Of a stretch of 64,000 nucleotides of DNA, positions 1 through 64,000 are shown one piece after another. The position numbers were made by a program, and so were the translations under genes. This stretch comes from Candidatus Sulfotelmatobacter sp. (GTDB taxonomy: Bacteria; Vulcanimicrobiota; Vulcanimicrobiia; Vulcanimicrobiales; Vulcanimicrobiaceae): the NCBI GenBank assembly GCA_035504415.1, contig DATJRY010000011.1, positions 310,001 through 374,000 of the forward strand, written 5' to 3'. The notes under the pieces were generated by a model. The model had not been told where the DNA came from. It saw nothing but the letters and a program-made list of their open reading frames with translations, and did no database searches. How positions within the stretch are numbered: position 1 is the first letter of the stretch; each line of letters begins with the position of its first letter.

Positions 1-1989
1 GTCGTCGGCATCCTGGTCGACGACTCGACGGTCGTGCTCGAGAACATCGAGCGCCACTTCGAGCTGGGACAGTCGCCGGCCGAAGCCGCGGTCAGCGGCC
101 GAACCGAGATCGGGACGGCGGCCGTCGTCATCACCCTAGTCGACGTGGTCGTGTTCTTGCCGATCGCGTTCCTGCAGGGACAGGTCGGCCGCAACCTGGC
201 CGAGTTCGGCATCGTGGTCGTCATCTCGACGCTGACCTCGCTGTTCGTCTCGTTCACGATCACACCGAGCCTCGCCGGCAACTGGGCGCTCAAGTCGCAC
301 TGGAAGCCGCCGTTCTTCATTCGCGCCTTCGAGCGCGGCTTCAGCAACGTGCGCTCCTGGTACGCGCACAAGGTGTTGCCGTGGGGGCTCTCTCATCGCG
401 TGATCGTCGTCGCGGTCTGTGCCGCCTCGTTCGTGTTCGCGATGTCGTTGGTCCCGCTGGGCATCGTCGGCTCGACGTTCATCCCGCCGGTCGACCGCGG
501 CGAGATCTTCATGCAAATCACCTATCCCGTCGGGACGCCGCTGGCGACGACCTCGCAGGCGGTGTTCACGCTCGAGCGCGCGATCCGTCGGTATCCCGAC
601 ATCGACGCCGACACGGCGGTGGCGGGCGGCTACTCCTCGCCGTTCGGGGGCTTCCTGGTCCAAGGCAACGTCGGGCAGGTCCACCTGTTCTTGGACGACG
701 ACCGGCGCCATTCGACGAACTACTGGGTCAGCCAATACACGAAGCTCGCTCACAAGGTCTTGCCGGACGCGAACGTCGTGGTCATCCCGGCGACGGGCAC
801 CGGCGGCGGCAACGCGCAGCCCGTCGACGAGCTCGTCACCGACGTCTCGGGCGGCGACCCCACCCCGTACGCGGAAAAAGTCTATCAAGCACTGGTTCAG
901 ACGCCGGGAGCGACGAACGTCTACAGCGCCGCATCGCAGCTCACCCCGCAGGTGGAGCTGCGCTTCGACCGCGCCCGCGCCCGCGCGCTCAACGTGAGCA
1001 TCGGGAACGCCGCCACGGCGGCCGAAGCCGCGTTCGGCGGCGCCATCGCCACCCAGTTCAACACGCCCGACGGCCTCGAGCAGGTCCAAGTCATCTATCC
1101 GCTCGAGGACCAGTCACAGCTCTCGGCGATCTCGGAGATCCCGGTTCGCGCGACCAACGGGAGCGTCGTCCACTTGGGCGACTTCTCGACCTTCGTTTGG
1201 ACCCCGGCGCCGCCGCTGATCACGCGCGTGGATCGCAACAGCGTCGTCGACATCAGCTCGAACGTCGCGCCCGGCGAGTCGCTCTCGAACGTCCAGAAGG
1301 CGTTCACGGCGCGCGTCAAGGCGCTCAACCTGCCCAAGAACATCATCGTGCGGCCGCGTCCGCTGGGTCAGCAAGATCTGATGGGTCAGACCCTCGAGGG
1401 CCTGGGCGGCTCGCTGATCCTCTCGGTCGTCCTGGTGTTCTTGCTGATGGTCGCGCTCTACAACAGCTATCGCTCGCCGCTGATCATCTTGTTCTCGGTC
1501 CCGGTGGCCGCGTTCGGCGCGCTCGGCGCGCTGGCGATCACGCGCGGGACGCTCAACTTGTTCTCGCTGATCGGGACGATCTTGCTGGTCGGGATCGTGA
1601 CCAAGAACGGCATCCTGCTGGTCGACTACGCGAACACGCTGCGCGAGCGCGGCCGTTCGAAGCTCGACGCGATCAAGGAGAGCGCGTTCACCCGGTTCCG
1701 CCCGATCATCATGACGTCGATCTCGGTCGTGGCCGGCAACTTCCCGCTGGCGCTGGCGCTCGAGCCGGGCTCGGAAGTGCGATCCAGCCTGGGCGTCGTC
1801 GTCATCGGCGGCATCCTCAGCTCGCTGGTACTCACGCTGGTGCTGGTGCCGGTCATGTACATGTACTTGGCGCCCGAGCACTTCCACGGCAGCCACCACA
1901 TCGAGTCGACCGACGACGACGGCGACGGGCGCCACGTCGTACCGCACGGCATCGTCGACGGACACGGGACGCTGCCCGCGCGGGCCTGA
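1..1989 (+). CDS. RND efflux permease (AcrB/HAE1-type), 5'-truncated by window edge
   Basis: The reading frame is open from base 1, which encodes the conserved transmembrane-4 motif GILVDDSTVVLENIE, where the two Asp residues relay protons. About 662 residues remain, corresponding to the second half of the first repeat and all of the second. The segment GQTLEGLGGSLILSVVLVFL starts the second membrane block, and IGTILLVGIVTKNGILLVDYAN is the TM10 equivalent. The family uses proton influx to pump drugs or other compounds through a periplasmic adaptor and outer-membrane channel. The start and any adaptor gene lie upstream of the window. The C-terminal tail after the last membrane helix is unusual, being His- and Asp-rich (HFHGSHH, then DDDGDG), and could bind metal. 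A terminator follows, so this ends its operon. Substrate cannot be inferred. Confidence 0.93.
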   Translation, partial: VVGILVDDSTVVLENIERHFELGQSPAEAAVSGRTEIGTAAVVITLVDVVVFLPIAFLQGQVGRNLAEFGIVVVISTLTSLFVSFTITPSLAGNWALKSHWKPPFFIRAFERGFSNVRSWYAHKVLPWGLSHRVIVVAVCAASFVFAMSLVPLGIVGSTFIPPVDRGEIFMQITYPVGTPLATTSQAVFTLERAIRRYPDIDADTAVAGGYSSPFGGFLVQGNVGQVHLFLDDDRRHSTNYWVSQYTKLAHKVLPDANVVVIPATGTGGGNAQPVDELVTDVSGGDPTPYAEKVYQALVQTPGATNVYSAASQLTPQVELRFDRARARALNVSIGNAATAAEAAFGGAIATQFNTPDGLEQVQVIYPLEDQSQLSAISEIPVRATNGSVVHLGDFSTFVWTPAPPLITRVDRNSVVDISSNVAPGESLSNVQKAFTARVKALNLPKNIIVRPRPLGQQDLMGQTLEGLGGSLILSVVLVFLLMVALYNSYRSPLIILFSVPVAAFGALGALAITRGTLNLFSLIGTILLVGIVTKNGILLVDYANTLRERGRSKLDAIKESAFTRFRPIIMTSISVVAGNFPLALALEPGSEVRSSLGVVVIGGILSSLVLTLVLVPVMYMYLAPEHFHGSHHIESTDDDGDGRHVVPHGIVDGHGTLPARA

Positions 1990-2023
1990 CGCCAGGGCGC
2001 GAAACGCGCGGTAGCGGTCCCTT

Positions 2024-2061
2024 CGCACCCCGGCGCTCGCCCGCCGGGGTGCGACTTTTTT
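2024..2061 (+). terminator. Strong Rho-independent terminator after the RND gene
   Basis: An 11-bp perfect stem (CGCACCCCGGC at 2024-2034 with GCCGGGGTGCG at 2043-2053) encloses an 8-base loop. It is followed by AC and six T residues (2056-2061). This separates the RND operon from the surface-protein cluster that begins at 2217. Confidence 0.92.
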
Positions 2062-2090
2062 CGCATCCCCACGACCAGGCTGCTAAGTCT

Positions 2091-2100
2091 AGGTTAACCT
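2091..2100. promoter_or_regulatory. Perfect 10-bp palindrome AGGTTAACCT upstream of the surface cluster
   Basis: The palindrome sits between the terminator and the first gene of the 2217-12245 cluster, about 117 bases before the start codon. It could be an operator for the cluster. No clear -35/-10 pair could be assigned next to it, so a regulatory role is only a guess. Confidence 0.25.
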
Positions 2101-2216
2101 CACGCTCGGCCTATCGGAGGGCGCTAAAGCGAGCCAAATCACAGCCCGATCCTCCTAACACGGGGTGTGCCTTCCCCCTCCCCTTCCTTTGGATTGCTTC
2201 GCGAAAGGAATCGCAC

Positions 2217-2984
2217 GTGAGGAAAGTAGCGGCCGCACTCGGCGCGCTCACCATCGCCGCCACCGTGAGTGCCGTCCCCGCCGGGGCCGCCACGCAGACC
2301 GGTGCGGTGAAGTTCGGTTGGACCATCCCGGCGGCGTTCACCGCCCATTTGGCGTCCGACTACAAGACCGCTCAGTCCGCCTTCGCGACGGGCACGGGCA
2401 CCATCCAGACCAGCACCAGCGCCGGCTCGGGCACCTGCACGACCCCGGCGACGGACGCGTACAACAGTTACACGCTCACCTTCGGCACGGTCACGCCGGG
2501 CACGGGTGCGACGGGCTGTAACTACCAGAACGCGATCGGCATCTCGGTCAACACGAACGACGCGGCCGGCTATCAGGTCTACGAGTCGCTCGACGTGACC
2601 GCCGCGCCGGCCAACTACGGCATCTGCGTCTACACGGACGGCGCGACCGCGACCGCGACGACGCCGGCCTCGACCAACGGCACGGCGCCCGGCGCCGCGA
2701 CCTTCAACGCCGGCGGCGTCGCCACGGCGTGCGCCGGCTCGGGCACGCTGCTCGGCCCGGCCTCCGGCACGGTCACCAACCCGGGCGTCGGCGGCGACGT
2801 CGGCTCGGCCGGCAGCGCGACCGCGACGGGACTGCCGACGACGGCGGTGTGGACGGTGGCCGCCGGCACGCCGGCGACCGGGACGAACTTCTACGGTGAA
2901 GACGTCCAGCTGGACATTCCGACGGCGGCGCCGTCGGTGACCAACGCCGCGCACGCGATCATCGTCTACTTCGTCCCCGGATAA
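2217..2984 (+). CDS. Secreted four-cysteine pilin-like / SCPU-like surface subunit 1
   Basis: 255 residues. The GTG start is chosen because GAAAGGA lies 7 bases upstream and the protein then begins with a classic signal peptide (positive MRK, hydrophobic core, AGA cleavage near residue 25). Four cysteines at about 74, 101, 137 and 172 have almost exactly the spacing seen in the protein at 3777-4505, and both share a TGC-[ND]-Y-[QK]-NA block followed by TND. The mature protein is Gly/Ala/Thr-rich and predicted beta, ending in a hydrophobic strand. This recalls pilin-like or spore-coat-U-like subunits, which are completed by a strand from a neighbour. It is followed 7 bases later by a chaperone-like gene. 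The family assignment is inference; the paralogy is seen directly. Confidence 0.7.
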   Translation: MRKVAAALGALTIAATVSAVPAGAATQTGAVKFGWTIPAAFTAHLASDYKTAQSAFATGTGTIQTSTSAGSGTCTTPATDAYNSYTLTFGTVTPGTGATGCNYQNAIGISVNTNDAAGYQVYESLDVTAAPANYGICVYTDGATATATTPASTNGTAPGAATFNAGGVATACAGSGTLLGPASGTVTNPGVGGDVGSAGSATATGLPTTAVWTVAAGTPATGTNFYGEDVQLDIPTAAPSVTNAAHAIIVYFVPG

Positions 2985-2991
2985 CCCGACG

Positions 2992-3777
2992 ATGCGCGTA
3001 CCCGCGCGACGAGTGGCGATCCTGAGCGCGGCGGTGGCCGCCGCGCTCACGGTCGCGCCTGCGTACGCGGACCTGAGCCTCGATATCCAGCCGGCTCGCT
3101 ACGAGATCGAAGCCGCGCCGGGCACGAGTAAGACGGTTCCCATCACCATTCGCAACGTCGGCACCGGCGCGACCCACGTCGTCGCGGCGATGGCCGACTA
3201 CGTCCTCTCCGAGGACGGCAAAGCCAGCTTCCCGACCTCCGGCACGAACCGGTACTCGTCCGGCAAGTGGGGGTCGGTCAACCCGCGCGAGTTCGACCTG
3301 CAGCCGGGCGCCTTCGAACAGATTCGCTACACGGTCAGCGTCCCGGCCAACGCGCACGGTGAGTACGCGACCCTGATCTTCTTCACGACGCGTCCGCCCC
3401 GCAAGCCGGGCGGCTTCGGCTTGACCGAGCGCGTCGCGGCGCGCATGTACGTCGTCACGCCCGACGGGGGAAATCCCAACGGCGCGGTGACCGACGTCAG
3501 CTCGCAGCCGCAGACCCTGGGCCGCCGCTACGCGGTCGCCTTCAAGAACGAAGGCGACATGCACGTCTACATCAACGGCCACGTCGACGTCGCGCAAGGC
3601 GGCACCGTGGTCGACCGCGTCACGCTGCCCAAGGACGTGCTCGTCGAGCGCGGCGGCAAGCGCATCGTCTCGGCCGACGGCAAGACGTTACCGCCCGGCA
3701 CCTACACCGCCACCGCGGTGATCGACTACGGCGGTGCCTCGCGCGTCGCCGGAAGGACGGCGTTCGTCGTCCACTGA
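2992..3777 (+). CDS. Secreted two-Ig-domain protein, PapD/WxLIP-like chaperone 1
   Basis: 261 residues with a signal peptide ending near residue 26 (APAYA). Residues about 28-150 form one Ig-like beta domain with PG-rich turns, an invariant NPREFD block and a PGAF strand. Residues about 155-261 form a second, ending DYGG..R..GR..F. The layout resembles periplasmic pilus chaperones and the DUF916/DUF3324 WxL-interacting proteins, both of which hold beta subunits through an Ig pair. A close paralogue lies at 4510-5298; they share VERGG, PG-Y and DYGGA blocks. The stop codon overlaps the next ATG (TGATG), so it is translationally coupled to the second pilin-like gene. Expected location is the periplasm or cell surface. 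Chaperone function is inferred from fold and gene pairing. Confidence 0.68.
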   Translation: MRVPARRVAILSAAVAAALTVAPAYADLSLDIQPARYEIEAAPGTSKTVPITIRNVGTGATHVVAAMADYVLSEDGKASFPTSGTNRYSSGKWGSVNPREFDLQPGAFEQIRYTVSVPANAHGEYATLIFFTTRPPRKPGGFGLTERVAARMYVVTPDGGNPNGAVTDVSSQPQTLGRRYAVAFKNEGDMHVYINGHVDVAQGGTVVDRVTLPKDVLVERGGKRIVSADGKTLPPGTYTATAVIDYGGASRVAGRTAFVVH

Positions 3778-4505
3778 TGATGTTCTCGCCGCGCCGTCTG
3801 TTGGGGCTGCTCGCCGTGCTCGCGTTCGCCGCGGGCGCGCGCCCTGCCGCAGCCACGACGACCACCGTGTACGGCAGCGGCAACCCGATCGTCGAGTGGA
3901 ACCAGGCGACGACCGGGACGCTCAACCTCTACCCCAACTACAGCACGACGACCGGCCAGACCAACGTCTCGGGGATCGGCAGCATCGTCGCCGCGTCGAA
4001 CGCGGCCTTCACCGGCGGCGCGGGCTGCACGGCCTCGCCCGCGCAGACCTCCAACATCATCGACTTCTCCGACGTTTACGCGCCCGCGGCCGGCAAGACG
4101 ACCGGCTGCGACTACAAGAACGCGCTCTCGATCGGCGTGACGACCAACGACACCAACGGCTGGAACGTCACCGAGCTGCTGCAGCTCGGTCCGGGCGCCG
4201 GGATCTACCTGTGCGGGATCCCCAACGGCACGATGTACACGGGCACGCCCAGCGCGGCGTCGCCGATGACCGGCAGCAGCGCGACGACGACCTCCGCCTC
4301 GATCAACGAGACGACCTGCGCGGGCACCGGTCAGCTGACGATCGGCGCCGGCAGCGCGACGCCGACGGCGCAGACGATCATCGCGACCAACACCGGCAGC
4401 GGCACCTTCTACATGGGCCAAGACGTCCTGATGCTGCTGACCAACACCACCTACGCCTCCGGCGCGTACAGCGACACGATGACCGTGACGCTGACGATGA
4501 ACTAG
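3777..4505 (+). CDS. Secreted four-cysteine pilin-like / SCPU-like surface subunit 2
   Basis: 242 residues; signal peptide about 1-26 (core LLGLLAVLAFAAG, cleavage after PAAA). Cysteines at about 84, 111, 146 and 181 are spaced 27, 35 and 35 residues apart, against 27, 36 and 35 in the protein at 2217-2984. The TTGCDYKNAL..GVTTND block is also shared. The C terminus (GAYSDTMTVTLTMN) is the final-strand pattern seen in spore-coat-U and fimbrial-type beta domains. Its start is coupled to the preceding chaperone-like gene by a 1-base overlap, and the next chaperone-like gene begins 4 bases after its stop. It is probably a structural subunit exported through the cell envelope. Confidence 0.7.
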   Translation: MMFSPRRLLGLLAVLAFAAGARPAAATTTTVYGSGNPIVEWNQATTGTLNLYPNYSTTTGQTNVSGIGSIVAASNAAFTGGAGCTASPAQTSNIIDFSDVYAPAAGKTTGCDYKNALSIGVTTNDTNGWNVTELLQLGPGAGIYLCGIPNGTMYTGTPSAASPMTGSSATTTSASINETTCAGTGQLTIGAGSATPTAQTIIATNTGSGTFYMGQDVLMLLTNTTYASGAYSDTMTVTLTMN

Positions 4506-4509
4506 GCCG

Positions 4510-5298
4510 ATGCTGCGCACGCGCTTCGCGACGACGCTCGCTCTGACGGCGCTGATCGTGGCCCCGGCCGCGGCCCAAGGCCCCGGGAGCACCGGCCTGT
4601 CGGTCACGCCCGGCAAGGTCGACATCACCGTCGCGGCCGCCGGCACCTACAACGTCCCGCTGACGGTGCGCAACAACGCCCCCACGCCCACGCACGTCGT
4701 CGTCAGCCTGGACGACTTCCGGCTCGACGAAGGCGGCAACTACGCCTACGTGCCGGCCGGCAGCCGGACCGATTCCGACGCCCGCTGGCTGGCGGTGAAC
4801 CCGCGCGAGTTCGACGTGGCGGCGGGCGCGTTCCAACAAGTGCAGCTGACGCTGAGCGTTCCGCGCGCGCCGCTGACCGGCGAATACGCCGGCGCGCTGC
4901 TGGTCCAGACGCGCCAGGCGCGGCGCAGCGGCGGCCTGACGTTCTCGGCACGCATCGCGACCAAGGTCTACGCCACGATCGACGGCACGGCGCACCCGCA
5001 GGCCGCCGTCACCGGGCTGAGCGCGACGCAGGACGAGCACGGGATGCGCTATCACCTCGCGTTCCGCGACACCGGCAACACGCATCTTTACGTCAAAGGG
5101 CGGATCGAGGTCCGGCGCGGTGAAGCGCTGGTCCAGACGCTCGCGCTCCCGGCCTCGATGCTCGTCGAGCGCGGCGGTGAGCGCACGATCGAATTGAGCG
5201 GCGCGCGGCTCGCGCCCGCCTTGTACGAAGTCGTCGCAATTCTCGACTACGGTGGCGCGACGCGAACCGGTGGGAGGATCCGTTTCGATGCGCGTTAG
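4510..5298 (+). CDS. Secreted two-Ig-domain protein, PapD/WxLIP-like chaperone 2
   Basis: 262 residues, a paralogue of the protein at 2992-3777 with the same two-domain plan. There is a signal peptide to about residue 22 (APAAA), a first Ig-like domain with the NPREFDV..GAFQQVQLTLSVP block, and a second with HLYVKGRIEVRRG, a shared VERGGER block and DYGGATR near the end. The last 11 bases overlap the start of the large surface protein, so expression is coupled. One chaperone-like protein per pilin-like subunit suggests dedicated subunit-chaperone pairs. Whether it is a true chaperone or an anchoring protein cannot be settled from sequence alone. Confidence 0.68.
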   Translation: MLRTRFATTLALTALIVAPAAAQGPGSTGLSVTPGKVDITVAAAGTYNVPLTVRNNAPTPTHVVVSLDDFRLDEGGNYAYVPAGSRTDSDARWLAVNPREFDVAAGAFQQVQLTLSVPRAPLTGEYAGALLVQTRQARRSGGLTFSARIATKVYATIDGTAHPQAAVTGLSATQDEHGMRYHLAFRDTGNTHLYVKGRIEVRRGEALVQTLALPASMLVERGGERTIELSGARLAPALYEVVAILDYGGATRTGGRIRFDAR

Positions 5299-8200
5299 AT
5301 CCGCACTCGTCGTCTTGGCGGCGCTGACCGCGGTGACGAGCGCCGCGTTCGCCGCGCCGTTCTCCGAGCTGGTGCAGCCCGCGATGCGCGCGCTGCCCAC
5401 GACCGTCCGCGCGACGCCCACCGCCTCGCCGTCGGCCTCGCCCGCGGCCAAGACGGGGTGGACGAACGGTGCGCGTCCGCTGCCGCCGCTTCCGCCGATG
5501 CCCAAGGGCACCTCGAAGATCCGCCGCATCCGTTCGGCCAACGGCGCCTGCATCGAGTTCTCGTTCGAGAGCAACGCCTGCGTCGACAACGGCAACGCGA
5601 GCGAGAACTTCACCGCCGGCTCGAACATCACGTGGCAGGCGATCAAGCTGCCGGCGACGACCGCGGTCTACAAGGACTACGTGCTCACGCCGACCAACGG
5701 CGGCGCGCCGACGGCGATCTCGACGACCGCGTACGCCGGGCCGACCGGCACGAGCCACACGCAGACCGGCGTCACCAACGGCATCTACGTCTTCGCGGTC
5801 CTCAACACGTCGACCAACAACTGGGACGACATCGCCTACGTGCTGGTCGGCTCGCCGGTCGCGATCGAGACCTACACCGACGGCTCGCTCTCCTCGAAAT
5901 CGCAGAACTTCACCACCAGCGCCAGCGGCGCCGCGACCGTCTACATCGCGGCGACCGGGCTCAACGCGACCGACTCGTACGCGATCGGCATCGAGGACCA
6001 GATCACCGGCAAGTGCGTCTACACCGCGCCGGCGTCGGCCCAGACGACCACGCCCTCGACGCTGTGTCAGCTCGGCAGTACCGCGGTGACCGGCACCAAC
6101 CCCAACGGCAACGGCACGCTGGTGGCCAACTGGGGTCTCACGCTCCAAACCTATCCGACGGTGCCCTTCCAGGACACCTACATGGTCACGGTCTACGATC
6201 AGACCGCGAACCAGCGCGTCGCGACGCGGCTGTTCGCCGTCATCGACGGCCGCACGACGGGCAGCACCGGACGGATCAACCTGCAGTTCGTCAACAACGT
6301 CGGCACGACGTCGGGCGCCTCGCATCAGCGCATCGCGTGGAACGGTACCGCGACCTCGGTCGACGACCCCAGTCAGACGTACATGAACCTCGAGTTCGGC
6401 GCCAGCGGCTTGCCTTCGGGCGACACCGACAACCTGGTGCTGGCGATCACCGACCCGACCGGCAACGTCATGAAAGAGACGACGACGACCGAGAACTACG
6501 GGACGACGATCATCACGCCCAGCTACAACCAGTGGGCGCTCCCGACCGAGACGCTGCCGTTCGAGCAGGCCTTCCCCGGCAGCACCTGGGAGGCGACGAT
6601 CTACGACTCGGTGTCCAAGCAGATGGTCGCGGCGCAGTCGTTCCAGGTGCTGGGCTACTCGGGCAGCGTGCTGTTCCAGAACCCGACCGCCGCCTCGACC
6701 GTCATCCCGACCTCGCCCGGCTACGTGACGACCTCGCTGGCGTTCACCAACACCAGCGATCAGACGTTCGGCACCAACAACGGCGACCCGCTGGTCGAGT
6801 TCTACGCGACGACCGCGGCCAGCGCGAACAAGCTGACCAAGATCACCTTGCTGGCGCCGGGGTCGAGTACCACCTGCACGCCGGCGTCGGGCGCGCCTTG
6901 CAGCGGCACCTACGCCGACACGTCGGGCAACGCGTGGACGGCCAGCGTCGCGTGCGGCACCTGCGGCACCAACGCGGACTACACGATCACGGTCACGCCG
7001 GTCTCGGCCTCGACGGTGATGAAGCCCGGCTCGTCGGTCACCGTGAGCGGACTGACGTTCTACGGCACCTCGTGCACGACCAACTACGGCTGCGTCTTCG
7101 AGTCCGCGGTCGTGCCGCAGGACGCGATCGTCGCCGGCACGCTCTCGGGCGGCACCGACGTCTCCAACCCGTTCGTGCTCACCAATCAAGCCGGCGGCGA
7201 CACCGCGACCGGGTCGGCATGGCTGGCGGGCTATTACGACTCCGGGGGTGCCTGGCACGCCAACCAGGACGCCGGCTACACGCCGCGCTTCAATCAGGCC
7301 ACGATGGCGCTCAACAACCCGTTCACCAGCGCCGCCTCGAAGCTGGTCTTCGCCTACAAGGTCAACGACACGTCGACCGAGACGATTCAGATCTTCGACC
7401 TGCTGCTGCCTTCGGGGATGCCGGAGAGCACGGTCGCGGTCGACTCGCACTCGCCCAACGCCGCGACCATCACGACCAACGGATACTGCGACGGCATCCC
7501 GCGCGCCACCATCTGCGTGACGCCCTCGACCACCATCGCGGCCGGCACCTCGCAAACGTTCTACTTCTCGATCACGCCGCCGTCGACGTCGTTCTCGTAC
7601 ACCGACCTGGTCGGAACGCTGATCCAGACCAGCTACGACGGATACGCCGTCTTCCCGGTGACGATCACGCCGTCCGGCACCAACACGACCTTCATCGGCA
7701 GCCCGACGTCGGTCGACTCGACGGCGCTCGCCGCGTACTCGCTCAACGGGGCGCTGATGGTCGGCCAGGTGACGCCGGGCAGCGTCGGCACCAACACGAC
7801 CAACACGCTGGACTTCAACTTCCGCAACACCGCCGCCGGTGCCGATCCGTTCCCCGATGAGATCGACTTCGTCGCGTTGCAGATACCGTATCAAACCTAC
7901 GCCACGTTCCCGACCGCCTGCGGCGCGCTGACGGTCTCGACGACGGGCTGGTCGTGCCTGTCCGTGAGCAGCGGCACCGGCCAGCCGACGACCTACTACT
8001 TCGGCCAGTGCTCGCAGCAGGTCTCACCGCTGCCGACGCTGCCGGCCAGCTCGACGAGCTTCGGTTCCGACAACCTGACCGTCTGCCCGTTCTCGACGCA
8101 GAACGAGCCGTACTCGTTGACCTCGGGCAGCATCTTGAACGTCAGCATCCCGGTCACCACCGGGAGCGCGTCGACGGGAACGCCGATCACCATCAGCAGC

Positions 8201-9301
8201 TGGGGCCACGGCGCGACGACCGACGCCTGGACGACGCCGGTCAACTCGACGCTCTCGGTGCAGCCGAGCGCGGCGGCCGGCGTCGGCTTCTCCGAGATCA
8301 GCAACGTGTCGGGGACGCTGGTTCCGATCACCCCCGGCACGCAGCCCTCGATCGCCGGCAACTACAACGCGACCACCGGCAACACGTACGTCTACACGAT
8401 CAAGAACACCGGCAACGTCGCCATCACCAGCGCGGTCATCGCGATCCCCGGCGAGGACACGACCGGCTCCAACGGCGCCGACTCGAGCGGTGTGATCTGG
8501 AAGATCACCGCCGCGCCCACCCTGACGATGTCCTCGACGGGCACCGCCGACGGCTGCACCGAGACGTACGCCAACCCGACCAGCGGCACCGCGACCAACG
8601 GCAACATCACGATCACGTGCCCGTCCGGCGTGTTCACGCAGGGCAACACGCTGAGCGTGCAGTTCACCGCGCTGGCGCCCGACAAGATCAACTCGACCTA
8701 CAACTTCCCGGCGACGATCAACGGCTCGACGACGGCGGCGACCTCGAACTGGTACGCCGACACGCAGATCCTCATCGCGCTCTCGGCCAACGTCGCGGTC
8801 GCGGTCAATGGCTCGGCCTCGTGCGCCGGCGTCACGCTGACGCCGGCGACGCTGACCGTCAACTTCGGCACCGTGCCGGCCAGCACGAACCGGAACTGCG
8901 CCGACGCGATGATCGTCACCGTCACCACCGACGCCTCGGACCCGACCAACTGGACGCTCTACGCGTCGGTCGACGCCAACCCGTCGCGCACCGGCGCCGG
9001 TTCGGCCAACGAGCTGAACCTGGAGACCGACAGCACCAACTCGACCGGCGCGACGACGGTGCCGTGCCCGACCAGCATCACGCCGCCGTGCATGGCATAC
9101 GACAACACCGCCGCCTACACGCCGGTGCTGCTGACCTCCACCGGCAGCGGAACGCGCCTGGCGTACACCACCCAAGGCGGGACCGGCGACGACACCAACC
9201 CGATCAAGATCTACGTGAACTATCAGGTCAGCATCGGCACCGAGACGGTGCCGCCGACCGGCCACCAGCAGACGATCACGTACACGTGGATCGCGAATTG
9301 A
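5288..9301 (+). CDS. Giant secreted Ig-like-repeat surface protein, candidate tip adhesin
   Basis: 1337 residues. The ATG at 5288 is chosen over an upstream in-frame start because GGGAGGA precedes it and it begins a signal peptide (MRVRSALVVLAAL, cleavage near residue 22, AFA). A Pro/Thr/Ser linker follows at about 35-85. The rest is a chain of Thr/Asn/Gly-rich beta modules; one near residue 1040 (NTYVYTIKNTGNVAITSAVI) resembles DUF11/CARDB-type repeats. The last ~200 residues contain NCADAMIVTVTTD followed by a terminal TITYTWIAN strand, echoing the pilin-like subunits upstream, so the protein may be assembled onto the same fibre. Numerous Cys pairs suggest disulfides. It lies within a tightly coupled cluster, between the chaperone-like and usher-like genes. 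Adhesin function is inferred. Confidence 0.72.
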   Translation: MRVRSALVVLAALTAVTSAAFAAPFSELVQPAMRALPTTVRATPTASPSASPAAKTGWTNGARPLPPLPPMPKGTSKIRRIRSANGACIEFSFESNACVDNGNASENFTAGSNITWQAIKLPATTAVYKDYVLTPTNGGAPTAISTTAYAGPTGTSHTQTGVTNGIYVFAVLNTSTNNWDDIAYVLVGSPVAIETYTDGSLSSKSQNFTTSASGAATVYIAATGLNATDSYAIGIEDQITGKCVYTAPASAQTTTPSTLCQLGSTAVTGTNPNGNGTLVANWGLTLQTYPTVPFQDTYMVTVYDQTANQRVATRLFAVIDGRTTGSTGRINLQFVNNVGTTSGASHQRIAWNGTATSVDDPSQTYMNLEFGASGLPSGDTDNLVLAITDPTGNVMKETTTTENYGTTIITPSYNQWALPTETLPFEQAFPGSTWEATIYDSVSKQMVAAQSFQVLGYSGSVLFQNPTAASTVIPTSPGYVTTSLAFTNTSDQTFGTNNGDPLVEFYATTAASANKLTKITLLAPGSSTTCTPASGAPCSGTYADTSGNAWTASVACGTCGTNADYTITVTPVSASTVMKPGSSVTVSGLTFYGTSCTTNYGCVFESAVVPQDAIVAGTLSGGTDVSNPFVLTNQAGGDTATGSAWLAGYYDSGGAWHANQDAGYTPRFNQATMALNNPFTSAASKLVFAYKVNDTSTETIQIFDLLLPSGMPESTVAVDSHSPNAATITTNGYCDGIPRATICVTPSTTIAAGTSQTFYFSITPPSTSFSYTDLVGTLIQTSYDGYAVFPVTITPSGTNTTFIGSPTSVDSTALAAYSLNGALMVGQVTPGSVGTNTTNTLDFNFRNTAAGADPFPDEIDFVALQIPYQTYATFPTACGALTVSTTGWSCLSVSSGTGQPTTYYFGQCSQQVSPLPTLPASSTSFGSDNLTVCPFSTQNEPYSLTSGSILNVSIPVTTGSASTGTPITISSWGHGATTDAWTTPVNSTLSVQPSAAAGVGFSEISNVSGTLVPITPGTQPSIAGNYNATTGNTYVYTIKNTGNVAITSAVIAIPGEDTTGSNGADSSGVIWKITAAPTLTMSSTGTADGCTETYANPTSGTATNGNITITCPSGVFTQGNTLSVQFTALAPDKINSTYNFPATINGSTTAATSNWYADTQILIALSANVAVAVNGSASCAGVTLTPATLTVNFGTVPASTNRNCADAMIVTVTTDASDPTNWTLYASVDANPSRTGAGSANELNLETDSTNSTGATTVPCPTSITPPCMAYDNTAAYTPVLLTSTGSGTRLAYTTQGGTGDDTNPIKIYVNYQVSIGTETVPPTGHQQTITYTWIAN

Positions 9302-9302
9302 C

Positions 9303-14252
<4,950 letters not shown>

Positions 14253-14609
14253 CTAGGCGGGCTTGGGGGCCGCGATCTGGACCGGGTAGCCGTCCGGATC
14301 GGCGATCACCGCCAGCCGCCCGAAGCCCTCGTCGTGCGGCTCCTGGAGGATCGTCACCCCGAGCGTGCGGGCGTCGGTGATGAACAGATCGACGTCGTCG
14401 ACCGTGAAGCCGAGCTGGAGCGACCCGGGCCGGACCGGCAGGTTCGGGCCGGCCGGGTGCAGCCCGAGCACGGCGCCGGCCCCCAGATCGAAGTCGAGCC
14501 AGTGCGGCGCGGCGTCCGTTCGCAGCTTCAGGTTGAGGATCGTCCGGTAGAAGTGCTTCGAGCGATCCAGGTCGCTGCAGACGAGCATCGCGAGCGCGAA
14601 CGAGGTCAC
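14253..14609 (-). CDS. Glyoxalase/VOC-superfamily protein
   Basis: 118 residues, a single VOC (vicinal oxygen chelate) module made of two beta-alpha-beta-beta-beta repeats. The N-terminal half holds [19 protein letters not shown], the standard first repeat. The C-terminal half holds [16 protein letters not shown], with the usual DPDG turn before the last strand. Such proteins dimerise to form metal or ligand sites; members include glyoxalase I, dioxygenases and bleomycin-binding proteins. The expected metal ligands are not all evident, so the substrate is unknown. It is 3 bases upstream of ligA on the same strand and probably co-transcribed. Confidence 0.85.
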
Positions 14610-14740
14610 CGGCGCGAGGTTCGACGGGCGCCGGGCCTTCCTTCGTCCCCCCGTTCACCCCGCGGGCCTCGACTCGGCCGCGTCCGGACGCGGCGCAAAC
14701 CCGTGAAGAAAAGATTAACCAGGACTTGCACTGGCCTTAA

Positions 14741-14776
14741 CGAGCCCTGCACATCCCGGCTTACGTCGGGGGCTCG
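14741..14776 (+). other. Structured hairpin in the leader of the chemotaxis operon
   Basis: CGAGCC (14741-14746) pairs with GGCTCG (14771-14776). Inside it, CCCG (14755-14758) pairs with CGGG (14767-14770), with an eight-base bulge only on the 5' side. It lies about 70 bases before the small ORF at 14848, between it and the divergent VOC gene. No T-tract follows, so it is not an intrinsic terminator. It does not match a riboswitch class I recognise. Confidence 0.3.
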
Positions 14777-14847
14777 CTTCGTCGAGGAGATAGAGGAGGG
14801 GCGACCGGCGTCGCTCCGCCGCTCCGGAGTCGTGAAAGGCCGCTCCC

Positions 14848-15057
14848 ATGTACCAGGCCCAGGACCGCTCGAGATTGATGACGCTGGCCGTTGCCGGCCT
14901 GCTGAGCCTCTACAGCGCCTCGCTGGCCGCGACGCCGCTTCCGGCCGAAAACTTTACCATGCACATTCCGGCAGCGTACTCGGCAGCCTATCTGTCCGCA
15001 CTTCCCGCCGCGATCGCCGCGTCGGCCGACCCGTCGGCGGCCCTGGCGCAGCCGTGA
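14848..15057 (+). CDS. Small secreted or membrane peptide coupled to a chemotaxis receptor
   Basis: 69 residues, not recognised. The N terminus has a positive stretch and a hydrophobic helix ([19 protein letters not shown]) that fits a signal peptide or single membrane segment. The rest is Ala/Pro-rich with two tyrosines. The stop overlaps the GTG start of the receptor gene by four bases (GTGA), a strong sign of translational coupling. GAAAGG sits upstream of the ATG. It could be a leader cistron for translation or a small partner of the receptor. Coding status is supported by the overlap and the hydrophobic pattern only. Confidence 0.6.
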
Positions 15058-17083
15058 AGGCTCGGACCGGCTTGACGATCGCCGGTGCGTTCGCGATTCC
15101 GATCGCGGCGCTCGGGATCACGGTCGGTGGGGTCTGGCTCGCATTCGACCACATGCAGCACCTCAAGGATGGGATGCTGGCCAAGACGTCGTTCCGTGCC
15201 CATGCCCGAGACATTCTGCTCCAGCTCAACGCCCAAGAGTCCTCGGTCCGCGGCTACGCGCTCACCAAGAGTCCCGCTGAGCTCGAGGCCCGCGAGGAGG
15301 CGCAGAAAGAGTCCGACGACGACCTCGACTTCCTGCGCAAGCACCACGCGCTCTTGCCGAGCGTCGACCTCGACTTGGTGGCCTCGACGCTGGCGGAGGT
15401 CGACACGCGCGAGGCCGACGCCGTCAAGGCGATCGCCGCCGGCACGGCCGGCGCCGAAGCGGCCCGCGGCTACAGCGGTGACGTGACCGCGCTCAAGGAC
15501 GCCGTCTCCGACACGCTCGCGAAGGCGAACACCGCGGCGAACGCGGCGTCGCAGCAATTCGACGACGAGATCCACCGCACGGAGCTGCTGATGGTCGGCC
15601 TGGGCATCTTCGCCCTCGTGGTCACCTTCTTCGTCAGCGGACTGCTGGCGCGCCGGCTGGTGAAGCGCCTGACCGCGGTCTCGGCCGCGCTGCGCACGAT
15701 CGTGCGCGAAGATTTGGTCGCGCTCTCCGCCGTGCTGACGCGGCTGGCCGGCGGCGATCTGCGCGGCGCGTTCTCCTCGCACCGCGAGCATCTCGTCGAC
15801 GGCGACGGCGACGACGTCACCGATCTGATGGAGAGCTACAACGAGCTGGCCGACGGCCTCTCGACGATCGGCGATCAGGTCAACACCGGGCTGGGCTCGC
15901 TGCGGCAGCTGATCGGCGGCGTGATGGGCTCCTCGCGCAGCCTGGCGCTGGCGTCCGAGCAGACTTCGAGCGCCGCCAACCAAGCCGCGACCGCGGTCGA
16001 ACAGATCGCGCGTTCGGTCGACAGCGTCGCCGGCGGCGCCAGCGACCAGGCCGCGCAGATCGTCTCGGCCGGCACCGCGATCGAAGAGCTGGCCCGCTCG
16101 GCCGAAGCGATCGCCCGCGGCGCCGCGCATCAAGCCGACGCCATTCAAGCCGCGACGACCGGCTTGCAGCAGCTCGACGACGGCATCGAGTCGCTCTCCG
16201 CGCACGGCGGCGAGCTGGCGCGCACGGCGCGCGAGGCGACGGCGCAAGCCAGCGGCGGCAATCAGGCCGTCGACGAGACGCAGCGCGCGATGCGCGAGCT
16301 GCGCGACGTCTCGCAGAACGCCGCCCAAGCGATGGTCGCGCTCGAAGAGCGCTCGCTGCAAGTCGAAGAGATCGTCTCGACGATCGAGGAGATCGCCGAC
16401 CAGACCAACCTGCTCGCGCTCAACGCCGCGATCGAAGCGGCGCGCGCCGGCGAGCACGGCCGCGGCTTCGCGGTCGTCGCCGACGAGGTCCGCAAGCTGG
16501 CCGAACGGTCGGCGCACGCGACCCGCGAGATCAGCGCCATCCTCTCCGCGATTCGCACCGAGACCGTGAAGGCCGCCAACGCGATGCGCGCCTCCGGCGC
16601 CTCGATGGACGGCGGACTGCACGTCGCCGAACGCGCCGCCGCCGCGCTGGCCGGCGTGCGCAGCGCGATCGACACGACGCGCAGCGTCGCCGAAGAGCTG
16701 GCCGAGCGCGCGCACGCGATGCGCGACGCCTCGACCCGCGTCACCAGCAGCGTCGCGCTGGCCGCCACTGGCGTCGAGCAGAACGCGGCCGCCGCCGGGG
16801 AGATGCGCGCCACCACCGAGTCGGTCACCTCGACCATCCTGCCCGTCGCCGCGGCAGCCGAAGAGCAGTCGGCGGCCGCGCAGCAAGCGGCGCGCGCGAC
16901 CAGCGAGCTCGCCACCGGCGTGCAAGAGATCGACGCCACCGCCCGCGCGCTGCGCGAGCAGGCCGAACGCCTCGACGAGCTCGTCGCGCGCTTCCAGATC
17001 GACGAGGCGGCGGCCGCGCTGGGCGGCGGCAGCGACATGCAGATGCTGGCGCCCCTCGCGGAGCGTTCGCTGCACTCCGCCGC

Positions 17084-17087
<4 letters not shown>
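15054..17087 (+). CDS. Methyl-accepting chemotaxis protein with CHASE3-like sensor domain
   Basis: 677 residues from the GTG at 15054, which overlaps the previous stop. TM1 is at about 6-28. A helical extracytoplasmic sensor follows (about 30-170), with the CHASE3-like signature [16 protein letters not shown]2 is at about 180-200 ([21 protein letters not shown]), then a HAMP-like linker. The cytoplasmic signalling domain (about 290-640) has the hairpin tip [21 protein letters not shown], which binds CheA and CheW. No C-terminal CheR/CheB-tethering pentapeptide is seen. No chemotaxis kinase is encoded nearby, so it must join a system elsewhere in the genome. Its stop codon overlaps the uvrA stop on the other strand. 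Confidence 0.92.
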
Positions 17088-20092
<3,005 letters not shown>

Positions 20093-20162
20093 CGAACATA
20101 TGACCGCATTTCCGCGGCGAAGGTTGCCGCCGGAAAGGCGATCAGACGGTCGCTCGGCTCGC

Positions 20163-20915
20163 TCAGTACGGGGCCGGCGGCGGCGGCGGGGTTGGGGTCG
20201 GGGGGACCGTTCCGGCGCGCTCGAGGTTGAGGTACTCGCCAACCACCAGCAGGGTGGCGTAGGCGACGACGACCTGGGTGACGATCGCCCCGACGATCGG
20301 TCCGATCAGCGGCGCGAAGCCCAACGCGGCCCCGACGATCCCGCCGAGCAGTCGCAGCCCGAAGACGACCACCGCGACGATCAGGGTGGGGAAGAAGCGC
20401 GCTACCGCGAGGCGGAGCGACTCGCTGATGGCGGCACCGGCCGGCCGGTCGCCGACGATGGCCGCGGGAAACGCGTACAGCGTGAAGAGCACGTAGGCGA
20501 GGAACGCCAGGCCCAGGGTCGGGATCAAGAGCACGACGGCGATCACCGCCAGCACGAGCAGCCCGAGCCCGACCAGGACGATGCGGCCCGCGTCCCGTTC
20601 GAAGATGCGCGTCCCGTCGGCGAGCGTCGTGGTCCCCTGCAGCCAGGCCGCGCCGGCCATGCCGGTCGTATAGGCGACCGTGGCGATGTACCCGATCAGC
20701 CCGATCAGGCCCAGCAGTAGACTCCCCCAAAAGTTGCCGCCGAACGTCGTGACCGATTGACCGTTGGCATCGATGACCGTCGTCTGGGGCGCCAAGAGAC
20801 CGGTGGCGACGCCGACGATGAGGCCGATGACGATCCCCGGCACGATGATGATCCAGTTGCGGTTGAGGAGCGCCCAGGAGCGGGCGAAAATGCTTTCGAT
20901 CGGTTGCTCGACCAT
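20163..20915 (-). CDS. Polytopic membrane protein of unknown function
   Basis: 250 residues with about six hydrophobic segments, the first after the N-terminal [20 protein letters not shown]. The pattern, with an early SWALLNRN helix and long Gly/Val-rich helices, resembles the glycerophosphodiesterase membrane-domain/DUF4013-like integral membrane families. No catalytic motif is visible. The C terminus is a cytoplasmic-looking Pro/Thr tail ([13 protein letters not shown]). It lies just upstream of uvrA on the same strand, and downstream of the secreted-protein genes at 20991-23107, with which it may share a transcript. Confidence 0.75.
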
Positions 20916-20990
20916 GATGGTCAGGCAGGTTCGTCCTTCAAGCGCCCGGTTCCCGGGGCGACGCGAGCGGAATCGCGACCGTGGCGCGCT

Positions 20991-21512
20991 CTACGGACAA
21001 TCCGTGGCGATCAAACGCCGCGCGCGCGCCTCTCCGGCGGCCGCGCCGGCGGCGAACTGGGGATACCTCCCGCTGTCCTGCGGCTCGGGCTTGCGCGACT
21101 TCAAGGCTCGGTATCGCTCGGCCGCGGTACGCAACAGTCTGCACTCGCGGTCGCGATCGTGAGCTTGATGGGCCGCGACAGCGCCCGCCGCAGCGTAGGC
21201 CGCCGAGTCGAAGAGGTCGCCATTCCGCGAATTCTCTCCGGGCGGGCCCCAAGCGGCCGATGAACGACGCATTGCGCAGGCGTAGAGCGCCTGACTCAGT
21301 CTCTCGTAGAGCGCCATTTGATCGGCAGCAGACATGCGTGAGGTTCCCGCTTCTATCGCGCTGTCCGCCGCTCGAAGCTCGTCGACCGTACGCGGATCGC
21401 ACGTGCCCCCGAGCGCGGCCGCCCGAGCGAACGACACCGGCGGCGATGCCACGGCTCCCAGGGAGAGCCCGACCATCACCGCCGCAAGAACCGTCCAGCC
21501 GCTAAAGCGCAT
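20991..21512 (-). CDS. Small secreted protein of unknown function
   Basis: 173 residues with an N-terminal signal peptide (MRFSGWTVLAAVMVGLSLGAVA). The mature part is helical and Ala/Arg-rich with four cysteines, at the GGTCDP, YACAMR, RECRLL and ATDCP positions, likely two disulfides. No family is recognised. Its start overlaps the end of the upstream gene by 11 bases, so it is probably co-translated with the secreted protein at 21502-21918 and belongs with the CHAP lipoprotein gene further upstream. Confidence 0.65.
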   Translation of the reverse strand: MRFSGWTVLAAVMVGLSLGAVASPPVSFARAAALGGTCDPRTVDELRAADSAIEAGTSRMSAADQMALYERLSQALYACAMRRSSAAWGPPGENSRNGDLFDSAAYAAAGAVAAHQAHDRDRECRLLRTAAERYRALKSRKPEPQDSGRYPQFAAGAAAGEARARRLIATDCP

Positions 21513-21918
21513 CGAATTGCGAAATCAAACTCTCCGCCTGGGAGGCGACGACGCCGTAGGATTCGAGGTCGGCGACGTCCATCGCTCCGCCGACGTTCGC
21601 GATGACGCTTCCCGCATTGGGATTCGTCAACGTTCCCATCGCCACCAGCGCGACGCCGCCTCCGTTGCCGCCGACTTCATACGGGACCAAGGCCAGGAAC
21701 CCAAACGTGCAGCGGTAGCCCGTCGGGCAGTTACTCTCGACGACGCCGGATGGAAAGGTCACGCTCGTGAAGCCGAGGTTCGTCAGGTACTGCAACGCCA
21801 CGGTCTCCGGTCCGGGGGCGGCCTGTGCCGAGGCGGTCGATCCGCTCGACGCGATCGCGATCCCTGCCGCGACGGCAAGCGCGAGCAGGCGAAACGCGTA
21901 GGCCACACTGTGCTTCAT
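21502..21918 (-). CDS. Small secreted protein of unknown function
   Basis: 138 residues from the ATG at 21918, chosen because GGTGA lies 5 bases before it and a clean signal peptide follows (MKHSVAYAFRLLALAVAAGIA, cleavage near TASA). An alternative ATG at 21930 would add four residues. The mature part has two cysteines (SNCPTGYRCTFGF) and short strands. No family is recognised. It is 22 bases downstream of the CHAP-like lipoprotein gene and overlaps the next gene. Such a pairing could indicate a partner or inhibitor of the amidase, but nothing in the sequence proves that. Confidence 0.62.
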   Translation of the reverse strand: MKHSVAYAFRLLALAVAAGIAIASSGSTASAQAAPGPETVALQYLTNLGFTSVTFPSGVVESNCPTGYRCTFGFLALVPYEVGGNGGGVALVAMGTLTNPNAGSVIANVGGAMDVADLESYGVVASQAESLISQFDAL

Positions 21919-21940
21919 GTCATTCACCATGATCTTCGGC

Positions 21941-23107
21941 TTACTTGAGGACTCGGTAGAATCGTGAGGGTAGATTGGGATACGACGGGGGGAACGACGG
22001 TCCCGAAACCCAGACGAACGCGGCGTTACTGCTGGAGTTCGAGTAGACCGTGGTGCATCCCGCGTTCATGCAGATCCCGATGTGTCCATCCTGGTTCTGA
22101 ATGTCGAGGTCGCCCGGCATCGTGTTCGCCTGCGTGATTTGGACTCCGCGTCCCGCCTGAAGTGCCGCTTCGACAGATGCGACGTTCAACGGATTCACAC
22201 CCAAAGGCGCCAGTCCGATCGCCTGCAATATCTGATTGACCGCCCAGGCGCACCCCTCGACGCCGTTGTTCGTCCCCGGCGCGTTCTTGCTCGACATCCG
22301 ACTCGCATAGGCTGAGGCCGCCTGGTTCGCAATCGCTTGGCCGAGAGATGTTCCGCCCGGCGGCGGCGTCGCAGGCGGCGGCGGCGGCGGGGCCGTCGGT
22401 TGAACCGTCGGCGTCGGCTGCGGTGATGCTCCGGTAACGAGAATCGTCACGGTGTACGGCGGAGCGACGGAACCGGTATCCATGTCTTCGAGGTTGATCG
22501 TCGAGATGAACGGGCCCGGATTCGTCGCCAACGAAGCCGCGATGTTCAAAACGTTCGGCGCGTTCCCGGCCGTCGTTGGCGACGACCAACTCTCCGAGAT
22601 CCCGCCGCCAAATGGACTTATGATGAACCAGTCGATCGTGTCGGCGGGATTACAGCCTTCCAGCACACCTCCGACGTTGGTCGAACACCAGAACGAGAGC
22701 GATCCCGAGCCACCTTGGGGTATGACGAGCGCATAGTTGGACGAAGACAGCGGCGACATGCCGTTCTCAGCAACGCCCGCGGTCGATACCGGCGCCGGCG
22801 TCGTGGTCGGTACTACCGTCGGTTTTATCGTCGGCAAGCAGGTCGGACAGGTCTGCGCGGGAGCAACGCGCAGGATACTGCCGGTCGCTTTGACGGATGT
22901 CCGCGGCGGCAAATAGAGCACCGGTAACGCCGGACCAACGACCGTACCGCCGTCGCTTTTGCCATCGACGCGCTCATAGCCGAGGGACTGTCCGGAAGAC
23001 GGCACGAGCGCGCCGCCACGTGACGGCGCGACGTTCCCTGCGCCCGCGCACGCGGCAGCGATCACGAGCAGTGCAAATGGCAGCGTTCTCAGCAAGATTT
23101 TGTGCAA
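21941..23107 (-). CDS. Lipoprotein with C-terminal CHAP/NlpC-like amidase domain
   Basis: 388 residues from a TTG start. The signal ends in a lipobox-like AAAC (LLVIAAACAG), so residue 20 is probably lipidated. A Thr/Pro-rich linker separates an Ig-like middle region (about 130-220, with ALVIPQGGSGSLSFWCS) from the C-terminal domain. After a proline-rich stretch (PPPPPPATPPPGG), residues about 265-388 hold the cysteine of EGCAWAVNQIL and the histidine of DGHIGICM. These fit the Cys-His arrangement of CHAP/NlpC-P60 peptidoglycan hydrolases. It may trim cell-wall peptides or cross-links at the periplasmic face. The frame heads a run of four leftward genes. Confidence 0.7.
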   Translation of the reverse strand: MHKILLRTLPFALLVIAAACAGAGNVAPSRGGALVPSSGQSLGYERVDGKSDGGTVVGPALPVLYLPPRTSVKATGSILRVAPAQTCPTCLPTIKPTVVPTTTPAPVSTAGVAENGMSPLSSSNYALVIPQGGSGSLSFWCSTNVGGVLEGCNPADTIDWFIISPFGGGISESWSSPTTAGNAPNVLNIAASLATNPGPFISTINLEDMDTGSVAPPYTVTILVTGASPQPTPTVQPTAPPPPPPATPPPGGTSLGQAIANQAASAYASRMSSKNAPGTNNGVEGCAWAVNQILQAIGLAPLGVNPLNVASVEAALQAGRGVQITQANTMPGDLDIQNQDGHIGICMNAGCTTVYSNSSSNAAFVWVSGPSFPPSYPNLPSRFYRVLK

Positions 23108-23154
23108 GTCGGCAACCCCCGAAAACGAAACATGCGATCGCTCGTGTGCCTAAT

Positions 23155-23183
23155 CGCTAACGAATCGGAGCCCTACCTGTCAA
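23155..23183 (-). promoter_or_regulatory. Candidate sigma70 promoter for the CHAP lipoprotein operon
   Basis: On the minus strand a perfect TTGACA (23183-23178) is followed after 17 bases by TTAGCG (23160-23155), a poor -10 match. It is about 50 bases upstream of the TTG start at 23107. The -35 is convincing, the -10 is not. Confidence 0.33.
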
Positions 23184-23226
23184 GCAAATTGCGAGAAGGT
23201 GCTATATGTTCACGTTATTCGAACTG

Positions 23227-23973
23227 CTAGGAACCGGAGTCGCGTTGAAGCGCGTCCGCGAGCGGAATGACGCCGAGGACGTCCTCGATCGCGACGATCG
23301 TCGCGTCGGGTGGGCGCGCGCCCTCCGGCAACGGGATCGCGTGGACGTCGATCAGGACGGTGAACAAGCCGGCCTCGGCCGCGCCGACGACGTCGCGCTC
23401 GTAACGGTCGCCGACCATCGCGGTGCGCTCCGGCGTGCTGCCCAGCACTGCGCAGGCGTGGCGAAACAGCTCGGGATCGGGTTTCACCATCCCGACCTCG
23501 TCGGCCAGGAAGAACGCGTCCATCTTCTCGCGCAGGCCGAGGCGATCGATCTTGTCGTGATGGGTCGCGGCGAAGCCGTTCGTCACCAGGCCCAGCCGGC
23601 AGCCGCGCGCGCGCAGGTTCGTCAGCACGTCGAGCGCCCCCGGCGAGAGCGCGAGCACGTCGGCGCGCGCCGCGACGTACGCCTGCGCGGCACGCGCGGC
23701 CAGCGCCGGGTCGTCGATGCCGACGGCGCGCAGCGCGGTATCCCACATGCGCTGGCGCTCGTCGCCGATCGCGCGGTTGAGCGACTCCGCGGTCAGCGAG
23801 TGCCAGAACGTCATCGCCTCGCCGTCGTAGGCGTCGGCCAGCGCTTGCGCGTCGACGCCGCGCTCGCGTGCCACCATCTCGGCCGCCGCTTTGGCCGCCG
23901 CGCGGTACGCGGTCGTATCGTCGTGGAGCGTGTCGTCGAGGTCGAACAACACGCAGTCGATCGCGCGCGCCAT
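23227..23973 (-). CDS. HAD-family hydrolase (YjjG/phosphoglycolate-phosphatase-like)
   Basis: 248 residues. Motif I is DLDDTLHDD at about residues 10-18, with the nucleophilic and acid/base aspartates. Motif II is LVTNG, motif III is a lysine in GMVKPDPELF, and motif IV is VGDRYERDV. The cap between motifs I and II is helical, as in subclass I. The family removes phosphate from small sugar phosphates or nucleotides. The start ATG overlaps the stop of the alpha-mannosidase gene, suggesting coupled expression and perhaps a shared carbohydrate role. The substrate is not deducible. Confidence 0.88.
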   Translation of the reverse strand: MARAIDCVLFDLDDTLHDDTTAYRAAAKAAAEMVARERGVDAQALADAYDGEAMTFWHSLTAESLNRAIGDERQRMWDTALRAVGIDDPALAARAAQAYVAARADVLALSPGALDVLTNLRARGCRLGLVTNGFAATHHDKIDRLGLREKMDAFFLADEVGMVKPDPELFRHACAVLGSTPERTAMVGDRYERDVVGAAEAGLFTVLIDVHAIPLPEGARPPDATIVAIEDVLGVIPLADALQRDSGS

Positions 23974-26411
23974 CAGAACCGCACCAGGAACGAGCGCAGC
24001 GCGAACGCGCCGAGCGCGAAGCGCAGCTCCTCGTCGACGATCGACGCGTCGCCGGCGATCGGGCGTTCGACGGCGTCGATCGGCTGCGCCTCGCGCATCC
24101 GTCCGCCGCAGCGCAGCGCGACCGCGCGGTTCGCGCCGTCGAGCTCGCGCACCCGCACGACCACGCCGCCGCCGTCGTCCGACGGATAGGTCGCCACCAC
24201 CAGCACCGCGTCGTCCTCGCAAGTGAACAGCCGCACGCGTTCCTCCTCGGCGTACGCCAGCCAGCCGTGCTCGAGCGCCGAGATCGTCGCGCCGGCGGTC
24301 GGCACGAGCGCGTACGAGAGACGGCGTTCGCCGCGGTCCGCGTTCGGATCGGGCCAGCGCGGCGACCGCAACAGCGAGGTGCCCAGCCGCACGCCGCCGT
24401 TCTTGAGGCCGAGCGCGCTCCAACCGTAGAGGTCGGACGTGAACACCGCCAGCCCGCGCTCGCCGGCGGCGACGTGCGCCCAGCGCTGACCGGGGACCTC
24501 GAAACGCGCGCGCTCCGCGTCGGTGGTCGGATAGGCGGTGCGCACGCGCGTGCCGTGCGGTTCGCCGAAGCGCACCGTTTGCGCGGGGAGCGCGACCCGG
24601 TGCTCGGCGCGCAACAGCACGTGGTCCTCGTGCCAGGCGACGGCCAGCTCGACGCGCAGCCACGGCTCGTCTTCGTGCAGCGCGACGCGCATCGTCGCGC
24701 GCGAGCGTTTGCCGACCGCCAGCTGCACGCGCAGCGCGTCGTCCTCGAGCCGCGCGTCGTTCGGCCGCACCCGCACGGGCCGGCGCTCGTAGCCCGCGTC
24801 GACGTTCCAGGCATCCCAGCGCTTGGGCTTGTCGACGAACGCGACGATCCCGTTCGCCACCGAGACCACGTTCGCGCCGTCGCGCGCGCTCAGCTCGTCG
24901 ACCGTGCCGTCGGCGCGCAGGCGCGCGCGCACGAAGTCGTTCTCGACGATCCAACCGTCGCCGTCGGCGTGCGGGCGCACCGGCGCCGAGACCGACGGGC
25001 GCACGTCGCTGCGCGGCAAGATGCTGCGCGCCGCGGCGGCGACGCGCTCGAGGATCGCTTCGACGTGATCGTAGTCGGCGTGGACGTCGGCGTAGACCGG
25101 CGTGATCGACGTCCCCGGCAAGACGTCGTGGAACTGCCCGCGCAGCACGATCCGCCACGCGGTGCGCAGATCGTCGGCCAGCGCGCGGCGCACCGTCTCC
25201 GGCGCGCGGACGGCGACGCACCACGCCGCCAGCTCCTCCGCCCGCGCCAGGCCGCGCTCGCACGCCGCGTTGCGCTGCTTGACGTCGTGATGGGTCGTGT
25301 ACGTCCCGCGGTGCGTCTCCAGGTACAGCTCGCCGCGGTAGTCGGGCAACGGCCGCGCGCTCACGCCGGCGAACCAGTCCTCCAGGCGCGTCCACCCGTG
25401 CGAGCCCGGGCCGACCTGCGCGAGCTGCTCGTCGGTCGCGCCGCCGCCGCCGTCGCCGTACCCGACGACCAGCGGCTCGTGGCGCGTGCGCGCCTTCGCC
25501 AGCCGCTGTTCGCCGACGCCGCCCTCGTACGCGTCGACGACCGCCGCGGTCAGCGTCGCGCCGTCGTCGCCGATCCAGCGGAACTGCGGATAGGGCCAGC
25601 GCGTCACCTCGTTCCACTGCAGCTTGGTGGTCGCGAAACGGAACACGCCGGCGTGCGCGGCCAGCGTCGGAAACGAGCCGGGGAAACCGAAGCTGTCGGG
25701 CAGCCACGCCACGGTCGGCTCGACGCCCAGCTCGTCGCGCATCCAACGGATCCCGTGCGCGAACTGGCGCAGCAGCGACTCGCCGCTGGGCGCGTGACAG
25801 TCGGGCTCGACCCACATCGTCGCGACGCCCGCGTCCCAGCCGCCGCCCAGCCGCGCGCGGATGCGCTCGAACAACGCGCGGTCGGCGGCCGCGACCCAGG
25901 CGTAGAGCTGCGGCTGGCTCTGCGCGAAGACATAGGGAGTCGTCTCGACCTGGCGCAGCGCGGTCGCGAACGTGCGCAGCGCCTTGCGGCGCGTCGCGTC
26001 GTACGTCCACAGCCACGCCACGTCGAGGTGGGCGTGCCCGACCAGCGGCACGTCGATCGTCTCGCCCGCGCCGTCGGCCGGCGCCGGTTCGACGGTGAGC
26101 ACCTGGGCGGGACGCTGCGCCGCGTGCGCCAGCATCCAGCGCCAGCGCACGCCGTCGCCGGCCGGCAGGCCGCTGGTCGGCACCGAGCTGCGCTCGACCT
26201 CGAGCGTCACCTCGTGCCGGCCGGGCTGCGGCGGCAGCGCGATCGTCGCGTGCTGCACGTCGAACGCGCCGCGCACGACGCCGTCGATCCGCAACAACGC
26301 GCCGGTGCGCGTATGATACGTCAGGTGCAGCGGGCCGTCGGGGAAGGTGACGGCCGCGCCCAGCGTGACGGTCGCGTCGGCGCGCGCGCGGACGGCGAGC
26401 CGCGCATGCAT
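23973..26411 (-). CDS. Glycoside hydrolase family 38 alpha-mannosidase
   Basis: 812 residues. An N-terminal beta region (about 1-125) precedes the GH38 catalytic domain, which begins at VGHAHLDVAWLW, the zinc-binding H-x-D motif of the family. The nucleophile region is in MWVEPDCH, and LPDSFGFPG is a further family signature. After a helical linker (about 400-480), the C-terminal beta-sandwich domains complete the usual layout. The enzyme would remove alpha-linked mannose. No signal peptide is seen, so it is probably cytoplasmic, like the MAN2C1-type group. The start ATG overlaps the stop of the upstream CARDB-like gene, and the HAD gene begins at its stop. Confidence 0.92.
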   Translation of the reverse strand: MHARLAVRARADATVTLGAAVTFPDGPLHLTYHTRTGALLRIDGVVRGAFDVQHATIALPPQPGRHEVTLEVERSSVPTSGLPAGDGVRWRWMLAHAAQRPAQVLTVEPAPADGAGETIDVPLVGHAHLDVAWLWTYDATRRKALRTFATALRQVETTPYVFAQSQPQLYAWVAAADRALFERIRARLGGGWDAGVATMWVEPDCHAPSGESLLRQFAHGIRWMRDELGVEPTVAWLPDSFGFPGSFPTLAAHAGVFRFATTKLQWNEVTRWPYPQFRWIGDDGATLTAAVVDAYEGGVGEQRLAKARTRHEPLVVGYGDGGGGATDEQLAQVGPGSHGWTRLEDWFAGVSARPLPDYRGELYLETHRGTYTTHHDVKQRNAACERGLARAEELAAWCVAVRAPETVRRALADDLRTAWRIVLRGQFHDVLPGTSITPVYADVHADYDHVEAILERVAAAARSILPRSDVRPSVSAPVRPHADGDGWIVENDFVRARLRADGTVDELSARDGANVVSVANGIVAFVDKPKRWDAWNVDAGYERRPVRVRPNDARLEDDALRVQLAVGKRSRATMRVALHEDEPWLRVELAVAWHEDHVLLRAEHRVALPAQTVRFGEPHGTRVRTAYPTTDAERARFEVPGQRWAHVAAGERGLAVFTSDLYGWSALGLKNGGVRLGTSLLRSPRWPDPNADRGERRLSYALVPTAGATISALEHGWLAYAEEERVRLFTCEDDAVLVVATYPSDDGGGVVVRVRELDGANRAVALRCGGRMREAQPIDAVERPIAGDASIVDEELRFALGAFALRSFLVRF

Positions 26412-26809
26412 CAGGACAGGACCGCGTGCAGCAGGTCGTTGTGCGTCGAACAGTTGGCTTGGGCGGCGTTGTGCGAGTCGAGCACGTAGCGGAACGTCAC
26501 CGCCAGCGGGTCGTGCGTCTTGCGCGCCGGCAGCTGGATGCGGAACGCGGCGGGATAGTGACGCTGCGGGCCCAGCGGCGGAATCGGCTGCGCACCCAGG
26601 ACGGTGCCGTTCTGGACGATCTCCAGGTGCTGGCGCGTGTCGTTCGGCTGCGCGACGACACCGCGATTGCGCACGTCGACGGTGACGATCGCGTTGTCGA
26701 AGCCGCGGTTGGGCGCGCTCACGATCTGCAGCTTGGGCGTGGCGACGAGCAGATCGGCGCAGGGCGAGACGTCGGCGGCCAGCGCCGCGGCCAGAACGAG
26801 ATCGAGCAT
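26411..26809 (-). CDS. Small CARDB-like secreted protein
   Basis: 132 residues. A short hydrophobic N terminus (MLDLVLAAALAADVSP) looks like a signal peptide. The remainder fits one CARDB/Ig-like beta module: IVTVDVRNRGVVAQPNDT for the central strands, then AFRIQLPARKTHDPLAVTFRYVLD. Three cysteines are not arranged in an obvious motif. Its stop overlaps the start of the alpha-mannosidase gene, so expression is coupled. Function is unknown; binding or packing on extracellular polysaccharide would suit the context. Confidence 0.65.
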   Translation of the reverse strand: MLDLVLAAALAADVSPCADLLVATPKLQIVSAPNRGFDNAIVTVDVRNRGVVAQPNDTRQHLEIVQNGTVLGAQPIPPLGPQRHYPAAFRIQLPARKTHDPLAVTFRYVLDSHNAAQANCSTHNDLLHAVLS

Positions 26810-26822
26810 CGTCTCCTTGCCT

Positions 26823-26840
26823 GTGGCGCGCGAGCGCCAC
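26823..26840. other. Perfect 7-bp inverted repeat between two leftward genes
   Basis: GTGGCGC-gcga-GCGCCAC lies between the epoxide-hydrolase-like stop (26852) and the CARDB-like start (26809). There is no T-run on either side, so it may be a weak attenuator or RNA-processing hairpin rather than a terminator. Confidence 0.35.
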
Positions 26841-26851
26841 GTTCCTGCGGG

Positions 26852-27748
26852 TTACACGGCGTCGCGTTCGCGCAAGTGCGCCAACAGCGCGTCGGCGACG
26901 ACGGCCGGTCGCTCGCGCTGCAGGAAGTGACCGCAATCCGGCACGATCCGCACCTCGTACGGCGCGTCGAACAGGGCCGCGCTGCCGTCGGCGCTGGCCG
27001 GCAAGGTCGCGCCGTCGTCGCGTCCCAACAGCGCCAGGGTCGGGACGGTGACGTGCGGTGCGCCCTCCAGGGCGGCGCGCTCGGCCGCGTAGCGTTCCGC
27101 CCCGGGAACGAAACCCCAGCGCTGGCGATACGACGAGAGGACGATCGGCACGAAGTCGGGGTTGGCGAACGAAACCGCGGTCACGTCGTACTCTTCGCTG
27201 GTCGGATGCCAGCCGGGCGACCAGTGGCCCCACAACGACCGGCAGAACGCGTGCCGGTTCGTGCGCAGCTCCTCCTCGCCGCGCGGGGTCGCGAAGTACC
27301 ACTGGTACCAATACGCGCGGCCCTGATCGACCGAGAGCCGCTGCGCGGCGACGTTCGTTCCGTAGGCGACGGCCAGCGCGGTCAGGCTGCGAAACCGCTC
27401 CGGCGCCAGCACCGCGGCGGCGTAGCCGGCGCGCGCACCCCAGTCGTGGCCGACGTAGTCGAACTGCTCGAACTCCAGCGCATCGGCCAGCGCGAGCACG
27501 TCGGCGGCCAGCGCCGCGATCTCGCCGGTTCGCGCCGCACCCTCGGCCAGCGTCGTCGGACCGAAGCCGCGCACCCACGGCGCGATGGTGCGAAACCCGG
27601 CGTCGACGAGCGGCGGGACGAGCGCGTCCCAGGTGCGCGCGTCGTCCGGGAAGCCGTGCACGAGCAGCAGCGGACGGCCCTCGCGCGGTCCGTGCTCGAG
27701 ATATGCGATCCGTGCGTCGCGCGTCGTGACGAAAGCCGCTTCACCCAC
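26852..27748 (-). CDS. Alpha/beta-hydrolase of the epoxide hydrolase / haloacid dehalogenase-like group
   Basis: 298 residues from a GTG start. The oxyanion-hole motif HGFPD is at about residues 31-35. The nucleophile elbow is GHDWGA (about 100-105) with Asp rather than Ser, which puts it in the epoxide hydrolase/fluoroacetate dehalogenase branch. The histidine is in DCGHFLQRERP near the C terminus, and a cap domain of about 60 residues carries YWYQWYF. Such enzymes form an ester intermediate on Asp, then hydrolyse it. Substrate is not known. Same strand as the CARDB-like and mannosidase genes, 42 bases upstream, so a shared transcript is possible. Confidence 0.88.
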   Translation of the reverse strand: MGEAAFVTTRDARIAYLEHGPREGRPLLLVHGFPDDARTWDALVPPLVDAGFRTIAPWVRGFGPTTLAEGAARTGEIAALAADVLALADALEFEQFDYVGHDWGARAGYAAAVLAPERFRSLTALAVAYGTNVAAQRLSVDQGRAYWYQWYFATPRGEEELRTNRHAFCRSLWGHWSPGWHPTSEEYDVTAVSFANPDFVPIVLSSYRQRWGFVPGAERYAAERAALEGAPHVTVPTLALLGRDDGATLPASADGSAALFDAPYEVRIVPDCGHFLQRERPAVVADALLAHLRERDAV

Positions 27749-27844
27749 CCGCGCGGGCTTCGGCAGCCCCGGCCCCGCCCCTAGCGTGCAAGTTCCGTAG
27801 AACTACGGACGTGGCGCAGCGCACGCCCGAGCTATCGTCGGCGC

Positions 27845-28276
27845 ATGACATACGCACTCATCGCCGCGACGATCGTCCTGCACGCGTGCATCTGCCTGCT
27901 GGCGGCGGACTTCTTGGCCGGCGTCGTCCACTGGGCGGAAGACACCTGGCTGCGTCCCGGCATCTCTCCGCTGCTCGACAAGTGGGTCGTCCTGCCGAAC
28001 CTCGAGCACCATCAGCGCCCCGGCGGGATCCATTACTGGGGACACTGCGGCACCCCCCCGCGCGCGATCGCGCTGCTGCAGCGGCTAGGCGTGTTGCAGC
28101 CGGCCGCGCACCACGCGCTGCATCACAAGCGCCCGTACGGCGTGCGCTACTGCACGACGACGACGTTCCTGAATCCGGTGCTCGACCGGATCGGCTTCTG
28201 GCGCGGGCTGGAACGAATCGCCGAGCGCTGCGGGGCGCGCGTCCACCGCGCCACCCCGGCGCGCGGCGGCTACTGA
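27845..28276 (+). CDS. Miniature TMEM189/CarF-type (plasmanylethanolamine desaturase-like) protein
   Basis: 143 residues, roughly half the size of CarF. It starts with a membrane helix (about 2-24), then ADFLAGVVHWAEDTW, the signature segment of the lipid desaturase family. Clustered histidines follow: LEHHQRP, HYWGH and AAHHALHHKRP, matching the di-iron ligands of this family. The conserved GVRYCTTTTFLNPVLD block ends the core. The usual pair of internal helices between the first and second His clusters is missing. The known family makes the vinyl-ether bond of plasmalogens. A 97-base gap separates it divergently from the hydrolase gene. The compact size means activity is uncertain. Confidence 0.7.
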   Translation: MTYALIAATIVLHACICLLAADFLAGVVHWAEDTWLRPGISPLLDKWVVLPNLEHHQRPGGIHYWGHCGTPPRAIALLQRLGVLQPAAHHALHHKRPYGVRYCTTTTFLNPVLDRIGFWRGLERIAERCGARVHRATPARGGY

Positions 28277-28844
28277 ACGGCGATGATGCCGAGCGCGATC
28301 GCCCGGGCCACCGCGCGGGCGCGCGAGTTGACGCCGAGCTTCCCGGTCACCCGCGCGACGTGCGTTTCGACCGTGCGCGGCGAGATGATCAGACGCTGCG
28401 CGATCTCGCCGTTGCTCAGACCGGTCGCCAAGAGGGTAAGGATCTCGTGCTCGCGCGCGGTCAGCGGCTCGACCGGCGCCTTGGCCGACGGCGCGAGGGC
28501 CGGCGAGGCGCCGGTCGCGCGCCGGGCGAGGAGCAGCTCGACGCTCGGCGCGTGCCCGTGGTCGCGCACGCGATCGGCGAACGGAACATCGCCGAAGCGG
28601 CGCGCCAGCAGGCCGGCAAACGGACCGCTTGCCACGCGCGTGCGCCCCGGCGTGCCTGCGCCGCGCTCGGCGCGCCGGCTTGCGCCAACGCGAGCGCGCT
28701 GCGCCCGCTCTCGGGGCGCACCAGCCACAGCCGCGCCAGCAACGGCGCGACGAACGCGTCGGCCTCCCACGGTTCGGCGTCGTACCAGACGACGTGCGGC
28801 TCGTCGGCCAGCGCGGCGAGCAGCGCCCGCGCTGCGACGGCCAC
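28270..28844 (-). pseudogene. LuxR-type response regulator-like gene split by a frameshift
   Basis: Two frames on the minus strand make one plausible protein. The first starts at 28844 (MAVAARALLAALADEPHVVW) and runs sensibly to about 28650. The second carries the rest to 28270, including a C-terminal LuxR/GerE helix-turn-helix (LTAREHEILTLLATGLSNGE, then RTVETHVARV). The switch lies near 28640-28680, at or near a run of four G. Restoring one base would give about 190 residues. There is no receiver domain with a phosphorylatable Asp. It is last in the leftward tcu operon, 7 bases after the MBL-cupin gene. It may be a true mutation or a sequencing error. Confidence 0.62.
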
Positions 28845-28851
28845 GGAGCGA

Positions 28852-29934
28852 TCAGCTCTCGCGGTCCCAGTAGTCGAGCGCCGGGCTCGCGCGCACGATC
28901 GTGTCGCCGACCTCGATCAGCACCTTGTCGGAGTCGGGATAGAAGCAGACGTCGGTGTCGTAGGCGTAGCGCGCGATCATCAGGACCTCGACCTCGTCCT
29001 GCGTGTCGTTCCAGAGCCGGTGCGCGCCGGCGGGACCGACCGGAAACGCGACCAGATCGCCTTCGCGCAGCGCGAACGTTCCCTGCGGCATGCGCAGCGT
29101 CGGCGCTCCGCGCAGCACCAGCAGCAGCTCCTCTTCGCGCGCGTGCCAGTGCGTCGGGCACAGGTGGACGCCGGGCGGCAGCCGGTACGCCGCCGTGCCG
29201 AGCTCCATCCCGCCGAGCAGATAGCCGACCTCGGCCGTCCACGCGCCGCGGAACGCCGGCGGCGCGTCGAGACCCTGGAAGAAGCGCAGCTCGTCGAGGT
29301 TGACGCGGAAGGTGGCGACCCCGTCGCGCGCGGCGAACATCGCGTTGAGCGCGGCGTACGCGTTGCCGAAGATGCACGCGCCGTCGCCGACCAGCAAGTG
29401 ATCGGGCTTGACCGCGCGCAGTCGGCGCAGCGCGAGCAGCGCGCGCGCCGGATCGGCGAGCTTCGCGTCGGGCATCAGCGTCAGCGCACCCGCCGGCGTC
29501 CCCCAGATCGCGTCACCGACGATCACGGCCTTGCGCGCGCGGTCGAACAGCGCGACCTCGCCGGGCGTCTTGAGTCCTTCGAAGCCCAGCACGCGCCAGC
29601 CGTGCACGAGGTCTTCCGGTTGCAACGTCGCGTCGGGCGCGCGCGTCAGCTCGGCCGCGTCGAGCGCGGGCGCGAGGACGCGCGCACCGGTCGCCGCGGC
29701 GACGGCCGCGCTGCCGCGCTCGTGGTCGCGGTTGGTCACGATCACCGCCGCGACGCCGCGCTCGCGCAGCTCGGCCAGCAGCGCGTCGTCGGGCGCGATC
29801 GGATCGACGACCAGATTTCCCTCGCGCGTCTCGACGAAGAAACCGTTGAAGTCCAGGTTGCGGTCGGGCTGCCACGCCGACCACGACCAGATCCCGGGGA
29901 CGACCGTCTGGCGCATGCCGGAGACTTCCGACAC
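28852..29934 (-). CDS. Metallo-beta-lactamase-like fold fused to a cupin
   Basis: 360 residues. The N-terminal part (about 10-205) follows the MBL fold: DFNGFFVETREGNLVVDPIA, then VIVTNRDHERGSAAV in place of the metal-binding HxHxDH. Only Asp-His is kept, so two metal ligands are lost and catalysis by that domain is doubtful. The C-terminal part (about 240-345) is a cupin with CPTHWHAREEELLLVLRG, the first metal-binding motif, and ahead of VGPAGAHRLWN. No signal peptide is present. It follows the selenocysteine-candidate DsbA gene by 47 bases on the same strand. The cupin probably holds the active metal. Confidence 0.7.
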   Translation of the reverse strand: MSEVSGMRQTVVPGIWSWSAWQPDRNLDFNGFFVETREGNLVVDPIAPDDALLAELRERGVAAVIVTNRDHERGSAAVAAATGARVLAPALDAAELTRAPDATLQPEDLVHGWRVLGFEGLKTPGEVALFDRARKAVIVGDAIWGTPAGALTLMPDAKLADPARALLALRRLRAVKPDHLLVGDGACIFGNAYAALNAMFAARDGVATFRVNLDELRFFQGLDAPPAFRGAWTAEVGYLLGGMELGTAAYRLPPGVHLCPTHWHAREEELLLVLRGAPTLRMPQGTFALREGDLVAFPVGPAGAHRLWNDTQDEVEVLMIARYAYDTDVCFYPDSDKVLIEVGDTIVRASPALDYWDRES

Positions 29935-29981
29935 GAACCGTCCCGCTCCTCATCGCCGCCCGCTCCGCGCGGGCCGTGCGA

Positions 29982-30596
29982 TCAGGACAAGGCCCGCACG
30001 ATCTGCTCCGGCTCCATCATGCCGCTGATCGCGCGGCGGTTCGGCCAGCCGTAGGCCGGGACACCCTGCACGCCGGCCGCATGCGACGCCGCGATCGACG
30101 CGTTCACCGCCGGCGCGAAGGCGTGGCGCTGCCAGGCGGATTCGACGTCGGCCCGCGAGATGCCGAACGGCGCCGCTTGCGTCGCGATGATGTCCGGATC
30201 GGCGATGTTCGCCCCGTCGGCGAAGAACGCGCGCGACACAGCGTGATGAAAGGTCGCCGCCGCGTCGTCGCCGGCACGCGAGCGGACCAGCTCCATCGTC
30301 TCGAGCGCGAGCCGCGAGTTGGCGTTGCGCCGCGGCGGATCGATCGGCAGGCCCACGTGCCGCGCGAGCTCGGTCAGCCGGGCGCGAATCGCCGGCCACT
30401 GGGCGTCCGAGAACGGCTTGTCAGCGCCGCTCGGCGGCACCTCGGGATGGAGCTCGAACGGCAGCCAGCGCGTGCGGACGCCCATTTCCTTCGCCGCCTG
30501 CTCGATCCAGACCGAACCGAGATAGCAGAACGGTCAAACGACGTCCGACCAGACCAGCAGGACGCGCTCGTCGGCGTGCGGCTGTGCGGTGCTCAC
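29982..30596 (-). CDS. DsbA/FrnE-like oxidoreductase with in-frame TGA at the active site, candidate selenoprotein (UPFC)
   Basis: Read from the GTG at 30596 the protein is 204 residues, if TGA at 30536-30534 is decoded as selenocysteine. The segment is SDVV-U-PFCYLGSVW, matching the CPFC/CPWC redox motif of the FrnE-type DsbA family with U at the first cysteine. The rest fits FrnE: WLPFELHPEVPP, and GVQGVPAYGW with the cis-proline. The GTG overlaps the tcuB stop (GTGA), so this is the natural start. The only in-frame start after the TGA (ATG at 30485) would lose the redox motif. A strong SECIS-like hairpin follows. It would act as a cytoplasmic thiol/selenol disulfide exchanger. Alternative: a broken gene with Cys to stop mutation. 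Confidence 0.72.
30501..30521 (-). promoter_or_regulatory. Candidate bacterial SECIS element
   Basis: In the mRNA, CUCGGUUC (30521-30514) pairs with GGAUCGAG (30508-30501) through eight consecutive pairs, two of them G-U. The loop is GGUCU (30513-30509). The loop begins 20 bases after the UGA, within the distance range known for bacterial SECIS elements. GGUCU also occurs at the tip of the E. coli fdhF element (AGGUCU), as I recall it. No bulged U of the fdhF type is seen. Confidence 0.62.
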
Positions 30597-31708
30597 GTGT
30601 CCGTGTTCGGGCCGTGCGGGGTCGCTTCCCGTTCGGCGGCGTGCTTGACCAGCGCGATCGAACGATACATCGCGTGCACCAGCTTCCCGTACGGCGCGGT
30701 CGTGAACAGCCCGACGATCGTGCCCAGGTGCACGATCAAGAGCGTTCCCATCGCCGGCGTCGTGCGCAGCGCGAGCAGCGCCAGGCCGCTGAGCGCGGCC
30801 AGCTCCAGCAGGACGAGGAACGCGTCGTCGAGCGCGAGCTGCCGCGCCGCCGTCGGGGCGGGATCGCTGCGTCGCTTGACGACGAACAGGCCGGCGGCGC
30901 CGATCGCGAGCGCGATCCCGCCGAGCGCACCGAGCGCGACCGGCGGACTCCACAGCGGATACGGCGGCACGCGGTGCAGGAACTCCTGACCGATTGCCGC
31001 CAGCGTCGTCGCCGCGAAGTTGGCCGTGACGCCCCAGAACACCAGGCCGTGGAAGATCCGCCGGCGGCTCGACCCGCGGCCTTCGTCGTAACAGCCCACG
31101 CCGCCGCCGCGCAAGTACGTCAACGCGAGCGCTTCGCGCAGGGCGGTGCGCAGCGTCGATCCACGAACGAACGGCGCGCCGCCGCCGATGTCGCGCGCGT
31201 ACGCGCGGCCGGCGACCACCAGCGCGAACGCGCCGGCGAGGACGAGCGCGGTTGCGCCGGTGACCATCACCGTATAGGGCAGCACGCGGTAGAACGCGCC
31301 GGGGCCGAGCGCGGGCGTCCAGAGCGCGGTGGCGCCGGACGCGAGCAGCACCGCGCACAGCACGATTGCGATGCCGGCGGCGACGGCGAGGACGGCCGTT
31401 CGGGCCGGACTGCGCAGCAGCGCGCCGAGCACGGCGGGCCTGGCGTAGCGCGCGTAGGTCTGCACGCGCGCCTGCGCCATGATCGCCGGGATGTTGACCG
31501 CGTAGTCGTGCGGCGGCGTGAACATGCAGGCGTCGAAGCACATCCGGCAGTCGTGACACAGACTCGAGAGATAGGCGAGGTCGCCGTCGCCGATCGCCGT
31601 GCGCAGCTGCGCCGCGCCGAACATCGCGCAGAAGCCTTCGCAATAGCGGCAGGCGTTGCAGACCAACAGCTGGCGGTCCAGCTCCGTCGTCAGGTCAAGC
31701 TCGAGCAC
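30593..31708 (-). CDS. tcuB: TcuB-like iron-sulfur/heme membrane protein (tricarballylate utilisation)
   Basis: 371 residues. The N terminus carries two four-cysteine clusters, CNACRYCEGFC and CHDCRMCFDAC, for 4Fe-4S centres. Six to seven membrane helices follow, the first at about 100-125. TcuB re-oxidises the flavin of TcuA by passing electrons to the quinone pool. Start and stop codons overlap those of its neighbours: the first 14 bases overlap tcuA, and the last 4 overlap the candidate selenoprotein. Conserved membrane histidines (RIFHGLVFWG, IVHLGTIVG) fit the family. Confidence 0.9.
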   Translation of the reverse strand: MLELDLTTELDRQLLVCNACRYCEGFCAMFGAAQLRTAIGDGDLAYLSSLCHDCRMCFDACMFTPPHDYAVNIPAIMAQARVQTYARYARPAVLGALLRSPARTAVLAVAAGIAIVLCAVLLASGATALWTPALGPGAFYRVLPYTVMVTGATALVLAGAFALVVAGRAYARDIGGGAPFVRGSTLRTALREALALTYLRGGGVGCYDEGRGSSRRRIFHGLVFWGVTANFAATTLAAIGQEFLHRVPPYPLWSPPVALGALGGIALAIGAAGLFVVKRRSDPAPTAARQLALDDAFLVLLELAALSGLALLALRTTPAMGTLLIVHLGTIVGLFTTAPYGKLVHAMYRSIALVKHAAEREATPHGPNTDT

Positions 31709-33089
31709 GGCGTGCCGCCCCCGTCCCTGCCAGCCGCCCGAACGTCGAGCCGATCGTCAATCCGAAACCGGCCAGATACCCGCGGGTGAGGATGTTGCCG
31801 GCCATGCACTCTCCGGCCGCGAACAGGTTGTCGAACGGCGCGCCGTCCTCGCGCAGCACCTGGGCGGCCGCGTTCACGGCGACGCCGAGATAGGTGAACG
31901 TCACGCCGGGGCGCAGCGGGTAGCCGAAGAACGGCGGCGTGTCGATCGGCTGCGCCCAGTTCGACTTCGGCGGCACCAGGCCGTCGGTCGTGCAACCGTC
32001 GAGCTCGCCCAGGCGCACCGTCCCGCCGGGCCGCACCGCCGCGTTGAATGCGCGCACGGTGTCTTCGAGCGCGTCTGGCGACAGGCCCAGCCGTGTCGCC
32101 AGCGCGGGCAGCGTATCGGCGCGTTCGGGCCGGTAGACCGAGGGGATGAACCCCCGCGCCGTCTTGGCGTCGAAGATCGCGAACGCGGTTTGGCCGGGCA
32201 GCTCGGCAATCAGCTTGCCCCAGATCGCGTAGCGCTTGGGCCACAGGTCCTCGCCTTCGTCGTAAAAGCGCCGCGCCCGCGCGTCGACGGCGATGCCGAA
32301 CGGGATCGCGTCGATGCGGGTCACGATCCCGCCGTCGAAGCGTGGCGCTCGCGCGTCGACCGCGACGGCGTGGAAACCGCGCGGATCGCCGATCGGTTGC
32401 GCACCGATCGCGTACATCGCGCGCAGGGCGACGCCGGTGTTGTGCGGCGTACCGCGGATCGTGAAGCGCGACGCCGCCTCGCCCCAGTACTCGGCCAGCC
32501 ATGCGACGTCGGCCTCGAAGCCGCCGGCCGCCACGACCACCGCGGCCGCCGCGACGCGTGCTTCACGTCCCTCACGCTCGTAGACGACGTCGGTGACGCG
32601 CAGATCGTCCGCCGTCAGCGCGCGCACGGTCGCCTCGTACGCGACCTCCACGCCCAGTCGCAGCGCGGTATCGTAATAGGTGTTGACGAGCTGTTTGCCG
32701 CCTCCTAAAAAGAAACCGTTGGTGCGGTCGAGATGCAGCGCGCCGGTGAGGGGCCGCTGCCACCGGATGCCCTGCTCGGCCATCCACGCGGCCAGCGTGG
32801 TCGACTCGCCGATCGTCAGCCGCGCCAGCGTCTCGTTCGTCTCGCCGCCGGTGACGCGCAGCAGGTCGTCGAACAGCTCGGCTTCGGGATACGCGCCGGT
32901 CGCCGCGGCGTTCGGCGCGGCGTGCGCGAAACGCACGTCGCGCGTATGCCGGGTGTTCCCGCCGCGCAGCCGCATCGGCGCACGCTCGAGCAGCAGCACG
33001 CGCGCGCCGGCGCGCCGGGCGGTGATCGCCGCGCACAGGGCCGCGTTTCCGCCCCCGCAGACCACGACGTCGAATTCGCCCGAAGACAT
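31695..33089 (-). CDS. tcuA: FAD-dependent tricarballylate dehydrogenase-like flavoprotein
   Basis: 464 residues, the normal TcuA length. The ATG at 33089 is chosen because it opens the Rossmann-type FAD motif CGGGNAALCAAI. The fumarate-reductase-type flavoprotein fold continues through GGETNETLARLTIGESTTLAAW and the C-terminal GGEC-like AAGECMAGNILTRGYLAGFG. The characterised TcuA converts tricarballylate to cis-aconitate; the actual substrate here is not shown. No TcuC transporter gene is next to it. Divergent from a GntR regulator across 51 bases with an operator-like site. Confidence 0.9.
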   Translation of the reverse strand: MSSGEFDVVVCGGGNAALCAAITARRAGARVLLLERAPMRLRGGNTRHTRDVRFAHAAPNAAATGAYPEAELFDDLLRVTGGETNETLARLTIGESTTLAAWMAEQGIRWQRPLTGALHLDRTNGFFLGGGKQLVNTYYDTALRLGVEVAYEATVRALTADDLRVTDVVYEREGREARVAAAAVVVAAGGFEADVAWLAEYWGEAASRFTIRGTPHNTGVALRAMYAIGAQPIGDPRGFHAVAVDARAPRFDGGIVTRIDAIPFGIAVDARARRFYDEGEDLWPKRYAIWGKLIAELPGQTAFAIFDAKTARGFIPSVYRPERADTLPALATRLGLSPDALEDTVRAFNAAVRPGGTVRLGELDGCTTDGLVPPKSNWAQPIDTPPFFGYPLRPGVTFTYLGVAVNAAAQVLREDGAPFDNLFAAGECMAGNILTRGYLAGFGLTIGSTFGRLAGTGAARRARA

Positions 33090-33102
33090 TTCTGTCGGCC
33101 GG

Positions 33103-33115
33103 ATTGTAGGACAAT
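33103..33115. promoter_or_regulatory. GntR/FadR-type operator between tcuA and its regulator
   Basis: ATTGT-AGG-ACAAT is a perfect inverted repeat with a 3-base spacer. It matches the T-N-G-T-N3-A-C-N-A form used by FadR-type GntR proteins. It is placed midway between the two divergent genes (start codons 33089 and 33141), so the GntR protein probably controls both. Confidence 0.68.
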
Positions 33116-33140
33116 AATGTTGCCAGGTCAATACAGGATC

Positions 33141-33812
33141 ATGAAGACCGAGGCGGCTTCGTCGCGCGCGGATCGCGACGCGACCCATCGGCTGCGCGAA
33201 GCCATCACCGCCGGGCGCTTTCAGCCCAACGAGCGGCTGATCGAAAAAGACTTGGTCGAATGGCTCGGCACCAGCCGGGGCAGCGTGCGCGTGGTGCTGG
33301 CGCGGCTCGAGCAAGAAGGGCTGGTCGTGCGCGAGCACAACCGCGGCGCGCGTGTGCGGCTGGTCTCCGAGCACGACGCGGTCGAGATCGTCGAGGCGCG
33401 CTGCGCGCTCGAGGCGCTGGTCGCGCGGCACGCCGCGGTCAACGCGAGCGACGCCGACGTCGCGCAGCTGCGCACGATCATGCGCGATCTCGAGGAGCTG
33501 CGCCGGCAGGGCGATCTGCTGGCCTACGCCGACCGCAACCGTGACCTCCACGCGACGATCATCCGCATGTCGCGCCACCACACCGCCGCCGCGCTGCTGA
33601 CGATGCTCAAGTCACAGAGCGTCTCGTTTCAGTACCGCTCGATCTTGCAGCCGGGCCGCGCGGACCGCTCGATCCACGAGCACGAGTCGCTGGTCGAGGC
33701 GATCGCCGCACGCGATCCCGACCGCGCTGAGGCCGCGATGCGCGACCACCTGGGCGCGGCCGTCGCCGCGCTGCGCGCCTCGATCGCGTCGGGCCGCAAC
33801 GCGCGCGGCTGA
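33141..33812 (+). CDS. GntR-family (FadR/FCD type) transcriptional regulator
   Basis: 223 residues from the ATG at 33141; an ATG at 33117 is possible and would add eight residues, but it lies directly against the operator. The winged helix occupies about 15-75 (ERLIEKDLVEWLGTSRGSVRVVLARLEQEGLV). The helical FCD ligand domain follows, with metal-binding candidates in NRDLHATIIRMSRH and SIHEHESLVEAI, which would bind a carboxylate ligand. Most relatives repress catabolic genes until the substrate appears. Its place, divergent from the tcu operon with an operator-like palindrome between, points to local control. Confidence 0.88.
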   Translation: MKTEAASSRADRDATHRLREAITAGRFQPNERLIEKDLVEWLGTSRGSVRVVLARLEQEGLVVREHNRGARVRLVSEHDAVEIVEARCALEALVARHAAVNASDADVAQLRTIMRDLEELRRQGDLLAYADRNRDLHATIIRMSRHHTAAALLTMLKSQSVSFQYRSILQPGRADRSIHEHESLVEAIAARDPDRAEAAMRDHLGAAVAALRASIASGRNARG

Positions 33813-33817
33813 TCCGC

Positions 33818-35932
33818 TCAGGTGCCCTTCTCGGCGCCGAAGTAGTGGATCAGCTTGAGGATCCACTGATGCACGGTGTAGACCTGGCTGGCGTCGCCAT
33901 AGGCGAAGTAGAGTTCGTTCGGACCGACCCGCTTGTGATAGTCGAACGAGACGTTCCAAGCGTTGATGAACAACGGCGGCGCGGTCTGGTCGATCAGCGG
34001 CGCGGTGCCGTCGATGCGGCGGATGCCGAACGCGACCGACTCGTTCGCGCCGATGGCGTAGTTGTAGCTGGCCCGCTCCAGCCACTGCACGTTGCGACCG
34101 CCGCGGTCGAGCGTCTGATCGGTGTCGTCGGCCTCGAGCGTCAGCGTCGCGCGCTTGCCGGCGCGCATCGTCGAGCTGCGCAGCCACGCGTCGAGTCGGC
34201 CCGGGCCGAAGCGGCCGCCGTTCCACGAAACGACGGTCGGCGTCGCCGACGAGCCGTGGTTGCCGTTGTTGCCGGGATTGTTCGCGGTGCCGCTGTGCCA
34301 CGTGAACTGAATGCCGTCCTGCGAGACCGGCGTGAAGATTCCGCTCGGCAGTCGGAGGTAGCTCGAGCCGATGCCGCCCTGGATGTCGATCAAGTCGTGC
34401 ATGAGGACGTCGAGCGAGACGTTGTTGTCGGTCTGATCGAGCGCGCCGGTGTGGTCGTGATAGCGGTCTTCGAACTGCCAGAACTGAATGCTGTCCAGCC
34501 ACGAGGTGGCAGGGAACAGCCACTCCTTGTTCTGGAAGACGGCGTAGCCGCTGATATCGGGATGCTGGATGTAGCCGTCGACCGGCGTGTAGTACTGGCC
34601 GTAGTCGCGCAGCGAGGCGCCCAGGCCGTAGGTGTTGGTGTAGTAGTATGCGCCGCCGTCGATGCGCTTGTTGCGCCCGTCGTCGTCGGGGACGGCCGTG
34701 TTCTGGTCCTCGCCGAAGTTGAAGAAGGCGTCGATGTGTTGCGAATCGTTGAAGTGGATGCCCGTGGTCGTCGTCCGGTCGACCAGCCCCGGCAGATCGG
34801 CGTCGACCTGCTGGATCGCGTAGCTCCAGTAGTTGTTCGGCGTGTGCATCTGCAGCATCGTCGCGCCGTCGTCACGGCCGTCGCCGATCGCGTCGAAGCC
34901 GGCGAACGAGAACAGTCCCTGCTTTCCTTCGAACGCGTAGCCGTCGCGCGGCGTCGGAATCGACGGCGTGTAGAGCTGATAGGTGCCCGGACAGACGTCG
35001 CAGTCGAACGGGTCGTAATAGTTCGCGCCTTGAGTGAAGAACGGCCGAACCTCGGTGTAGACGCGCTGGTACGCGGTCGGCGCGATCGTCTGCTGATCGA
35101 CCTCGACGTTCGAGAAGTCGGGGTGAATGGTGCCATAGACGGACGACGTCGCGGTGACCGGCAGCGAGAAGTCGGCGCCCATGCGCGAGGTCGAGAGGCC
35201 CGGGTCGTGTCCTTGCGCGCCCAGCGCGTAGAGGGCGACGCGCGGTTTCGCGCGGCTGACGGCCGCCGGCGGCATCCCGATCGCGGGCCCGGCGTAGTTG
35301 ACGTCGTCGCCGTTGGTCTGCAACGGCCCCCAGCTCCAGATCTGCCGCTCGCCGGTCGAACGTACGACGCGCACGAACTGCAAGCGCCAATCGCTCGCGC
35401 CCGACCCGCGGATGACCTTGAGCGGAATCTTCATCGTCGTCACCCAGCCGCCGGGGACGGTGGCGCCGAACGACTCCCAGCTCGGATCGTAGGCCGTGTT
35501 CTCCGAGGAGTACTGGAAGTGCGTCCCGTTCGACGTCGCGGCGAACTGGTAGTAAAAACCGTTGGGCCCGTTGGGCCACAGGTCGACCCAGACTTCGTCG
35601 TCGGTGCCGTCGCCGACGTCGTTGGTGTGCTGTTGCTGCAGCAGCCCCTCGCGCTGCGCGTTGTCGAACCGCACGTAGAGGAAGGTGCCGTCGGTGGCGA
35701 TGTGCGCAACGCTCGACTCGCTGGACGGCTTCTGATGCTGCACGTCCCAGGTCAGCGTGACGGCCTTCGCGTCGGCCCACGCCGTCTCGTCGGCCTTGGG
35801 ATCGAGCGGCGGCGGCGAGGCGACCGTCGGAACGGCGATCTGGTGTGTGGCCGCCCCGGCCCCGAGGGGGCACAGAACGGCGGCCGTGACGAGAACGCAC
35901 GACCCCACCAGCGAGCGGACCAACCGCACCAA
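33818..35932 (-). CDS. CBM9/DUF5916-type outer-membrane beta-barrel protein
   Basis: 704 residues. The start is TTG at 35932 or GTG at 35929; GGGAGG lies 6 or 9 bases upstream. Signal peptide to about residue 28. A DOMON/CBM9-like domain (about 35-215) has AWADAKAVTLTWD near its start and TFLYVRFDNA strands. The large C-terminal part (about 230-704) has many aromatic-rich strands (YNYAIGANESVAFGIRR) typical of a DUF5916-type barrel in the outer membrane. Known members are mostly uncharacterised, some near secreted hydrolases. It may bind or move carbohydrates. No partner gene is obvious. Confidence 0.75.
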   Translation of the reverse strand: MVRLVRSLVGSCVLVTAAVLCPLGAGAATHQIAVPTVASPPPLDPKADETAWADAKAVTLTWDVQHQKPSSESSVAHIATDGTFLYVRFDNAQREGLLQQQHTNDVGDGTDDEVWVDLWPNGPNGFYYQFAATSNGTHFQYSSENTAYDPSWESFGATVPGGWVTTMKIPLKVIRGSGASDWRLQFVRVVRSTGERQIWSWGPLQTNGDDVNYAGPAIGMPPAAVSRAKPRVALYALGAQGHDPGLSTSRMGADFSLPVTATSSVYGTIHPDFSNVEVDQQTIAPTAYQRVYTEVRPFFTQGANYYDPFDCDVCPGTYQLYTPSIPTPRDGYAFEGKQGLFSFAGFDAIGDGRDDGATMLQMHTPNNYWSYAIQQVDADLPGLVDRTTTTGIHFNDSQHIDAFFNFGEDQNTAVPDDDGRNKRIDGGAYYYTNTYGLGASLRDYGQYYTPVDGYIQHPDISGYAVFQNKEWLFPATSWLDSIQFWQFEDRYHDHTGALDQTDNNVSLDVLMHDLIDIQGGIGSSYLRLPSGIFTPVSQDGIQFTWHSGTANNPGNNGNHGSSATPTVVSWNGGRFGPGRLDAWLRSSTMRAGKRATLTLEADDTDQTLDRGGRNVQWLERASYNYAIGANESVAFGIRRIDGTAPLIDQTAPPLFINAWNVSFDYHKRVGPNELYFAYGDASQVYTVHQWILKLIHYFGAEKGT

Positions 35933-35948
35933 AAAGCCTCCCGTCCTG

Positions 35949-35968
35949 AGTCTTATTTCTCTAAGACT
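35949..35968. promoter_or_regulatory. Perfect inverted repeat AGTCTTA-N6-TAAGACT, copy 1 of a tandem operator-like site
   Basis: Seven-base arms flank TTTCTC in the divergent gap between the barrel protein (start 35932) and the gene at 36076. A degenerate second copy begins 31 bases further on, close to three helical turns. A regulator binding both copies cooperatively would fit. Confidence 0.5.
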
Positions 35969-35979
35969 AATCCCAAGCG

Positions 35980-36000
35980 AGTCTACTATTTCTTTAAGTA
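35980..36000. promoter_or_regulatory. Degenerate copy 2 of the tandem operator-like site
   Basis: AGTCTACTATTTCTTTAAGTA matches copy 1 (AGTCTTATTTCTCTAAGACT) in most positions after allowing a small insertion. The core TATTTCT-TAAG is shared. Confidence 0.35.
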
Positions 36001-36075
36001 TGCCGTCAAGGTCCCCGCCGGCGGCCGGGGCTCGGGTCGGCTCGCCCCCGAAGAGGCCCGCACGGAGGCCCTCTC

Positions 36076-36546
36076 GTGATGCACCTGCTCCTGGCCGTTG
36101 CCGCCGCCTACGCCGTGTTGCCGCTGACCGTCGGCGAGACGGGACTGCCCGACGCGATCGCGCCGTCGGTAGCCGAGCGCGGCGCGCTGGTCGCCCAGTT
36201 CGAGCGCCAGGCGCGCGCGGCTGACGGCGTGGTCGCCGTTCCGGGCCCCACCGTGGCGCGAGCGCTCGAGCGCGCCGGCTACGATCAGAACACGCCCTAC
36301 CGCGCCTGCGCGAGCGCCGCCTGTGCGCGCGCCGTCGGCCGCGCGCTGCACGTGCGGGCGGTCGTGTACGGCTCGGTAACGCGCTACATGGCGCTGATCT
36401 GGGGGATGGACGTCACCGTCGTCGACGTGCGCACCGGCGCCGTCACCGGCCCGTTCTCGCTCGGCTACAAAGGCGACTACGCGGCCCTGTACGCCGGCGA
36501 GGGTGACTTGTCGGTCGCGGTGGCGCACACGCTGACCGCACGATGA
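36076..36546 (+). CDS. Secreted DUF2380-like protein
   Basis: 156 residues from a GTG, with GGAGG 7 bases upstream (the second codon is ATG). A hydrophobic N terminus (HLLLAVAAAYAVLPL) suggests export. The ACASAACARAVGRALHVRAV block and following VYGSV..TRYMALIWGMDV resemble periplasmic DUF2380/DUF3280-type proteins, with a VDVRTGAV turn near the end. No enzyme motif is seen. Its stop overlaps the next ATG (ATGA), so it is coupled to the serpin-like pair that follows. Confidence 0.6.
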   Translation: MMHLLLAVAAAYAVLPLTVGETGLPDAIAPSVAERGALVAQFERQARAADGVVAVPGPTVARALERAGYDQNTPYRACASAACARAVGRALHVRAVVYGSVTRYMALIWGMDVTVVDVRTGAVTGPFSLGYKGDYAALYAGEGDLSVAVAHTLTAR

Positions 36547-37496
36547 ATCCGTTCGTGATGATCCTGCGCGCGGCGCTTTGCGTCGCGTTGGCCGGCCCAT
36601 TGCTTGGAGCCGGAACCCCGGACGCGGGCCAGGTTATCGCGGCGATGAACCGCGACGGCCTCGCGCACTTCGCCCAGGACGACCCGGGTCACGTCTACAG
36701 CCAATTCGTCAGCGGCGACGAGACGGTCAGCCCGCTGCTCGATTGGTCCCGCGGCGTGATCCGTGATCGCGCCGGCGACGACGCGACGCGGTCGGTCCTC
36801 GCCCGCTTGCGGCGGTCCGGCATCACGATCGACGCGCTCGTACGGTGGGGTGTTCCGGCCAACGCGGACGCCGCGGAAACCACGAGCGTTGCGAAGCTCG
36901 CCGGGGACCTGCGCAGCCTTGGCGTGACCTTCGTCCAGGTCGACGATCCCCCGATCCCGCGGCACGCGGGTCTCATCCTCATCGGGGACTTCACCCGCGA
37001 CGCCGACGTCAGGATCGCGACCGACGACGCCTTGCCGCCCTTTCCCTCGTCGCGGCTCCAGAGCGACGTCCCGGTTCTGACGTGGTTCTTCGACGACATA
37101 CGCGCGGCTCGGTTCGATACGACGAGCGGACGGCGATCGCTGTTTCTCTTCTGGGGCACGCACGAAAAGCTCGCCGCCATGCGCAAGCATCTGAACCCCG
37201 AACGCTGGGTGACTCTCACGAGCGGGTTCGTGAAGAACGTCGTCGGGGTCAGTGACCTCGGCATCGACACCATCGCCTCGGTCGCTCAAATCGGCATGCA
37301 ACGTTCGGCGCGGCTGCTCGTGTCGCGTGATCGCGTCGCCGTTCAGCTCCGCGAGCAGTCATGGCACGTGTTCCCAGGAACCTACGATCCGGGCAACGCG
37401 CCACACTACGACGAACTGCCGATGGCGCCGTCGTTTCTGTACGCAGTCGTCGACGACGACACGGGAGCGATCATCTTGCTCGGCGAGCACACTTGA
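36543..37496 (+). CDS. Secreted divergent serpin-like protein 1
   Basis: 317 residues; signal peptide to about 22. The overall order of motifs resembles serpins: VSPLLDW near residue 60 in place of the SPxSI helix-B start; RSLFLFWG..LAAMRKHLNPERW like the s3A-to-helix-G region; LGIDTI; and the terminal PSFLYAVVDDDTGAIILLGEH, close to the serpin PFLFxIRxxxTGxILFxG ending. A clear reactive-centre loop hinge is missing, so inhibition of proteases is doubtful. The next gene (37496-38425) is a full-length paralogue. Function not known; the family match is by eye and needs a profile search. Confidence 0.48.
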   Translation: MNPFVMILRAALCVALAGPLLGAGTPDAGQVIAAMNRDGLAHFAQDDPGHVYSQFVSGDETVSPLLDWSRGVIRDRAGDDATRSVLARLRRSGITIDALVRWGVPANADAAETTSVAKLAGDLRSLGVTFVQVDDPPIPRHAGLILIGDFTRDADVRIATDDALPPFPSSRLQSDVPVLTWFFDDIRAARFDTTSGRRSLFLFWGTHEKLAAMRKHLNPERWVTLTSGFVKNVVGVSDLGIDTIASVAQIGMQRSARLLVSRDRVAVQLREQSWHVFPGTYDPGNAPHYDELPMAPSFLYAVVDDDTGAIILLGEHT

Positions 37497-38425
37497 TGAG
37501 GTCGATCCGTGCGATTGCCGGCGCGACGCTTTGCATCGCATTGATCGGTCCGTTGCTGGGCGCCGGAGCACCGCCGACCGCCGTCGTCGAGGCGTTGAAC
37601 CGCGAGGGCCTCGCCCGCTTCGCATCAGGACCCGTTCCGACGAGCTTCAACAGCGCCGACGGTGAGTTCTCCGCCGGTGATTTCGCCGTCAGTCCGCTGT
37701 TACTGTGGCTCAAGCAAGAGATCCGCGCGAGCCAGACGCCCCCTCCCGAGCGAGCCCTTCTGTACCGCCTAGAGGCACACGGCGTGGCGATCACCGCCAA
37801 CGAGCCCGACGCGTTTCTCGGAGAGGCCGACCACCTGCGTCAACTGGGCGTCACCTATACGACGGTCGGGCCGCCGCCGACGCCGCGTCCGGGCAGCACC
37901 AGCGTTTTCGTTCTTCCGCGTGGACTCGACGTCACGATCGCGACCGACGATCCGGTGGACAAGGCAATGCCCTTGCGCGGTGGCCAGGTTCCGTTTTGGT
38001 CGCACGACGGCGTGCGTGCCATGCGGTTCGATACCAAGGACGGAGGGCGCTCCGTGTTTGTCTTCCTTGGAGAACGTGCAACGCTCGACGCGCTCCGCAG
38101 TAGCCTCTGGCCGGAACGCTGGGCGGCGCTCAACTCGGGATTCACGCCGACGCTGATCGAAATGAGCGATGCCGGCATCGACAGCGTCGCCACCAGCTCG
38201 CACCTGCGCGCGACGTACGACGACTATGAGGTCAACCGACTCGTCGTCATGCGCGATCGCGTTGCCGTGCACGTCGAAGAGCACGGAGCGCGCACGGGTG
38301 GCTTGATGATCCGTGACTGGACCATTCCCCCGCGCCCGGAAAAGATCGTCACCGCCCTCCCGTTCCTGTATGCCGTCGTCGACAACGATACGGGCGTGAT
38401 CCTCTTGCTCGGCGAACACGGCTGA
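37496..38425 (+). CDS. Secreted divergent serpin-like protein 2
   Basis: 309 residues; the ATG overlaps the stop of its paralogue (TGATG), and an upstream in-frame extension is rejected because it lies inside the preceding gene and a signal peptide starts here (MRSIRAIAGATLCIALIGPLLG). It shares with its neighbour the GPLLGAG export end, VSPLL, RFDT..GRSVFVFLG and the terminal PFLYAVVDNDTGVILLLGEH. The pair looks like a tandem duplication that has diverged. Serpin-like assignment as above. Without the hinge it may have a structural or binding role. Confidence 0.48.
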   Translation: MRSIRAIAGATLCIALIGPLLGAGAPPTAVVEALNREGLARFASGPVPTSFNSADGEFSAGDFAVSPLLLWLKQEIRASQTPPPERALLYRLEAHGVAITANEPDAFLGEADHLRQLGVTYTTVGPPPTPRPGSTSVFVLPRGLDVTIATDDPVDKAMPLRGGQVPFWSHDGVRAMRFDTKDGGRSVFVFLGERATLDALRSSLWPERWAALNSGFTPTLIEMSDAGIDSVATSSHLRATYDDYEVNRLVVMRDRVAVHVEEHGARTGGLMIRDWTIPPRPEKIVTALPFLYAVVDNDTGVILLLGEHG

Positions 38426-38429
38426 CGCG

Positions 38430-38717
38430 ATGGACTATGACGAGTACTTCACCTCGCTCGATTCGCTGCTGCGCGCGAAGTCGACGCATGCGGATCAGAT
38501 CGAGGGTCCGGACGTGGTGGGGCTGATTTGTCGGTGGGCCGCCGGTGACCGTTCACTGGTCGTCCTCCCCATGGAAGGCACCAACGTCATGCTCTACACC
38601 GTCATGCGCTTCGGTGAACTGGTGCCGGTCGCCCGGGGCAACGGCAAGCTCGAGCTCGGCGGCGAAGACATCTGCGAGCGGCTGGCCGAGCTGCTCGACG
38701 CGGGTTTCGACGAATAG
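38430..38717 (+). CDS. Small hypothetical protein
   Basis: 95 residues, not recognised. It is acidic, without signal peptide or membrane segment. It starts 4 bases after the serpin-like gene, so it is probably in the same transcript. The C-terminal half is amphipathic (GGEDICERLAELLDAGFDE). Confidence 0.6.
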   Translation: MDYDEYFTSLDSLLRAKSTHADQIEGPDVVGLICRWAAGDRSLVVLPMEGTNVMLYTVMRFGELVPVARGNGKLELGGEDICERLAELLDAGFDE

Positions 38718-38731
38718 CGCGCCAATCGCGG

Positions 38732-38737
38732 TATACT
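38732..38737 (+). promoter_or_regulatory. Candidate -10 box (TATACT) for the KTSC gene
   Basis: TATACT lies 20 bases before the ATG at 38758, with a GGAGGG ribosome site between them. The matching -35 (TTCGAC at about 38706) is weak and 20 bases away. Confidence 0.4.
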
Positions 38738-38757
38738 CTGCCCATCGGAGGGTGTCG

Positions 38758-38967
38758 ATGCGACGGGTGGCGGTCCTTTCTTCGACGATTCGGTCGGTCG
38801 GCTACGAGCCGACCACGCACGAGCTCGAAGTCGAGTTCAGGTCACGGGAAATCTACGTCTATCACGACGTGCCGCCCGAACGCTACGACGGCCTGATGCG
38901 CTCGGAGTCACGGGGCACGTACTTCAACAAGCACATCCGCGACGAGTTCCGCTTCACGCGGACGTAA
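38758..38967 (+). CDS. KTSC-domain protein
   Basis: 69 residues with GGAGGG 5 bases before the ATG. The domain is complete: SSTIRSVGYEP, LEVEFRSREIYVYHDVPPE and SRGTYFNKHIRDEF, the last being the signature of the KTSC family. KTSC modules are small stand-alone or fused domains whose target is not well known; some are linked to nucleic-acid binding. It is the last rightward gene before the lower-GC island. Confidence 0.85.
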   Translation: MRRVAVLSSTIRSVGYEPTTHELEVEFRSREIYVYHDVPPERYDGLMRSESRGTYFNKHIRDEFRFTRT

Positions 38968-39091
38968 CTCGCGTCCAGGGACGCCCAGTGCTCGCGGAAA
39001 CATGAGAGCCAAGCAAGGCTGCGATATGGCCGCGAGGGGGGACAGGAGCGAATTCCTTCGCCCTGGTGGTTATCTCGAAAATTTACCACCG

Positions 39092-40048
39092 CTAGCTCGC
39101 TGCGGCCTTCAGTATCCACTGCACCTGTTGGCTCGCGCCTAGGTATCCGGCTTCAAATATACGATCTAACTCGCCGTCCTGCGCCGCCCTGGCCACAGCC
39201 ACACGGAGAAAGTTTTGAAGGTAAAACTGGTCCGCTTTGTGGAGCATGCTTGTCGCGTTTGCTAAACGCTCAATCGCACCGAGCTCCGCTAGAAGGAGTC
39301 CCCAAAACAAACACACGAAGTTTTGGTAAACCTCCGGGGATCTGTCAGCATTTAAGAGAGCGTTGTAACGCTTCATTGACCCCCTCATTGCGAATGTGAG
39401 GTCCATGGGAATCCCCTGGACGAAAAGGTCGCCCAGATATCGCCCGAGGAGCAACCGCGCCACGCGCCCATTTCCATCAGGGAACGGATGGGTGTGAAGA
39501 ATCTCGTAGTATGTCAGGACGGCTCGAGCGAATGGATCTAGGTCTTCGTCACGTCGCAAGATACTGTCGATTCTTGCTAGGCTCGCCCCAATCTGCTTCG
39601 GTGAGACCTTAATCTTCCAGATACGGCTGGTTCCATCACGATACCGTGCTCGACACGCCGCCTCAGCATTGCGAAGTGACGACGGGCGCCGCGAACCTAA
39701 GGCAATGCCATGAATCCTAGGCAACAGGTCGCTCATATGCATCGATGTATCAAGCCGTTCGGCGTAAGCAGCCGCGGTACAAAGGCGCATTAAGTCTCGA
39801 CGGGTCGCAACTACGTTCCTAGATCCATTAATGCGCTGAATGAACTGGCCGATAAGGTATCGGAAGCGGAGAACGCTCGAAAGATCGACGCTCGATAACC
39901 TGCGCGCCGCGTCGAACCTTCCTCGAACGTTATCTATCGCCCGGGCCCTGGAGCTTTGCTTGTGTACCGTACCGGCACTTCGCGACCTACTGATCATACG
40001 AATAATTACAGCTGCGCGCATGGCCGCAAGGGCTCGTCCGGCAGACAC
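39092..40048 (-). CDS. Fic-family adenylyltransferase-like protein
   Basis: 318 residues from a GTG; alternative ATGs at 40021 or 39997 are possible and no clear ribosome site decides. The Fic motif HPFPDGNGRVAR is complete (about residue 195), with the catalytic His and the GNGR phosphate loop. Fic enzymes usually transfer AMP to a hydroxyl in a target. No clear inhibitory S/TxxxE-G helix was found in the N-terminal part, which is Arg/Ala-rich. No antitoxin partner is recognised next to it. Lower GC than the flanks. Its start overlaps the end of the membrane-anchored gene upstream by about 40 bases if the GTG is used. Confidence 0.85.
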   Translation of the reverse strand: MSAGRALAAMRAAVIIRMISRSRSAGTVHKQSSRARAIDNVRGRFDAARRLSSVDLSSVLRFRYLIGQFIQRINGSRNVVATRRDLMRLCTAAAYAERLDTSMHMSDLLPRIHGIALGSRRPSSLRNAEAACRARYRDGTSRIWKIKVSPKQIGASLARIDSILRRDEDLDPFARAVLTYYEILHTHPFPDGNGRVARLLLGRYLGDLFVQGIPMDLTFAMRGSMKRYNALLNADRSPEVYQNFVCLFWGLLLAELGAIERLANATSMLHKADQFYLQNFLRVAVARAAQDGELDRIFEAGYLGASQQVQWILKAAAS

Positions 40049-40485
40049 GAGAGAAGCGGACGAAGAAAATCGTAGTGCCGCTCGGCCGGATGTTGCTCAT
40101 AAAACGCCGATATCGCGGTCGCGTAGTACCTCAGCGACCGAGAGAAGGTGGGAAGCTTGCGGGTCGTGGGCATATTTGCTATCGCGATAGCTACATTGTT
40201 GGGCGACAAATGGCCGGGTGTAATCGCACTTTCTGCTGTAGCAACCGCGTCGGTCCGGCCGAGCTCATAGTAACGCTCCGCTGAGACTCGCGCGGCGACC
40301 TCAGCAGCCTCGATCACGGCAAGTCGGGTGTCTGTCGGCGTTCGCTTCCACCAAGTGTAGTCAAGATGCAAGTCATCACGAGCGTCCACCCTTCGCGATT
40401 CTGCTGGTCTCAAGACTGCGGCCGTTAGCATGATTCCGATGAGTAGTGCCGACGCACCAAGCCACCACGCGCTTGCTTTCCTCAC
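40006..40485 (-). CDS. Membrane-anchored hypothetical protein in the low-GC island
   Basis: 159 residues. One N-terminal membrane helix (SAWWLGASALLIGIMLTAAVL) then a soluble region with two cysteines near the end. Not recognised. Its start overlaps the end of the frameshifted repeat protein upstream by 4 bases (ATGA), and its end overlaps the Fic frame, so all three may be one transcript. It could be an accessory or immunity-like partner of Fic, but there is no motif to support this. Confidence 0.55.
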   Translation of the reverse strand: MRKASAWWLGASALLIGIMLTAAVLRPAESRRVDARDDLHLDYTWWKRTPTDTRLAVIEAAEVAARVSAERYYELGRTDAVATAESAITPGHLSPNNVAIAIANMPTTRKLPTFSRSLRYYATAISAFYEQHPAERHYDFLRPLLSCLPDEPLRPCAQL

Positions 40486-42093
40486 TGCGGCTCAGGTCCA
40501 AGCTCCGAGCCCGGAACGGTTTTCCATGGAATCCACGCGCCTTGCGGCATTCCGGCTTCGCGCCAGGCTACATACCAGTTTTGTCCATCCATTGCAAATC
40601 CCGGGCCCGTCTCAATATTTTGCAACTCGAAATCGGTAACCTCGTTGCCATACCAGTCGACTGAGATGTCGACGGCGCTATTGCTAGCGGAGATCGTAAA
40701 CGTATACGCGGGATTATCCGGATCCACTACAGTCATCGCTTCTCCGTTCGGTACGTCGTATGTACCCGTCACTCGATAGCCATTCGAGATGACGTCTGAG
40801 TAAATGTCCGCAAATGCGTCGTCGCCATTCGGTTCTCCAGGATATAATCCGTTGTCGGTTAAATTGTTTAAATCGTTTCCGACAATCTCGCGTAGACTTG
40901 TCTCGTCGTCTGGGCCGACACCGTCAGCCTCGGTTTGGCTCGGCACGGTCCCCATTGCGGCATCGTACGGATCGCCGTCATCACCGGTATCGCCATCGAC
41001 CGCTTCCTGCGCTTCGTCTTGCTCCATAAGCTGGTCGATGTCGTCTGCGTTGTAGCTTGAATAACCGTCATAAGCGACGGTAACTTCATTGCTGACATAA
41101 AACTGCGCGCCATCCGCGTCCTGAACACTGAAACCCTCCTCGTCGGTATCATCGACGGTAGGATCGATTGGTCCCGAGATAAAACTAAGCTGACCGCTAG
41201 TCGATTGCTGCTGCGCCCACGTGACCCACGCATTAACCTGACTTTCCGTCAAGCCGGTTTGCTCGGCGCCCGTACTAGTCCAGTAAGCAGACTGGCCCGT
41301 TGATGGATCGATACCGAACGCGCCCATATATTGACCATCGCGCCCAAACACCGCTGTGAGGTTCGCGGAGGACGCGACTATTTGTCCTCCGGCGTCTATA
41401 AGGACATTTCCCTCACCGTAGCTCGTAAGCATCCCGTTCGAGATGAGGTTGTCATAGTAGTTCGTGTCGAGAAATGTGCTCTGCGAGTACTCCGTCTGTT
41501 GTTGAATTATCGTTGACTGGACCGAAGCGGAAACGCCCTCTTTGATCAGCCACTGTAGTGAGGTCTTCTTCTTCGCCGTCACCCCACGAAGCGATGACGC
41601 CGTTGACATCATCAACTCCGAAGCTCCCGGCGTATTGCCCCATGGCTGAGTACACATCGGTCAGTGCAACGGTCTGCTGTTGCGCTTCATACGATTGAAT
41701 GAGAAATCGGCCCAGTGCTACTTCGACACCCTCTTCGGTCGCATCGCTCAGCGACGTCCGAGTGGTAGTTCCGGCCTCGTTCTCAACGGCTGTGTCAATC
41801 TCTGCCGCGGTGAAGCCACGATACGTAAGTACGTTTGTGGCGGCCGGTCCGTTCGGCTCCGTGATCACAGCGCCGCTCGAATTATAGAGCGTGAGGCCGC
41901 TAGTGCCACCGAACTCGATTTCGCCAACAAGCGTATCCTTGACGTCGTATACGTCCACGACGTCTTGATCATTAGAGTCCTGCACGCAGTACCCGACGAC
42001 ATCAGTTCCTATGATGCCTCCCGTCGAGTCGGTGACGCCCTGAGCGACATATTCAACGCCAGGGCCAGGAGAGATGGGCCCAATACCCGCCAT
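40482..42093 (-). pseudogene. Acidic repeat protein split by a frameshift
   Basis: From the ATG at 42093 (GGAGG 10 bases upstream) a frame runs to 41452. A second frame from about 41570 continues to 40482. The join is within a GAAGAAGAAG run near 41566-41578 and needs a net +1 shift, giving about 540 residues. Two motif copies, GQYAGSFGVDDVNG and GQYMGAFGIDPSTG, occur before and after the join, showing that the halves belong together. The C-terminal half is rich in Asp/Glu (DDGDPYDAAMG). No signal peptide, no known family. It could be a broken effector-like gene, or an assembly error. Confidence 0.55.
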
Positions 42094-42517
42094 GAGCAAA
42101 AATCCTCCGTAATTTCCGCACAGAAGCTAATCCGTTAATAGAAAAAGCCATCGCGTTACGTGCTTCCAATGCACGAAATGCAATGACCGATCTTTACATA
42201 GAACACCCTCCAAGCACGACGCCCGTAGACGCTCAGCAAGTCCGCACCGCTTCGAGAACGCCCGGCCCTTCCCTCCCTGTAGAGCCGATCAGGAGCTCAG
42301 GTAAGAGCTTGGTCTCTCATCTAGCCAGCTAAGTCGGGGCCCAGCCCTGCGCCATTTGAGACGCCCTCTGGGCTTCATCGCTTTCCGAAGCATTAGCTTT
42401 CGAACGACCCCATCGGGGGTTGCGAGCGATGCAGGGAAGTGCCTTCAGCGCGAGTAGCGAGATATTCGCCCGAGTGTCAGCAAAACAATTCCTCGATCGA
42501 CCGAAGTAGGAGCTTCA
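42094..42517. other. Non-coding gap with no recognised gene
   Basis: About 420 bases between the frameshifted repeat gene and the sulfotransferase. I see no gene, tRNA or IS end. A small hairpin (ACCCC-atcg-GGGGT near 42407-42420) is present. Promoters for both divergent genes should lie here. Confidence 0.5.
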
Positions 42518-43324
42518 ATGGGCGTGCGTTTCTTATTCGTCGTCGGCTCACCGCGATCGGGCACGACGCTCGCCGGAAGTCTCGCCGCGAGCGCTTCAAG
42601 TATATACAACGCCGGAGAATACCATGCTTTCTATATCACGCGAAGCGTGATACCGGCTATAATGCGGCGAATCCCGTCACCCCTTCGTGTGAGATACGTA
42701 CAGGAGGTGATTGAGCACGCGCGCCACTTTGCAACAAAGTGCGCTAGCGAAGCTGGTGCGCGCACATTTTGCGACGCTTCGCCATGGAATTTGTTGGTGG
42801 CGAACTCGCTTCGCGTAAGTCCGCCCGACTCGGTGTTCTTATTGTGCGCTAGGCACCCCGCTGGAGTCATCCAAAGTCTCGCGCAGTCCTATGCGTCAGG
42901 ATACCACTGGGCCGGAAGATCTCTGGAAGAGCGGGCACGCCTTTACGCTCGCTTTTACGAATCGGCGTCGGTCCTGCCTGAACATCGAACAGCGGTCTTC
43001 GATTACGACGCCTTCTGCCTCGATCCTGAAGAAGAGCTGACCAAGCTTACGAAGACCTTGGGACGACTCCTTGATGAGGACCCTGGTGCGTTTGATTGGC
43101 ATGTAAGTGCGACGAGCCATGCCCCGAACAAGAATAGCCGAGACCCAATTGGACGTGTTGACAATAGTGGGAAGTTAGAGTTCTTTCCGAGACCGCCCTA
43201 CGACGCGTCTGCTTGGACTCAACAAATGGATGTAGTTGTCAACGGCATTGTCGCGAAGGGTCTCGCAGCAATCAGACGGCTGCGTCCAACAGTGCTCGCC
43301 ACGAGCGATCTAAGAAGTAGATGA
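42518..43324 (+). CDS. Sulfotransferase-family protein
   Basis: 268 residues; AGGAG lies 7 bases before the ATG. The 5'-phosphosulfate loop is GSPRSGTT near the N terminus, where PAPS is held. The second PAPS contact probably lies near LCARHPAGVIQSLAQSYASG, matching the RxPxxxxxSxxxxxxG form. Such enzymes move sulfate to sugars, lipids or peptides. Lower GC than the flanks, so likely part of the acquired island. No acceptor-making genes are adjacent. Confidence 0.82.
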   Translation: MGVRFLFVVGSPRSGTTLAGSLAASASSIYNAGEYHAFYITRSVIPAIMRRIPSPLRVRYVQEVIEHARHFATKCASEAGARTFCDASPWNLLVANSLRVSPPDSVFLLCARHPAGVIQSLAQSYASGYHWAGRSLEERARLYARFYESASVLPEHRTAVFDYDAFCLDPEEELTKLTKTLGRLLDEDPGAFDWHVSATSHAPNKNSRDPIGRVDNSGKLEFFPRPPYDASAWTQQMDVVVNGIVAKGLAAIRRLRPTVLATSDLRSR

Positions 43325-43527
43325 CGAGATATTTTTGCGCGGATATTGGCGTACCACATTGACGTCTGGCCCTCTCCGCGGGTCATCCTCCTGTACGCGC
43401 GGGCTAACCGCCGTACGAATGTCGTTACTGCTGTGGCGGAAAGCTCACCCTTTGGAGGGCGCGAGATCCCGATTACACGCTTCCGGGCATCGCGCCGCAT
43501 GGGGCGGCAAATCGCTCGGCTGCTGTG

Positions 43528-44457
43528 TCATGGCTCTCCAAGGTACCGCGCTGTGCGGCCGTCGAGCACGGCTTGGCCGGCGAAGATCACCAGCATGCCG
43601 GCGAGCGTCGTCGGCGCGGGGTGTTCGCCGAGCACCAGCGTGCCGAGCAGCACCGCCACGATCGGCGCGAGGAAGGTTACCGAGGCGGCGTTGGTCGCCC
43701 CGGCGGTCGTCATGATCCGGAAGTAGATCACGTAGGCGATCGCGGTGCCGGGAATGGCCAGACCGAGCCAGGCCCACCATTCCGGTGCGGCGAGCGCCGT
43801 CAGCTGCTCGCGCGGATGCTCCAAGCCGAGCGCGAGCGGCAGCGCGATCGCGGTCGCGGCGATGAGCTGGCCGCAGGTGAGCACCAGCGGGTCGATGCCG
43901 AGCGGGCGAATGCGGCGCGCGTAGACGATCGCGATCGCGTACGAGATCGCGGCGCCGATGCTGGCCAGCTGCGCGAGGCTGGTGAGGTCGAAGCCGCGCA
44001 GCGCGCTCGGGCCCATCAGCAGCACGACGCCGAGCAGGCCCAGCAGGATGCCGCCGATGCGCGCGGGGGTGAGCTTCTCGTCGTGCAGCATCACCTGCGC
44101 GATCAGCGCGGTGAAGATCGGGGTCGTCGCGTTGAACACCGCCGCGAGGCCGCTGTCGAGACGCTTCTCGCTCACGATGATCAGCGAGAACGGCACGACG
44201 TTGTTGAGCAGCCCCAGCAGGACGAAAGCGCCCAGCGCGCGCGGCGTCGTCGGCAGGCGTCGCCCGCTGAGGAGCACGACCGGCACCAGCACCAGAGCGG
44301 CGACGCCGACGCGGCCGGCGACGATCGTGAACGGCGGCAGCTGCGCCTGGTCGAGCAGCTTGTAGAAAAAGAACGCCGAGCCCCACACCAGCGCCAGCAC
44401 CGCCAGCAGCGCCCACTCGACCGGACCCATCCTCTCGTTTCGCACGCCGCCTACCAT
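43528..44457 (-). CDS. EamA/DMT-superfamily exporter
   Basis: 309 residues with ten hydrophobic helices in two EamA repeats; the first repeat starts LLAVLALVWGSAFFFYKLL and the second near LASIGAAISYAIAIVYARR. A later start at 44430 (MGPVEWA) is possible; GAGAGG abuts it. DMT exporters commonly export amino acids or metabolites by proton exchange. The gene marks the return to high GC after the island. No neighbour shows what is exported. Confidence 0.88.
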   Translation of the reverse strand: MVGGVRNERMGPVEWALLAVLALVWGSAFFFYKLLDQAQLPPFTIVAGRVGVAALVLVPVVLLSGRRLPTTPRALGAFVLLGLLNNVVPFSLIIVSEKRLDSGLAAVFNATTPIFTALIAQVMLHDEKLTPARIGGILLGLLGVVLLMGPSALRGFDLTSLAQLASIGAAISYAIAIVYARRIRPLGIDPLVLTCGQLIAATAIALPLALGLEHPREQLTALAAPEWWAWLGLAIPGTAIAYVIYFRIMTTAGATNAASVTFLAPIVAVLLGTLVLGEHPAPTTLAGMLVIFAGQAVLDGRTARYLGEP

Positions 44458-44509
44458 AGCACCGTCGAACCCGCGCGGCGCCCCGTCCGTTGCGCGCGCA
44501 TCCGCGCCG

Positions 44510-45286
44510 TCACGTCCGCCCGAGCAGCGCCTCGTGCAAGAGGTCGGTGACGAACATGTGGCCGGGCTCGTGGGTGATCGCGAAGGGGAGCTTGCTGGCG
44601 ACGATGACGCTCTGCGGCGTCACGCCGCAGCCCCAGAACACCGGCACGTCTCCCGCTTCGAGCACCGGCGGGTCGCCGTACTCGGGGCGCATGATGTCGG
44701 CGATGCCGAGCTGCGCGGGATCGCCCCAGGCCACCGGCTCGCCGTGCCCCACGCGAAAGGCGCGCGTGACCTCGCGCGCGCGTTCGACCTGGTCGGCCTT
44801 GTACGGGCGCATGCTCACGACCATCGGGCCGTGCAGCCGGCCCGCCGCGGCCAGCGGGACGCGGGTGCGGTACATCGGGACGTTGCGGTGCAGCGCGTAG
44901 TGGCGCGGCGGCAGGCCGGCCGCGTCGAGCGCGTGGTCGAACGTGAACGAGCAGCCGATCAGGAACGCGACTAGGTCGTCGTTCCACAGGTCGCGCACGT
45001 CGCGCGGCTGCGCGACCAGCTCGCCCTCGCGCCAGACGCGGTAGCGGCCGAGATCGGTGCGCAGGTCGGCGCCGGGCGCGCAGCGGGACGTGTACGCGCC
45101 GGGCGCGAGCGGCGGCTCGACGAGCGGGCACGGCACCGGGTTGCGGGCGCATAGGTCGGCCAGCTCGTCGGCATACGCGCGCGGCACGACGGCCAGGTTC
45201 GCCTGCACGTGCTCGGGCGCGAGCCGCTCGGTCGGGCCGGTGATCTCGCCGCGGCGGACCGCGGCGCGCACCTCGGCGGCCGTCAT
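44510..45286 (-). CDS. DUF1445/YcsI family, D-glutamate cyclase-like hydro-lyase
   Basis: 258 residues. The family core is FLIGCSFTFDHALDAAGLP and the C-terminal WGCGVTPQSVIVASKLPFAI followed by THEPGHMFVTD. A known relative, mitochondrial D-glutamate cyclase, interconverts D-glutamate and 5-oxo-D-proline. The ATG overlaps the stop of the HyuB-like gene (ATGA), so it is the last cistron of the leftward operon. With oxoprolinase-like subunits upstream, a role in turning over 5-oxoproline or a similar cyclic amide is reasonable. Confidence 0.85.
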   Translation of the reverse strand: MTAAEVRAAVRRGEITGPTERLAPEHVQANLAVVPRAYADELADLCARNPVPCPLVEPPLAPGAYTSRCAPGADLRTDLGRYRVWREGELVAQPRDVRDLWNDDLVAFLIGCSFTFDHALDAAGLPPRHYALHRNVPMYRTRVPLAAAGRLHGPMVVSMRPYKADQVERAREVTRAFRVGHGEPVAWGDPAQLGIADIMRPEYGDPPVLEAGDVPVFWGCGVTPQSVIVASKLPFAITHEPGHMFVTDLLHEALLGRT

Positions 45287-46929
45287 TCGGCCACCGCGAT
45301 CCCGTCGGCGACGTCGCGTTCGCGCGCGTGCGGATCGCGTCGCGCCGGATCGCCGAAGCCGCCGCCGCCGGCCGTGCGCACGATGATCGCGTCGCCCGGC
45401 ACCATCGCGACGGTCGTCTTCGCCGGCAGGTCGCGCGTGTTGCCCTCGCGATCGACGAAGACGTGCGCACCGGTCGCGCCCTCGCCGCCCCCGGCTTCAC
45501 CGCGCGGTCGGACCGCGTGGCGTTCGCCCAACAACGAGGCCGTCGCGGTCCCTTCGCGCAACGCGAATGCGCGCACCAGGCCCGACCCGCCGCGGAACGT
45601 CCCGTCGCCGGCGCTCGTCTCGGCGAACTCGTAAGCGGTGATCAGCATCGGCATCCCGCGTTCGATCGCTTCGATCGGCGTGTTGAGCGTGTTGGTCATG
45701 TGGACGTGGATGCCGTCGATTCCGTCGGCATCCGGCCGCGCGCCCATCCCGCAGCCGTTGGTCTCGTAGAACGCCCACGAGTTGCCGGCGCCGTCGAGGC
45801 CGCCGATCATGACGTTGTTCATCGAGCCGCCGCTCTGCGCGGGGACGCGCCCGGGCGCCAGCTTCGCCAGCGCGCCCAGCACCAAATCGGCGTTGCGCAT
45901 CGAGGTCTCGACGTTGCCGCCGCTGACCGCCGCCGGGCGGCGCGGGTTGAGCAGCGTCCCTTCCGGAACGTTGATGGAGACCGGCCGGAACGAGCCGTCG
46001 TTCATCGGGATGCGCGGATCGGTGACGGCCCGGATGGCGTAGTACGCGCCCGAGAGCGTCACGCCGTAGACGGCGTTGAGCGGCAGGTTCGCCTGCGGCG
46101 CGGTGCCCGTGTAGTCGAGCGCGAGCTCGTCGCCGCGCTTCTCGAGTCGAACCCGCAGCACGATCGACGGTTCACCGTGCTCGTCTTCCATCACGTCGCT
46201 GTGCTCGACGACGCCGTCGGGCAGCGCGCGCAGCGCGGCGCGCGTGCGGCGCTCGCCGTCCGCCAGCGCCTTGTCGAGCGCCGCTTCGACGACCTCGACG
46301 CCGTAGCGCTCGATCAGCTCGAGGAAGCGGCGTTCGCCGACGACGTTGCCGGCGATCTGCGCGCGCAGGTCGCCGACCCGCGCCTCCGGCGTGCGCGAGT
46401 TGGCGCGCAGCAGATCGACCGTCGAGTCGACCACCTGGTCGCCGTCCATCAGCAGCAGCGGCGCGACGACGCAGCCCTCGGCGAAAAGGTCGCGTGCGTC
46501 GGGCGGCATCGAGCCGGGGACGGCGCCGCCGACGTCGGTGTGGTGCGCCTTGTTGGCGGCGTAGCCGACGAGCCGATCGCCGGCGTAGATCGCGCGGATG
46601 ACGGTCACGTCGTTGAGGTGCGTCCCCGACAGGTAGGGGTCGTTGACGACGATCATCTGGCCGGCCGCCAGCGCGCGCCCACGCTCTTCCAGCCATGCCA
46701 GCGTGCGGCGCAGACCCCACGGCAGCGAGCCCAGGTGGACGGGGATGTGCTCGGCTTGCGCGGCCAGTCGCGCCCGCGCGTCGAACAGCGCGCACGAGTG
46801 GTCGAGCCGCTCTTTGATGTTCGGCGAGTAGGCGGCGTCGCGCACGGCGATCCCCATCTCTTCCGAGGCGTAGACGAGCGCCGAGGCGACGAGCTCGGCG
46901 GTGATCGGATCGAGGGTCGTGGTCGACAT
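45283..46929 (-). CDS. hyuB: Hydantoinase B / 5-oxoprolinase beta-like subunit
   Basis: 548 residues from the ATG at 46929, which overlaps the HyuA stop. The frame extends further upstream without a start that fits. Family motifs: SPNIKERLDHSCALFDA, VVNDPYLSGTHLNDVTV and HHTDVGGAVPGSMPPDA in the first half, and TAGGGGFGDPARRD at the end. Together with HyuA it forms an ATP-driven enzyme that opens lactam or hydantoin rings. Next to the DUF1445 gene and an ABC importer. Confidence 0.9.
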   Translation of the reverse strand: MSTTTLDPITAELVASALVYASEEMGIAVRDAAYSPNIKERLDHSCALFDARARLAAQAEHIPVHLGSLPWGLRRTLAWLEERGRALAAGQMIVVNDPYLSGTHLNDVTVIRAIYAGDRLVGYAANKAHHTDVGGAVPGSMPPDARDLFAEGCVVAPLLLMDGDQVVDSTVDLLRANSRTPEARVGDLRAQIAGNVVGERRFLELIERYGVEVVEAALDKALADGERRTRAALRALPDGVVEHSDVMEDEHGEPSIVLRVRLEKRGDELALDYTGTAPQANLPLNAVYGVTLSGAYYAIRAVTDPRIPMNDGSFRPVSINVPEGTLLNPRRPAAVSGGNVETSMRNADLVLGALAKLAPGRVPAQSGGSMNNVMIGGLDGAGNSWAFYETNGCGMGARPDADGIDGIHVHMTNTLNTPIEAIERGMPMLITAYEFAETSAGDGTFRGGSGLVRAFALREGTATASLLGERHAVRPRGEAGGGEGATGAHVFVDREGNTRDLPAKTTVAMVPGDAIIVRTAGGGGFGDPARRDPHARERDVADGIAVAE

Positions 46930-48988
46930 CAGCGCTCCAGCACCAGGTTTCCGTAACCGTCGACGCGCGCGCGCCAGGCCGGCGCGACGTACGTCGTCGC
47001 ATCGTACTGCTCGACGACCGCCGGACCGACGAACGCGTCGCCGGGCCGCAGGTGCGCGCGCGCGTAGACGGGCGTGTCGACGAACGCGCTGCCGTCGTAC
47101 ACCGCGCGCCGCTCGCGCAGCGCGCGCGGCTCGGGTGCGCGCGCGGCGGGCGCGGCGGCCGCGACCAGCCGTGGCTTGGGCGTCGCGCCGATCCCGGTCA
47201 CCCGCACGGTGACGACCTCGACCGGATCGCGGCGCGCGGCGAAACCGTAGCGCTGCTCGTGCCGCCGGTGGAACGCCTCGACCGCCTCCTCGATGGTGCG
47301 CGGCGCGGTGACGGCCAGCTCGGTCGACTGCCCGACGTAGCGCAGGTCGAGCTCCCGCACGAAGCTGCGATCGTCCTTGGGCACGCCCTGCCCGCCGAGC
47401 GCGGCGTCGGTCTCCTTCGCCAGCGCGTCGAACAGCGCGCGCACGCGCTTCCACGTCTCCGCGTCGGCCGGTGCGACCAGCGAGCGGACCGCGCCGGCGC
47501 GCACGTCGGCGGCCAGCAAGCCGTACGCCGAGAACACGCCCGGATACATTGGGACGACGATGCGCGCGACGCCGATGTCGGCGGCGACCGCGCACGCGTG
47601 CAGCGGACCGCCGCCGCCGAAGGCGAGCAGGGTGAAGTCGCGTGGATCGTGGCCGCGCTCGACCGAGACGATGCGCAGCACCTTCGCCATCTCGGCGTCG
47701 ACCAGCGCGACGATGCCCGCCGCCGTCCGCTCGACGTCGCCGTCGAGCGGCGCCGCGACCGACGCGACGGCGGCGCGCGACCGCGACGCGTCGATCGGGA
47801 AGGCGCCGTCGAGCAGCGCGCTCGGGTTGAGCCGGCGCAGCACGACGTTGGCGTCGGTGACCGTCGGCTGCTCGCCGCGGCCGTAGCACGCCGGGCCCGG
47901 ATCGGCACCGGCGGAGATCGGGCCGACCCGCAGCGTGGCCGCCGCGTCGAGCCACGCGATCGTCCCGCCGCCCGCGCTGACCTCGGCCAGATCGACGAAC
48001 GGGAAACGCACCGGATAGCCGCTGCCCTTGACCGACCGGCCGCTGTGCGTCGTGCCGGCCGCCTCGAACGACGCGCTCACCTCCGGCACGCCGCCGCGAA
48101 TCGTCCCCGCCTTGGCCGTCGTGCCGCCCATGTCGAACGAGAGCACGTGCTCGATCCCGAGCGCGCGGCCGACGTAGGCCGCGCCGATGACGCCGCTGGC
48201 CGGCCCGCTCTCGATCAGCGTCGCCGGCCGTTTCGCGGCGGCGGCCAGCGCCGCCATCCCGCCGTCGGAACGCATGACGAAGATCGGCGCGCGCACGCCC
48301 GCCTCGCGCACGCCGCGCGCCACCCGCTCGAGATACGCGCGCACGATCGGCCCCAGCGCCGCGTTGACGACGGTGGTCGAGAAGCGCTCGTACTCGCGAT
48401 ACTGCGGATCGACGTCCGACGAGAGCGACAGCTCGACGTCGGGCAACACCTCGGCGAACGCCTCCCCGATCGCGCGTTCGTGCTCGCCGTCGACGTCGGC
48501 GTGCAGCAGCCCCACCGCGACCGAACGAATGCCCCGCTCGCGCACCGCCGCCAGCGCACGGCCGACGCTCTGAGGGTCGAGCGGCAGGATCACCGAGCCG
48601 TCGTGCGCGCGCCGTTCGCGCACGACCAGCCGATCCTCACGCCGCGCCAGCGGCTTCGGTCGCTTTACCGCGAGGTCGTAGATCGCGCTGCGGTTCTGCC
48701 GCCCGATCTCCAGCACGTCGCGAAAGCCCTCGGTGGTGATGAACGCGACGCGCGGCAGCTCCAAGTGCACTTGCCCGAGCAGCGCGTTGGTGGCGATCGT
48801 CGAGGCGTGCGCCACCAGCGCGATCTCGTGCGGCGCGACCTCGCCGAGCAGCGCCGCCAGCGCGCCGAGCAGCCCGTCTTCCGGCGCGCGCGGCGTCGAG
48901 GCGATCTTGTGCCGGATCAGCCGCCCGTCGTCGGCCAAGGCGACCAGATCGGTGAACGTCCCGCCGATGTCGATCCCGACCCGCCAGC

Positions 48989-48992
<4 letters not shown>
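46929..48992 (-). CDS. hyuA: Hydantoinase A / 5-oxoprolinase alpha-like subunit
   Basis: 687 residues from the GTG at 48992. The ATPase-like (ASKHA) fold begins with VGIDIGGTFTDLVAL. SFDMGGTTAKAG is the second phosphate loop and LAFGGGGPLHA a third signature. It uses ATP to phosphorylate the substrate ring carbonyl, with HyuB completing hydrolysis. The GTG overlaps the stop of the LivF-type gene (GTGA), and hyuB begins at its own stop. Whether the substrate is 5-oxoproline, a hydantoin or acetone-like is not resolved. Confidence 0.9.
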
Positions 48993-49704
<712 letters not shown>

Positions 49705-49708
<4 letters not shown>

Positions 49709-50454
49709 CGCGCGCCGTCCGCGATCTCGCCGTGCTCCAGCGGCGAACCCAGGTAGGCGTCGACGACGGCTTGATCGCGCACCGCGGCGCGCGCGTCGCC
49801 GGCGAAGATCGTCTTGCCGGCGGCGATGACGACGACGTGCTCGGCAATCGGCATCAGCACTTCCATCACGTGCTCGACCATCAGCACCGTGATCCCGCGC
49901 GCGAGGATGCTGCGCAGTAGCGCGACCGCGTCGCGGCACTCGGCCGGCGTGAGCCCGGCCATCACCTCGTCGAGCAGCAGCAGCGCCGGCTCGGTGGCCA
50001 GCGCGCGCGCGACCTCCAGCCGCTTCTTGTCGGCGATCGTCAGCGCGCTGCCCAACCGGTACCGCTTGTCGGCCAGCCCGACGAAGTCGAGCACCTCCGC
50101 GGCGTGCGCGATCGCGTCGGGGACGCGCGGATGCCGCAGTAGCGCGCCGGTCGTCACCGCTTCCAGCACGGTCATGTCGGCGAACGTCTGCACGATCTGG
50201 TAGGTGCGCCCGATGCCCAACCGCGCCACCCGGTAGTAGGGCAGTCCCGCGATCTCGCGGCCGCGGAACCGCACGCTGCCGGCGCTGGGCTTCAGCGCGC
50301 CGGCGATGCAGCCGAAGGCGGTCGACTTGCCGGCGCCGTTGGGGCCGATCAGCCCGGTCAGGCGGCCCTCTTCGACGGTCAGGTCGACGCCGTCGAGCGC
50401 GCACACCGAGCCGAACCGCTTGCCCAGGCCACGCACGTCCAAGAGCGCGCTCAT
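49705..50454 (-). CDS. livG: Branched-chain-amino-acid-type ABC transporter ATPase (LivG-like)
   Basis: 249 residues. Walker A is GPNGAGKSTAFGCIA and Walker B LLLLDEVMAGLTP. The signature motif is not LSGGQ but ALTIADKKRLEVARAL, a variant seen in part of the LivG family, so the gene is probably intact. It pairs with LivF on the cytoplasmic face. Four-base overlaps with livF and livM. Confidence 0.92.
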
Positions 50455-51443
50455 GCGGCACGCTCCGCGATCGCCGGCGACGCGTCGACCGCCTGCGCGC
50501 CGCGCCGGCGGCGCAGCGCGTCGACCAGCGAGCCGACGATGCCGCGCGGGCGCCAGGCGGCGATGACGCAGATCAGCGCGCCGTAGATCACCAGGTCGTA
50601 GCCTTTGCCGGTGCCGCCGAGCTGCAGCGCGACGCCCTTGGCCAGCGCGACGTAGATCAGCGCGCCGACCGCCGGTCCCCACACCGTGCCCAGGCCGCCG
50701 ACGACGCCGATCAGCGCGATGTCGATCGAGACCGACAAGGCGATGACCGAGGGCGGATCGACGAACAGCGTGTCCTGCGCGTACAGCACGCCCGCCGCCG
50801 ACGCCATCGCCGCCGACCACGCGAACGCGATCAGCTTCCAGCGCCGCTCGTCGATGCCGACCGACGCGGCCGCGCCGTGATTGGCGCGCAGCGCGCGCAG
50901 ATAGTAGCCCAGCCGCGAGCGTTCCAGCGCCAGCGTCCCGAGCTGCACCAGCGCGAACAGCGCCAGCGCGATCAGCACGTAGTTCGTCTTCTGAGCGAAC
51001 TGCAGGTTGGCCCAGCCGTTGCGGATCGGCAGCTCGAACCCGTTCGCGCCGTTCAGCCAGGACGAGGTGTGCACGAAGGTCTCGACCAGCGCCGCCACCG
51101 CGATCGTCGCGATCGAGAAGTAGTGCCCGCGCAGTGCCAGCGTCGGGAAACCGCTCACGATCGCCAGCACGACGGCCGTCAGCGCGCCGGCCGGGAAGGC
51201 CAGCCACGGCGAGAAGCCGTGCGTCACCAGCAGCGCCGCCGCGTACGCACCGCACGCGAAGAAGATGGCGTGGCCGAACGAGACGTTGCCGGCGTAGCCG
51301 CTGATCCAGTTCCACGACTGCCCGAGCACGGCGTACAGCAGGAAGGTGAACAGCAGCTCGAGCGTCACTTGATCGTGGACGCCGAAGGCGGCCGCGACGG
51401 ACACGACGACGATCGAACCGAGCGCCAACAGATGTCCCCTCAT
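50451..51443 (-). CDS. livM: ABC transporter permease (LivM-like)
   Basis: 330 residues with eight to ten membrane helices. Family landmarks are GYAGNVSFGHAIFFACGAYA near residue 50 and the cytoplasmic coupling loop ERSRLGYYLRALRANHGAAAS, then IGVVGGLGTVWGPAVGA. It forms the membrane channel with LivH. Its ATG overlaps the livH stop. Confidence 0.92.
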   Translation of the reverse strand: MRGHLLALGSIVVVSVAAAFGVHDQVTLELLFTFLLYAVLGQSWNWISGYAGNVSFGHAIFFACGAYAAALLVTHGFSPWLAFPAGALTAVVLAIVSGFPTLALRGHYFSIATIAVAALVETFVHTSSWLNGANGFELPIRNGWANLQFAQKTNYVLIALALFALVQLGTLALERSRLGYYLRALRANHGAAASVGIDERRWKLIAFAWSAAMASAAGVLYAQDTLFVDPPSVIALSVSIDIALIGVVGGLGTVWGPAVGALIYVALAKGVALQLGGTGKGYDLVIYGALICVIAAWRPRGIVGSLVDALRRRRGAQAVDASPAIAERAA

Positions 51444-52306
51444 CGCCGCCCGAGCAACCCTTGCGGCCGCAGCAGCACGACGATCAGGTACGCGAGGTAG
51501 ACCGGGACCAGCTTCAGCTCGGGCGAGAGGTAGAAACCTCCCAGCACTTCGAGCAGCCCGATCAGCACCGCGCCGACCAGCGCTCCTTGAATGCTGCCGA
51601 ACCCACCCAGCGCGACGACGACGAACGCGGTCAGCGCGTACTGCACGCCGACGGTCGGATAGGCGGGGTTCGAGAGCAGCAGCAGCGAGCCGGCCGCGCC
51701 GACGCAGGCGGCGCCGATCCCGAACGCGAGCGCGTTGATGCGCTGCACGTCGATCCCCATCAGCGTCGCCGCGACGCGGTCCTCGGCGACGGCGCGCATC
51801 GCGCGCCCGGTCTCGGTGAACTCGACGAACGCGAACAGCAGCGCCGTGAGCACGATCGCGCCGATCCCTTCGACCAGCGTCGCCTGCGGGATCGCGAACG
51901 CGCCCAGGTGCAGCGTGCCCTGGAACGGCGGGTTGGGCGCCGAGCGGTAGTCGCTGGTGAAGATCGCTTGCGCGAGGCCTTGCATGAGCACCAGCAAACC
52001 GAAGGTACCGAACACCGTCGCCTCCGGCGGACCGGCCAAGAGCCGTCGCACGAACACGCGATAGACGACGATGCCGAACAAGAACAGCGCGATGACGACC
52101 AGCGGCAGCCCCACGATCGGGCCGATCCCGATCAGCGCCAGCCCGACGGCGACGTACATCGCGAGCATGAGGAACTCGCCGTGGGCGAAGTTCACCACGT
52201 CCATCACGCCGTACACCAGCGTCAGGCCGACCGACACCAGGGCGAAGACGAGTCCCGTCAACACCCCGGCGACGATCAGCTGGGCGAGGATGCTCAGTGC
52301 TTCCAC
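51440..52306 (-). CDS. livH: ABC transporter permease (LivH-like)
   Basis: 288 residues from the GTG at 52306, chosen because the following residues enter the first membrane helix (LSILAQLIVAGVLTGLVFAL). A longer frame would run through the end of the binding-protein gene. YGVMDVVNFAHGEFLML and the coupling loop TGRAMRAVAEDRVAATLMGI are typical. The C-terminal helix pair ends in LLRPQGLLGRR. Confidence 0.92.
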   Translation of the reverse strand: MEALSILAQLIVAGVLTGLVFALVSVGLTLVYGVMDVVNFAHGEFLMLAMYVAVGLALIGIGPIVGLPLVVIALFLFGIVVYRVFVRRLLAGPPEATVFGTFGLLVLMQGLAQAIFTSDYRSAPNPPFQGTLHLGAFAIPQATLVEGIGAIVLTALLFAFVEFTETGRAMRAVAEDRVAATLMGIDVQRINALAFGIGAACVGAAGSLLLLSNPAYPTVGVQYALTAFVVVALGGFGSIQGALVGAVLIGLLEVLGGFYLSPELKLVPVYLAYLIVVLLRPQGLLGRR

Positions 52307-53562
52307 GCCGGCATCGGCCACACGACCTTCTTGACCGCGACGTCGAACGGCCAGACGGTCTCGTACTTGCCGTCCTGGATCTGTTCGATGATCCCCTGGC
52401 CACCCGTGTTCTGCCCGGTCGCGTCGAACTGGATGCTCTTCCACGGCATCAGCGTGAGGTCGCCGGGGATGTTGGTCGCCGCGAGCGCGCCGCGGATCGC
52501 GTCCGGCTGGGTCGAACCGGCGCGGTCGATCGCGTCGGCCAGCACCAAGACGCCCATGAAGTCGCGCGCGGTGTTGCCGTCGAGCGGCTTGCCGCCGAAG
52601 CGCTGGCGGAACAGCTGGTCGATCAGCGGGACGGCGTGGTTGCGGTGCTTGATGTCGAGCGAGAACACCTCGCGGGTGAACACGCCTTCGGCGTCGGGGC
52701 CGAGCGTCTTGATGAAGCCCGGGTCAACGAAACCGGCGTCTTGCGCGAGGATCGCCTTGGGCTGCACGCCCTGCTCCTTGAAGCCGCGCATGAACAACAG
52801 CGCGTCGGGCAGGTACGAGGCCATCATGATCACGTCGGGAGCGGCGGCCTTGACCTTCTGCACCTCGGCGTTGACCTCGGTCGTCGTCGCCGGATACGCG
52901 ATGCGGGTGACGACGTCGAAGCCGCGGTGCTTGCCGATGTCGGCTTCCGCGTCGCCCGCACCGGTGCCGAACAGCCCGTCTTCGCCGACGATCGCGATCT
53001 TCTTGACGTCGGCGTGCTGCGTGCGCTGCAGGTCGGCCAAGAACTGGTAGAAGTTTTCGGCGAAGGTGCCGTCGTTGGGCGTGGTGCGGAAGAACCAGTG
53101 CAGGCCGCGCGTCGTCAAACCGGGCGCCGACGAGTCGGGGTTGAGGAACGGAACGCCGTAGCGTTCGGCGACTTGCGAGGCCGTCGCGGTCGTCGAGGAG
53201 ATGTAGGCGCCGATCAGCGCGACGGCATGGTCCTGGGTGATGAGCTGCTCGGCGGCGGCGCGCGCCTGATCGGGCTTGCCCTGCGAGTCGGCGAACACGA
53301 TGCGGATGCGCGCGTGACCCAGGCGCGGCAGCCCGCTGTGGCCGACCATCGGCAGCGGATAGGTGACGTGTCCGTTGACGAGGTCGACGGCCAGCTGCTG
53401 CGCTGCGCGCAGCCCCGCACCGGTCTGGGCCGATGCGCCGGTCAGCGGGAGCACCGAGCCGATCACGATGTCGGGCGGATCGGCGGCGCGCAGACCCGCG
53501 CCGGGGACGGCCGCGAACACGAGCGCGGCGGCGAGAACGAAAGCGAGACGTCGGACCTGCAA
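52294..53562 (-). CDS. livK: Periplasmic substrate-binding protein (LivK-like, type 1 fold)
   Basis: 422 residues. The start is a TTG: AAAGGAGG lies exactly 5 bases upstream and no ATG fits, so the ribosome site decides it. Signal peptide to about 26. The mature protein begins IVIGSVLPLTGASAQTGAG, typical of leucine/amide-binding proteins, with IGAYISSTTATASQVAERYG as the hinge-side ligand loop. It delivers the ligand to the LivHMGF importer encoded just downstream. The ligand is probably an amino-acid or amide related to the Hyu/DUF1445 step. Confidence 0.92.
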   Translation of the reverse strand: MQVRRLAFVLAAALVFAAVPGAGLRAADPPDIVIGSVLPLTGASAQTGAGLRAAQQLAVDLVNGHVTYPLPMVGHSGLPRLGHARIRIVFADSQGKPDQARAAAEQLITQDHAVALIGAYISSTTATASQVAERYGVPFLNPDSSAPGLTTRGLHWFFRTTPNDGTFAENFYQFLADLQRTQHADVKKIAIVGEDGLFGTGAGDAEADIGKHRGFDVVTRIAYPATTTEVNAEVQKVKAAAPDVIMMASYLPDALLFMRGFKEQGVQPKAILAQDAGFVDPGFIKTLGPDAEGVFTREVFSLDIKHRNHAVPLIDQLFRQRFGGKPLDGNTARDFMGVLVLADAIDRAGSTQPDAIRGALAATNIPGDLTLMPWKSIQFDATGQNTGGQGIIEQIQDGKYETVWPFDVAVKKVVWPMPAWKH

Positions 53563-53574
53563 GCGAACCTCCTT
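53557..53574 (-). promoter_or_regulatory. Very strong ribosome binding site before a TTG start
   Basis: AAAGGAGG is followed after 5 bases by TTG (53562-53560), the first codon of the binding-protein gene. It matches the 16S anti-SD almost fully. The high strength would raise production of the binding protein over the other cistrons. Confidence 0.75.
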
Positions 53575-55004
53575 TAGGCGGCGGGGGCGGGAGTGAGCAC
53601 GGGACGCGCCGCCTGGGCGGCGGCGATGGCGCGCGCGAGCGGTTCGTCACCGAGCGCGCGGGCGAGACGGTCGTGCACGAGTCGGGTCGCGGCGACGAAC
53701 CGCGCGCGCTGCGCGTCGTCGAGTAACTCGACGGTCATGCGCTGCGCGAGCTGCGCCAGCAGCTCGTCTTCGAGACGCGCGGCGGCCGCGCGCTGCTCGG
53801 TGAGCGCGTCGCGCATCGCTTCGCCGACCAGCAGCGCACCCGAGCCCAGCGCGGCCAGCAGCTCCGCGTTGGCCACCAGCACGTGCGCCGAGACGGCGTG
53901 CCGCGTCAGCACCAGCCGCTGCTGCGCGCTCCACAGCTCGAGCCCGGCGATGTTCGCCAGCGCGTTCTCTTGGGCGTCGATCTCGCCGGCCGCGAGCGCT
54001 TCGGCCAGGCGCGGAAACGGCAACGGGACGGCGATCGCGCCCAGCGCTTCGGCGAGGTGCACGTTGATCGGCGACTGCTGCACGCGCAGCCGCAAGCCGC
54101 GCAGCGCGTCGGGGTCGCGCACGACCTGATCGCGCGTCGTGAGCGATCGCATGCCGTTGACGACGAAGCCGAGCCCGGTCAGCCCGAGGTCGGCCAGCCC
54201 GTCGAGCACGCGCGCGCCGAACGGTCCGTCGAGGAACGCGTCGGCGTGCGCGAAGCCGTCGAGCAGGTACGGCAGCTCGATCAGCTGCGCCTCGGGCAGC
54301 AGCGTTCCGGCCACCGGCGCGGTCACCGAGGCCAGCGCGAGGTCGCCGCTGCGCAGATCGACCAGCGTCTGCACCTCGCCGCCCGGCGCGCGCGACGGCA
54401 ATTCCAGCGCGACGCGGATCGCGCCGCCGCTGCGCTCGTCGACCAGCTCGGCGAAGCGCGTCAGCGCGCGGCCGACGTTCGAGCGCGGCACCGTCAGCGT
54501 CGCCACGCGCAGCGTCGTCACCAAACCGGCGCGCGGACGCGGGGCGAGCGGACGCGGTCCGCCGGTGGCCGCCGGCGTCTGCCGGGCCGCGCGCTCGACC
54601 CGCGCCAACGCGTCCGGCCCCAGGTCCGGCTCGAGCGCCGCCAGCGCGCGGCCGAGCGGCTCGAGCTCGGCCAGCAGCGCCCGCGTGCGCGCGGTCGGGT
54701 GGACGCGGATGACGCGCTTGTCGCTCGGGTCGGGGCGGCGCTGCGCAAGGCCGGCGTCCTCGAGCTTGTCGAGGTGGCCGCTGAGCGAGGAGCCGTCGAG
54801 CCGCAGCGCCGCCGCCAGGTCGGACGGCCGGGCGCCGCCCTCGGCCGCCGCCAACAGCAAGAGAACGAAGTACGGGACGTAGCTCAGGCCGTGCGGGCGC
54901 AGCCGGCGGTTGTACTCGCGCACCAGCTCGCGCGCCGCGACGTCCAGGGCGAAGCCCCGAAAGTCGGACGGATGGAGCGAGGGCGCGGACCGCGTGGCTG
55001 CCAA
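53574..55004 (-). CDS. MarR-type regulator fused to a TRAP (DctP-like) ligand-binding domain
   Basis: 476 residues. Residues about 1-145 are a MarR winged helix: LSYVPYFVLLLLAAAEGGAR, SDLAAALRLDGSSLSGHLDKL and RRPDPSDKRVIRVHPTARTR. After a Pro/Arg linker, residues about 165-445 follow the DctP fold of TRAP transporters: LRVATLTVPRSNVGRALTRF at the start, LRGLRLRVQQ with the carboxylate-binding Arg, and PLPFPRLAEALAAGEIDAQENAL. No signal peptide, so the domain is cytoplasmic. It starts the nine-gene operon, 11 bases before the binding-protein gene. Ligand sensing by the DctP domain is inference. Confidence 0.82.
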   Translation of the reverse strand: MAATRSAPSLHPSDFRGFALDVAARELVREYNRRLRPHGLSYVPYFVLLLLAAAEGGARPSDLAAALRLDGSSLSGHLDKLEDAGLAQRRPDPSDKRVIRVHPTARTRALLAELEPLGRALAALEPDLGPDALARVERAARQTPAATGGPRPLAPRPRAGLVTTLRVATLTVPRSNVGRALTRFAELVDERSGGAIRVALELPSRAPGGEVQTLVDLRSGDLALASVTAPVAGTLLPEAQLIELPYLLDGFAHADAFLDGPFGARVLDGLADLGLTGLGFVVNGMRSLTTRDQVVRDPDALRGLRLRVQQSPINVHLAEALGAIAVPLPFPRLAEALAAGEIDAQENALANIAGLELWSAQQRLVLTRHAVSAHVLVANAELLAALGSGALLVGEAMRDALTEQRAAAARLEDELLAQLAQRMTVELLDDAQRARFVAATRLVHDRLARALGDEPLARAIAAAQAARPVLTPAPAA

Positions 55005-55133
55005 ACGAGCTGCCTCCTGGCCGGAGTGCGACGTGGAGGCAACGATACCGCCGAGAAGCGGCTACGTCAATATTTCGGTTCCCAAGTAATTGCGGAGGTG
55101 TGAGCGATCATCTAGTCGCACGCTCGCTCGGAC

Positions 55134-55655
55134 ATGGCGACGACGCAAGTCTGGGAAGACACCATCCACCTGCTGCTGGGCAACGTGATCTACACGCACC
55201 TGTACGCCTACGTGGATCCGGCGCTCGCGCAAGGCGCGAGCTTGCAGAACGCGTTCACCTTCGAAGCCGACGTGCGCGTCGCGAGCGCGGAGCTCTACAC
55301 GACCGCGCGCGTCCCGCTGGCGAACGGCGCGCTCACCGCGACGCCGACGCTGGCCGAGTACGCCGCGCAGCTCGGCACCGTGCAAGGCGAGATCGACGAT
55401 TGGAACTGTTTGCCGACGCCGGGTGCGTGGGCGACCGCGACGGCGGTGCACTTCCTGATCGCCGCCAAAGCCGACGCGTCCGTCCCGCTGACGACGATCG
55501 AACAAGCCATGCCGGCGCTCAAGCCGGTGCTCGGCGTGGTCGGACCGTTTCTTCCGCAGAAGGTACGGATCACGATCGGCCACGCGCCCGTCCACATCCC
55601 GATCGCGCGGGATCAGACGGGCGCGGTGGTCGCGATCAACGGGACGCGGCTTTAG
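55134..55655 (+). CDS. Hypothetical protein
   Basis: 173 residues, not recognised. No signal peptide. Alternating strands in the middle and short amphipathic helices; PTPTLAEYAAQLG-type and EQAMPALKPVLGVVGPFLP segments. No ribosome site is clear before the ATG. The stop overlaps the end of the convergent Tat-exported binding protein by four bases. The 129-base gap to the MarR-DctP gene holds an imperfect CAATATTT-N8-AAGTAATTG-like repeat that could be a MarR operator. Confidence 0.6.
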   Translation: MATTQVWEDTIHLLLGNVIYTHLYAYVDPALAQGASLQNAFTFEADVRVASAELYTTARVPLANGALTATPTLAEYAAQLGTVQGEIDDWNCLPTPGAWATATAVHFLIAAKADASVPLTTIEQAMPALKPVLGVVGPFLPQKVRITIGHAPVHIPIARDQTGAVVAINGTRL

Positions 55656-56917
55656 GTGACCTTGGGCGTGTAGCCCGGACGGCCGCCGACGGAGCTGGCG
55701 GCGATCGACGCGCTCGCCGCCTTCGCCCACGGCGACTCGCACGTGCCGTCGGACTCGGCGGTCGGCACCGTCGCGACGACGTCGAACATGAACTGCGTTT
55801 TCTCGAACTGCTTGCGCGAAACGACGGCGCCCGCGTAGCAGTCCTGCGCGTTCTGGTGGTCGCAGCCGTGCCAGCGCGACGGGTTCTCCTTGAACCCGTT
55901 GAAGCTGTGATCGGCGAACGCCTTGGCCAGCTTGCCGGCGTCGGTCGTACCGGCGCCTTCGATGCGATCGGCCAACTGCATCAGCGCCGCGTACCCGTAG
56001 TAGTGGCGCGCCGAGATCGGGCCGTGGATGTCGCGGCGCAGCCGCTGCACCAGCTTGCGCGAGGAATCGGAGACGTCCGGCGCCCACAGCACCGAGAACG
56101 TCGCGCCTTGCACTGCGTCCAGCGGGATCGCGTCGTAGTAGTAGTCCTCGAGGTTGATCCCGGCCAAGTGGATCTTCTTCTGCAGACCGAATTGCACGAA
56201 CGCGTGCACGGCGTTGGCGGCGTCGACGCCGCTGTTCGCCAGCACCAGCACGTCCGCGCCGCTGGTCTGCACCTTCGTCATCGGTGCGGAGAAGTCGTTG
56301 GTGCCCAGCGGCAGGATGTCGTGGCCGACTTCGGTCCCGCCGGCGCGCGCCAACAGCGGCGCCAACTGATTGTAGGCGTCTTTGCCGAGCGCGTAGTCGG
56401 CCTGCACGAAGTACCACTTCTTGCCCAGCGCCAAGAGGCGGTTCGCCATCGGGTTGAGCGCCATGCGTGCGTTGAGGCCGAAGCGGTAGGTCAGCGCGCG
56501 CGCCTTGGCACCGGTCAGCGTCGAGTCGAACGGGCCGATCGAAAGGTTGAAGACGCCCAGCTCATCGGCCAGCGGCGCCAGCGCCAGCCCGCTGCCCGAC
56601 GACGTGCCGCCGTAGATGACGTCGACGTTCTCTTGGCCGACCAGGCGGCGCATCTCGCTGACCGCGACGGCCGGCTTGGAGGTGTCGTCGCCGGTGACGA
56701 GCTCGTAGCGGACGCCGCCGCGACGGTTGAGGTCGGCCAGTGCGATCGCCGCGCCGACCTTGTGCTTCGCGGCGACGTCGGAAAAGACGCCGCTGAACGA
56801 GTCGAGGAAGCCGATCCGCACCGTCGGCTTGCCGGTCGCGGCGAGCGAGATCGAGGGGAAGGCCGCGGCGGTCGCGGCGGCCGCGGTACCACGGAGAAGA
56901 TCGCGCCGAGTGGGCAT
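55652..56917 (-). CDS. Tat-exported LivK-type substrate-binding protein
   Basis: 421 residues; GGAGG lies 7 bases before the ATG. A twin-arginine signal is evident (PTRRDLLRG, hydrophobic AAAATAAAF, cleavage near SLAA). The type 1 periplasmic fold starts VRIGFLDSFSGVFSDVAAKH. It belongs to the amide/branched-chain binding group, some of which act as stand-alone sensors or partner the importer at 48989-53562. Cysteine pairs near the C terminus (HGCDHQNAQDCYAG) suggest a disulfide. The gene is downstream of the LuxR regulator and on the same strand. Confidence 0.88.
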   Translation of the reverse strand: MPTRRDLLRGTAAAATAAAFPSISLAATGKPTVRIGFLDSFSGVFSDVAAKHKVGAAIALADLNRRGGVRYELVTGDDTSKPAVAVSEMRRLVGQENVDVIYGGTSSGSGLALAPLADELGVFNLSIGPFDSTLTGAKARALTYRFGLNARMALNPMANRLLALGKKWYFVQADYALGKDAYNQLAPLLARAGGTEVGHDILPLGTNDFSAPMTKVQTSGADVLVLANSGVDAANAVHAFVQFGLQKKIHLAGINLEDYYYDAIPLDAVQGATFSVLWAPDVSDSSRKLVQRLRRDIHGPISARHYYGYAALMQLADRIEGAGTTDAGKLAKAFADHSFNGFKENPSRWHGCDHQNAQDCYAGAVVSRKQFEKTQFMFDVVATVPTAESDGTCESPWAKAASASIAASSVGGRPGYTPKVT

Positions 56918-56995
56918 GATGAAGCCTCCATCGTCGGGTCGTTTGCAACGTCAAGTATCGACGCGGCGGGTGCTGACTCCGCCCGGCGGGCGGCT

Positions 56996-58546
56996 TCAGG
57001 CCAGCTTGTCGGCGGTGATGCCCAGCTCCGCGCAGCGCGCGATCAGTGCCGCGCGCGCCCGGACCTCGAACGCCCCGAAGATCCGCCGGGTGTGGTTGTG
57101 CACCGTGTACGGGCTGCGGTCGAGGGCCCGGGCGATCCCTTTCATGTTCTCGCCGCCCAGCAGATAACGCAGGACGGTGCGTTCCGCCGGGGTCAGCTTG
57201 GCCAAGGCGGCCGAGGCCGGCGGCGCGGGCGGTGCCTGACCGAACCACGCGTAGGGCGCGCGCGAGAGCGCGACGTCGACGTCGTGCTGATAGCGCTCCT
57301 GGCCGGTCAGACGCTGCAGGTCGCGCGCGACGAGCGCGGCGCGCACGCGAAAATCGAGCGCGACCCACAGCCCGCGTGCGCGCTCGTAGTGCTCGATCGC
57401 CTCTTTGGGCCGGCCCGCGACCTCGCTGACGCGACCCAGCGCCATCGCCTCGAACGCCGGCAGCCGGCGGTCGCCGGTGCCGCCGCCTTCGGGCGCGCCG
57501 GAGAGGTTCCGGTAGAGCGCCAGCGCGGTGCGCGCCTCACCCGGCATCGCCTCGGCGGCCTCGATCGCGAAGTTCGTCAGCGCGAGCCGTTCGCCGTCGT
57601 CGACCTTCGCCCACGAGACGCCGTCGATCAGCGACCACGCCGAGTCGAACTGCGCGCGGGCCGCGAACTCGTCACCGACCAGCGCGCTCAGCGCGGCGGC
57701 GTTGGTCTCGGCAATCGCGCGCCGCGCGTCGGTCGGCGCCGCGTAGACCGCGTCCCGCGCGAGCTGCCACGCCGCGCCGACGTCACCGCGGAGCAGCGCG
57801 AGTATGCGTTCGCAGCCGAGCGTGCCGGTGTGTTGGCGCGCGACGCCGCTCGTCCAGCGCGTCGCGGAGAGATACGGTGCGTAACGCTTGGCCAACCGAA
57901 GGTCGATGGTCTCGCTGGCGATGGTCGCCAAACCGTGGATGAGGCGCGCGCGCACGAACAGGTCCTCGCGCGGCGCGCCGGCGAGCACGTGCAGCGCCTC
58001 GAGGAAATGCTCCGCGGCGGCGGCGTAGCGCTCGCGCCGCATCTCGATCGCACCGAGCAGCCGCGTGAGCCGCGCGCGCCACACGTCGCGCGCGTCGGGC
58101 AGCGCCGCTTCGACGAGCTGCTCGGCGGCCTGCAGCTCGCCGTCCTCCCACGCCGCCGTCGCGGCATGGAACGCGTACTCGGCGCGCGCGTCCGCCGACG
58201 CGTCGTTCACCATCGCCGCCGCCGCGGCGAACGCCGCGGCGGCTTCACGCGGCTTGCGGCGCGCGCGCAGGGCCGCGCCGCGCAGCGCCGCCGCGCTGAC
58301 GCGCGCGTCGGGCGTATCGGCGCGCTCGGCGGCCGCCATCGCGGCGTCGCCGCCCGCCACCGGGTCGCCGGAGCGCAAGTGCGTGCGCGCCCGCAGCAGC
58401 AACGTTTCCACGCGCACGGCTTCGTCGTCGGGTAGCAGTGCCAGAGCCGCGAGCGCCCGCTCGTATTCCGCGTCGTAGAACGCGCTGGTCGCGACGTCGA
58501 TCAAACTGACGTCGTGCGCGGTCGGGATGACCGCCGGTTTGGCCAT
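56996..58546 (-). CDS. TPR-containing LuxR-family regulator
   Basis: 516 residues. Residues about 20-430 are helical repeats with TPR-type spacing (EYERALAALALLPDDEAV, REAAAAFAAAAAMV, KEAIEHYERARGLWVAL). A LuxR/GerE helix-turn-helix closes the protein (LTPAERTVLRYLLGGENMKG, then SPYTVHNHTRRIFGAF). There is no receiver domain and no ATPase module, so it may respond to a protein or small ligand through the TPRs. It lies between the glutamine-synthetase-like gene and the Tat-exported binding protein, same strand, so local control of that operon is likely. Confidence 0.82.
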   Translation of the reverse strand: MAKPAVIPTAHDVSLIDVATSAFYDAEYERALAALALLPDDEAVRVETLLLRARTHLRSGDPVAGGDAAMAAAERADTPDARVSAAALRGAALRARRKPREAAAAFAAAAAMVNDASADARAEYAFHAATAAWEDGELQAAEQLVEAALPDARDVWRARLTRLLGAIEMRRERYAAAAEHFLEALHVLAGAPREDLFVRARLIHGLATIASETIDLRLAKRYAPYLSATRWTSGVARQHTGTLGCERILALLRGDVGAAWQLARDAVYAAPTDARRAIAETNAAALSALVGDEFAARAQFDSAWSLIDGVSWAKVDDGERLALTNFAIEAAEAMPGEARTALALYRNLSGAPEGGGTGDRRLPAFEAMALGRVSEVAGRPKEAIEHYERARGLWVALDFRVRAALVARDLQRLTGQERYQHDVDVALSRAPYAWFGQAPPAPPASAALAKLTPAERTVLRYLLGGENMKGIARALDRSPYTVHNHTRRIFGAFEVRARAALIARCAELGITADKLA

Positions 58547-58559
58547 GCTGACGATTGCG

Positions 58560-60011
58560 TCAGAAGACCTCGAAATACTCCCGCTGTTCCCAATTCGTCA
58601 CGTGCTGTTGAAAGCGCGTCAATTCCGCGTGTTTGATCGTCAAGAAATAGTCCACGAAGTCCTCGCCCAGGCCCGCGCGCAGCACGCGGTCGGCGTCGAG
58701 CGCGGCCAGCGCTTCGCCCAGCGATCCCGGCAGCGCCGGCGCGTCGGCGTGATACGGCGCGTCCGCCGACGGACCGGGATCGCGCGCGCTCTCGAGCCCG
58801 TCGAGTCCCGCGATCACCTGCGAGGCGACGAACAAGTACGGGTTGGCGGCCGGCTCGCCGATGCGGTTCTCGACGTGCGTGGCCGGATCGCCGGGCTCGC
58901 CGACGACGCGCAGCATCGCGCCGCGGTCGTCGACCGCCCACGCGGCACGATCGGGTGCCAGCGAGTTCGCGCGAAAGCGGCGGTAACCGTTGATGGTCGG
59001 CGTGCTCAGTGCCGTCGCACCGGCCGCGTGCGCCAGCAACCCGCCCAGCCATGCGCGCCCGACCGCCGAGACGACCTCGCCCGATGCGGCGTCGCCGACG
59101 AACGCGTTGGCACCGCTCTCGCTCGCGATCAGCGATTGGTGCAAGTGCCAGCCGCTCGACATGACGTGCGGAATCTGCGGCCGGCACATGAAGGTGACGT
59201 GATAACCGTGACGGCGGCACAGCTGTTTGGCGGCGTTGCGAAAGAGCACCATCGCGTCGGCCGCGTCGAGTGCGCGCTGCGGGGCGAAGGTGACCTCGCA
59301 CTGGCTGGGCCCGTACTCGAGCTCGAGCGAGCGCAGCGGCAGCTCGAGCGCCAGCGCGCCGGCGCGCAGCACCTCGAGGATCGGCTCGAGCGCATCGTAG
59401 CGCAGCTCCGAGAGATGCTGGTAGCCTTTGGTCGTCAGCCGCACGGAGGGCGGCGTGCCGGGCTCGCCGGCATCGCCCGCGTCCTCCAGGCGCAGCGCGG
59501 CGTCCTCGAGCGCGAACACGTGCATCTCGACTTCGAGGCCGCAGATCATCTCGTAGCCGCGGGCCGCGAGCCTCTGGAGCGCCGCGCGCGCGATCCCGCG
59601 CGTGCTGAACGGCATCGCCGCGCCGTCGCGCGTATAGAGATCGCACAGCACCCAACCCGCGTCGCGCGCCCACGGCAGAACGCGAAAGGTCGCCGGATCG
59701 GGCAGCATCACCATGTCGCGCGCACCGCGCAGCGCGGCCAGGCCGCCGGTGGCGGCGTCGTTCGCGAACAGGGAGAAGACGGTCCGGTTGGCGGTGTCCT
59801 TGCCCAGGATCGACGCCGGCAGGCCCCAGCCGTCGGCGAACGCGCCGGGCAGCTCGCCGGCGACGATCGTCTTGCCGCGCACGAGCCCGTGTTGGTCGAC
59901 GCACGCCAGCCGCACGACGTTCAGCCCGTCGCGCGCGACGCGTTCGAGCACCTCGCTCGCCGCGCGCTCGCGCGCGCCGGTCGCGACGCCGCAGCGCTCG
60001 GCCAGCGTCAC
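58560..60011 (-). CDS. Glutamine-synthetase-like gamma-glutamyl ligase
   Basis: 483 residues from the GTG at 60011. The ATP/glutamate fold is clear: GLEVEMHVF, TFMCRPQIPHVMSSGWHLHQ with a metal-binding His, and STPTINGYRRFRANS. The usual adenylylation loop is absent, and the N-terminal domain is that of the gamma-glutamyl amine ligase branch rather than true GlnA. The gene overlaps the Rieske oxygenase by 4 bases (GTGA). In aniline and similar degraders, such a ligase first makes a gamma-glutamyl amide that the oxygenase then attacks. That specific use here is inferred. Confidence 0.85.
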   Translation of the reverse strand: MTLAERCGVATGARERAASEVLERVARDGLNVVRLACVDQHGLVRGKTIVAGELPGAFADGWGLPASILGKDTANRTVFSLFANDAATGGLAALRGARDMVMLPDPATFRVLPWARDAGWVLCDLYTRDGAAMPFSTRGIARAALQRLAARGYEMICGLEVEMHVFALEDAALRLEDAGDAGEPGTPPSVRLTTKGYQHLSELRYDALEPILEVLRAGALALELPLRSLELEYGPSQCEVTFAPQRALDAADAMVLFRNAAKQLCRRHGYHVTFMCRPQIPHVMSSGWHLHQSLIASESGANAFVGDAASGEVVSAVGRAWLGGLLAHAAGATALSTPTINGYRRFRANSLAPDRAAWAVDDRGAMLRVVGEPGDPATHVENRIGEPAANPYLFVASQVIAGLDGLESARDPGPSADAPYHADAPALPGSLGEALAALDADRVLRAGLGEDFVDYFLTIKHAELTRFQQHVTNWEQREYFEVF

Positions 60012-61312
60012 CGCGCGCTGCCGGCCTGTACGCCTTGCGCCCAGGGGCTGGCCGCGCGCCGTTCGGCGACCAAGCGGTGCCAGTGCGCTTCCCAGTCGCC
60101 GGCCGGCGCGATCGTGTCGATCGTGTCCGGACCGCCGCCCGGCGACGGTGCGAACGCCGGCGCGCCCGGCTCGAGCGCTTCGAGCAGCAGCCGGCGATAT
60201 TGCGTGATCGCCTTGTCGGCCGAACCCAAGTGCTCGCGGGTGCGGTCGGCGATCGCGCCTTGCGACTCGACCGCCCACTGGTCGTGCACGTTGATGTCCT
60301 CGCCCATTCCGGTGTAGGTGCTGGTCCGCTGCTCGTCGGCGTTGAAGCCGTACGCGTTGGCGCGGCCGATGCGCGGGACGTAGTCGGGCAGCTCGTAGAG
60401 CCGCAGCCGTTGCGCGCGCATCTGCGCCTTGTCGACCGGCGCGTCGTAGGCGGTGAACGCCGCGTACCAGTAGTTCGTCACGTCGTCGACCGGCACGTGC
60501 CACTGCAGGATCGTCATCTGGGGGCTGAGCGGGATCAAGAACGCGTTCGGAAAGACGAGATGCGTGACCCGCACGTGGACGCTGGTGGGGTCGAGCGCGC
60601 GCAGCGTCGTCAGCTCGAGCCCGTTGGTGTCGCGCCGCACGTCGATGCGCGGCCGGGTGTATTCGCGCATGATCTTGGTCATCGGCAGATCGGAGGCCGA
60701 CGAGTTGGCGCGAAACTGCTTGCCGTATTCGCCGCCCGGCGCCTCGTCCTCGAAGAAGCGGTGCAGGAACGAGGCGTGCGAGGGATCGATGCCAACCTCG
60801 ACCGCCTGCAGCCAGTTGCACGCGACGAGTCCCTTGAAGGCGAACGTGTACGCGTCCGGCGCGCGAAAGCAGTCGTAGTCGGGAAACGCCGGCGGTTCAC
60901 CCTCGCCGAGATAGCCCCACAGAATGCCGGCGCGCTCGACGATCGGGTACGCGCGCTGGCGCATGCGCGCGCAGAACGTGCTGTCCTCGGGCTCGGCCGG
61001 CATCTCCAGGCACCGCCCGTCGGTCGCGAACAGCCAGCCGTGGAAGGTGCAGCGCAACCCGCCGTCCTCGAGCCGCCCGAAGGCGAGGTCGGCGCCGCGG
61101 TGCGGGCACGCGCGCTCGAGCAGTCCCAGGTTGCCGCGCTCGTCGCGGAACGCGACCAGCTCTTCGCCCATGACGCGCACCGCGCGCACCGGGCGCTCGG
61201 GCGGCAGCTCGTCGGCGAGCGCGACGGGCTGCCAGAAGCGGCGCAACAGCGCGCCCGCGGCGGTGCCGGCGCCGGTGCGCGTGACCAGGGCGTTCTGTTC
61301 GGCGGTCAGCAT
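60008..61312 (-). CDS. Rieske-type aromatic ring-hydroxylating oxygenase
   Basis: 434 residues from the ATG at 61312. The Rieske cluster is in ACPHRGADLAFG and CTFHGWLFATDG (C-x-H and C-x2-H). The mononuclear iron site follows in EVGIDPSHASFLHRFF. The length and motif layout match phthalate 4,5-dioxygenase-like single-component oxygenases, which need a separate reductase that is not encoded here. It opens the leftward operon with the gamma-glutamyl ligase and faces the DUF1028 gene across 32 bases. Confidence 0.9.
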   Translation of the reverse strand: MLTAEQNALVTRTGAGTAAGALLRRFWQPVALADELPPERPVRAVRVMGEELVAFRDERGNLGLLERACPHRGADLAFGRLEDGGLRCTFHGWLFATDGRCLEMPAEPEDSTFCARMRQRAYPIVERAGILWGYLGEGEPPAFPDYDCFRAPDAYTFAFKGLVACNWLQAVEVGIDPSHASFLHRFFEDEAPGGEYGKQFRANSSASDLPMTKIMREYTRPRIDVRRDTNGLELTTLRALDPTSVHVRVTHLVFPNAFLIPLSPQMTILQWHVPVDDVTNYWYAAFTAYDAPVDKAQMRAQRLRLYELPDYVPRIGRANAYGFNADEQRTSTYTGMGEDINVHDQWAVESQGAIADRTREHLGSADKAITQYRRLLLEALEPGAPAFAPSPGGGPDTIDTIAPAGDWEAHWHRLVAERRAASPWAQGVQAGSAR

Positions 61313-61344
61313 GGTCGCCCGTTCTCGGACGGGAAGCGGCGCCC

Positions 61345-62211
61345 ATGCCGCAGCCCACGACGTTCTCGATCGTCGCCGCCGATCCGCGCACGAACGAGAT
61401 CGGGATCGCCGTCCAGTCGAAGTTCCTCTCGGTCGGCGCGGCCGTCCCGTGGGTCGAAGGCGCGGTCGGCGGCGTCGCGACCCAGGCCTGGGCGAACACG
61501 ACCTTCGGGCCGCGCGGCCTGCGCGCGCTGCGCGACGGTGCCGCGCCCGACGACGTGCTGCGCGCGTTGCTCGCCGACGATCCACAGGCCCAGGACCGGC
61601 AGGTGGGCATCGTCGACGCCCAGGGCCGCGCCGTCACCTTCACCGGCGAACGCTGCATCGGCTGGGCGGGCGGAGTCGCCGGCGACGGGTTCGCGGCGCA
61701 AGGCAACTGTCTGGCCGGCGCCGCCGTCGTCGACGCGCTGGCCGCGACGTTCCGCGGCGCGCGCGGCACGCTCTCGGACCGGCTCGTCGCGGCGCTGGCG
61801 GCCGCCCAGCGCGCCGGCGGCGACAAACGCGGGCAACAGAGCGCGGCGCTCGTCGTCGCCAAACCGGGCGGCGGGTACGGCGGGTTCAACGACCGCTACG
61901 TCGATCTGCGCGTCGACGACCACGCGGCGCCGATCGACGAGCTGGCGCGCATCCTCGAGCTGCACAAGCTCTACTTCTTCCCGCCCGCGCCCGAAGACGT
62001 GCTCGTGGTCGACGACGCGCTGGGGCGCACGCTCGTGCGCGAGCTGGTGCGCCTCGGCGAGCTTCCCGCCGGCGCGAGCGCGTACGACCAGCGCGCCCGC
62101 GACGCGCTCGTCGCGCTCATGCACGTCGAGAATCTCGAGAACCGCGTGCGCGACGACGGCACGATCGACCGTCAGACGCTGGACTACCTCACCGCGCTGC
62201 GCCGCGGCTGA
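61345..62211 (+). CDS. DUF1028-family Ntn-hydrolase-like protein
   Basis: 288 residues. TFSIVAADPRTNEIGIAVQS opens the DUF1028 fold, followed by AVPWVEGAVGGVATQAWAN, both diagnostic. The C-terminal 100 residues are helical and mark the longer version of the family, sometimes called a peptidoglycan-binding type. DUF1028 is related to Ntn hydrolases, with an amidase-like role suspected but not proved. Divergent from the Rieske gene. Confidence 0.87.
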   Translation: MPQPTTFSIVAADPRTNEIGIAVQSKFLSVGAAVPWVEGAVGGVATQAWANTTFGPRGLRALRDGAAPDDVLRALLADDPQAQDRQVGIVDAQGRAVTFTGERCIGWAGGVAGDGFAAQGNCLAGAAVVDALAATFRGARGTLSDRLVAALAAAQRAGGDKRGQQSAALVVAKPGGGYGGFNDRYVDLRVDDHAAPIDELARILELHKLYFFPPAPEDVLVVDDALGRTLVRELVRLGELPAGASAYDQRARDALVALMHVENLENRVRDDGTIDRQTLDYLTALRRG

Positions 62212-62300
62212 TCGCCCGCGCCATCCCGGTCGACCGTGCGACAGAGCTGGCGGCATCCGCGTCCAAGTCGGCTACCATCGGCCCGGGATACCGCGCTCGC

Positions 62301-62332
62301 TTGATTCGCCGGGCGCGCTTTGCGCGTATACT
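62301..62332 (+). promoter_or_regulatory. Promoter of the multicopper oxidase, possibly leaderless
   Basis: TTGATT (62301-62306) and TATACT (62327-62332) are separated by 20 bases. The ATG at 62339 is only six bases after the -10, so transcription would begin at or next to the start codon. No Shine-Dalgarno sequence can fit before it. Confidence 0.42.
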
Positions 62333-62338
62333 GAGGCC

Positions 62339-63853
62339 ATGGCCATGCGATCCTTCCGCTGGAGCGCGGCCGCATTTGGCTGCGCCTGTATCGCACTCGT
62401 CGCGATCGCGCGCGCCGCGGGCGACGCCCCACCGCACCCACCCCCTGTCGGACTGCCGGATCCGCCCGCCGTGCGGCCGATCCACGGCGTCACCTCGCTC
62501 ACGCTGACGGCGGCCCAAACGAGCGCGGGGCGCGCCGGCATGCTGTACGAGGGCGCCCCCGTCATGCCGACCATCCGCGTGTGGCCCGGCGATCAGTTGA
62601 AGATCGTCTACGTCAACGAGCTCTCACCGCACTCCGCGGAAGCGTGCGCGCTCGGACCGTGCATGGACATGACGAACCTGCACTTCCACGGCATGGAGGT
62701 CTCGCCGAAAGCACCGCAAGACGACGTGCTCACCATGCTCGCCGCGCCCGGCCAGACGTTGCACTACGACGTCCGCGTCCCACCGGGCCACATCCCGGGA
62801 CTATTCTGGTTCCACACGCATCCGCACAGTGAAAGCGCGGAACAGGATTTGGACGGGATGTCGGGCGCGATCGTCGTCGAGGGCATCGACCGGTACGTGC
62901 CGGCGGTCCGCGGCCTTCGCGAACGCGTCTTGATCGTGCGCACCCGCGACGCTCGCAGCTACAGCACGCCGCGCATCGCGCTCTTGCGCGCGCGGCTGGG
63001 CGTGCCGGCGCACGACTGCGGCACCTCCGGCGAGCAAGTCGCCGGTTTCGCGACCGTCAACGGCATGCTGCGCCCGTCGATCGCGATTCGTCCCGGCGAG
63101 CGTCAGTTTTGGCGCCTCGTCAACGCGCAGCCCGAATCGTATCTCGATCTCTCGCTCGACGGCGAGTCGCTCGAGGTGGTCGCGCTCGACGGCGAGCCGC
63201 TCGCGTACCGCAACCCCACCCGCCCGACGCGCACGTTCACGCACCTGCTGATCCCGCCGGCCGGCCGCGTCGAGGCGATCGTAACCGGACCGCCCGCCGG
63301 CAGTCACGCCACGCTGCGTAGCGCCTGCGTCGACACCGGTCCCGCCGGCGACATCAACGCGGGACAAGTGCTGGCGGACGTGGTTCCGGCCCTCGCCTCG
63401 GACACGCCGAAACAGACCGTGCCGGTCTCCACCGAGCCGCCGGTCTATGTCTCGGCGGCTCCGGCGATCGCGGCGGAGCGAGCGCCGGCGCAGTTCGTCG
63501 TCCACTTCTCCGAGCACGACCACGGCTTTTACATCAACGGCCGCAAGTTCTCGATGACCGACGGGCCGATGACGATCGCGCGGGTCGGTACCTACGCGCA
63601 CTGGCACATCGTCAACGACTCGGACGAGATGCACCCGTTTCACATCCATCAGGTGCACTTCCTGACCTACCGGGACCACGGTACGGTCGTCGCAAACCCG
63701 GTCTGGCTCGACACCGTCAACGTGCGCCAACGCACGTCGGTCGACACCGTGATGGACTTCACCAACCCCGTCATCCGGGGGATGGCGGTTTTCCATTGCC
63801 ACATCCTCAATCACGAGGACAAAGGCATGATGGCGAAAGTGCTGTTCCGCTAG
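62339..63853 (+). CDS. Multicopper oxidase
   Basis: 504 residues with a signal peptide to about residue 27 (ARA). All four copper motifs are present: LHFHGME and FWFHTHPHSE in the first cupredoxin domain, HPFHIHQVHF and HCHILNHEDKGMM in the last. The M after the final His suggests a type 1 copper with Met axial ligand. The layout matches CueO/laccase-like enzymes of the periplasm, which oxidise phenols or cuprous ions. A second ATG 6 bases on is possible. No copper chaperone or exporter is next to it. Confidence 0.9.
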   Translation: MAMRSFRWSAAAFGCACIALVAIARAAGDAPPHPPPVGLPDPPAVRPIHGVTSLTLTAAQTSAGRAGMLYEGAPVMPTIRVWPGDQLKIVYVNELSPHSAEACALGPCMDMTNLHFHGMEVSPKAPQDDVLTMLAAPGQTLHYDVRVPPGHIPGLFWFHTHPHSESAEQDLDGMSGAIVVEGIDRYVPAVRGLRERVLIVRTRDARSYSTPRIALLRARLGVPAHDCGTSGEQVAGFATVNGMLRPSIAIRPGERQFWRLVNAQPESYLDLSLDGESLEVVALDGEPLAYRNPTRPTRTFTHLLIPPAGRVEAIVTGPPAGSHATLRSACVDTGPAGDINAGQVLADVVPALASDTPKQTVPVSTEPPVYVSAAPAIAAERAPAQFVVHFSEHDHGFYINGRKFSMTDGPMTIARVGTYAHWHIVNDSDEMHPFHIHQVHFLTYRDHGTVVANPVWLDTVNVRQRTSVDTVMDFTNPVIRGMAVFHCHILNHEDKGMMAKVLFR

Positions 63854-63860
63854 CAGCGGC

Positions 63861-64000
63861 TCAGAACGACCACTGCCACGCGTTCCAGGTCTCGATGATG
63901 CCGTTGGGGCGGAAGTTCTGCAGGTCGCTGTCGACCGCTTCGATCTGGCGCGGCCACCAAAGGTACGCGTACGGCGCGTCGCGCGCCAGCAGCGCTTGAA
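63861..64000 (-). CDS. C-terminal end of a family-5 (oligopeptide) substrate-binding protein, cut by window edge
   Basis: The last 45 residues read leftward from 64000 to the TGA at 63861: LLARDAPYAYLWWPRQIEAV then LQNFRPNGIIETWNAWQW. This is typical of the C terminus of SBP family 5 proteins, which bind peptides or nickel. The rest lies outside the window. Convergent with the multicopper oxidase; 7 bases between the stops leave no room for a terminator. Confidence 0.72.
   Translation of the reverse strand, partial: QALLARDAPYAYLWWPRQIEAVDSDLQNFRPNGIIETWNAWQWSF

Follow-up and report, generated by a model that had tools for sequence, protein, structure and literature searches.

Does the TGA triplet that interrupts a DsbA-family gene in the window (the whole stretch of 64,000 nucleotides analysed here) code for selenocysteine (Sec), or is it a lesion, an assembly error, or a codon read as cysteine? 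The host probably belongs to Eremiobacterota, a little-known soil phylum. We put at roughly 93% the probability that the gene, called here Sec-FrnE, encodes a DsbA-family selenoprotein of the FrnE branch with a redox-active site, in which UGA is read as Sec by means of a hairpin. The directly established part of the case consists of the position and conservation of the codon, the conservation of the hairpin, the complete set of sel genes in the host genome, and the predicted fold.

The interrupted frame and its orthologues

The gene and its interior codon are located as follows:

29982..30596, minus strand: Sec-FrnE gene, coding for a DsbA-family oxidoreductase (translation, PF01323, orthologues, AlphaFold model)
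30534..30536, minus strand: UGA codon, first residue of the CxxC-type site, very probably read as Sec (TGA conserved in orthologues)

The preliminary description of the locus had placed a TGA, at 30536-30534, at the first Cys position of a CPFC site, within a frame that is intact on either side, and both statements hold. Translation begins at a GTG (30596-30594, minus strand) that shares bases with the upstream gene's stop codon (GTGA), and the frame is open from the interior TGA to the terminating TGA at 29984-29982. Counting the interior TGA as Sec gives a protein of 204 residues, with Sec at position 21 in a UPFC motif and Cys24 as its sole cysteine. The DSBA domain (PF01323) matches residues 12-202 with E=8.8e-26; no NCBIfam model matches the protein at 0.01, and a PADLOC search gave no match. 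The AlphaFold model, built from a nine-row alignment, has a mean pLDDT of 91.4, and residue 21 is predicted to lie immediately N-terminal to helix 22-38. In the thioredoxin fold, the reactive residue usually sits just before the first long helix.

TGA is one base away from TGC and TGT, and the host genome (4.17 Mb) is a draft assembly in 21 contigs, so the gene might be a pseudogene, or an ordinary CPFC protein hit by a nonsense mutation or a sequencing error. The orthologues speak against this. We scanned 149 genomes of the phylum by alignment search, scoring at most 21 candidates per listed genome, and 26 genomes had a match: 14 full-length orthologues, one C-terminal piece at a contig end that lacks the column and was left out of the 14 (G028), 10 divergent genes with TGC or TGT, and one locus with no readable motif (L139). 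TGA occupies the Sec column in 14/14 full-length orthologues, that is, in the window's own gene and in 13 from other genomes. These genes are 50-89% identical to one another behind the TGA, their frames are open on both sides of it, and the site is UPFC or UPYC in every one. Retention of TGA in this column across all full-length orthologues rules out chance; together with the sel genes of the host genome (see below), it leaves the pseudogene or error explanation, which the orthologues refute, with a negligible probability.

The preliminary description had left to FrnE-type relatives the question of whether the column is Cys, Sec, or something unrelated. A protein search of 60 relatives found a match in 14 genomes, with exactly one internal TGA in nine. 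In a contig scan of the best 80 of 534 relatives, 8 close loci have TGA in the column and 72/72 distant loci have TGC or TGT, rather than codons for unrelated residues; the scan favours Cys, as it used two patterns of which one demands a Cys. Judged by length, the eight close loci are on contigs already represented among the orthologues (L035, for example, is that of G110) and were not counted again. The phylum also has FrnE proteins of the Cys type (those of G016 and G089 among them), which differ from the window protein in having Cys in the column, in 10/10 readable cases; in the tree none of them groups with the Sec clade, and the G016 protein is 29% identical.

In a tree of 60 of the 97 rows (L139 was excluded, and two thirds of the Cys rows L061-L114 were thinned), the 14 Sec proteins form a single clade with 100/100 support, on a long branch. 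The nearest row outside it is a Cys protein from an actinobacterial metagenome assembly, likewise on a long branch. No genome in the 149-genome scan yielded both the Sec and the Cys type of FrnE.

The tree of the Sec proteins (L115-L128) is discordant with the genera: the window gene clusters with that of G110, which belongs to a different genus, and the gene of G017, likewise from a different genus, falls together with four from the window's own genus. This branching pattern hints at transfer or uneven loss.

A candidate bSECIS and the selenium genes of the host

A two-part helix follows the codon:

30501..30521, minus strand: upper hairpin of the candidate bSECIS, with an 8-bp stem (30521-30514 with 30508-30501) and a GGUCU loop (30513-30509); it lies within the coding frame
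30494..30528, minus strand: outer helix of the candidate bSECIS, five pairs (30528-30524 with 30498-30494)

The upper hairpin is CUCGGUUC / GGUCU / GGAUCGAG; its 8 pairs, with the loop 20 nt past the UGA, are those of the preliminary description, and a small internal loop separates the upper stem from the outer helix. Limits for bSECIS elements, as quoted in a 2026 review (PMC13188914), are a loop of 3-9 nt with a G among its first two bases, a stem of 4-16 bp, a spacing of 16-37 nt, and MFE <= -7.5. The Sec-FrnE hairpin lies within all of these published limits, with a 5-nt loop beginning GG, a stem of 8 bp, a spacing of 20, and an MFE of -18.5 over 52 nt.

Hairpins of this general kind are common in the window, and we rejected their frequency as stand-alone proof: a stem of at least 8 is found behind 73/1209 TGA triplets (both strands; under the loop and spacing limits but not the energy limit). 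The fold z-score of the region is -1.36, and 22/200 shuffles fold equally well. The earlier argument that a random nonsense mutation would be unlikely to have both the exact site and a hairpin is thus weaker than it was put as regards the hairpin, because hairpins behind a TGA abound in this GC-rich DNA; it is the TGA in the orthologues that excludes chance. A 5-nt loop beginning GGUC with a stem of at least 6 is found at 3/1209 TGA triplets, by a criterion set after the site had been seen, and among these three only the Sec-FrnE site has 8 pairs.

Consensus folding of the 14 orthologous sequences gives the two-part helix. Of the alignment cells of this 13-pair structure, 93.4% are paired, compared to 26-53% after a shift of one to three columns. 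All sequences but one (13/14) have the loop GGUCU; that of G085 is AGUUU, where a G is still within the first two positions. In 9/14 orthologues the bottom pair of the upper stem is broken, and the unconstrained fold of the G017 sequence favours another structure, without the hairpin. Covariation was discarded as proof of the hairpin, since it amounts to one pair with a double change, in one sequence, and is not significant (59/500 shuffles reach the same). The uniformity of synonymous codons is the better argument: among 101 scored codon columns with conserved residues, the most uniform codons are in the six-column stretch U+3 to U+8 (identity 0.84). In the core, U+4 to U+11 (6 columns), codon identity is 0.79, vs 0.54 in the remaining columns (one-sided p=0.005); from U+1 to U+14 (11 columns) it is 0.68, vs 0.54 in the remainder (p=0.027), with p values that are optimistic because the orthologous sequences are related. 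Part of the conservation of the hairpin is owed to the protein, as the hairpin sits within strongly conserved protein sequence.

We built a covariance model from the 14 elements and searched the genome with it, scoring 150 of 7928 first-look candidates. Among them it recovered the Sec-FrnE element itself at 2.3e-20, followed by 10 weaker matches, the best at 1e-4. Four of these (L151, L152, L157, and L158) have a TGA at the match start or within about 10 bases of it, in frames that looked non-coding; the remaining six have no such TGA, and none of the 10 was accepted as a selenoprotein. The model missed the two other candidate selenoprotein genes described next, and is therefore no general SECIS finder.

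The preliminary description pointed to selA, selB, selC (tRNA-Sec), and selD as the genes to look for in the same genome, and all of them are there, over their cut-offs. The tRNA-Sec scores 75.2 bits (cut-off 47) and is typed by ARAGORN as tRNA-SeC with anticodon TCA; selA scores 469 bits, selB, directly behind it, 265 bits (295 joined), and selD 377 bits. The same cut-offs are exceeded in named control genomes by selA in 1/14, selB in 2/14, selD in 2/14, and tRNA-Sec in 5/14. The selD gene (contig 11, 469995-470918; locus L018) itself has one in-frame TGA, at ACAG-U-ASK, with a hairpin whose GGUCC loop is 32 nt past it. A molybdopterin-domain gene (PF00384; contig 14, 29067-30413; locus L163), which we take to be of the formate dehydrogenase type, has an in-frame TGA at ARI-U-HSS and a hairpin with a GGUCU loop 18 nt past it. 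This gene likely codes for a further selenoprotein of the host. SelD and FdhA are both among the selenoprotein families listed in the 2006 survey (PMC1794560). The 5-nt GGUC loops shared by Sec-FrnE, selD, and L163 are most naturally read as the marks of one SelB that would recognise one loop type.

UGA-to-Cys recodings are known in some bacteria, and the column holds Cys in the distant relatives, so the codon could be imagined to specify cysteine, through an opal cysteine tRNA or through Cys-loading machinery, perhaps when selenium is scarce. We regard this as very improbable in a genome that has the full selA-selB-selD-tRNA-Sec set with an ARAGORN-typed tRNA-Sec, a selD with its own in-frame TGA, and a bSECIS-type hairpin behind the Sec-FrnE codon. 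Elsewhere in the genome UGA behaves as a normal stop and not as a general sense codon: TGA terminates tcuA, tcuB, the Sec-FrnE gene, and 2/3 other window genes checked. Among the 14 Sec-FrnE orthologues, the window gene included, 8 end in TGA.

Across the carriers of Sec-FrnE, selA is found in 12/14 and tRNA-Sec in 11/14, the search for selB having covered the host genome only; selD is over the cut-off in 9/9 carriers tested, with an in-frame TGA in 8 and none in that of G010. Neither selA nor tRNA-Sec was found in G002 and G087 (drafts, 83% and 91% complete), and tRNA-Sec was not found in G088 (draft, 68% complete). In 7 carriers, selA and tRNA-Sec are on the same contig, about 12-38 kb apart from start to start, so that one unassembled stretch could explain the loss of both. 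Among 60 relatives, 51 have selA and 53 have selD over the cut-off, and 40/55 over-cut-off selD matches contain one TGA. Judged by these genes, Sec use looks general in the phylum, and the co-occurrence of sel genes with Sec-FrnE is therefore not informative alone.

Relation to FrnE, proposed reaction, and gene neighbourhood

Replacement of the first Cys of a CxxC motif by Sec was cited in the preliminary description as a known mode for bacterial selenoproteins, and the published tables agree: DsbA-like UxxC selenoproteins have been known since 2005, when nine sequences from the Sargasso Sea were listed under COG2761 (PMC1088965). They reappear in the tables of a 2006 survey (PMC1794560), in a 2016 table with figures of 41 and 45, which we take as organisms and genes (PMC5029168), and in lists of 2022 and 2026, where NIP15863.1 is an example (PMC9312934, PMC13188914). 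Form 1 of the DsbA-like selenoproteins (PF01323; COG2761), as it appears in those tables, belongs to the same Pfam family as the window protein and has the same UxxC, Sec standing where the first Cys would be. The likeness seen is one of family and site; the present proteins differ in forming a Sec-only clade, within a phylum that is probably Eremiobacterota.

The nearest solved relative is FrnE of Deinococcus radiodurans (5CNW, 5COH, and others), both by sequence (E=2.1e-19) and by fold (E=3.6e-12, TMq 0.82). According to the text of one FrnE study (PMC8945050), FrnE proteins are predicted cytoplasmic thiol oxidoreductases; those of Deinococcus have CP(W/F)C, where the window protein has Sec for the first Cys. 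Many FrnE proteins also have a C-terminal CxxxxC, and the window protein is without it; the same text notes that some other FrnE proteins also lack this motif, which is therefore not a defining one. The D. radiodurans FrnE mutant is described there as more sensitive to cadmium and diamide, the protein as reducing DTNB when given NADPH and thioredoxin reductase, and a title cited in that study names FrnE a disulfide isomerase chaperone (PMC8945050).

The fold is shared more widely. Streptomyces coelicolor SCO1869 (3GL5) and HCCA isomerase/kappa GST proteins match it at a greater distance than FrnE, and 3GL5, 3FZ5, and 2IMD match Sec-FrnE by sequence as well as by fold. Sec-FrnE might then be a selenoprotein of the kappa/HCCA-isomerase branch, with isomerase or glutathione transferase activity in place of disulfide reduction, as the structural matches to HCCA-isomerase-type and kappa GST proteins (3fz5, E=5.4e-8; 3rpp, E=3.8e-6) and the sequence match to 3fz5 (5.6e-8) would allow. 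FrnE is, however, clearly closer on both counts, and both redox positions are kept in all 14 orthologues, which makes such an assignment improbable.

On the preferred reading, as an FrnE-branch selenoprotein, Sec-FrnE should be a disulfide reductase or isomerase in which Sec21 attacks and Cys24 resolves. By analogy with known systems, the GGUCU-loop hairpin 20 nt past the UGA is most likely the binding site for SelB with its Sec-tRNA(Sec), and Sec would be inserted at the codon, placing Sec21-Pro-Phe-Cys24 where the first long helix of the thioredoxin fold begins. Sec21, as a selenolate, most likely attacks disulfides (or peroxides); Cys24 would resolve it through a selenenylsulfide, which may be re-reduced by a thioredoxin- or glutathione-type reductant. 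By the same analogy the protein may be cytosolic. Inspection by eye showed no hydrophobic leader at the N-termini of the 14 orthologues.

The upstream genes could be taken as a different clue to function:

30593..31708, minus strand: tcuB, the upstream gene, with its stop overlapping the GTG start; context only (TIGR02484, 330 bits, over the cut-off)

A tcuA gene (NF006130 match) is also found upstream of Sec-FrnE in the window. With tcuA and tcuB both identified and the GTGA overlap in place, Sec-FrnE could be a translationally coupled partner of TcuA/TcuB in tricarballylate use. At the 13 other full-length loci, tblastn searches with tcuA, tcuB, and the downstream gene found none of them in the flanks (2-6 kb upstream, 4-6.6 kb downstream). 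The tricarballylate link is thus unsupported, and a role in it is exceedingly improbable; of the coupling claimed in the preliminary description, the overlap itself is confirmed in the window and was not found at the 13 other loci, and it is most likely incidental.

No other neighbour recurs beyond one genus, save two weak matches (32-34%). We chose 20 neighbour ORFs on their length and base composition; Pfam matches, of mixed kinds, were obtained for 14 of them. We dropped the neighbourhood as a guide to function, because the context differs between genera.

Directly downstream of Sec-FrnE, at 28852-29934 of the window, is a gene for a metallo-beta-lactamase-type domain (Lactamase_B_5) fused to a C-terminal cupin; NCBIfam has no match for this fusion.

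A proposed Sec-only clade, probably in Eremiobacterota

Sec-FrnE appears to be a further DsbA-like UxxC selenoprotein, of a kind that is already known, in a Sec clade that seems to be new. Among the main texts searched, nothing turned up on this clade or on selenocysteine in Eremiobacterota, and the main text on the first cultured member of the phylum has no word starting with 'selen' (PMC9758169). That organism is described in the same text as aerobic (PMC9758169). Selenoproteins are rarely retained by aerobic bacteria according to the 2026 review (PMC13188914); many aerobic Sec users were already counted by the 2016 survey (PMC5029168), so aerobic Sec use in this phylum would be a further case and not a contradiction.

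It is possible, and we offer it tentatively, that a distinct FrnE branch in Eremiobacterota made its own change from Cys to Sec, with no reversion in 14 genes set in unrelated neighbourhoods, and that Sec serves there in a redox task for which a Cys enzyme is no replacement. Such a task might, for instance, be disulfide repair in acidic, oxidising peat, where the selenol would stay ionised.

An ordinary gene caller would truncate Sec-FrnE or miss it, and the analysis adds a well-supported selenoprotein. Most sampled genomes of the phylum, whose cultured member is aerobic, have selenium genes (selA in 51/60 and selD in 53/60 relatives). With no Cys form in its 14 genes, the Sec clade lends itself well to the question of what benefit Sec brings in air.

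Follow-up and report, generated by a model that had tools for sequence, protein, structure and literature searches.

Here we describe a gene in which a MarR winged helix and a DctP (TRAP solute-binding) domain are read as one protein, encoded in a 64,000-nucleotide stretch of DNA (the window) from a Candidatus Sulfotelmatobacter genome (G000). The best explanation, and one that we consider likely, is that the protein is a ligand-sensing cytosolic one-component regulator of its own operon, whose DctP half comes from a clade of soluble chemoreceptors. A first-pass annotation of the window had proposed a one-component regulator made of MarR and a transport-derived DctP domain, and orthologs, a structure model, the ligand pocket, selection, and a conserved operon and promoter support that proposal. 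Thus, all the evidence that sequence can provide supports the regulator reading, in which DNA binding and ligand binding are predicted activities.

The fusion gene (53574–55004, minus strand) starts with TTG and reads from 55004 down to 53574 as a single frame of 476 residues with no internal stops. Pfam places MarR_2 at residues 38–97 (2.1e-12, above the gathering cut-off), with a second MarR-family match (MarR, 1.2e-11), and DctP (PF03480) at residues 172–447 (4.8e-48, profile positions 6–282 of 286, above the gathering cut-off). These are the only domains assigned by Pfam, with neither an SgrR-type HTH nor SBP_bac_5. DctP domains normally work outside the membrane, in nutrient transporters. 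In a hydropathy scan with 19-residue windows, neither a signal peptide nor a transmembrane segment was found in the fusion protein; the maximum (1.88) lies within the DctP core, compared with 2.3–2.8 in the operon's LivM and LivH. The annotation's description of a MarR domain joined to a complete DctP domain without a signal peptide is borne out by these matches and by the hydropathy profile, and the two motifs that it named, LRGLRLRV and DAQEN, are present at residues 301–308 and 343–347, respectively.

We modelled the protein with AlphaFold2 using an alignment of 50 sequences of the phylum (pLDDT 88.8). The model comprises the MarR winged-helix domain with its flanking helices (residues 16–141; 54582–54959), a low-confidence linker (residues 142–160; 54525–54581) that is disordered at residues 142–157 (pLDDT <50) and a complete TRAP binding-protein fold (residues 163–465; 53610–54518), all on the minus strand. 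The MarR part consists of helices 16–38, 42–53, 60–67, 71–83, 105–123 and 130–141 and wing strands 87–91 and 99–103. The N- and C-terminal helices, which are the MarR dimer helices, are present in this monomer model, and the DxR motif of the wing (D95/R97) is invariant across the three same-genus fusions described below. For the DctP part, Foldseek returned TM scores (by target length) of 0.87–0.92 to most of the top TRAP solute-binding protein structures (r.m.s.d. mostly 2.0–2.5) and of 0.82–0.85 to a few SiaP chains. A sequence comparison with solved structures likewise ranks TRAP binding proteins first, the best being 4p47 (5.4e-38 over residues 180–461).

The IseP binding protein contacts its ligand via R156, R177 and N217 (PMC11668362), and an arginine at the position of SiaP R147 is the carboxylate filter of TRAP solute-binding proteins (PMC4646407). 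The fusion has R286 (54147–54149), R307 (54084–54086) and N347 (53964–53966; all minus strand) at spacings of 21 and 40, equal to those of the IseP residues; R286 and N347 would correspond by this spacing to R156 and N217, and R307, at the position of SiaP R147 and IseP R177, pairs with the KIR arginine in the alignment to 4p47. R307 is kept in 4/4 MarR–DctP, 7/7 MCP–DctP, 15–16 of 16 MCP–DctP–MCP and 20/20 extracytoplasmic rows. Among the signalling DctP rows examined, R307 is never missing and R286 and N347 show one miss each, both in chemoreceptor rows, and the three residues together with the QEN motif are kept in all four MarR–DctP proteins and in almost all related chemoreceptors. The annotation had pointed to a loss of pocket residues as the outcome that would undo its reading; all three residues are kept and the fold is complete. 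Because the carboxylate pocket is kept, a carboxylate is the natural expectation as the ligand of the DctP half. A DctP of Bordetella pertussis binds pyroglutamate at 0.3 µM (cited in PMC11668362), and this class of ligand would thus be within reach of the DctP fold.

Uninterrupted fusions with both domains in one frame are found in four Eremiobacterota genomes (G000, G001, G005 and G111), and a fifth, in G129, is intact as far as the contig end, where it is cut off. G000, G001 and G005 belong to one genus, G111 to another and G129 to a third. Identity to the window fusion is 72% for G001, 68% for G005, 74% for G129 and 52% for G111 over the DctP part. The G001 fusion sits on contig PLJL01000004.1 of a permafrost-site MAG (Candidatus Eremiobacterota), and this record was the only one returned by a scan of genome contigs for a wider spread. 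A tblastn search against plasmids yielded DctP-only matches, none of which reached 80% query coverage, and no further MarR–DctP fusion was found in 388 genomes reaching beyond the phylum, for which the best four candidates per genome were scored. Between G000 and G001, pN, pS and pN/pS are 0.17, 0.46 and 0.37 for the MarR half and 0.20, 0.34 and 0.59 for the DctP half, with the linker freer to change than either half, all as simple Nei–Gojobori counts in GC-rich DNA that serve as a rough guide only. This comparison supports purifying selection on both domains.

Gene order is identical in G000, G001, G005 and G111, with MarR–DctP first. The genes behind it in the window, all on the minus strand, encode the binding protein of an ABC importer (Peripla_BP_6; 52294–53562), LivH-type (51440–52297) and LivM-type (50451–51443) permeases, LivG-type (49705–50454) and LivF-type (48989–49708) ATPases, hydantoinase/oxoprolinase A (Hydantoinase_A; 46929–48992), hydantoinase B/oxoprolinase (Hydantoinase_B; 45283–46929) and a D-glutamate cyclase family protein (D-Glu_cyclase; DUF1445, putative hydro-lyase; 44510–45286). 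The permeases are of the BPD_transp_2 type with ABC ATPases, and no TRAP membrane subunit genes are present beside the fusion in the operon. The annotation had this gene beginning an operon of ABC importer and amidohydrolase genes: the operon start and the importer stand, but the enzymes are of the hydantoinase and D-glutamate cyclase families instead. In G005, about 1.6 kb separates the hydantoinase A and B genes (L064 5441–7020), whereas the other genomes have them side by side. Most of the genus also encodes a protein with DUF1028 and PG_binding_2 near the operon (window 61345–62211, plus strand; L083, L084, L086 and L087).

NCBIfam matches hydantoinase A and B best to caprolactamase subunits, but with scores no higher than half the curated cut-off. 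Judging by the neighbouring genes, we guess that the ligand is an acid derived from a lactam, perhaps one resembling 5-oxoproline. The enzyme families of the operon make 5-oxoproline itself a fair candidate, as does its binding by a DctP of B. pertussis. The same operon, with no MarR–DctP in front, is carried by six members of the genus (G002, G004, G006, G007, G008 and G009), so the regulator would be an accessory of the operon and not essential to it. Among the matches listed for these sister species, no plain MarR replaces the fusion upstream of the importer gene.

Upstream of the fusion lies a promoter-like sequence, TTGACG-17-TATCGT (55042–55070, minus strand; 1 found versus 0.0 expected). 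A conserved box, TTGGGAACCGAAATATTGAC (55066–55085, minus strand), contains the imperfect palindrome TTSGGAAYCGAA, which runs into the −35 element and is a candidate operator. The arrangement TTGGGAACCGAAATATTGACG-17 bp-TATCGT is conserved upstream of the fusion in G000, G001, G005 and G129 and has a diverged form in G111; in G005 the arms of the palindrome are perfect. Allowing up to 3 mismatches, no second copy of the palindromic box was found anywhere in the 4.17-Mb genome of G000. In the six species without the fusion, the box before the importer gene is missing in five and present in G009, the assembly of which is 73% complete, such that this fits a recent loss of the fusion, its loss from the assembly or a pre-insertion state alike. 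Given the G009 case, the box could serve a different factor or simply act as a good promoter. In G111 (L065 1–91), a few bases separate the −10-like hexamer from the ATG, and the transcript may thus be leaderless. A 173-residue ORF (55134–55655, plus strand) is divergent from the fusion and shares the intergenic region with its promoter; it has no Pfam or NCBIfam match and was not found at the related loci.

In the mechanism that we propose, the MarR half would bind the promoter/operator just upstream of its own gene, and the DctP half, a Venus-flytrap sensor, would close on a carboxylate taken up or produced by the operon. Closure would shift the MarR dimer at the box by the −35 element, given the dimerization and allosteric coupling that we infer, and this shift would alter transcription of the regulator, importer and enzymes together. 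Derepression is the default sign of control for MarR proteins, and a box abutting the −35 element would also permit activation. The DctP half would descend from the cytosolic DctP sensors of soluble MCP–DctP chemoreceptors, and not directly from a TRAP binding protein.

That the fusion is an artefact, through an assembly or annotation error or a frameshift that joined separate marR and dctP genes, is a reading to which we attach next to no probability. A join would indeed look like this, with the DctP domain beginning at its first strand directly behind the MarR helices, but four independently assembled genomes read through the same junction (52–72% identity), and a fifth does so up to its contig end, and the fused ORF heads the same operon in each genome for which the neighbourhood was covered. 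A frameshift or join at about 54500–54570, raised in the annotation as the finding that would overturn it, is excluded because of these one-frame orthologs, which already refute the artefact reading. We also find it rather improbable that the DctP half is dead or purely structural, aiding dimerization or stability, with the effector bound at the MarR dimer interface, as it is in typical members of that family. The four MarR–DctP proteins and almost all related chemoreceptors retain the three pocket residues and the QEN motif, and the entire binding-protein fold is intact in the model, even though the DctP half is somewhat less constrained than the MarR half between G000 and G001, its candidate ligand is read from neighbouring genes and MarR proteins carry a ligand site of their own. 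Finally, there is a slim chance that the protein is a regulator whose main target lies elsewhere and whose place before the ABC/hydantoinase operon is incidental. The six species of the genus that have the operon without the fusion would fit such an arrangement, as would the divergent ORF at 55134, which shares the intergenic space in G000 only; by contrast, the first-gene position is the same in four genomes of two genera, and the promoter box has a single genomic copy in G000.

The DctP domains nearest to that of the fusion belong to large soluble MCP–DctP (about 600 residues) and MCP–DctP–MCP (about 900 residues) proteins of the same family, in which MCPsignal and DctP are both far above cut-off. 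In a maximum-likelihood tree of 46 DctP domains, a branch with 100/100 support parts signalling DctP from 19 extracytoplasmic domains, and in a larger tree with 28 extracytoplasmic domains the corresponding branch has 98/98, these outgroups (19 and 28 rows) being a limited sample. MarR–DctP forms a clade (100/99) inside the signalling clade in both trees. It groups with the MCP–DctP type in the first tree (98/96), whereas its branching order relative to the two chemoreceptor types is not settled in the larger tree. The transport-derived sensor of the first-pass annotation is therefore upheld as to its DctP fold, but its nearest relatives are soluble chemoreceptors, not TRAP binding proteins. 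In addition, the G111 linker resembles the end of an MCP domain: it scores 23.3 bits against an MCP–DctP receptor model, for which the best of 2915 scored shuffles reaches 18.2 bits and plain MarR proteins reach at most 8.1, and across 43 residues it is 42% identical to the receptor of G008, at the matching place (E 6e-6, single comparison). As an MCP-like remnant this stretch, short and seen in one sequence only, is suggestive.

The domain has probably passed from the periplasm to a soluble chemoreceptor and from there to a MarR regulator. We give roughly even chances to the fuller account, in which a single exit from the periplasm in this lineage produced a soluble chemoreceptor sensor that then moved, with a piece of receptor helix, into a MarR factor; in that case, cells would rely on a single sensor module both to direct their movement and to turn on genes for uptake and breakdown. 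Direct capture of the DctP half from a TRAP binding protein gene, independent of the chemoreceptors and with the MCP-like linker of G111 being a MarR C-terminal helix, appears unlikely. It would be compatible with the position left unsettled in the larger tree and with a remnant that is short and alanine-rich, but it sits poorly with the single signalling clade recovered against both extracytoplasmic samples, and with a linker that outscores every shuffle and all plain MarR proteins and matches the G008 receptor in place.

Solute-binding domains are known in general as sensors of regulators (PMC9602780). SgrR/DsvR (E. coli, V. cholerae) combine an HTH with SBP_bac_5, a transport solute-binding domain used as the cytosolic sensor of a one-component regulator (PMC13060122), and share this layout with the fusion. 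However, SgrR has another HTH family and an ABC-type SBP_bac_5 domain in place of MarR and DctP, and controls SgrS/SetA, whereas the fusion heads a Liv/hydantoinase operon. With DctP TRAP binding proteins (PF03480; SiaP, IseP and 4P47) the fusion has in common the full fold and the R/R/N carboxylate pocket, but it lacks a signal peptide, is joined to MarR and has no TRAP permease genes beside it. Like MarR-family repressors, it has a winged helix, predicted dimerization helices and a promoter-like sequence of its own upstream, and lies near catabolic genes, as such repressors often do; it differs from them by about 330 additional residues that form a second, separate ligand-binding domain. The soluble MCP–DctP and MCP–DctP–MCP proteins of the family have a same-clade cytosolic DctP sensor but an MCP signalling domain as output, in contrast to the predicted DNA binding of the fusion. 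A word search of the open-access literature, with subscription journals outside its scope, yielded no paper describing DctP as part of a MarR regulator or of a soluble chemoreceptor, nor one with the phrase 'DctP domain'. Within that search, DctP in a MarR regulator is new.

DctP would thereby become one more transport binding fold that serves transcription factors as a cytosolic sensor. The fusion also offers a case in which the passage of a ligand-sensing module among transport, chemotaxis and gene control can be traced within one bacterial family. Much is known about the pocket and its key arginine, so the ligand and the signalling are directly testable, and operons with and without the regulator within one genus form a natural contrast that makes its contribution measurable.

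The chemoreceptors themselves vary in architecture. In the MCP–DctP–MCP sandwich of G000 (C15:19462–22164; L021:3463–6165, minus strand), DctP lies between two complete MCP domains without membrane segments; such sandwiches occur in about 15 further genomes and are widespread in the family. A soluble MCP–DctP of G000 (C19; L022:2685–4454, plus strand) is flanked by an IclR regulator on one side and by a hydroquinone 1,2-dioxygenase/aldehyde dehydrogenase operon on the other, and thus, like the fusion, adjoins catabolic genes; two of its three pocket positions carry other residues (K and S), and it sits on a long branch. In other Eremiobacterota families (L127, L128, L130, L132 and L133), DctP follows one N-terminal membrane helix in proteins of about 380–400 residues that are apparently membrane-anchored.
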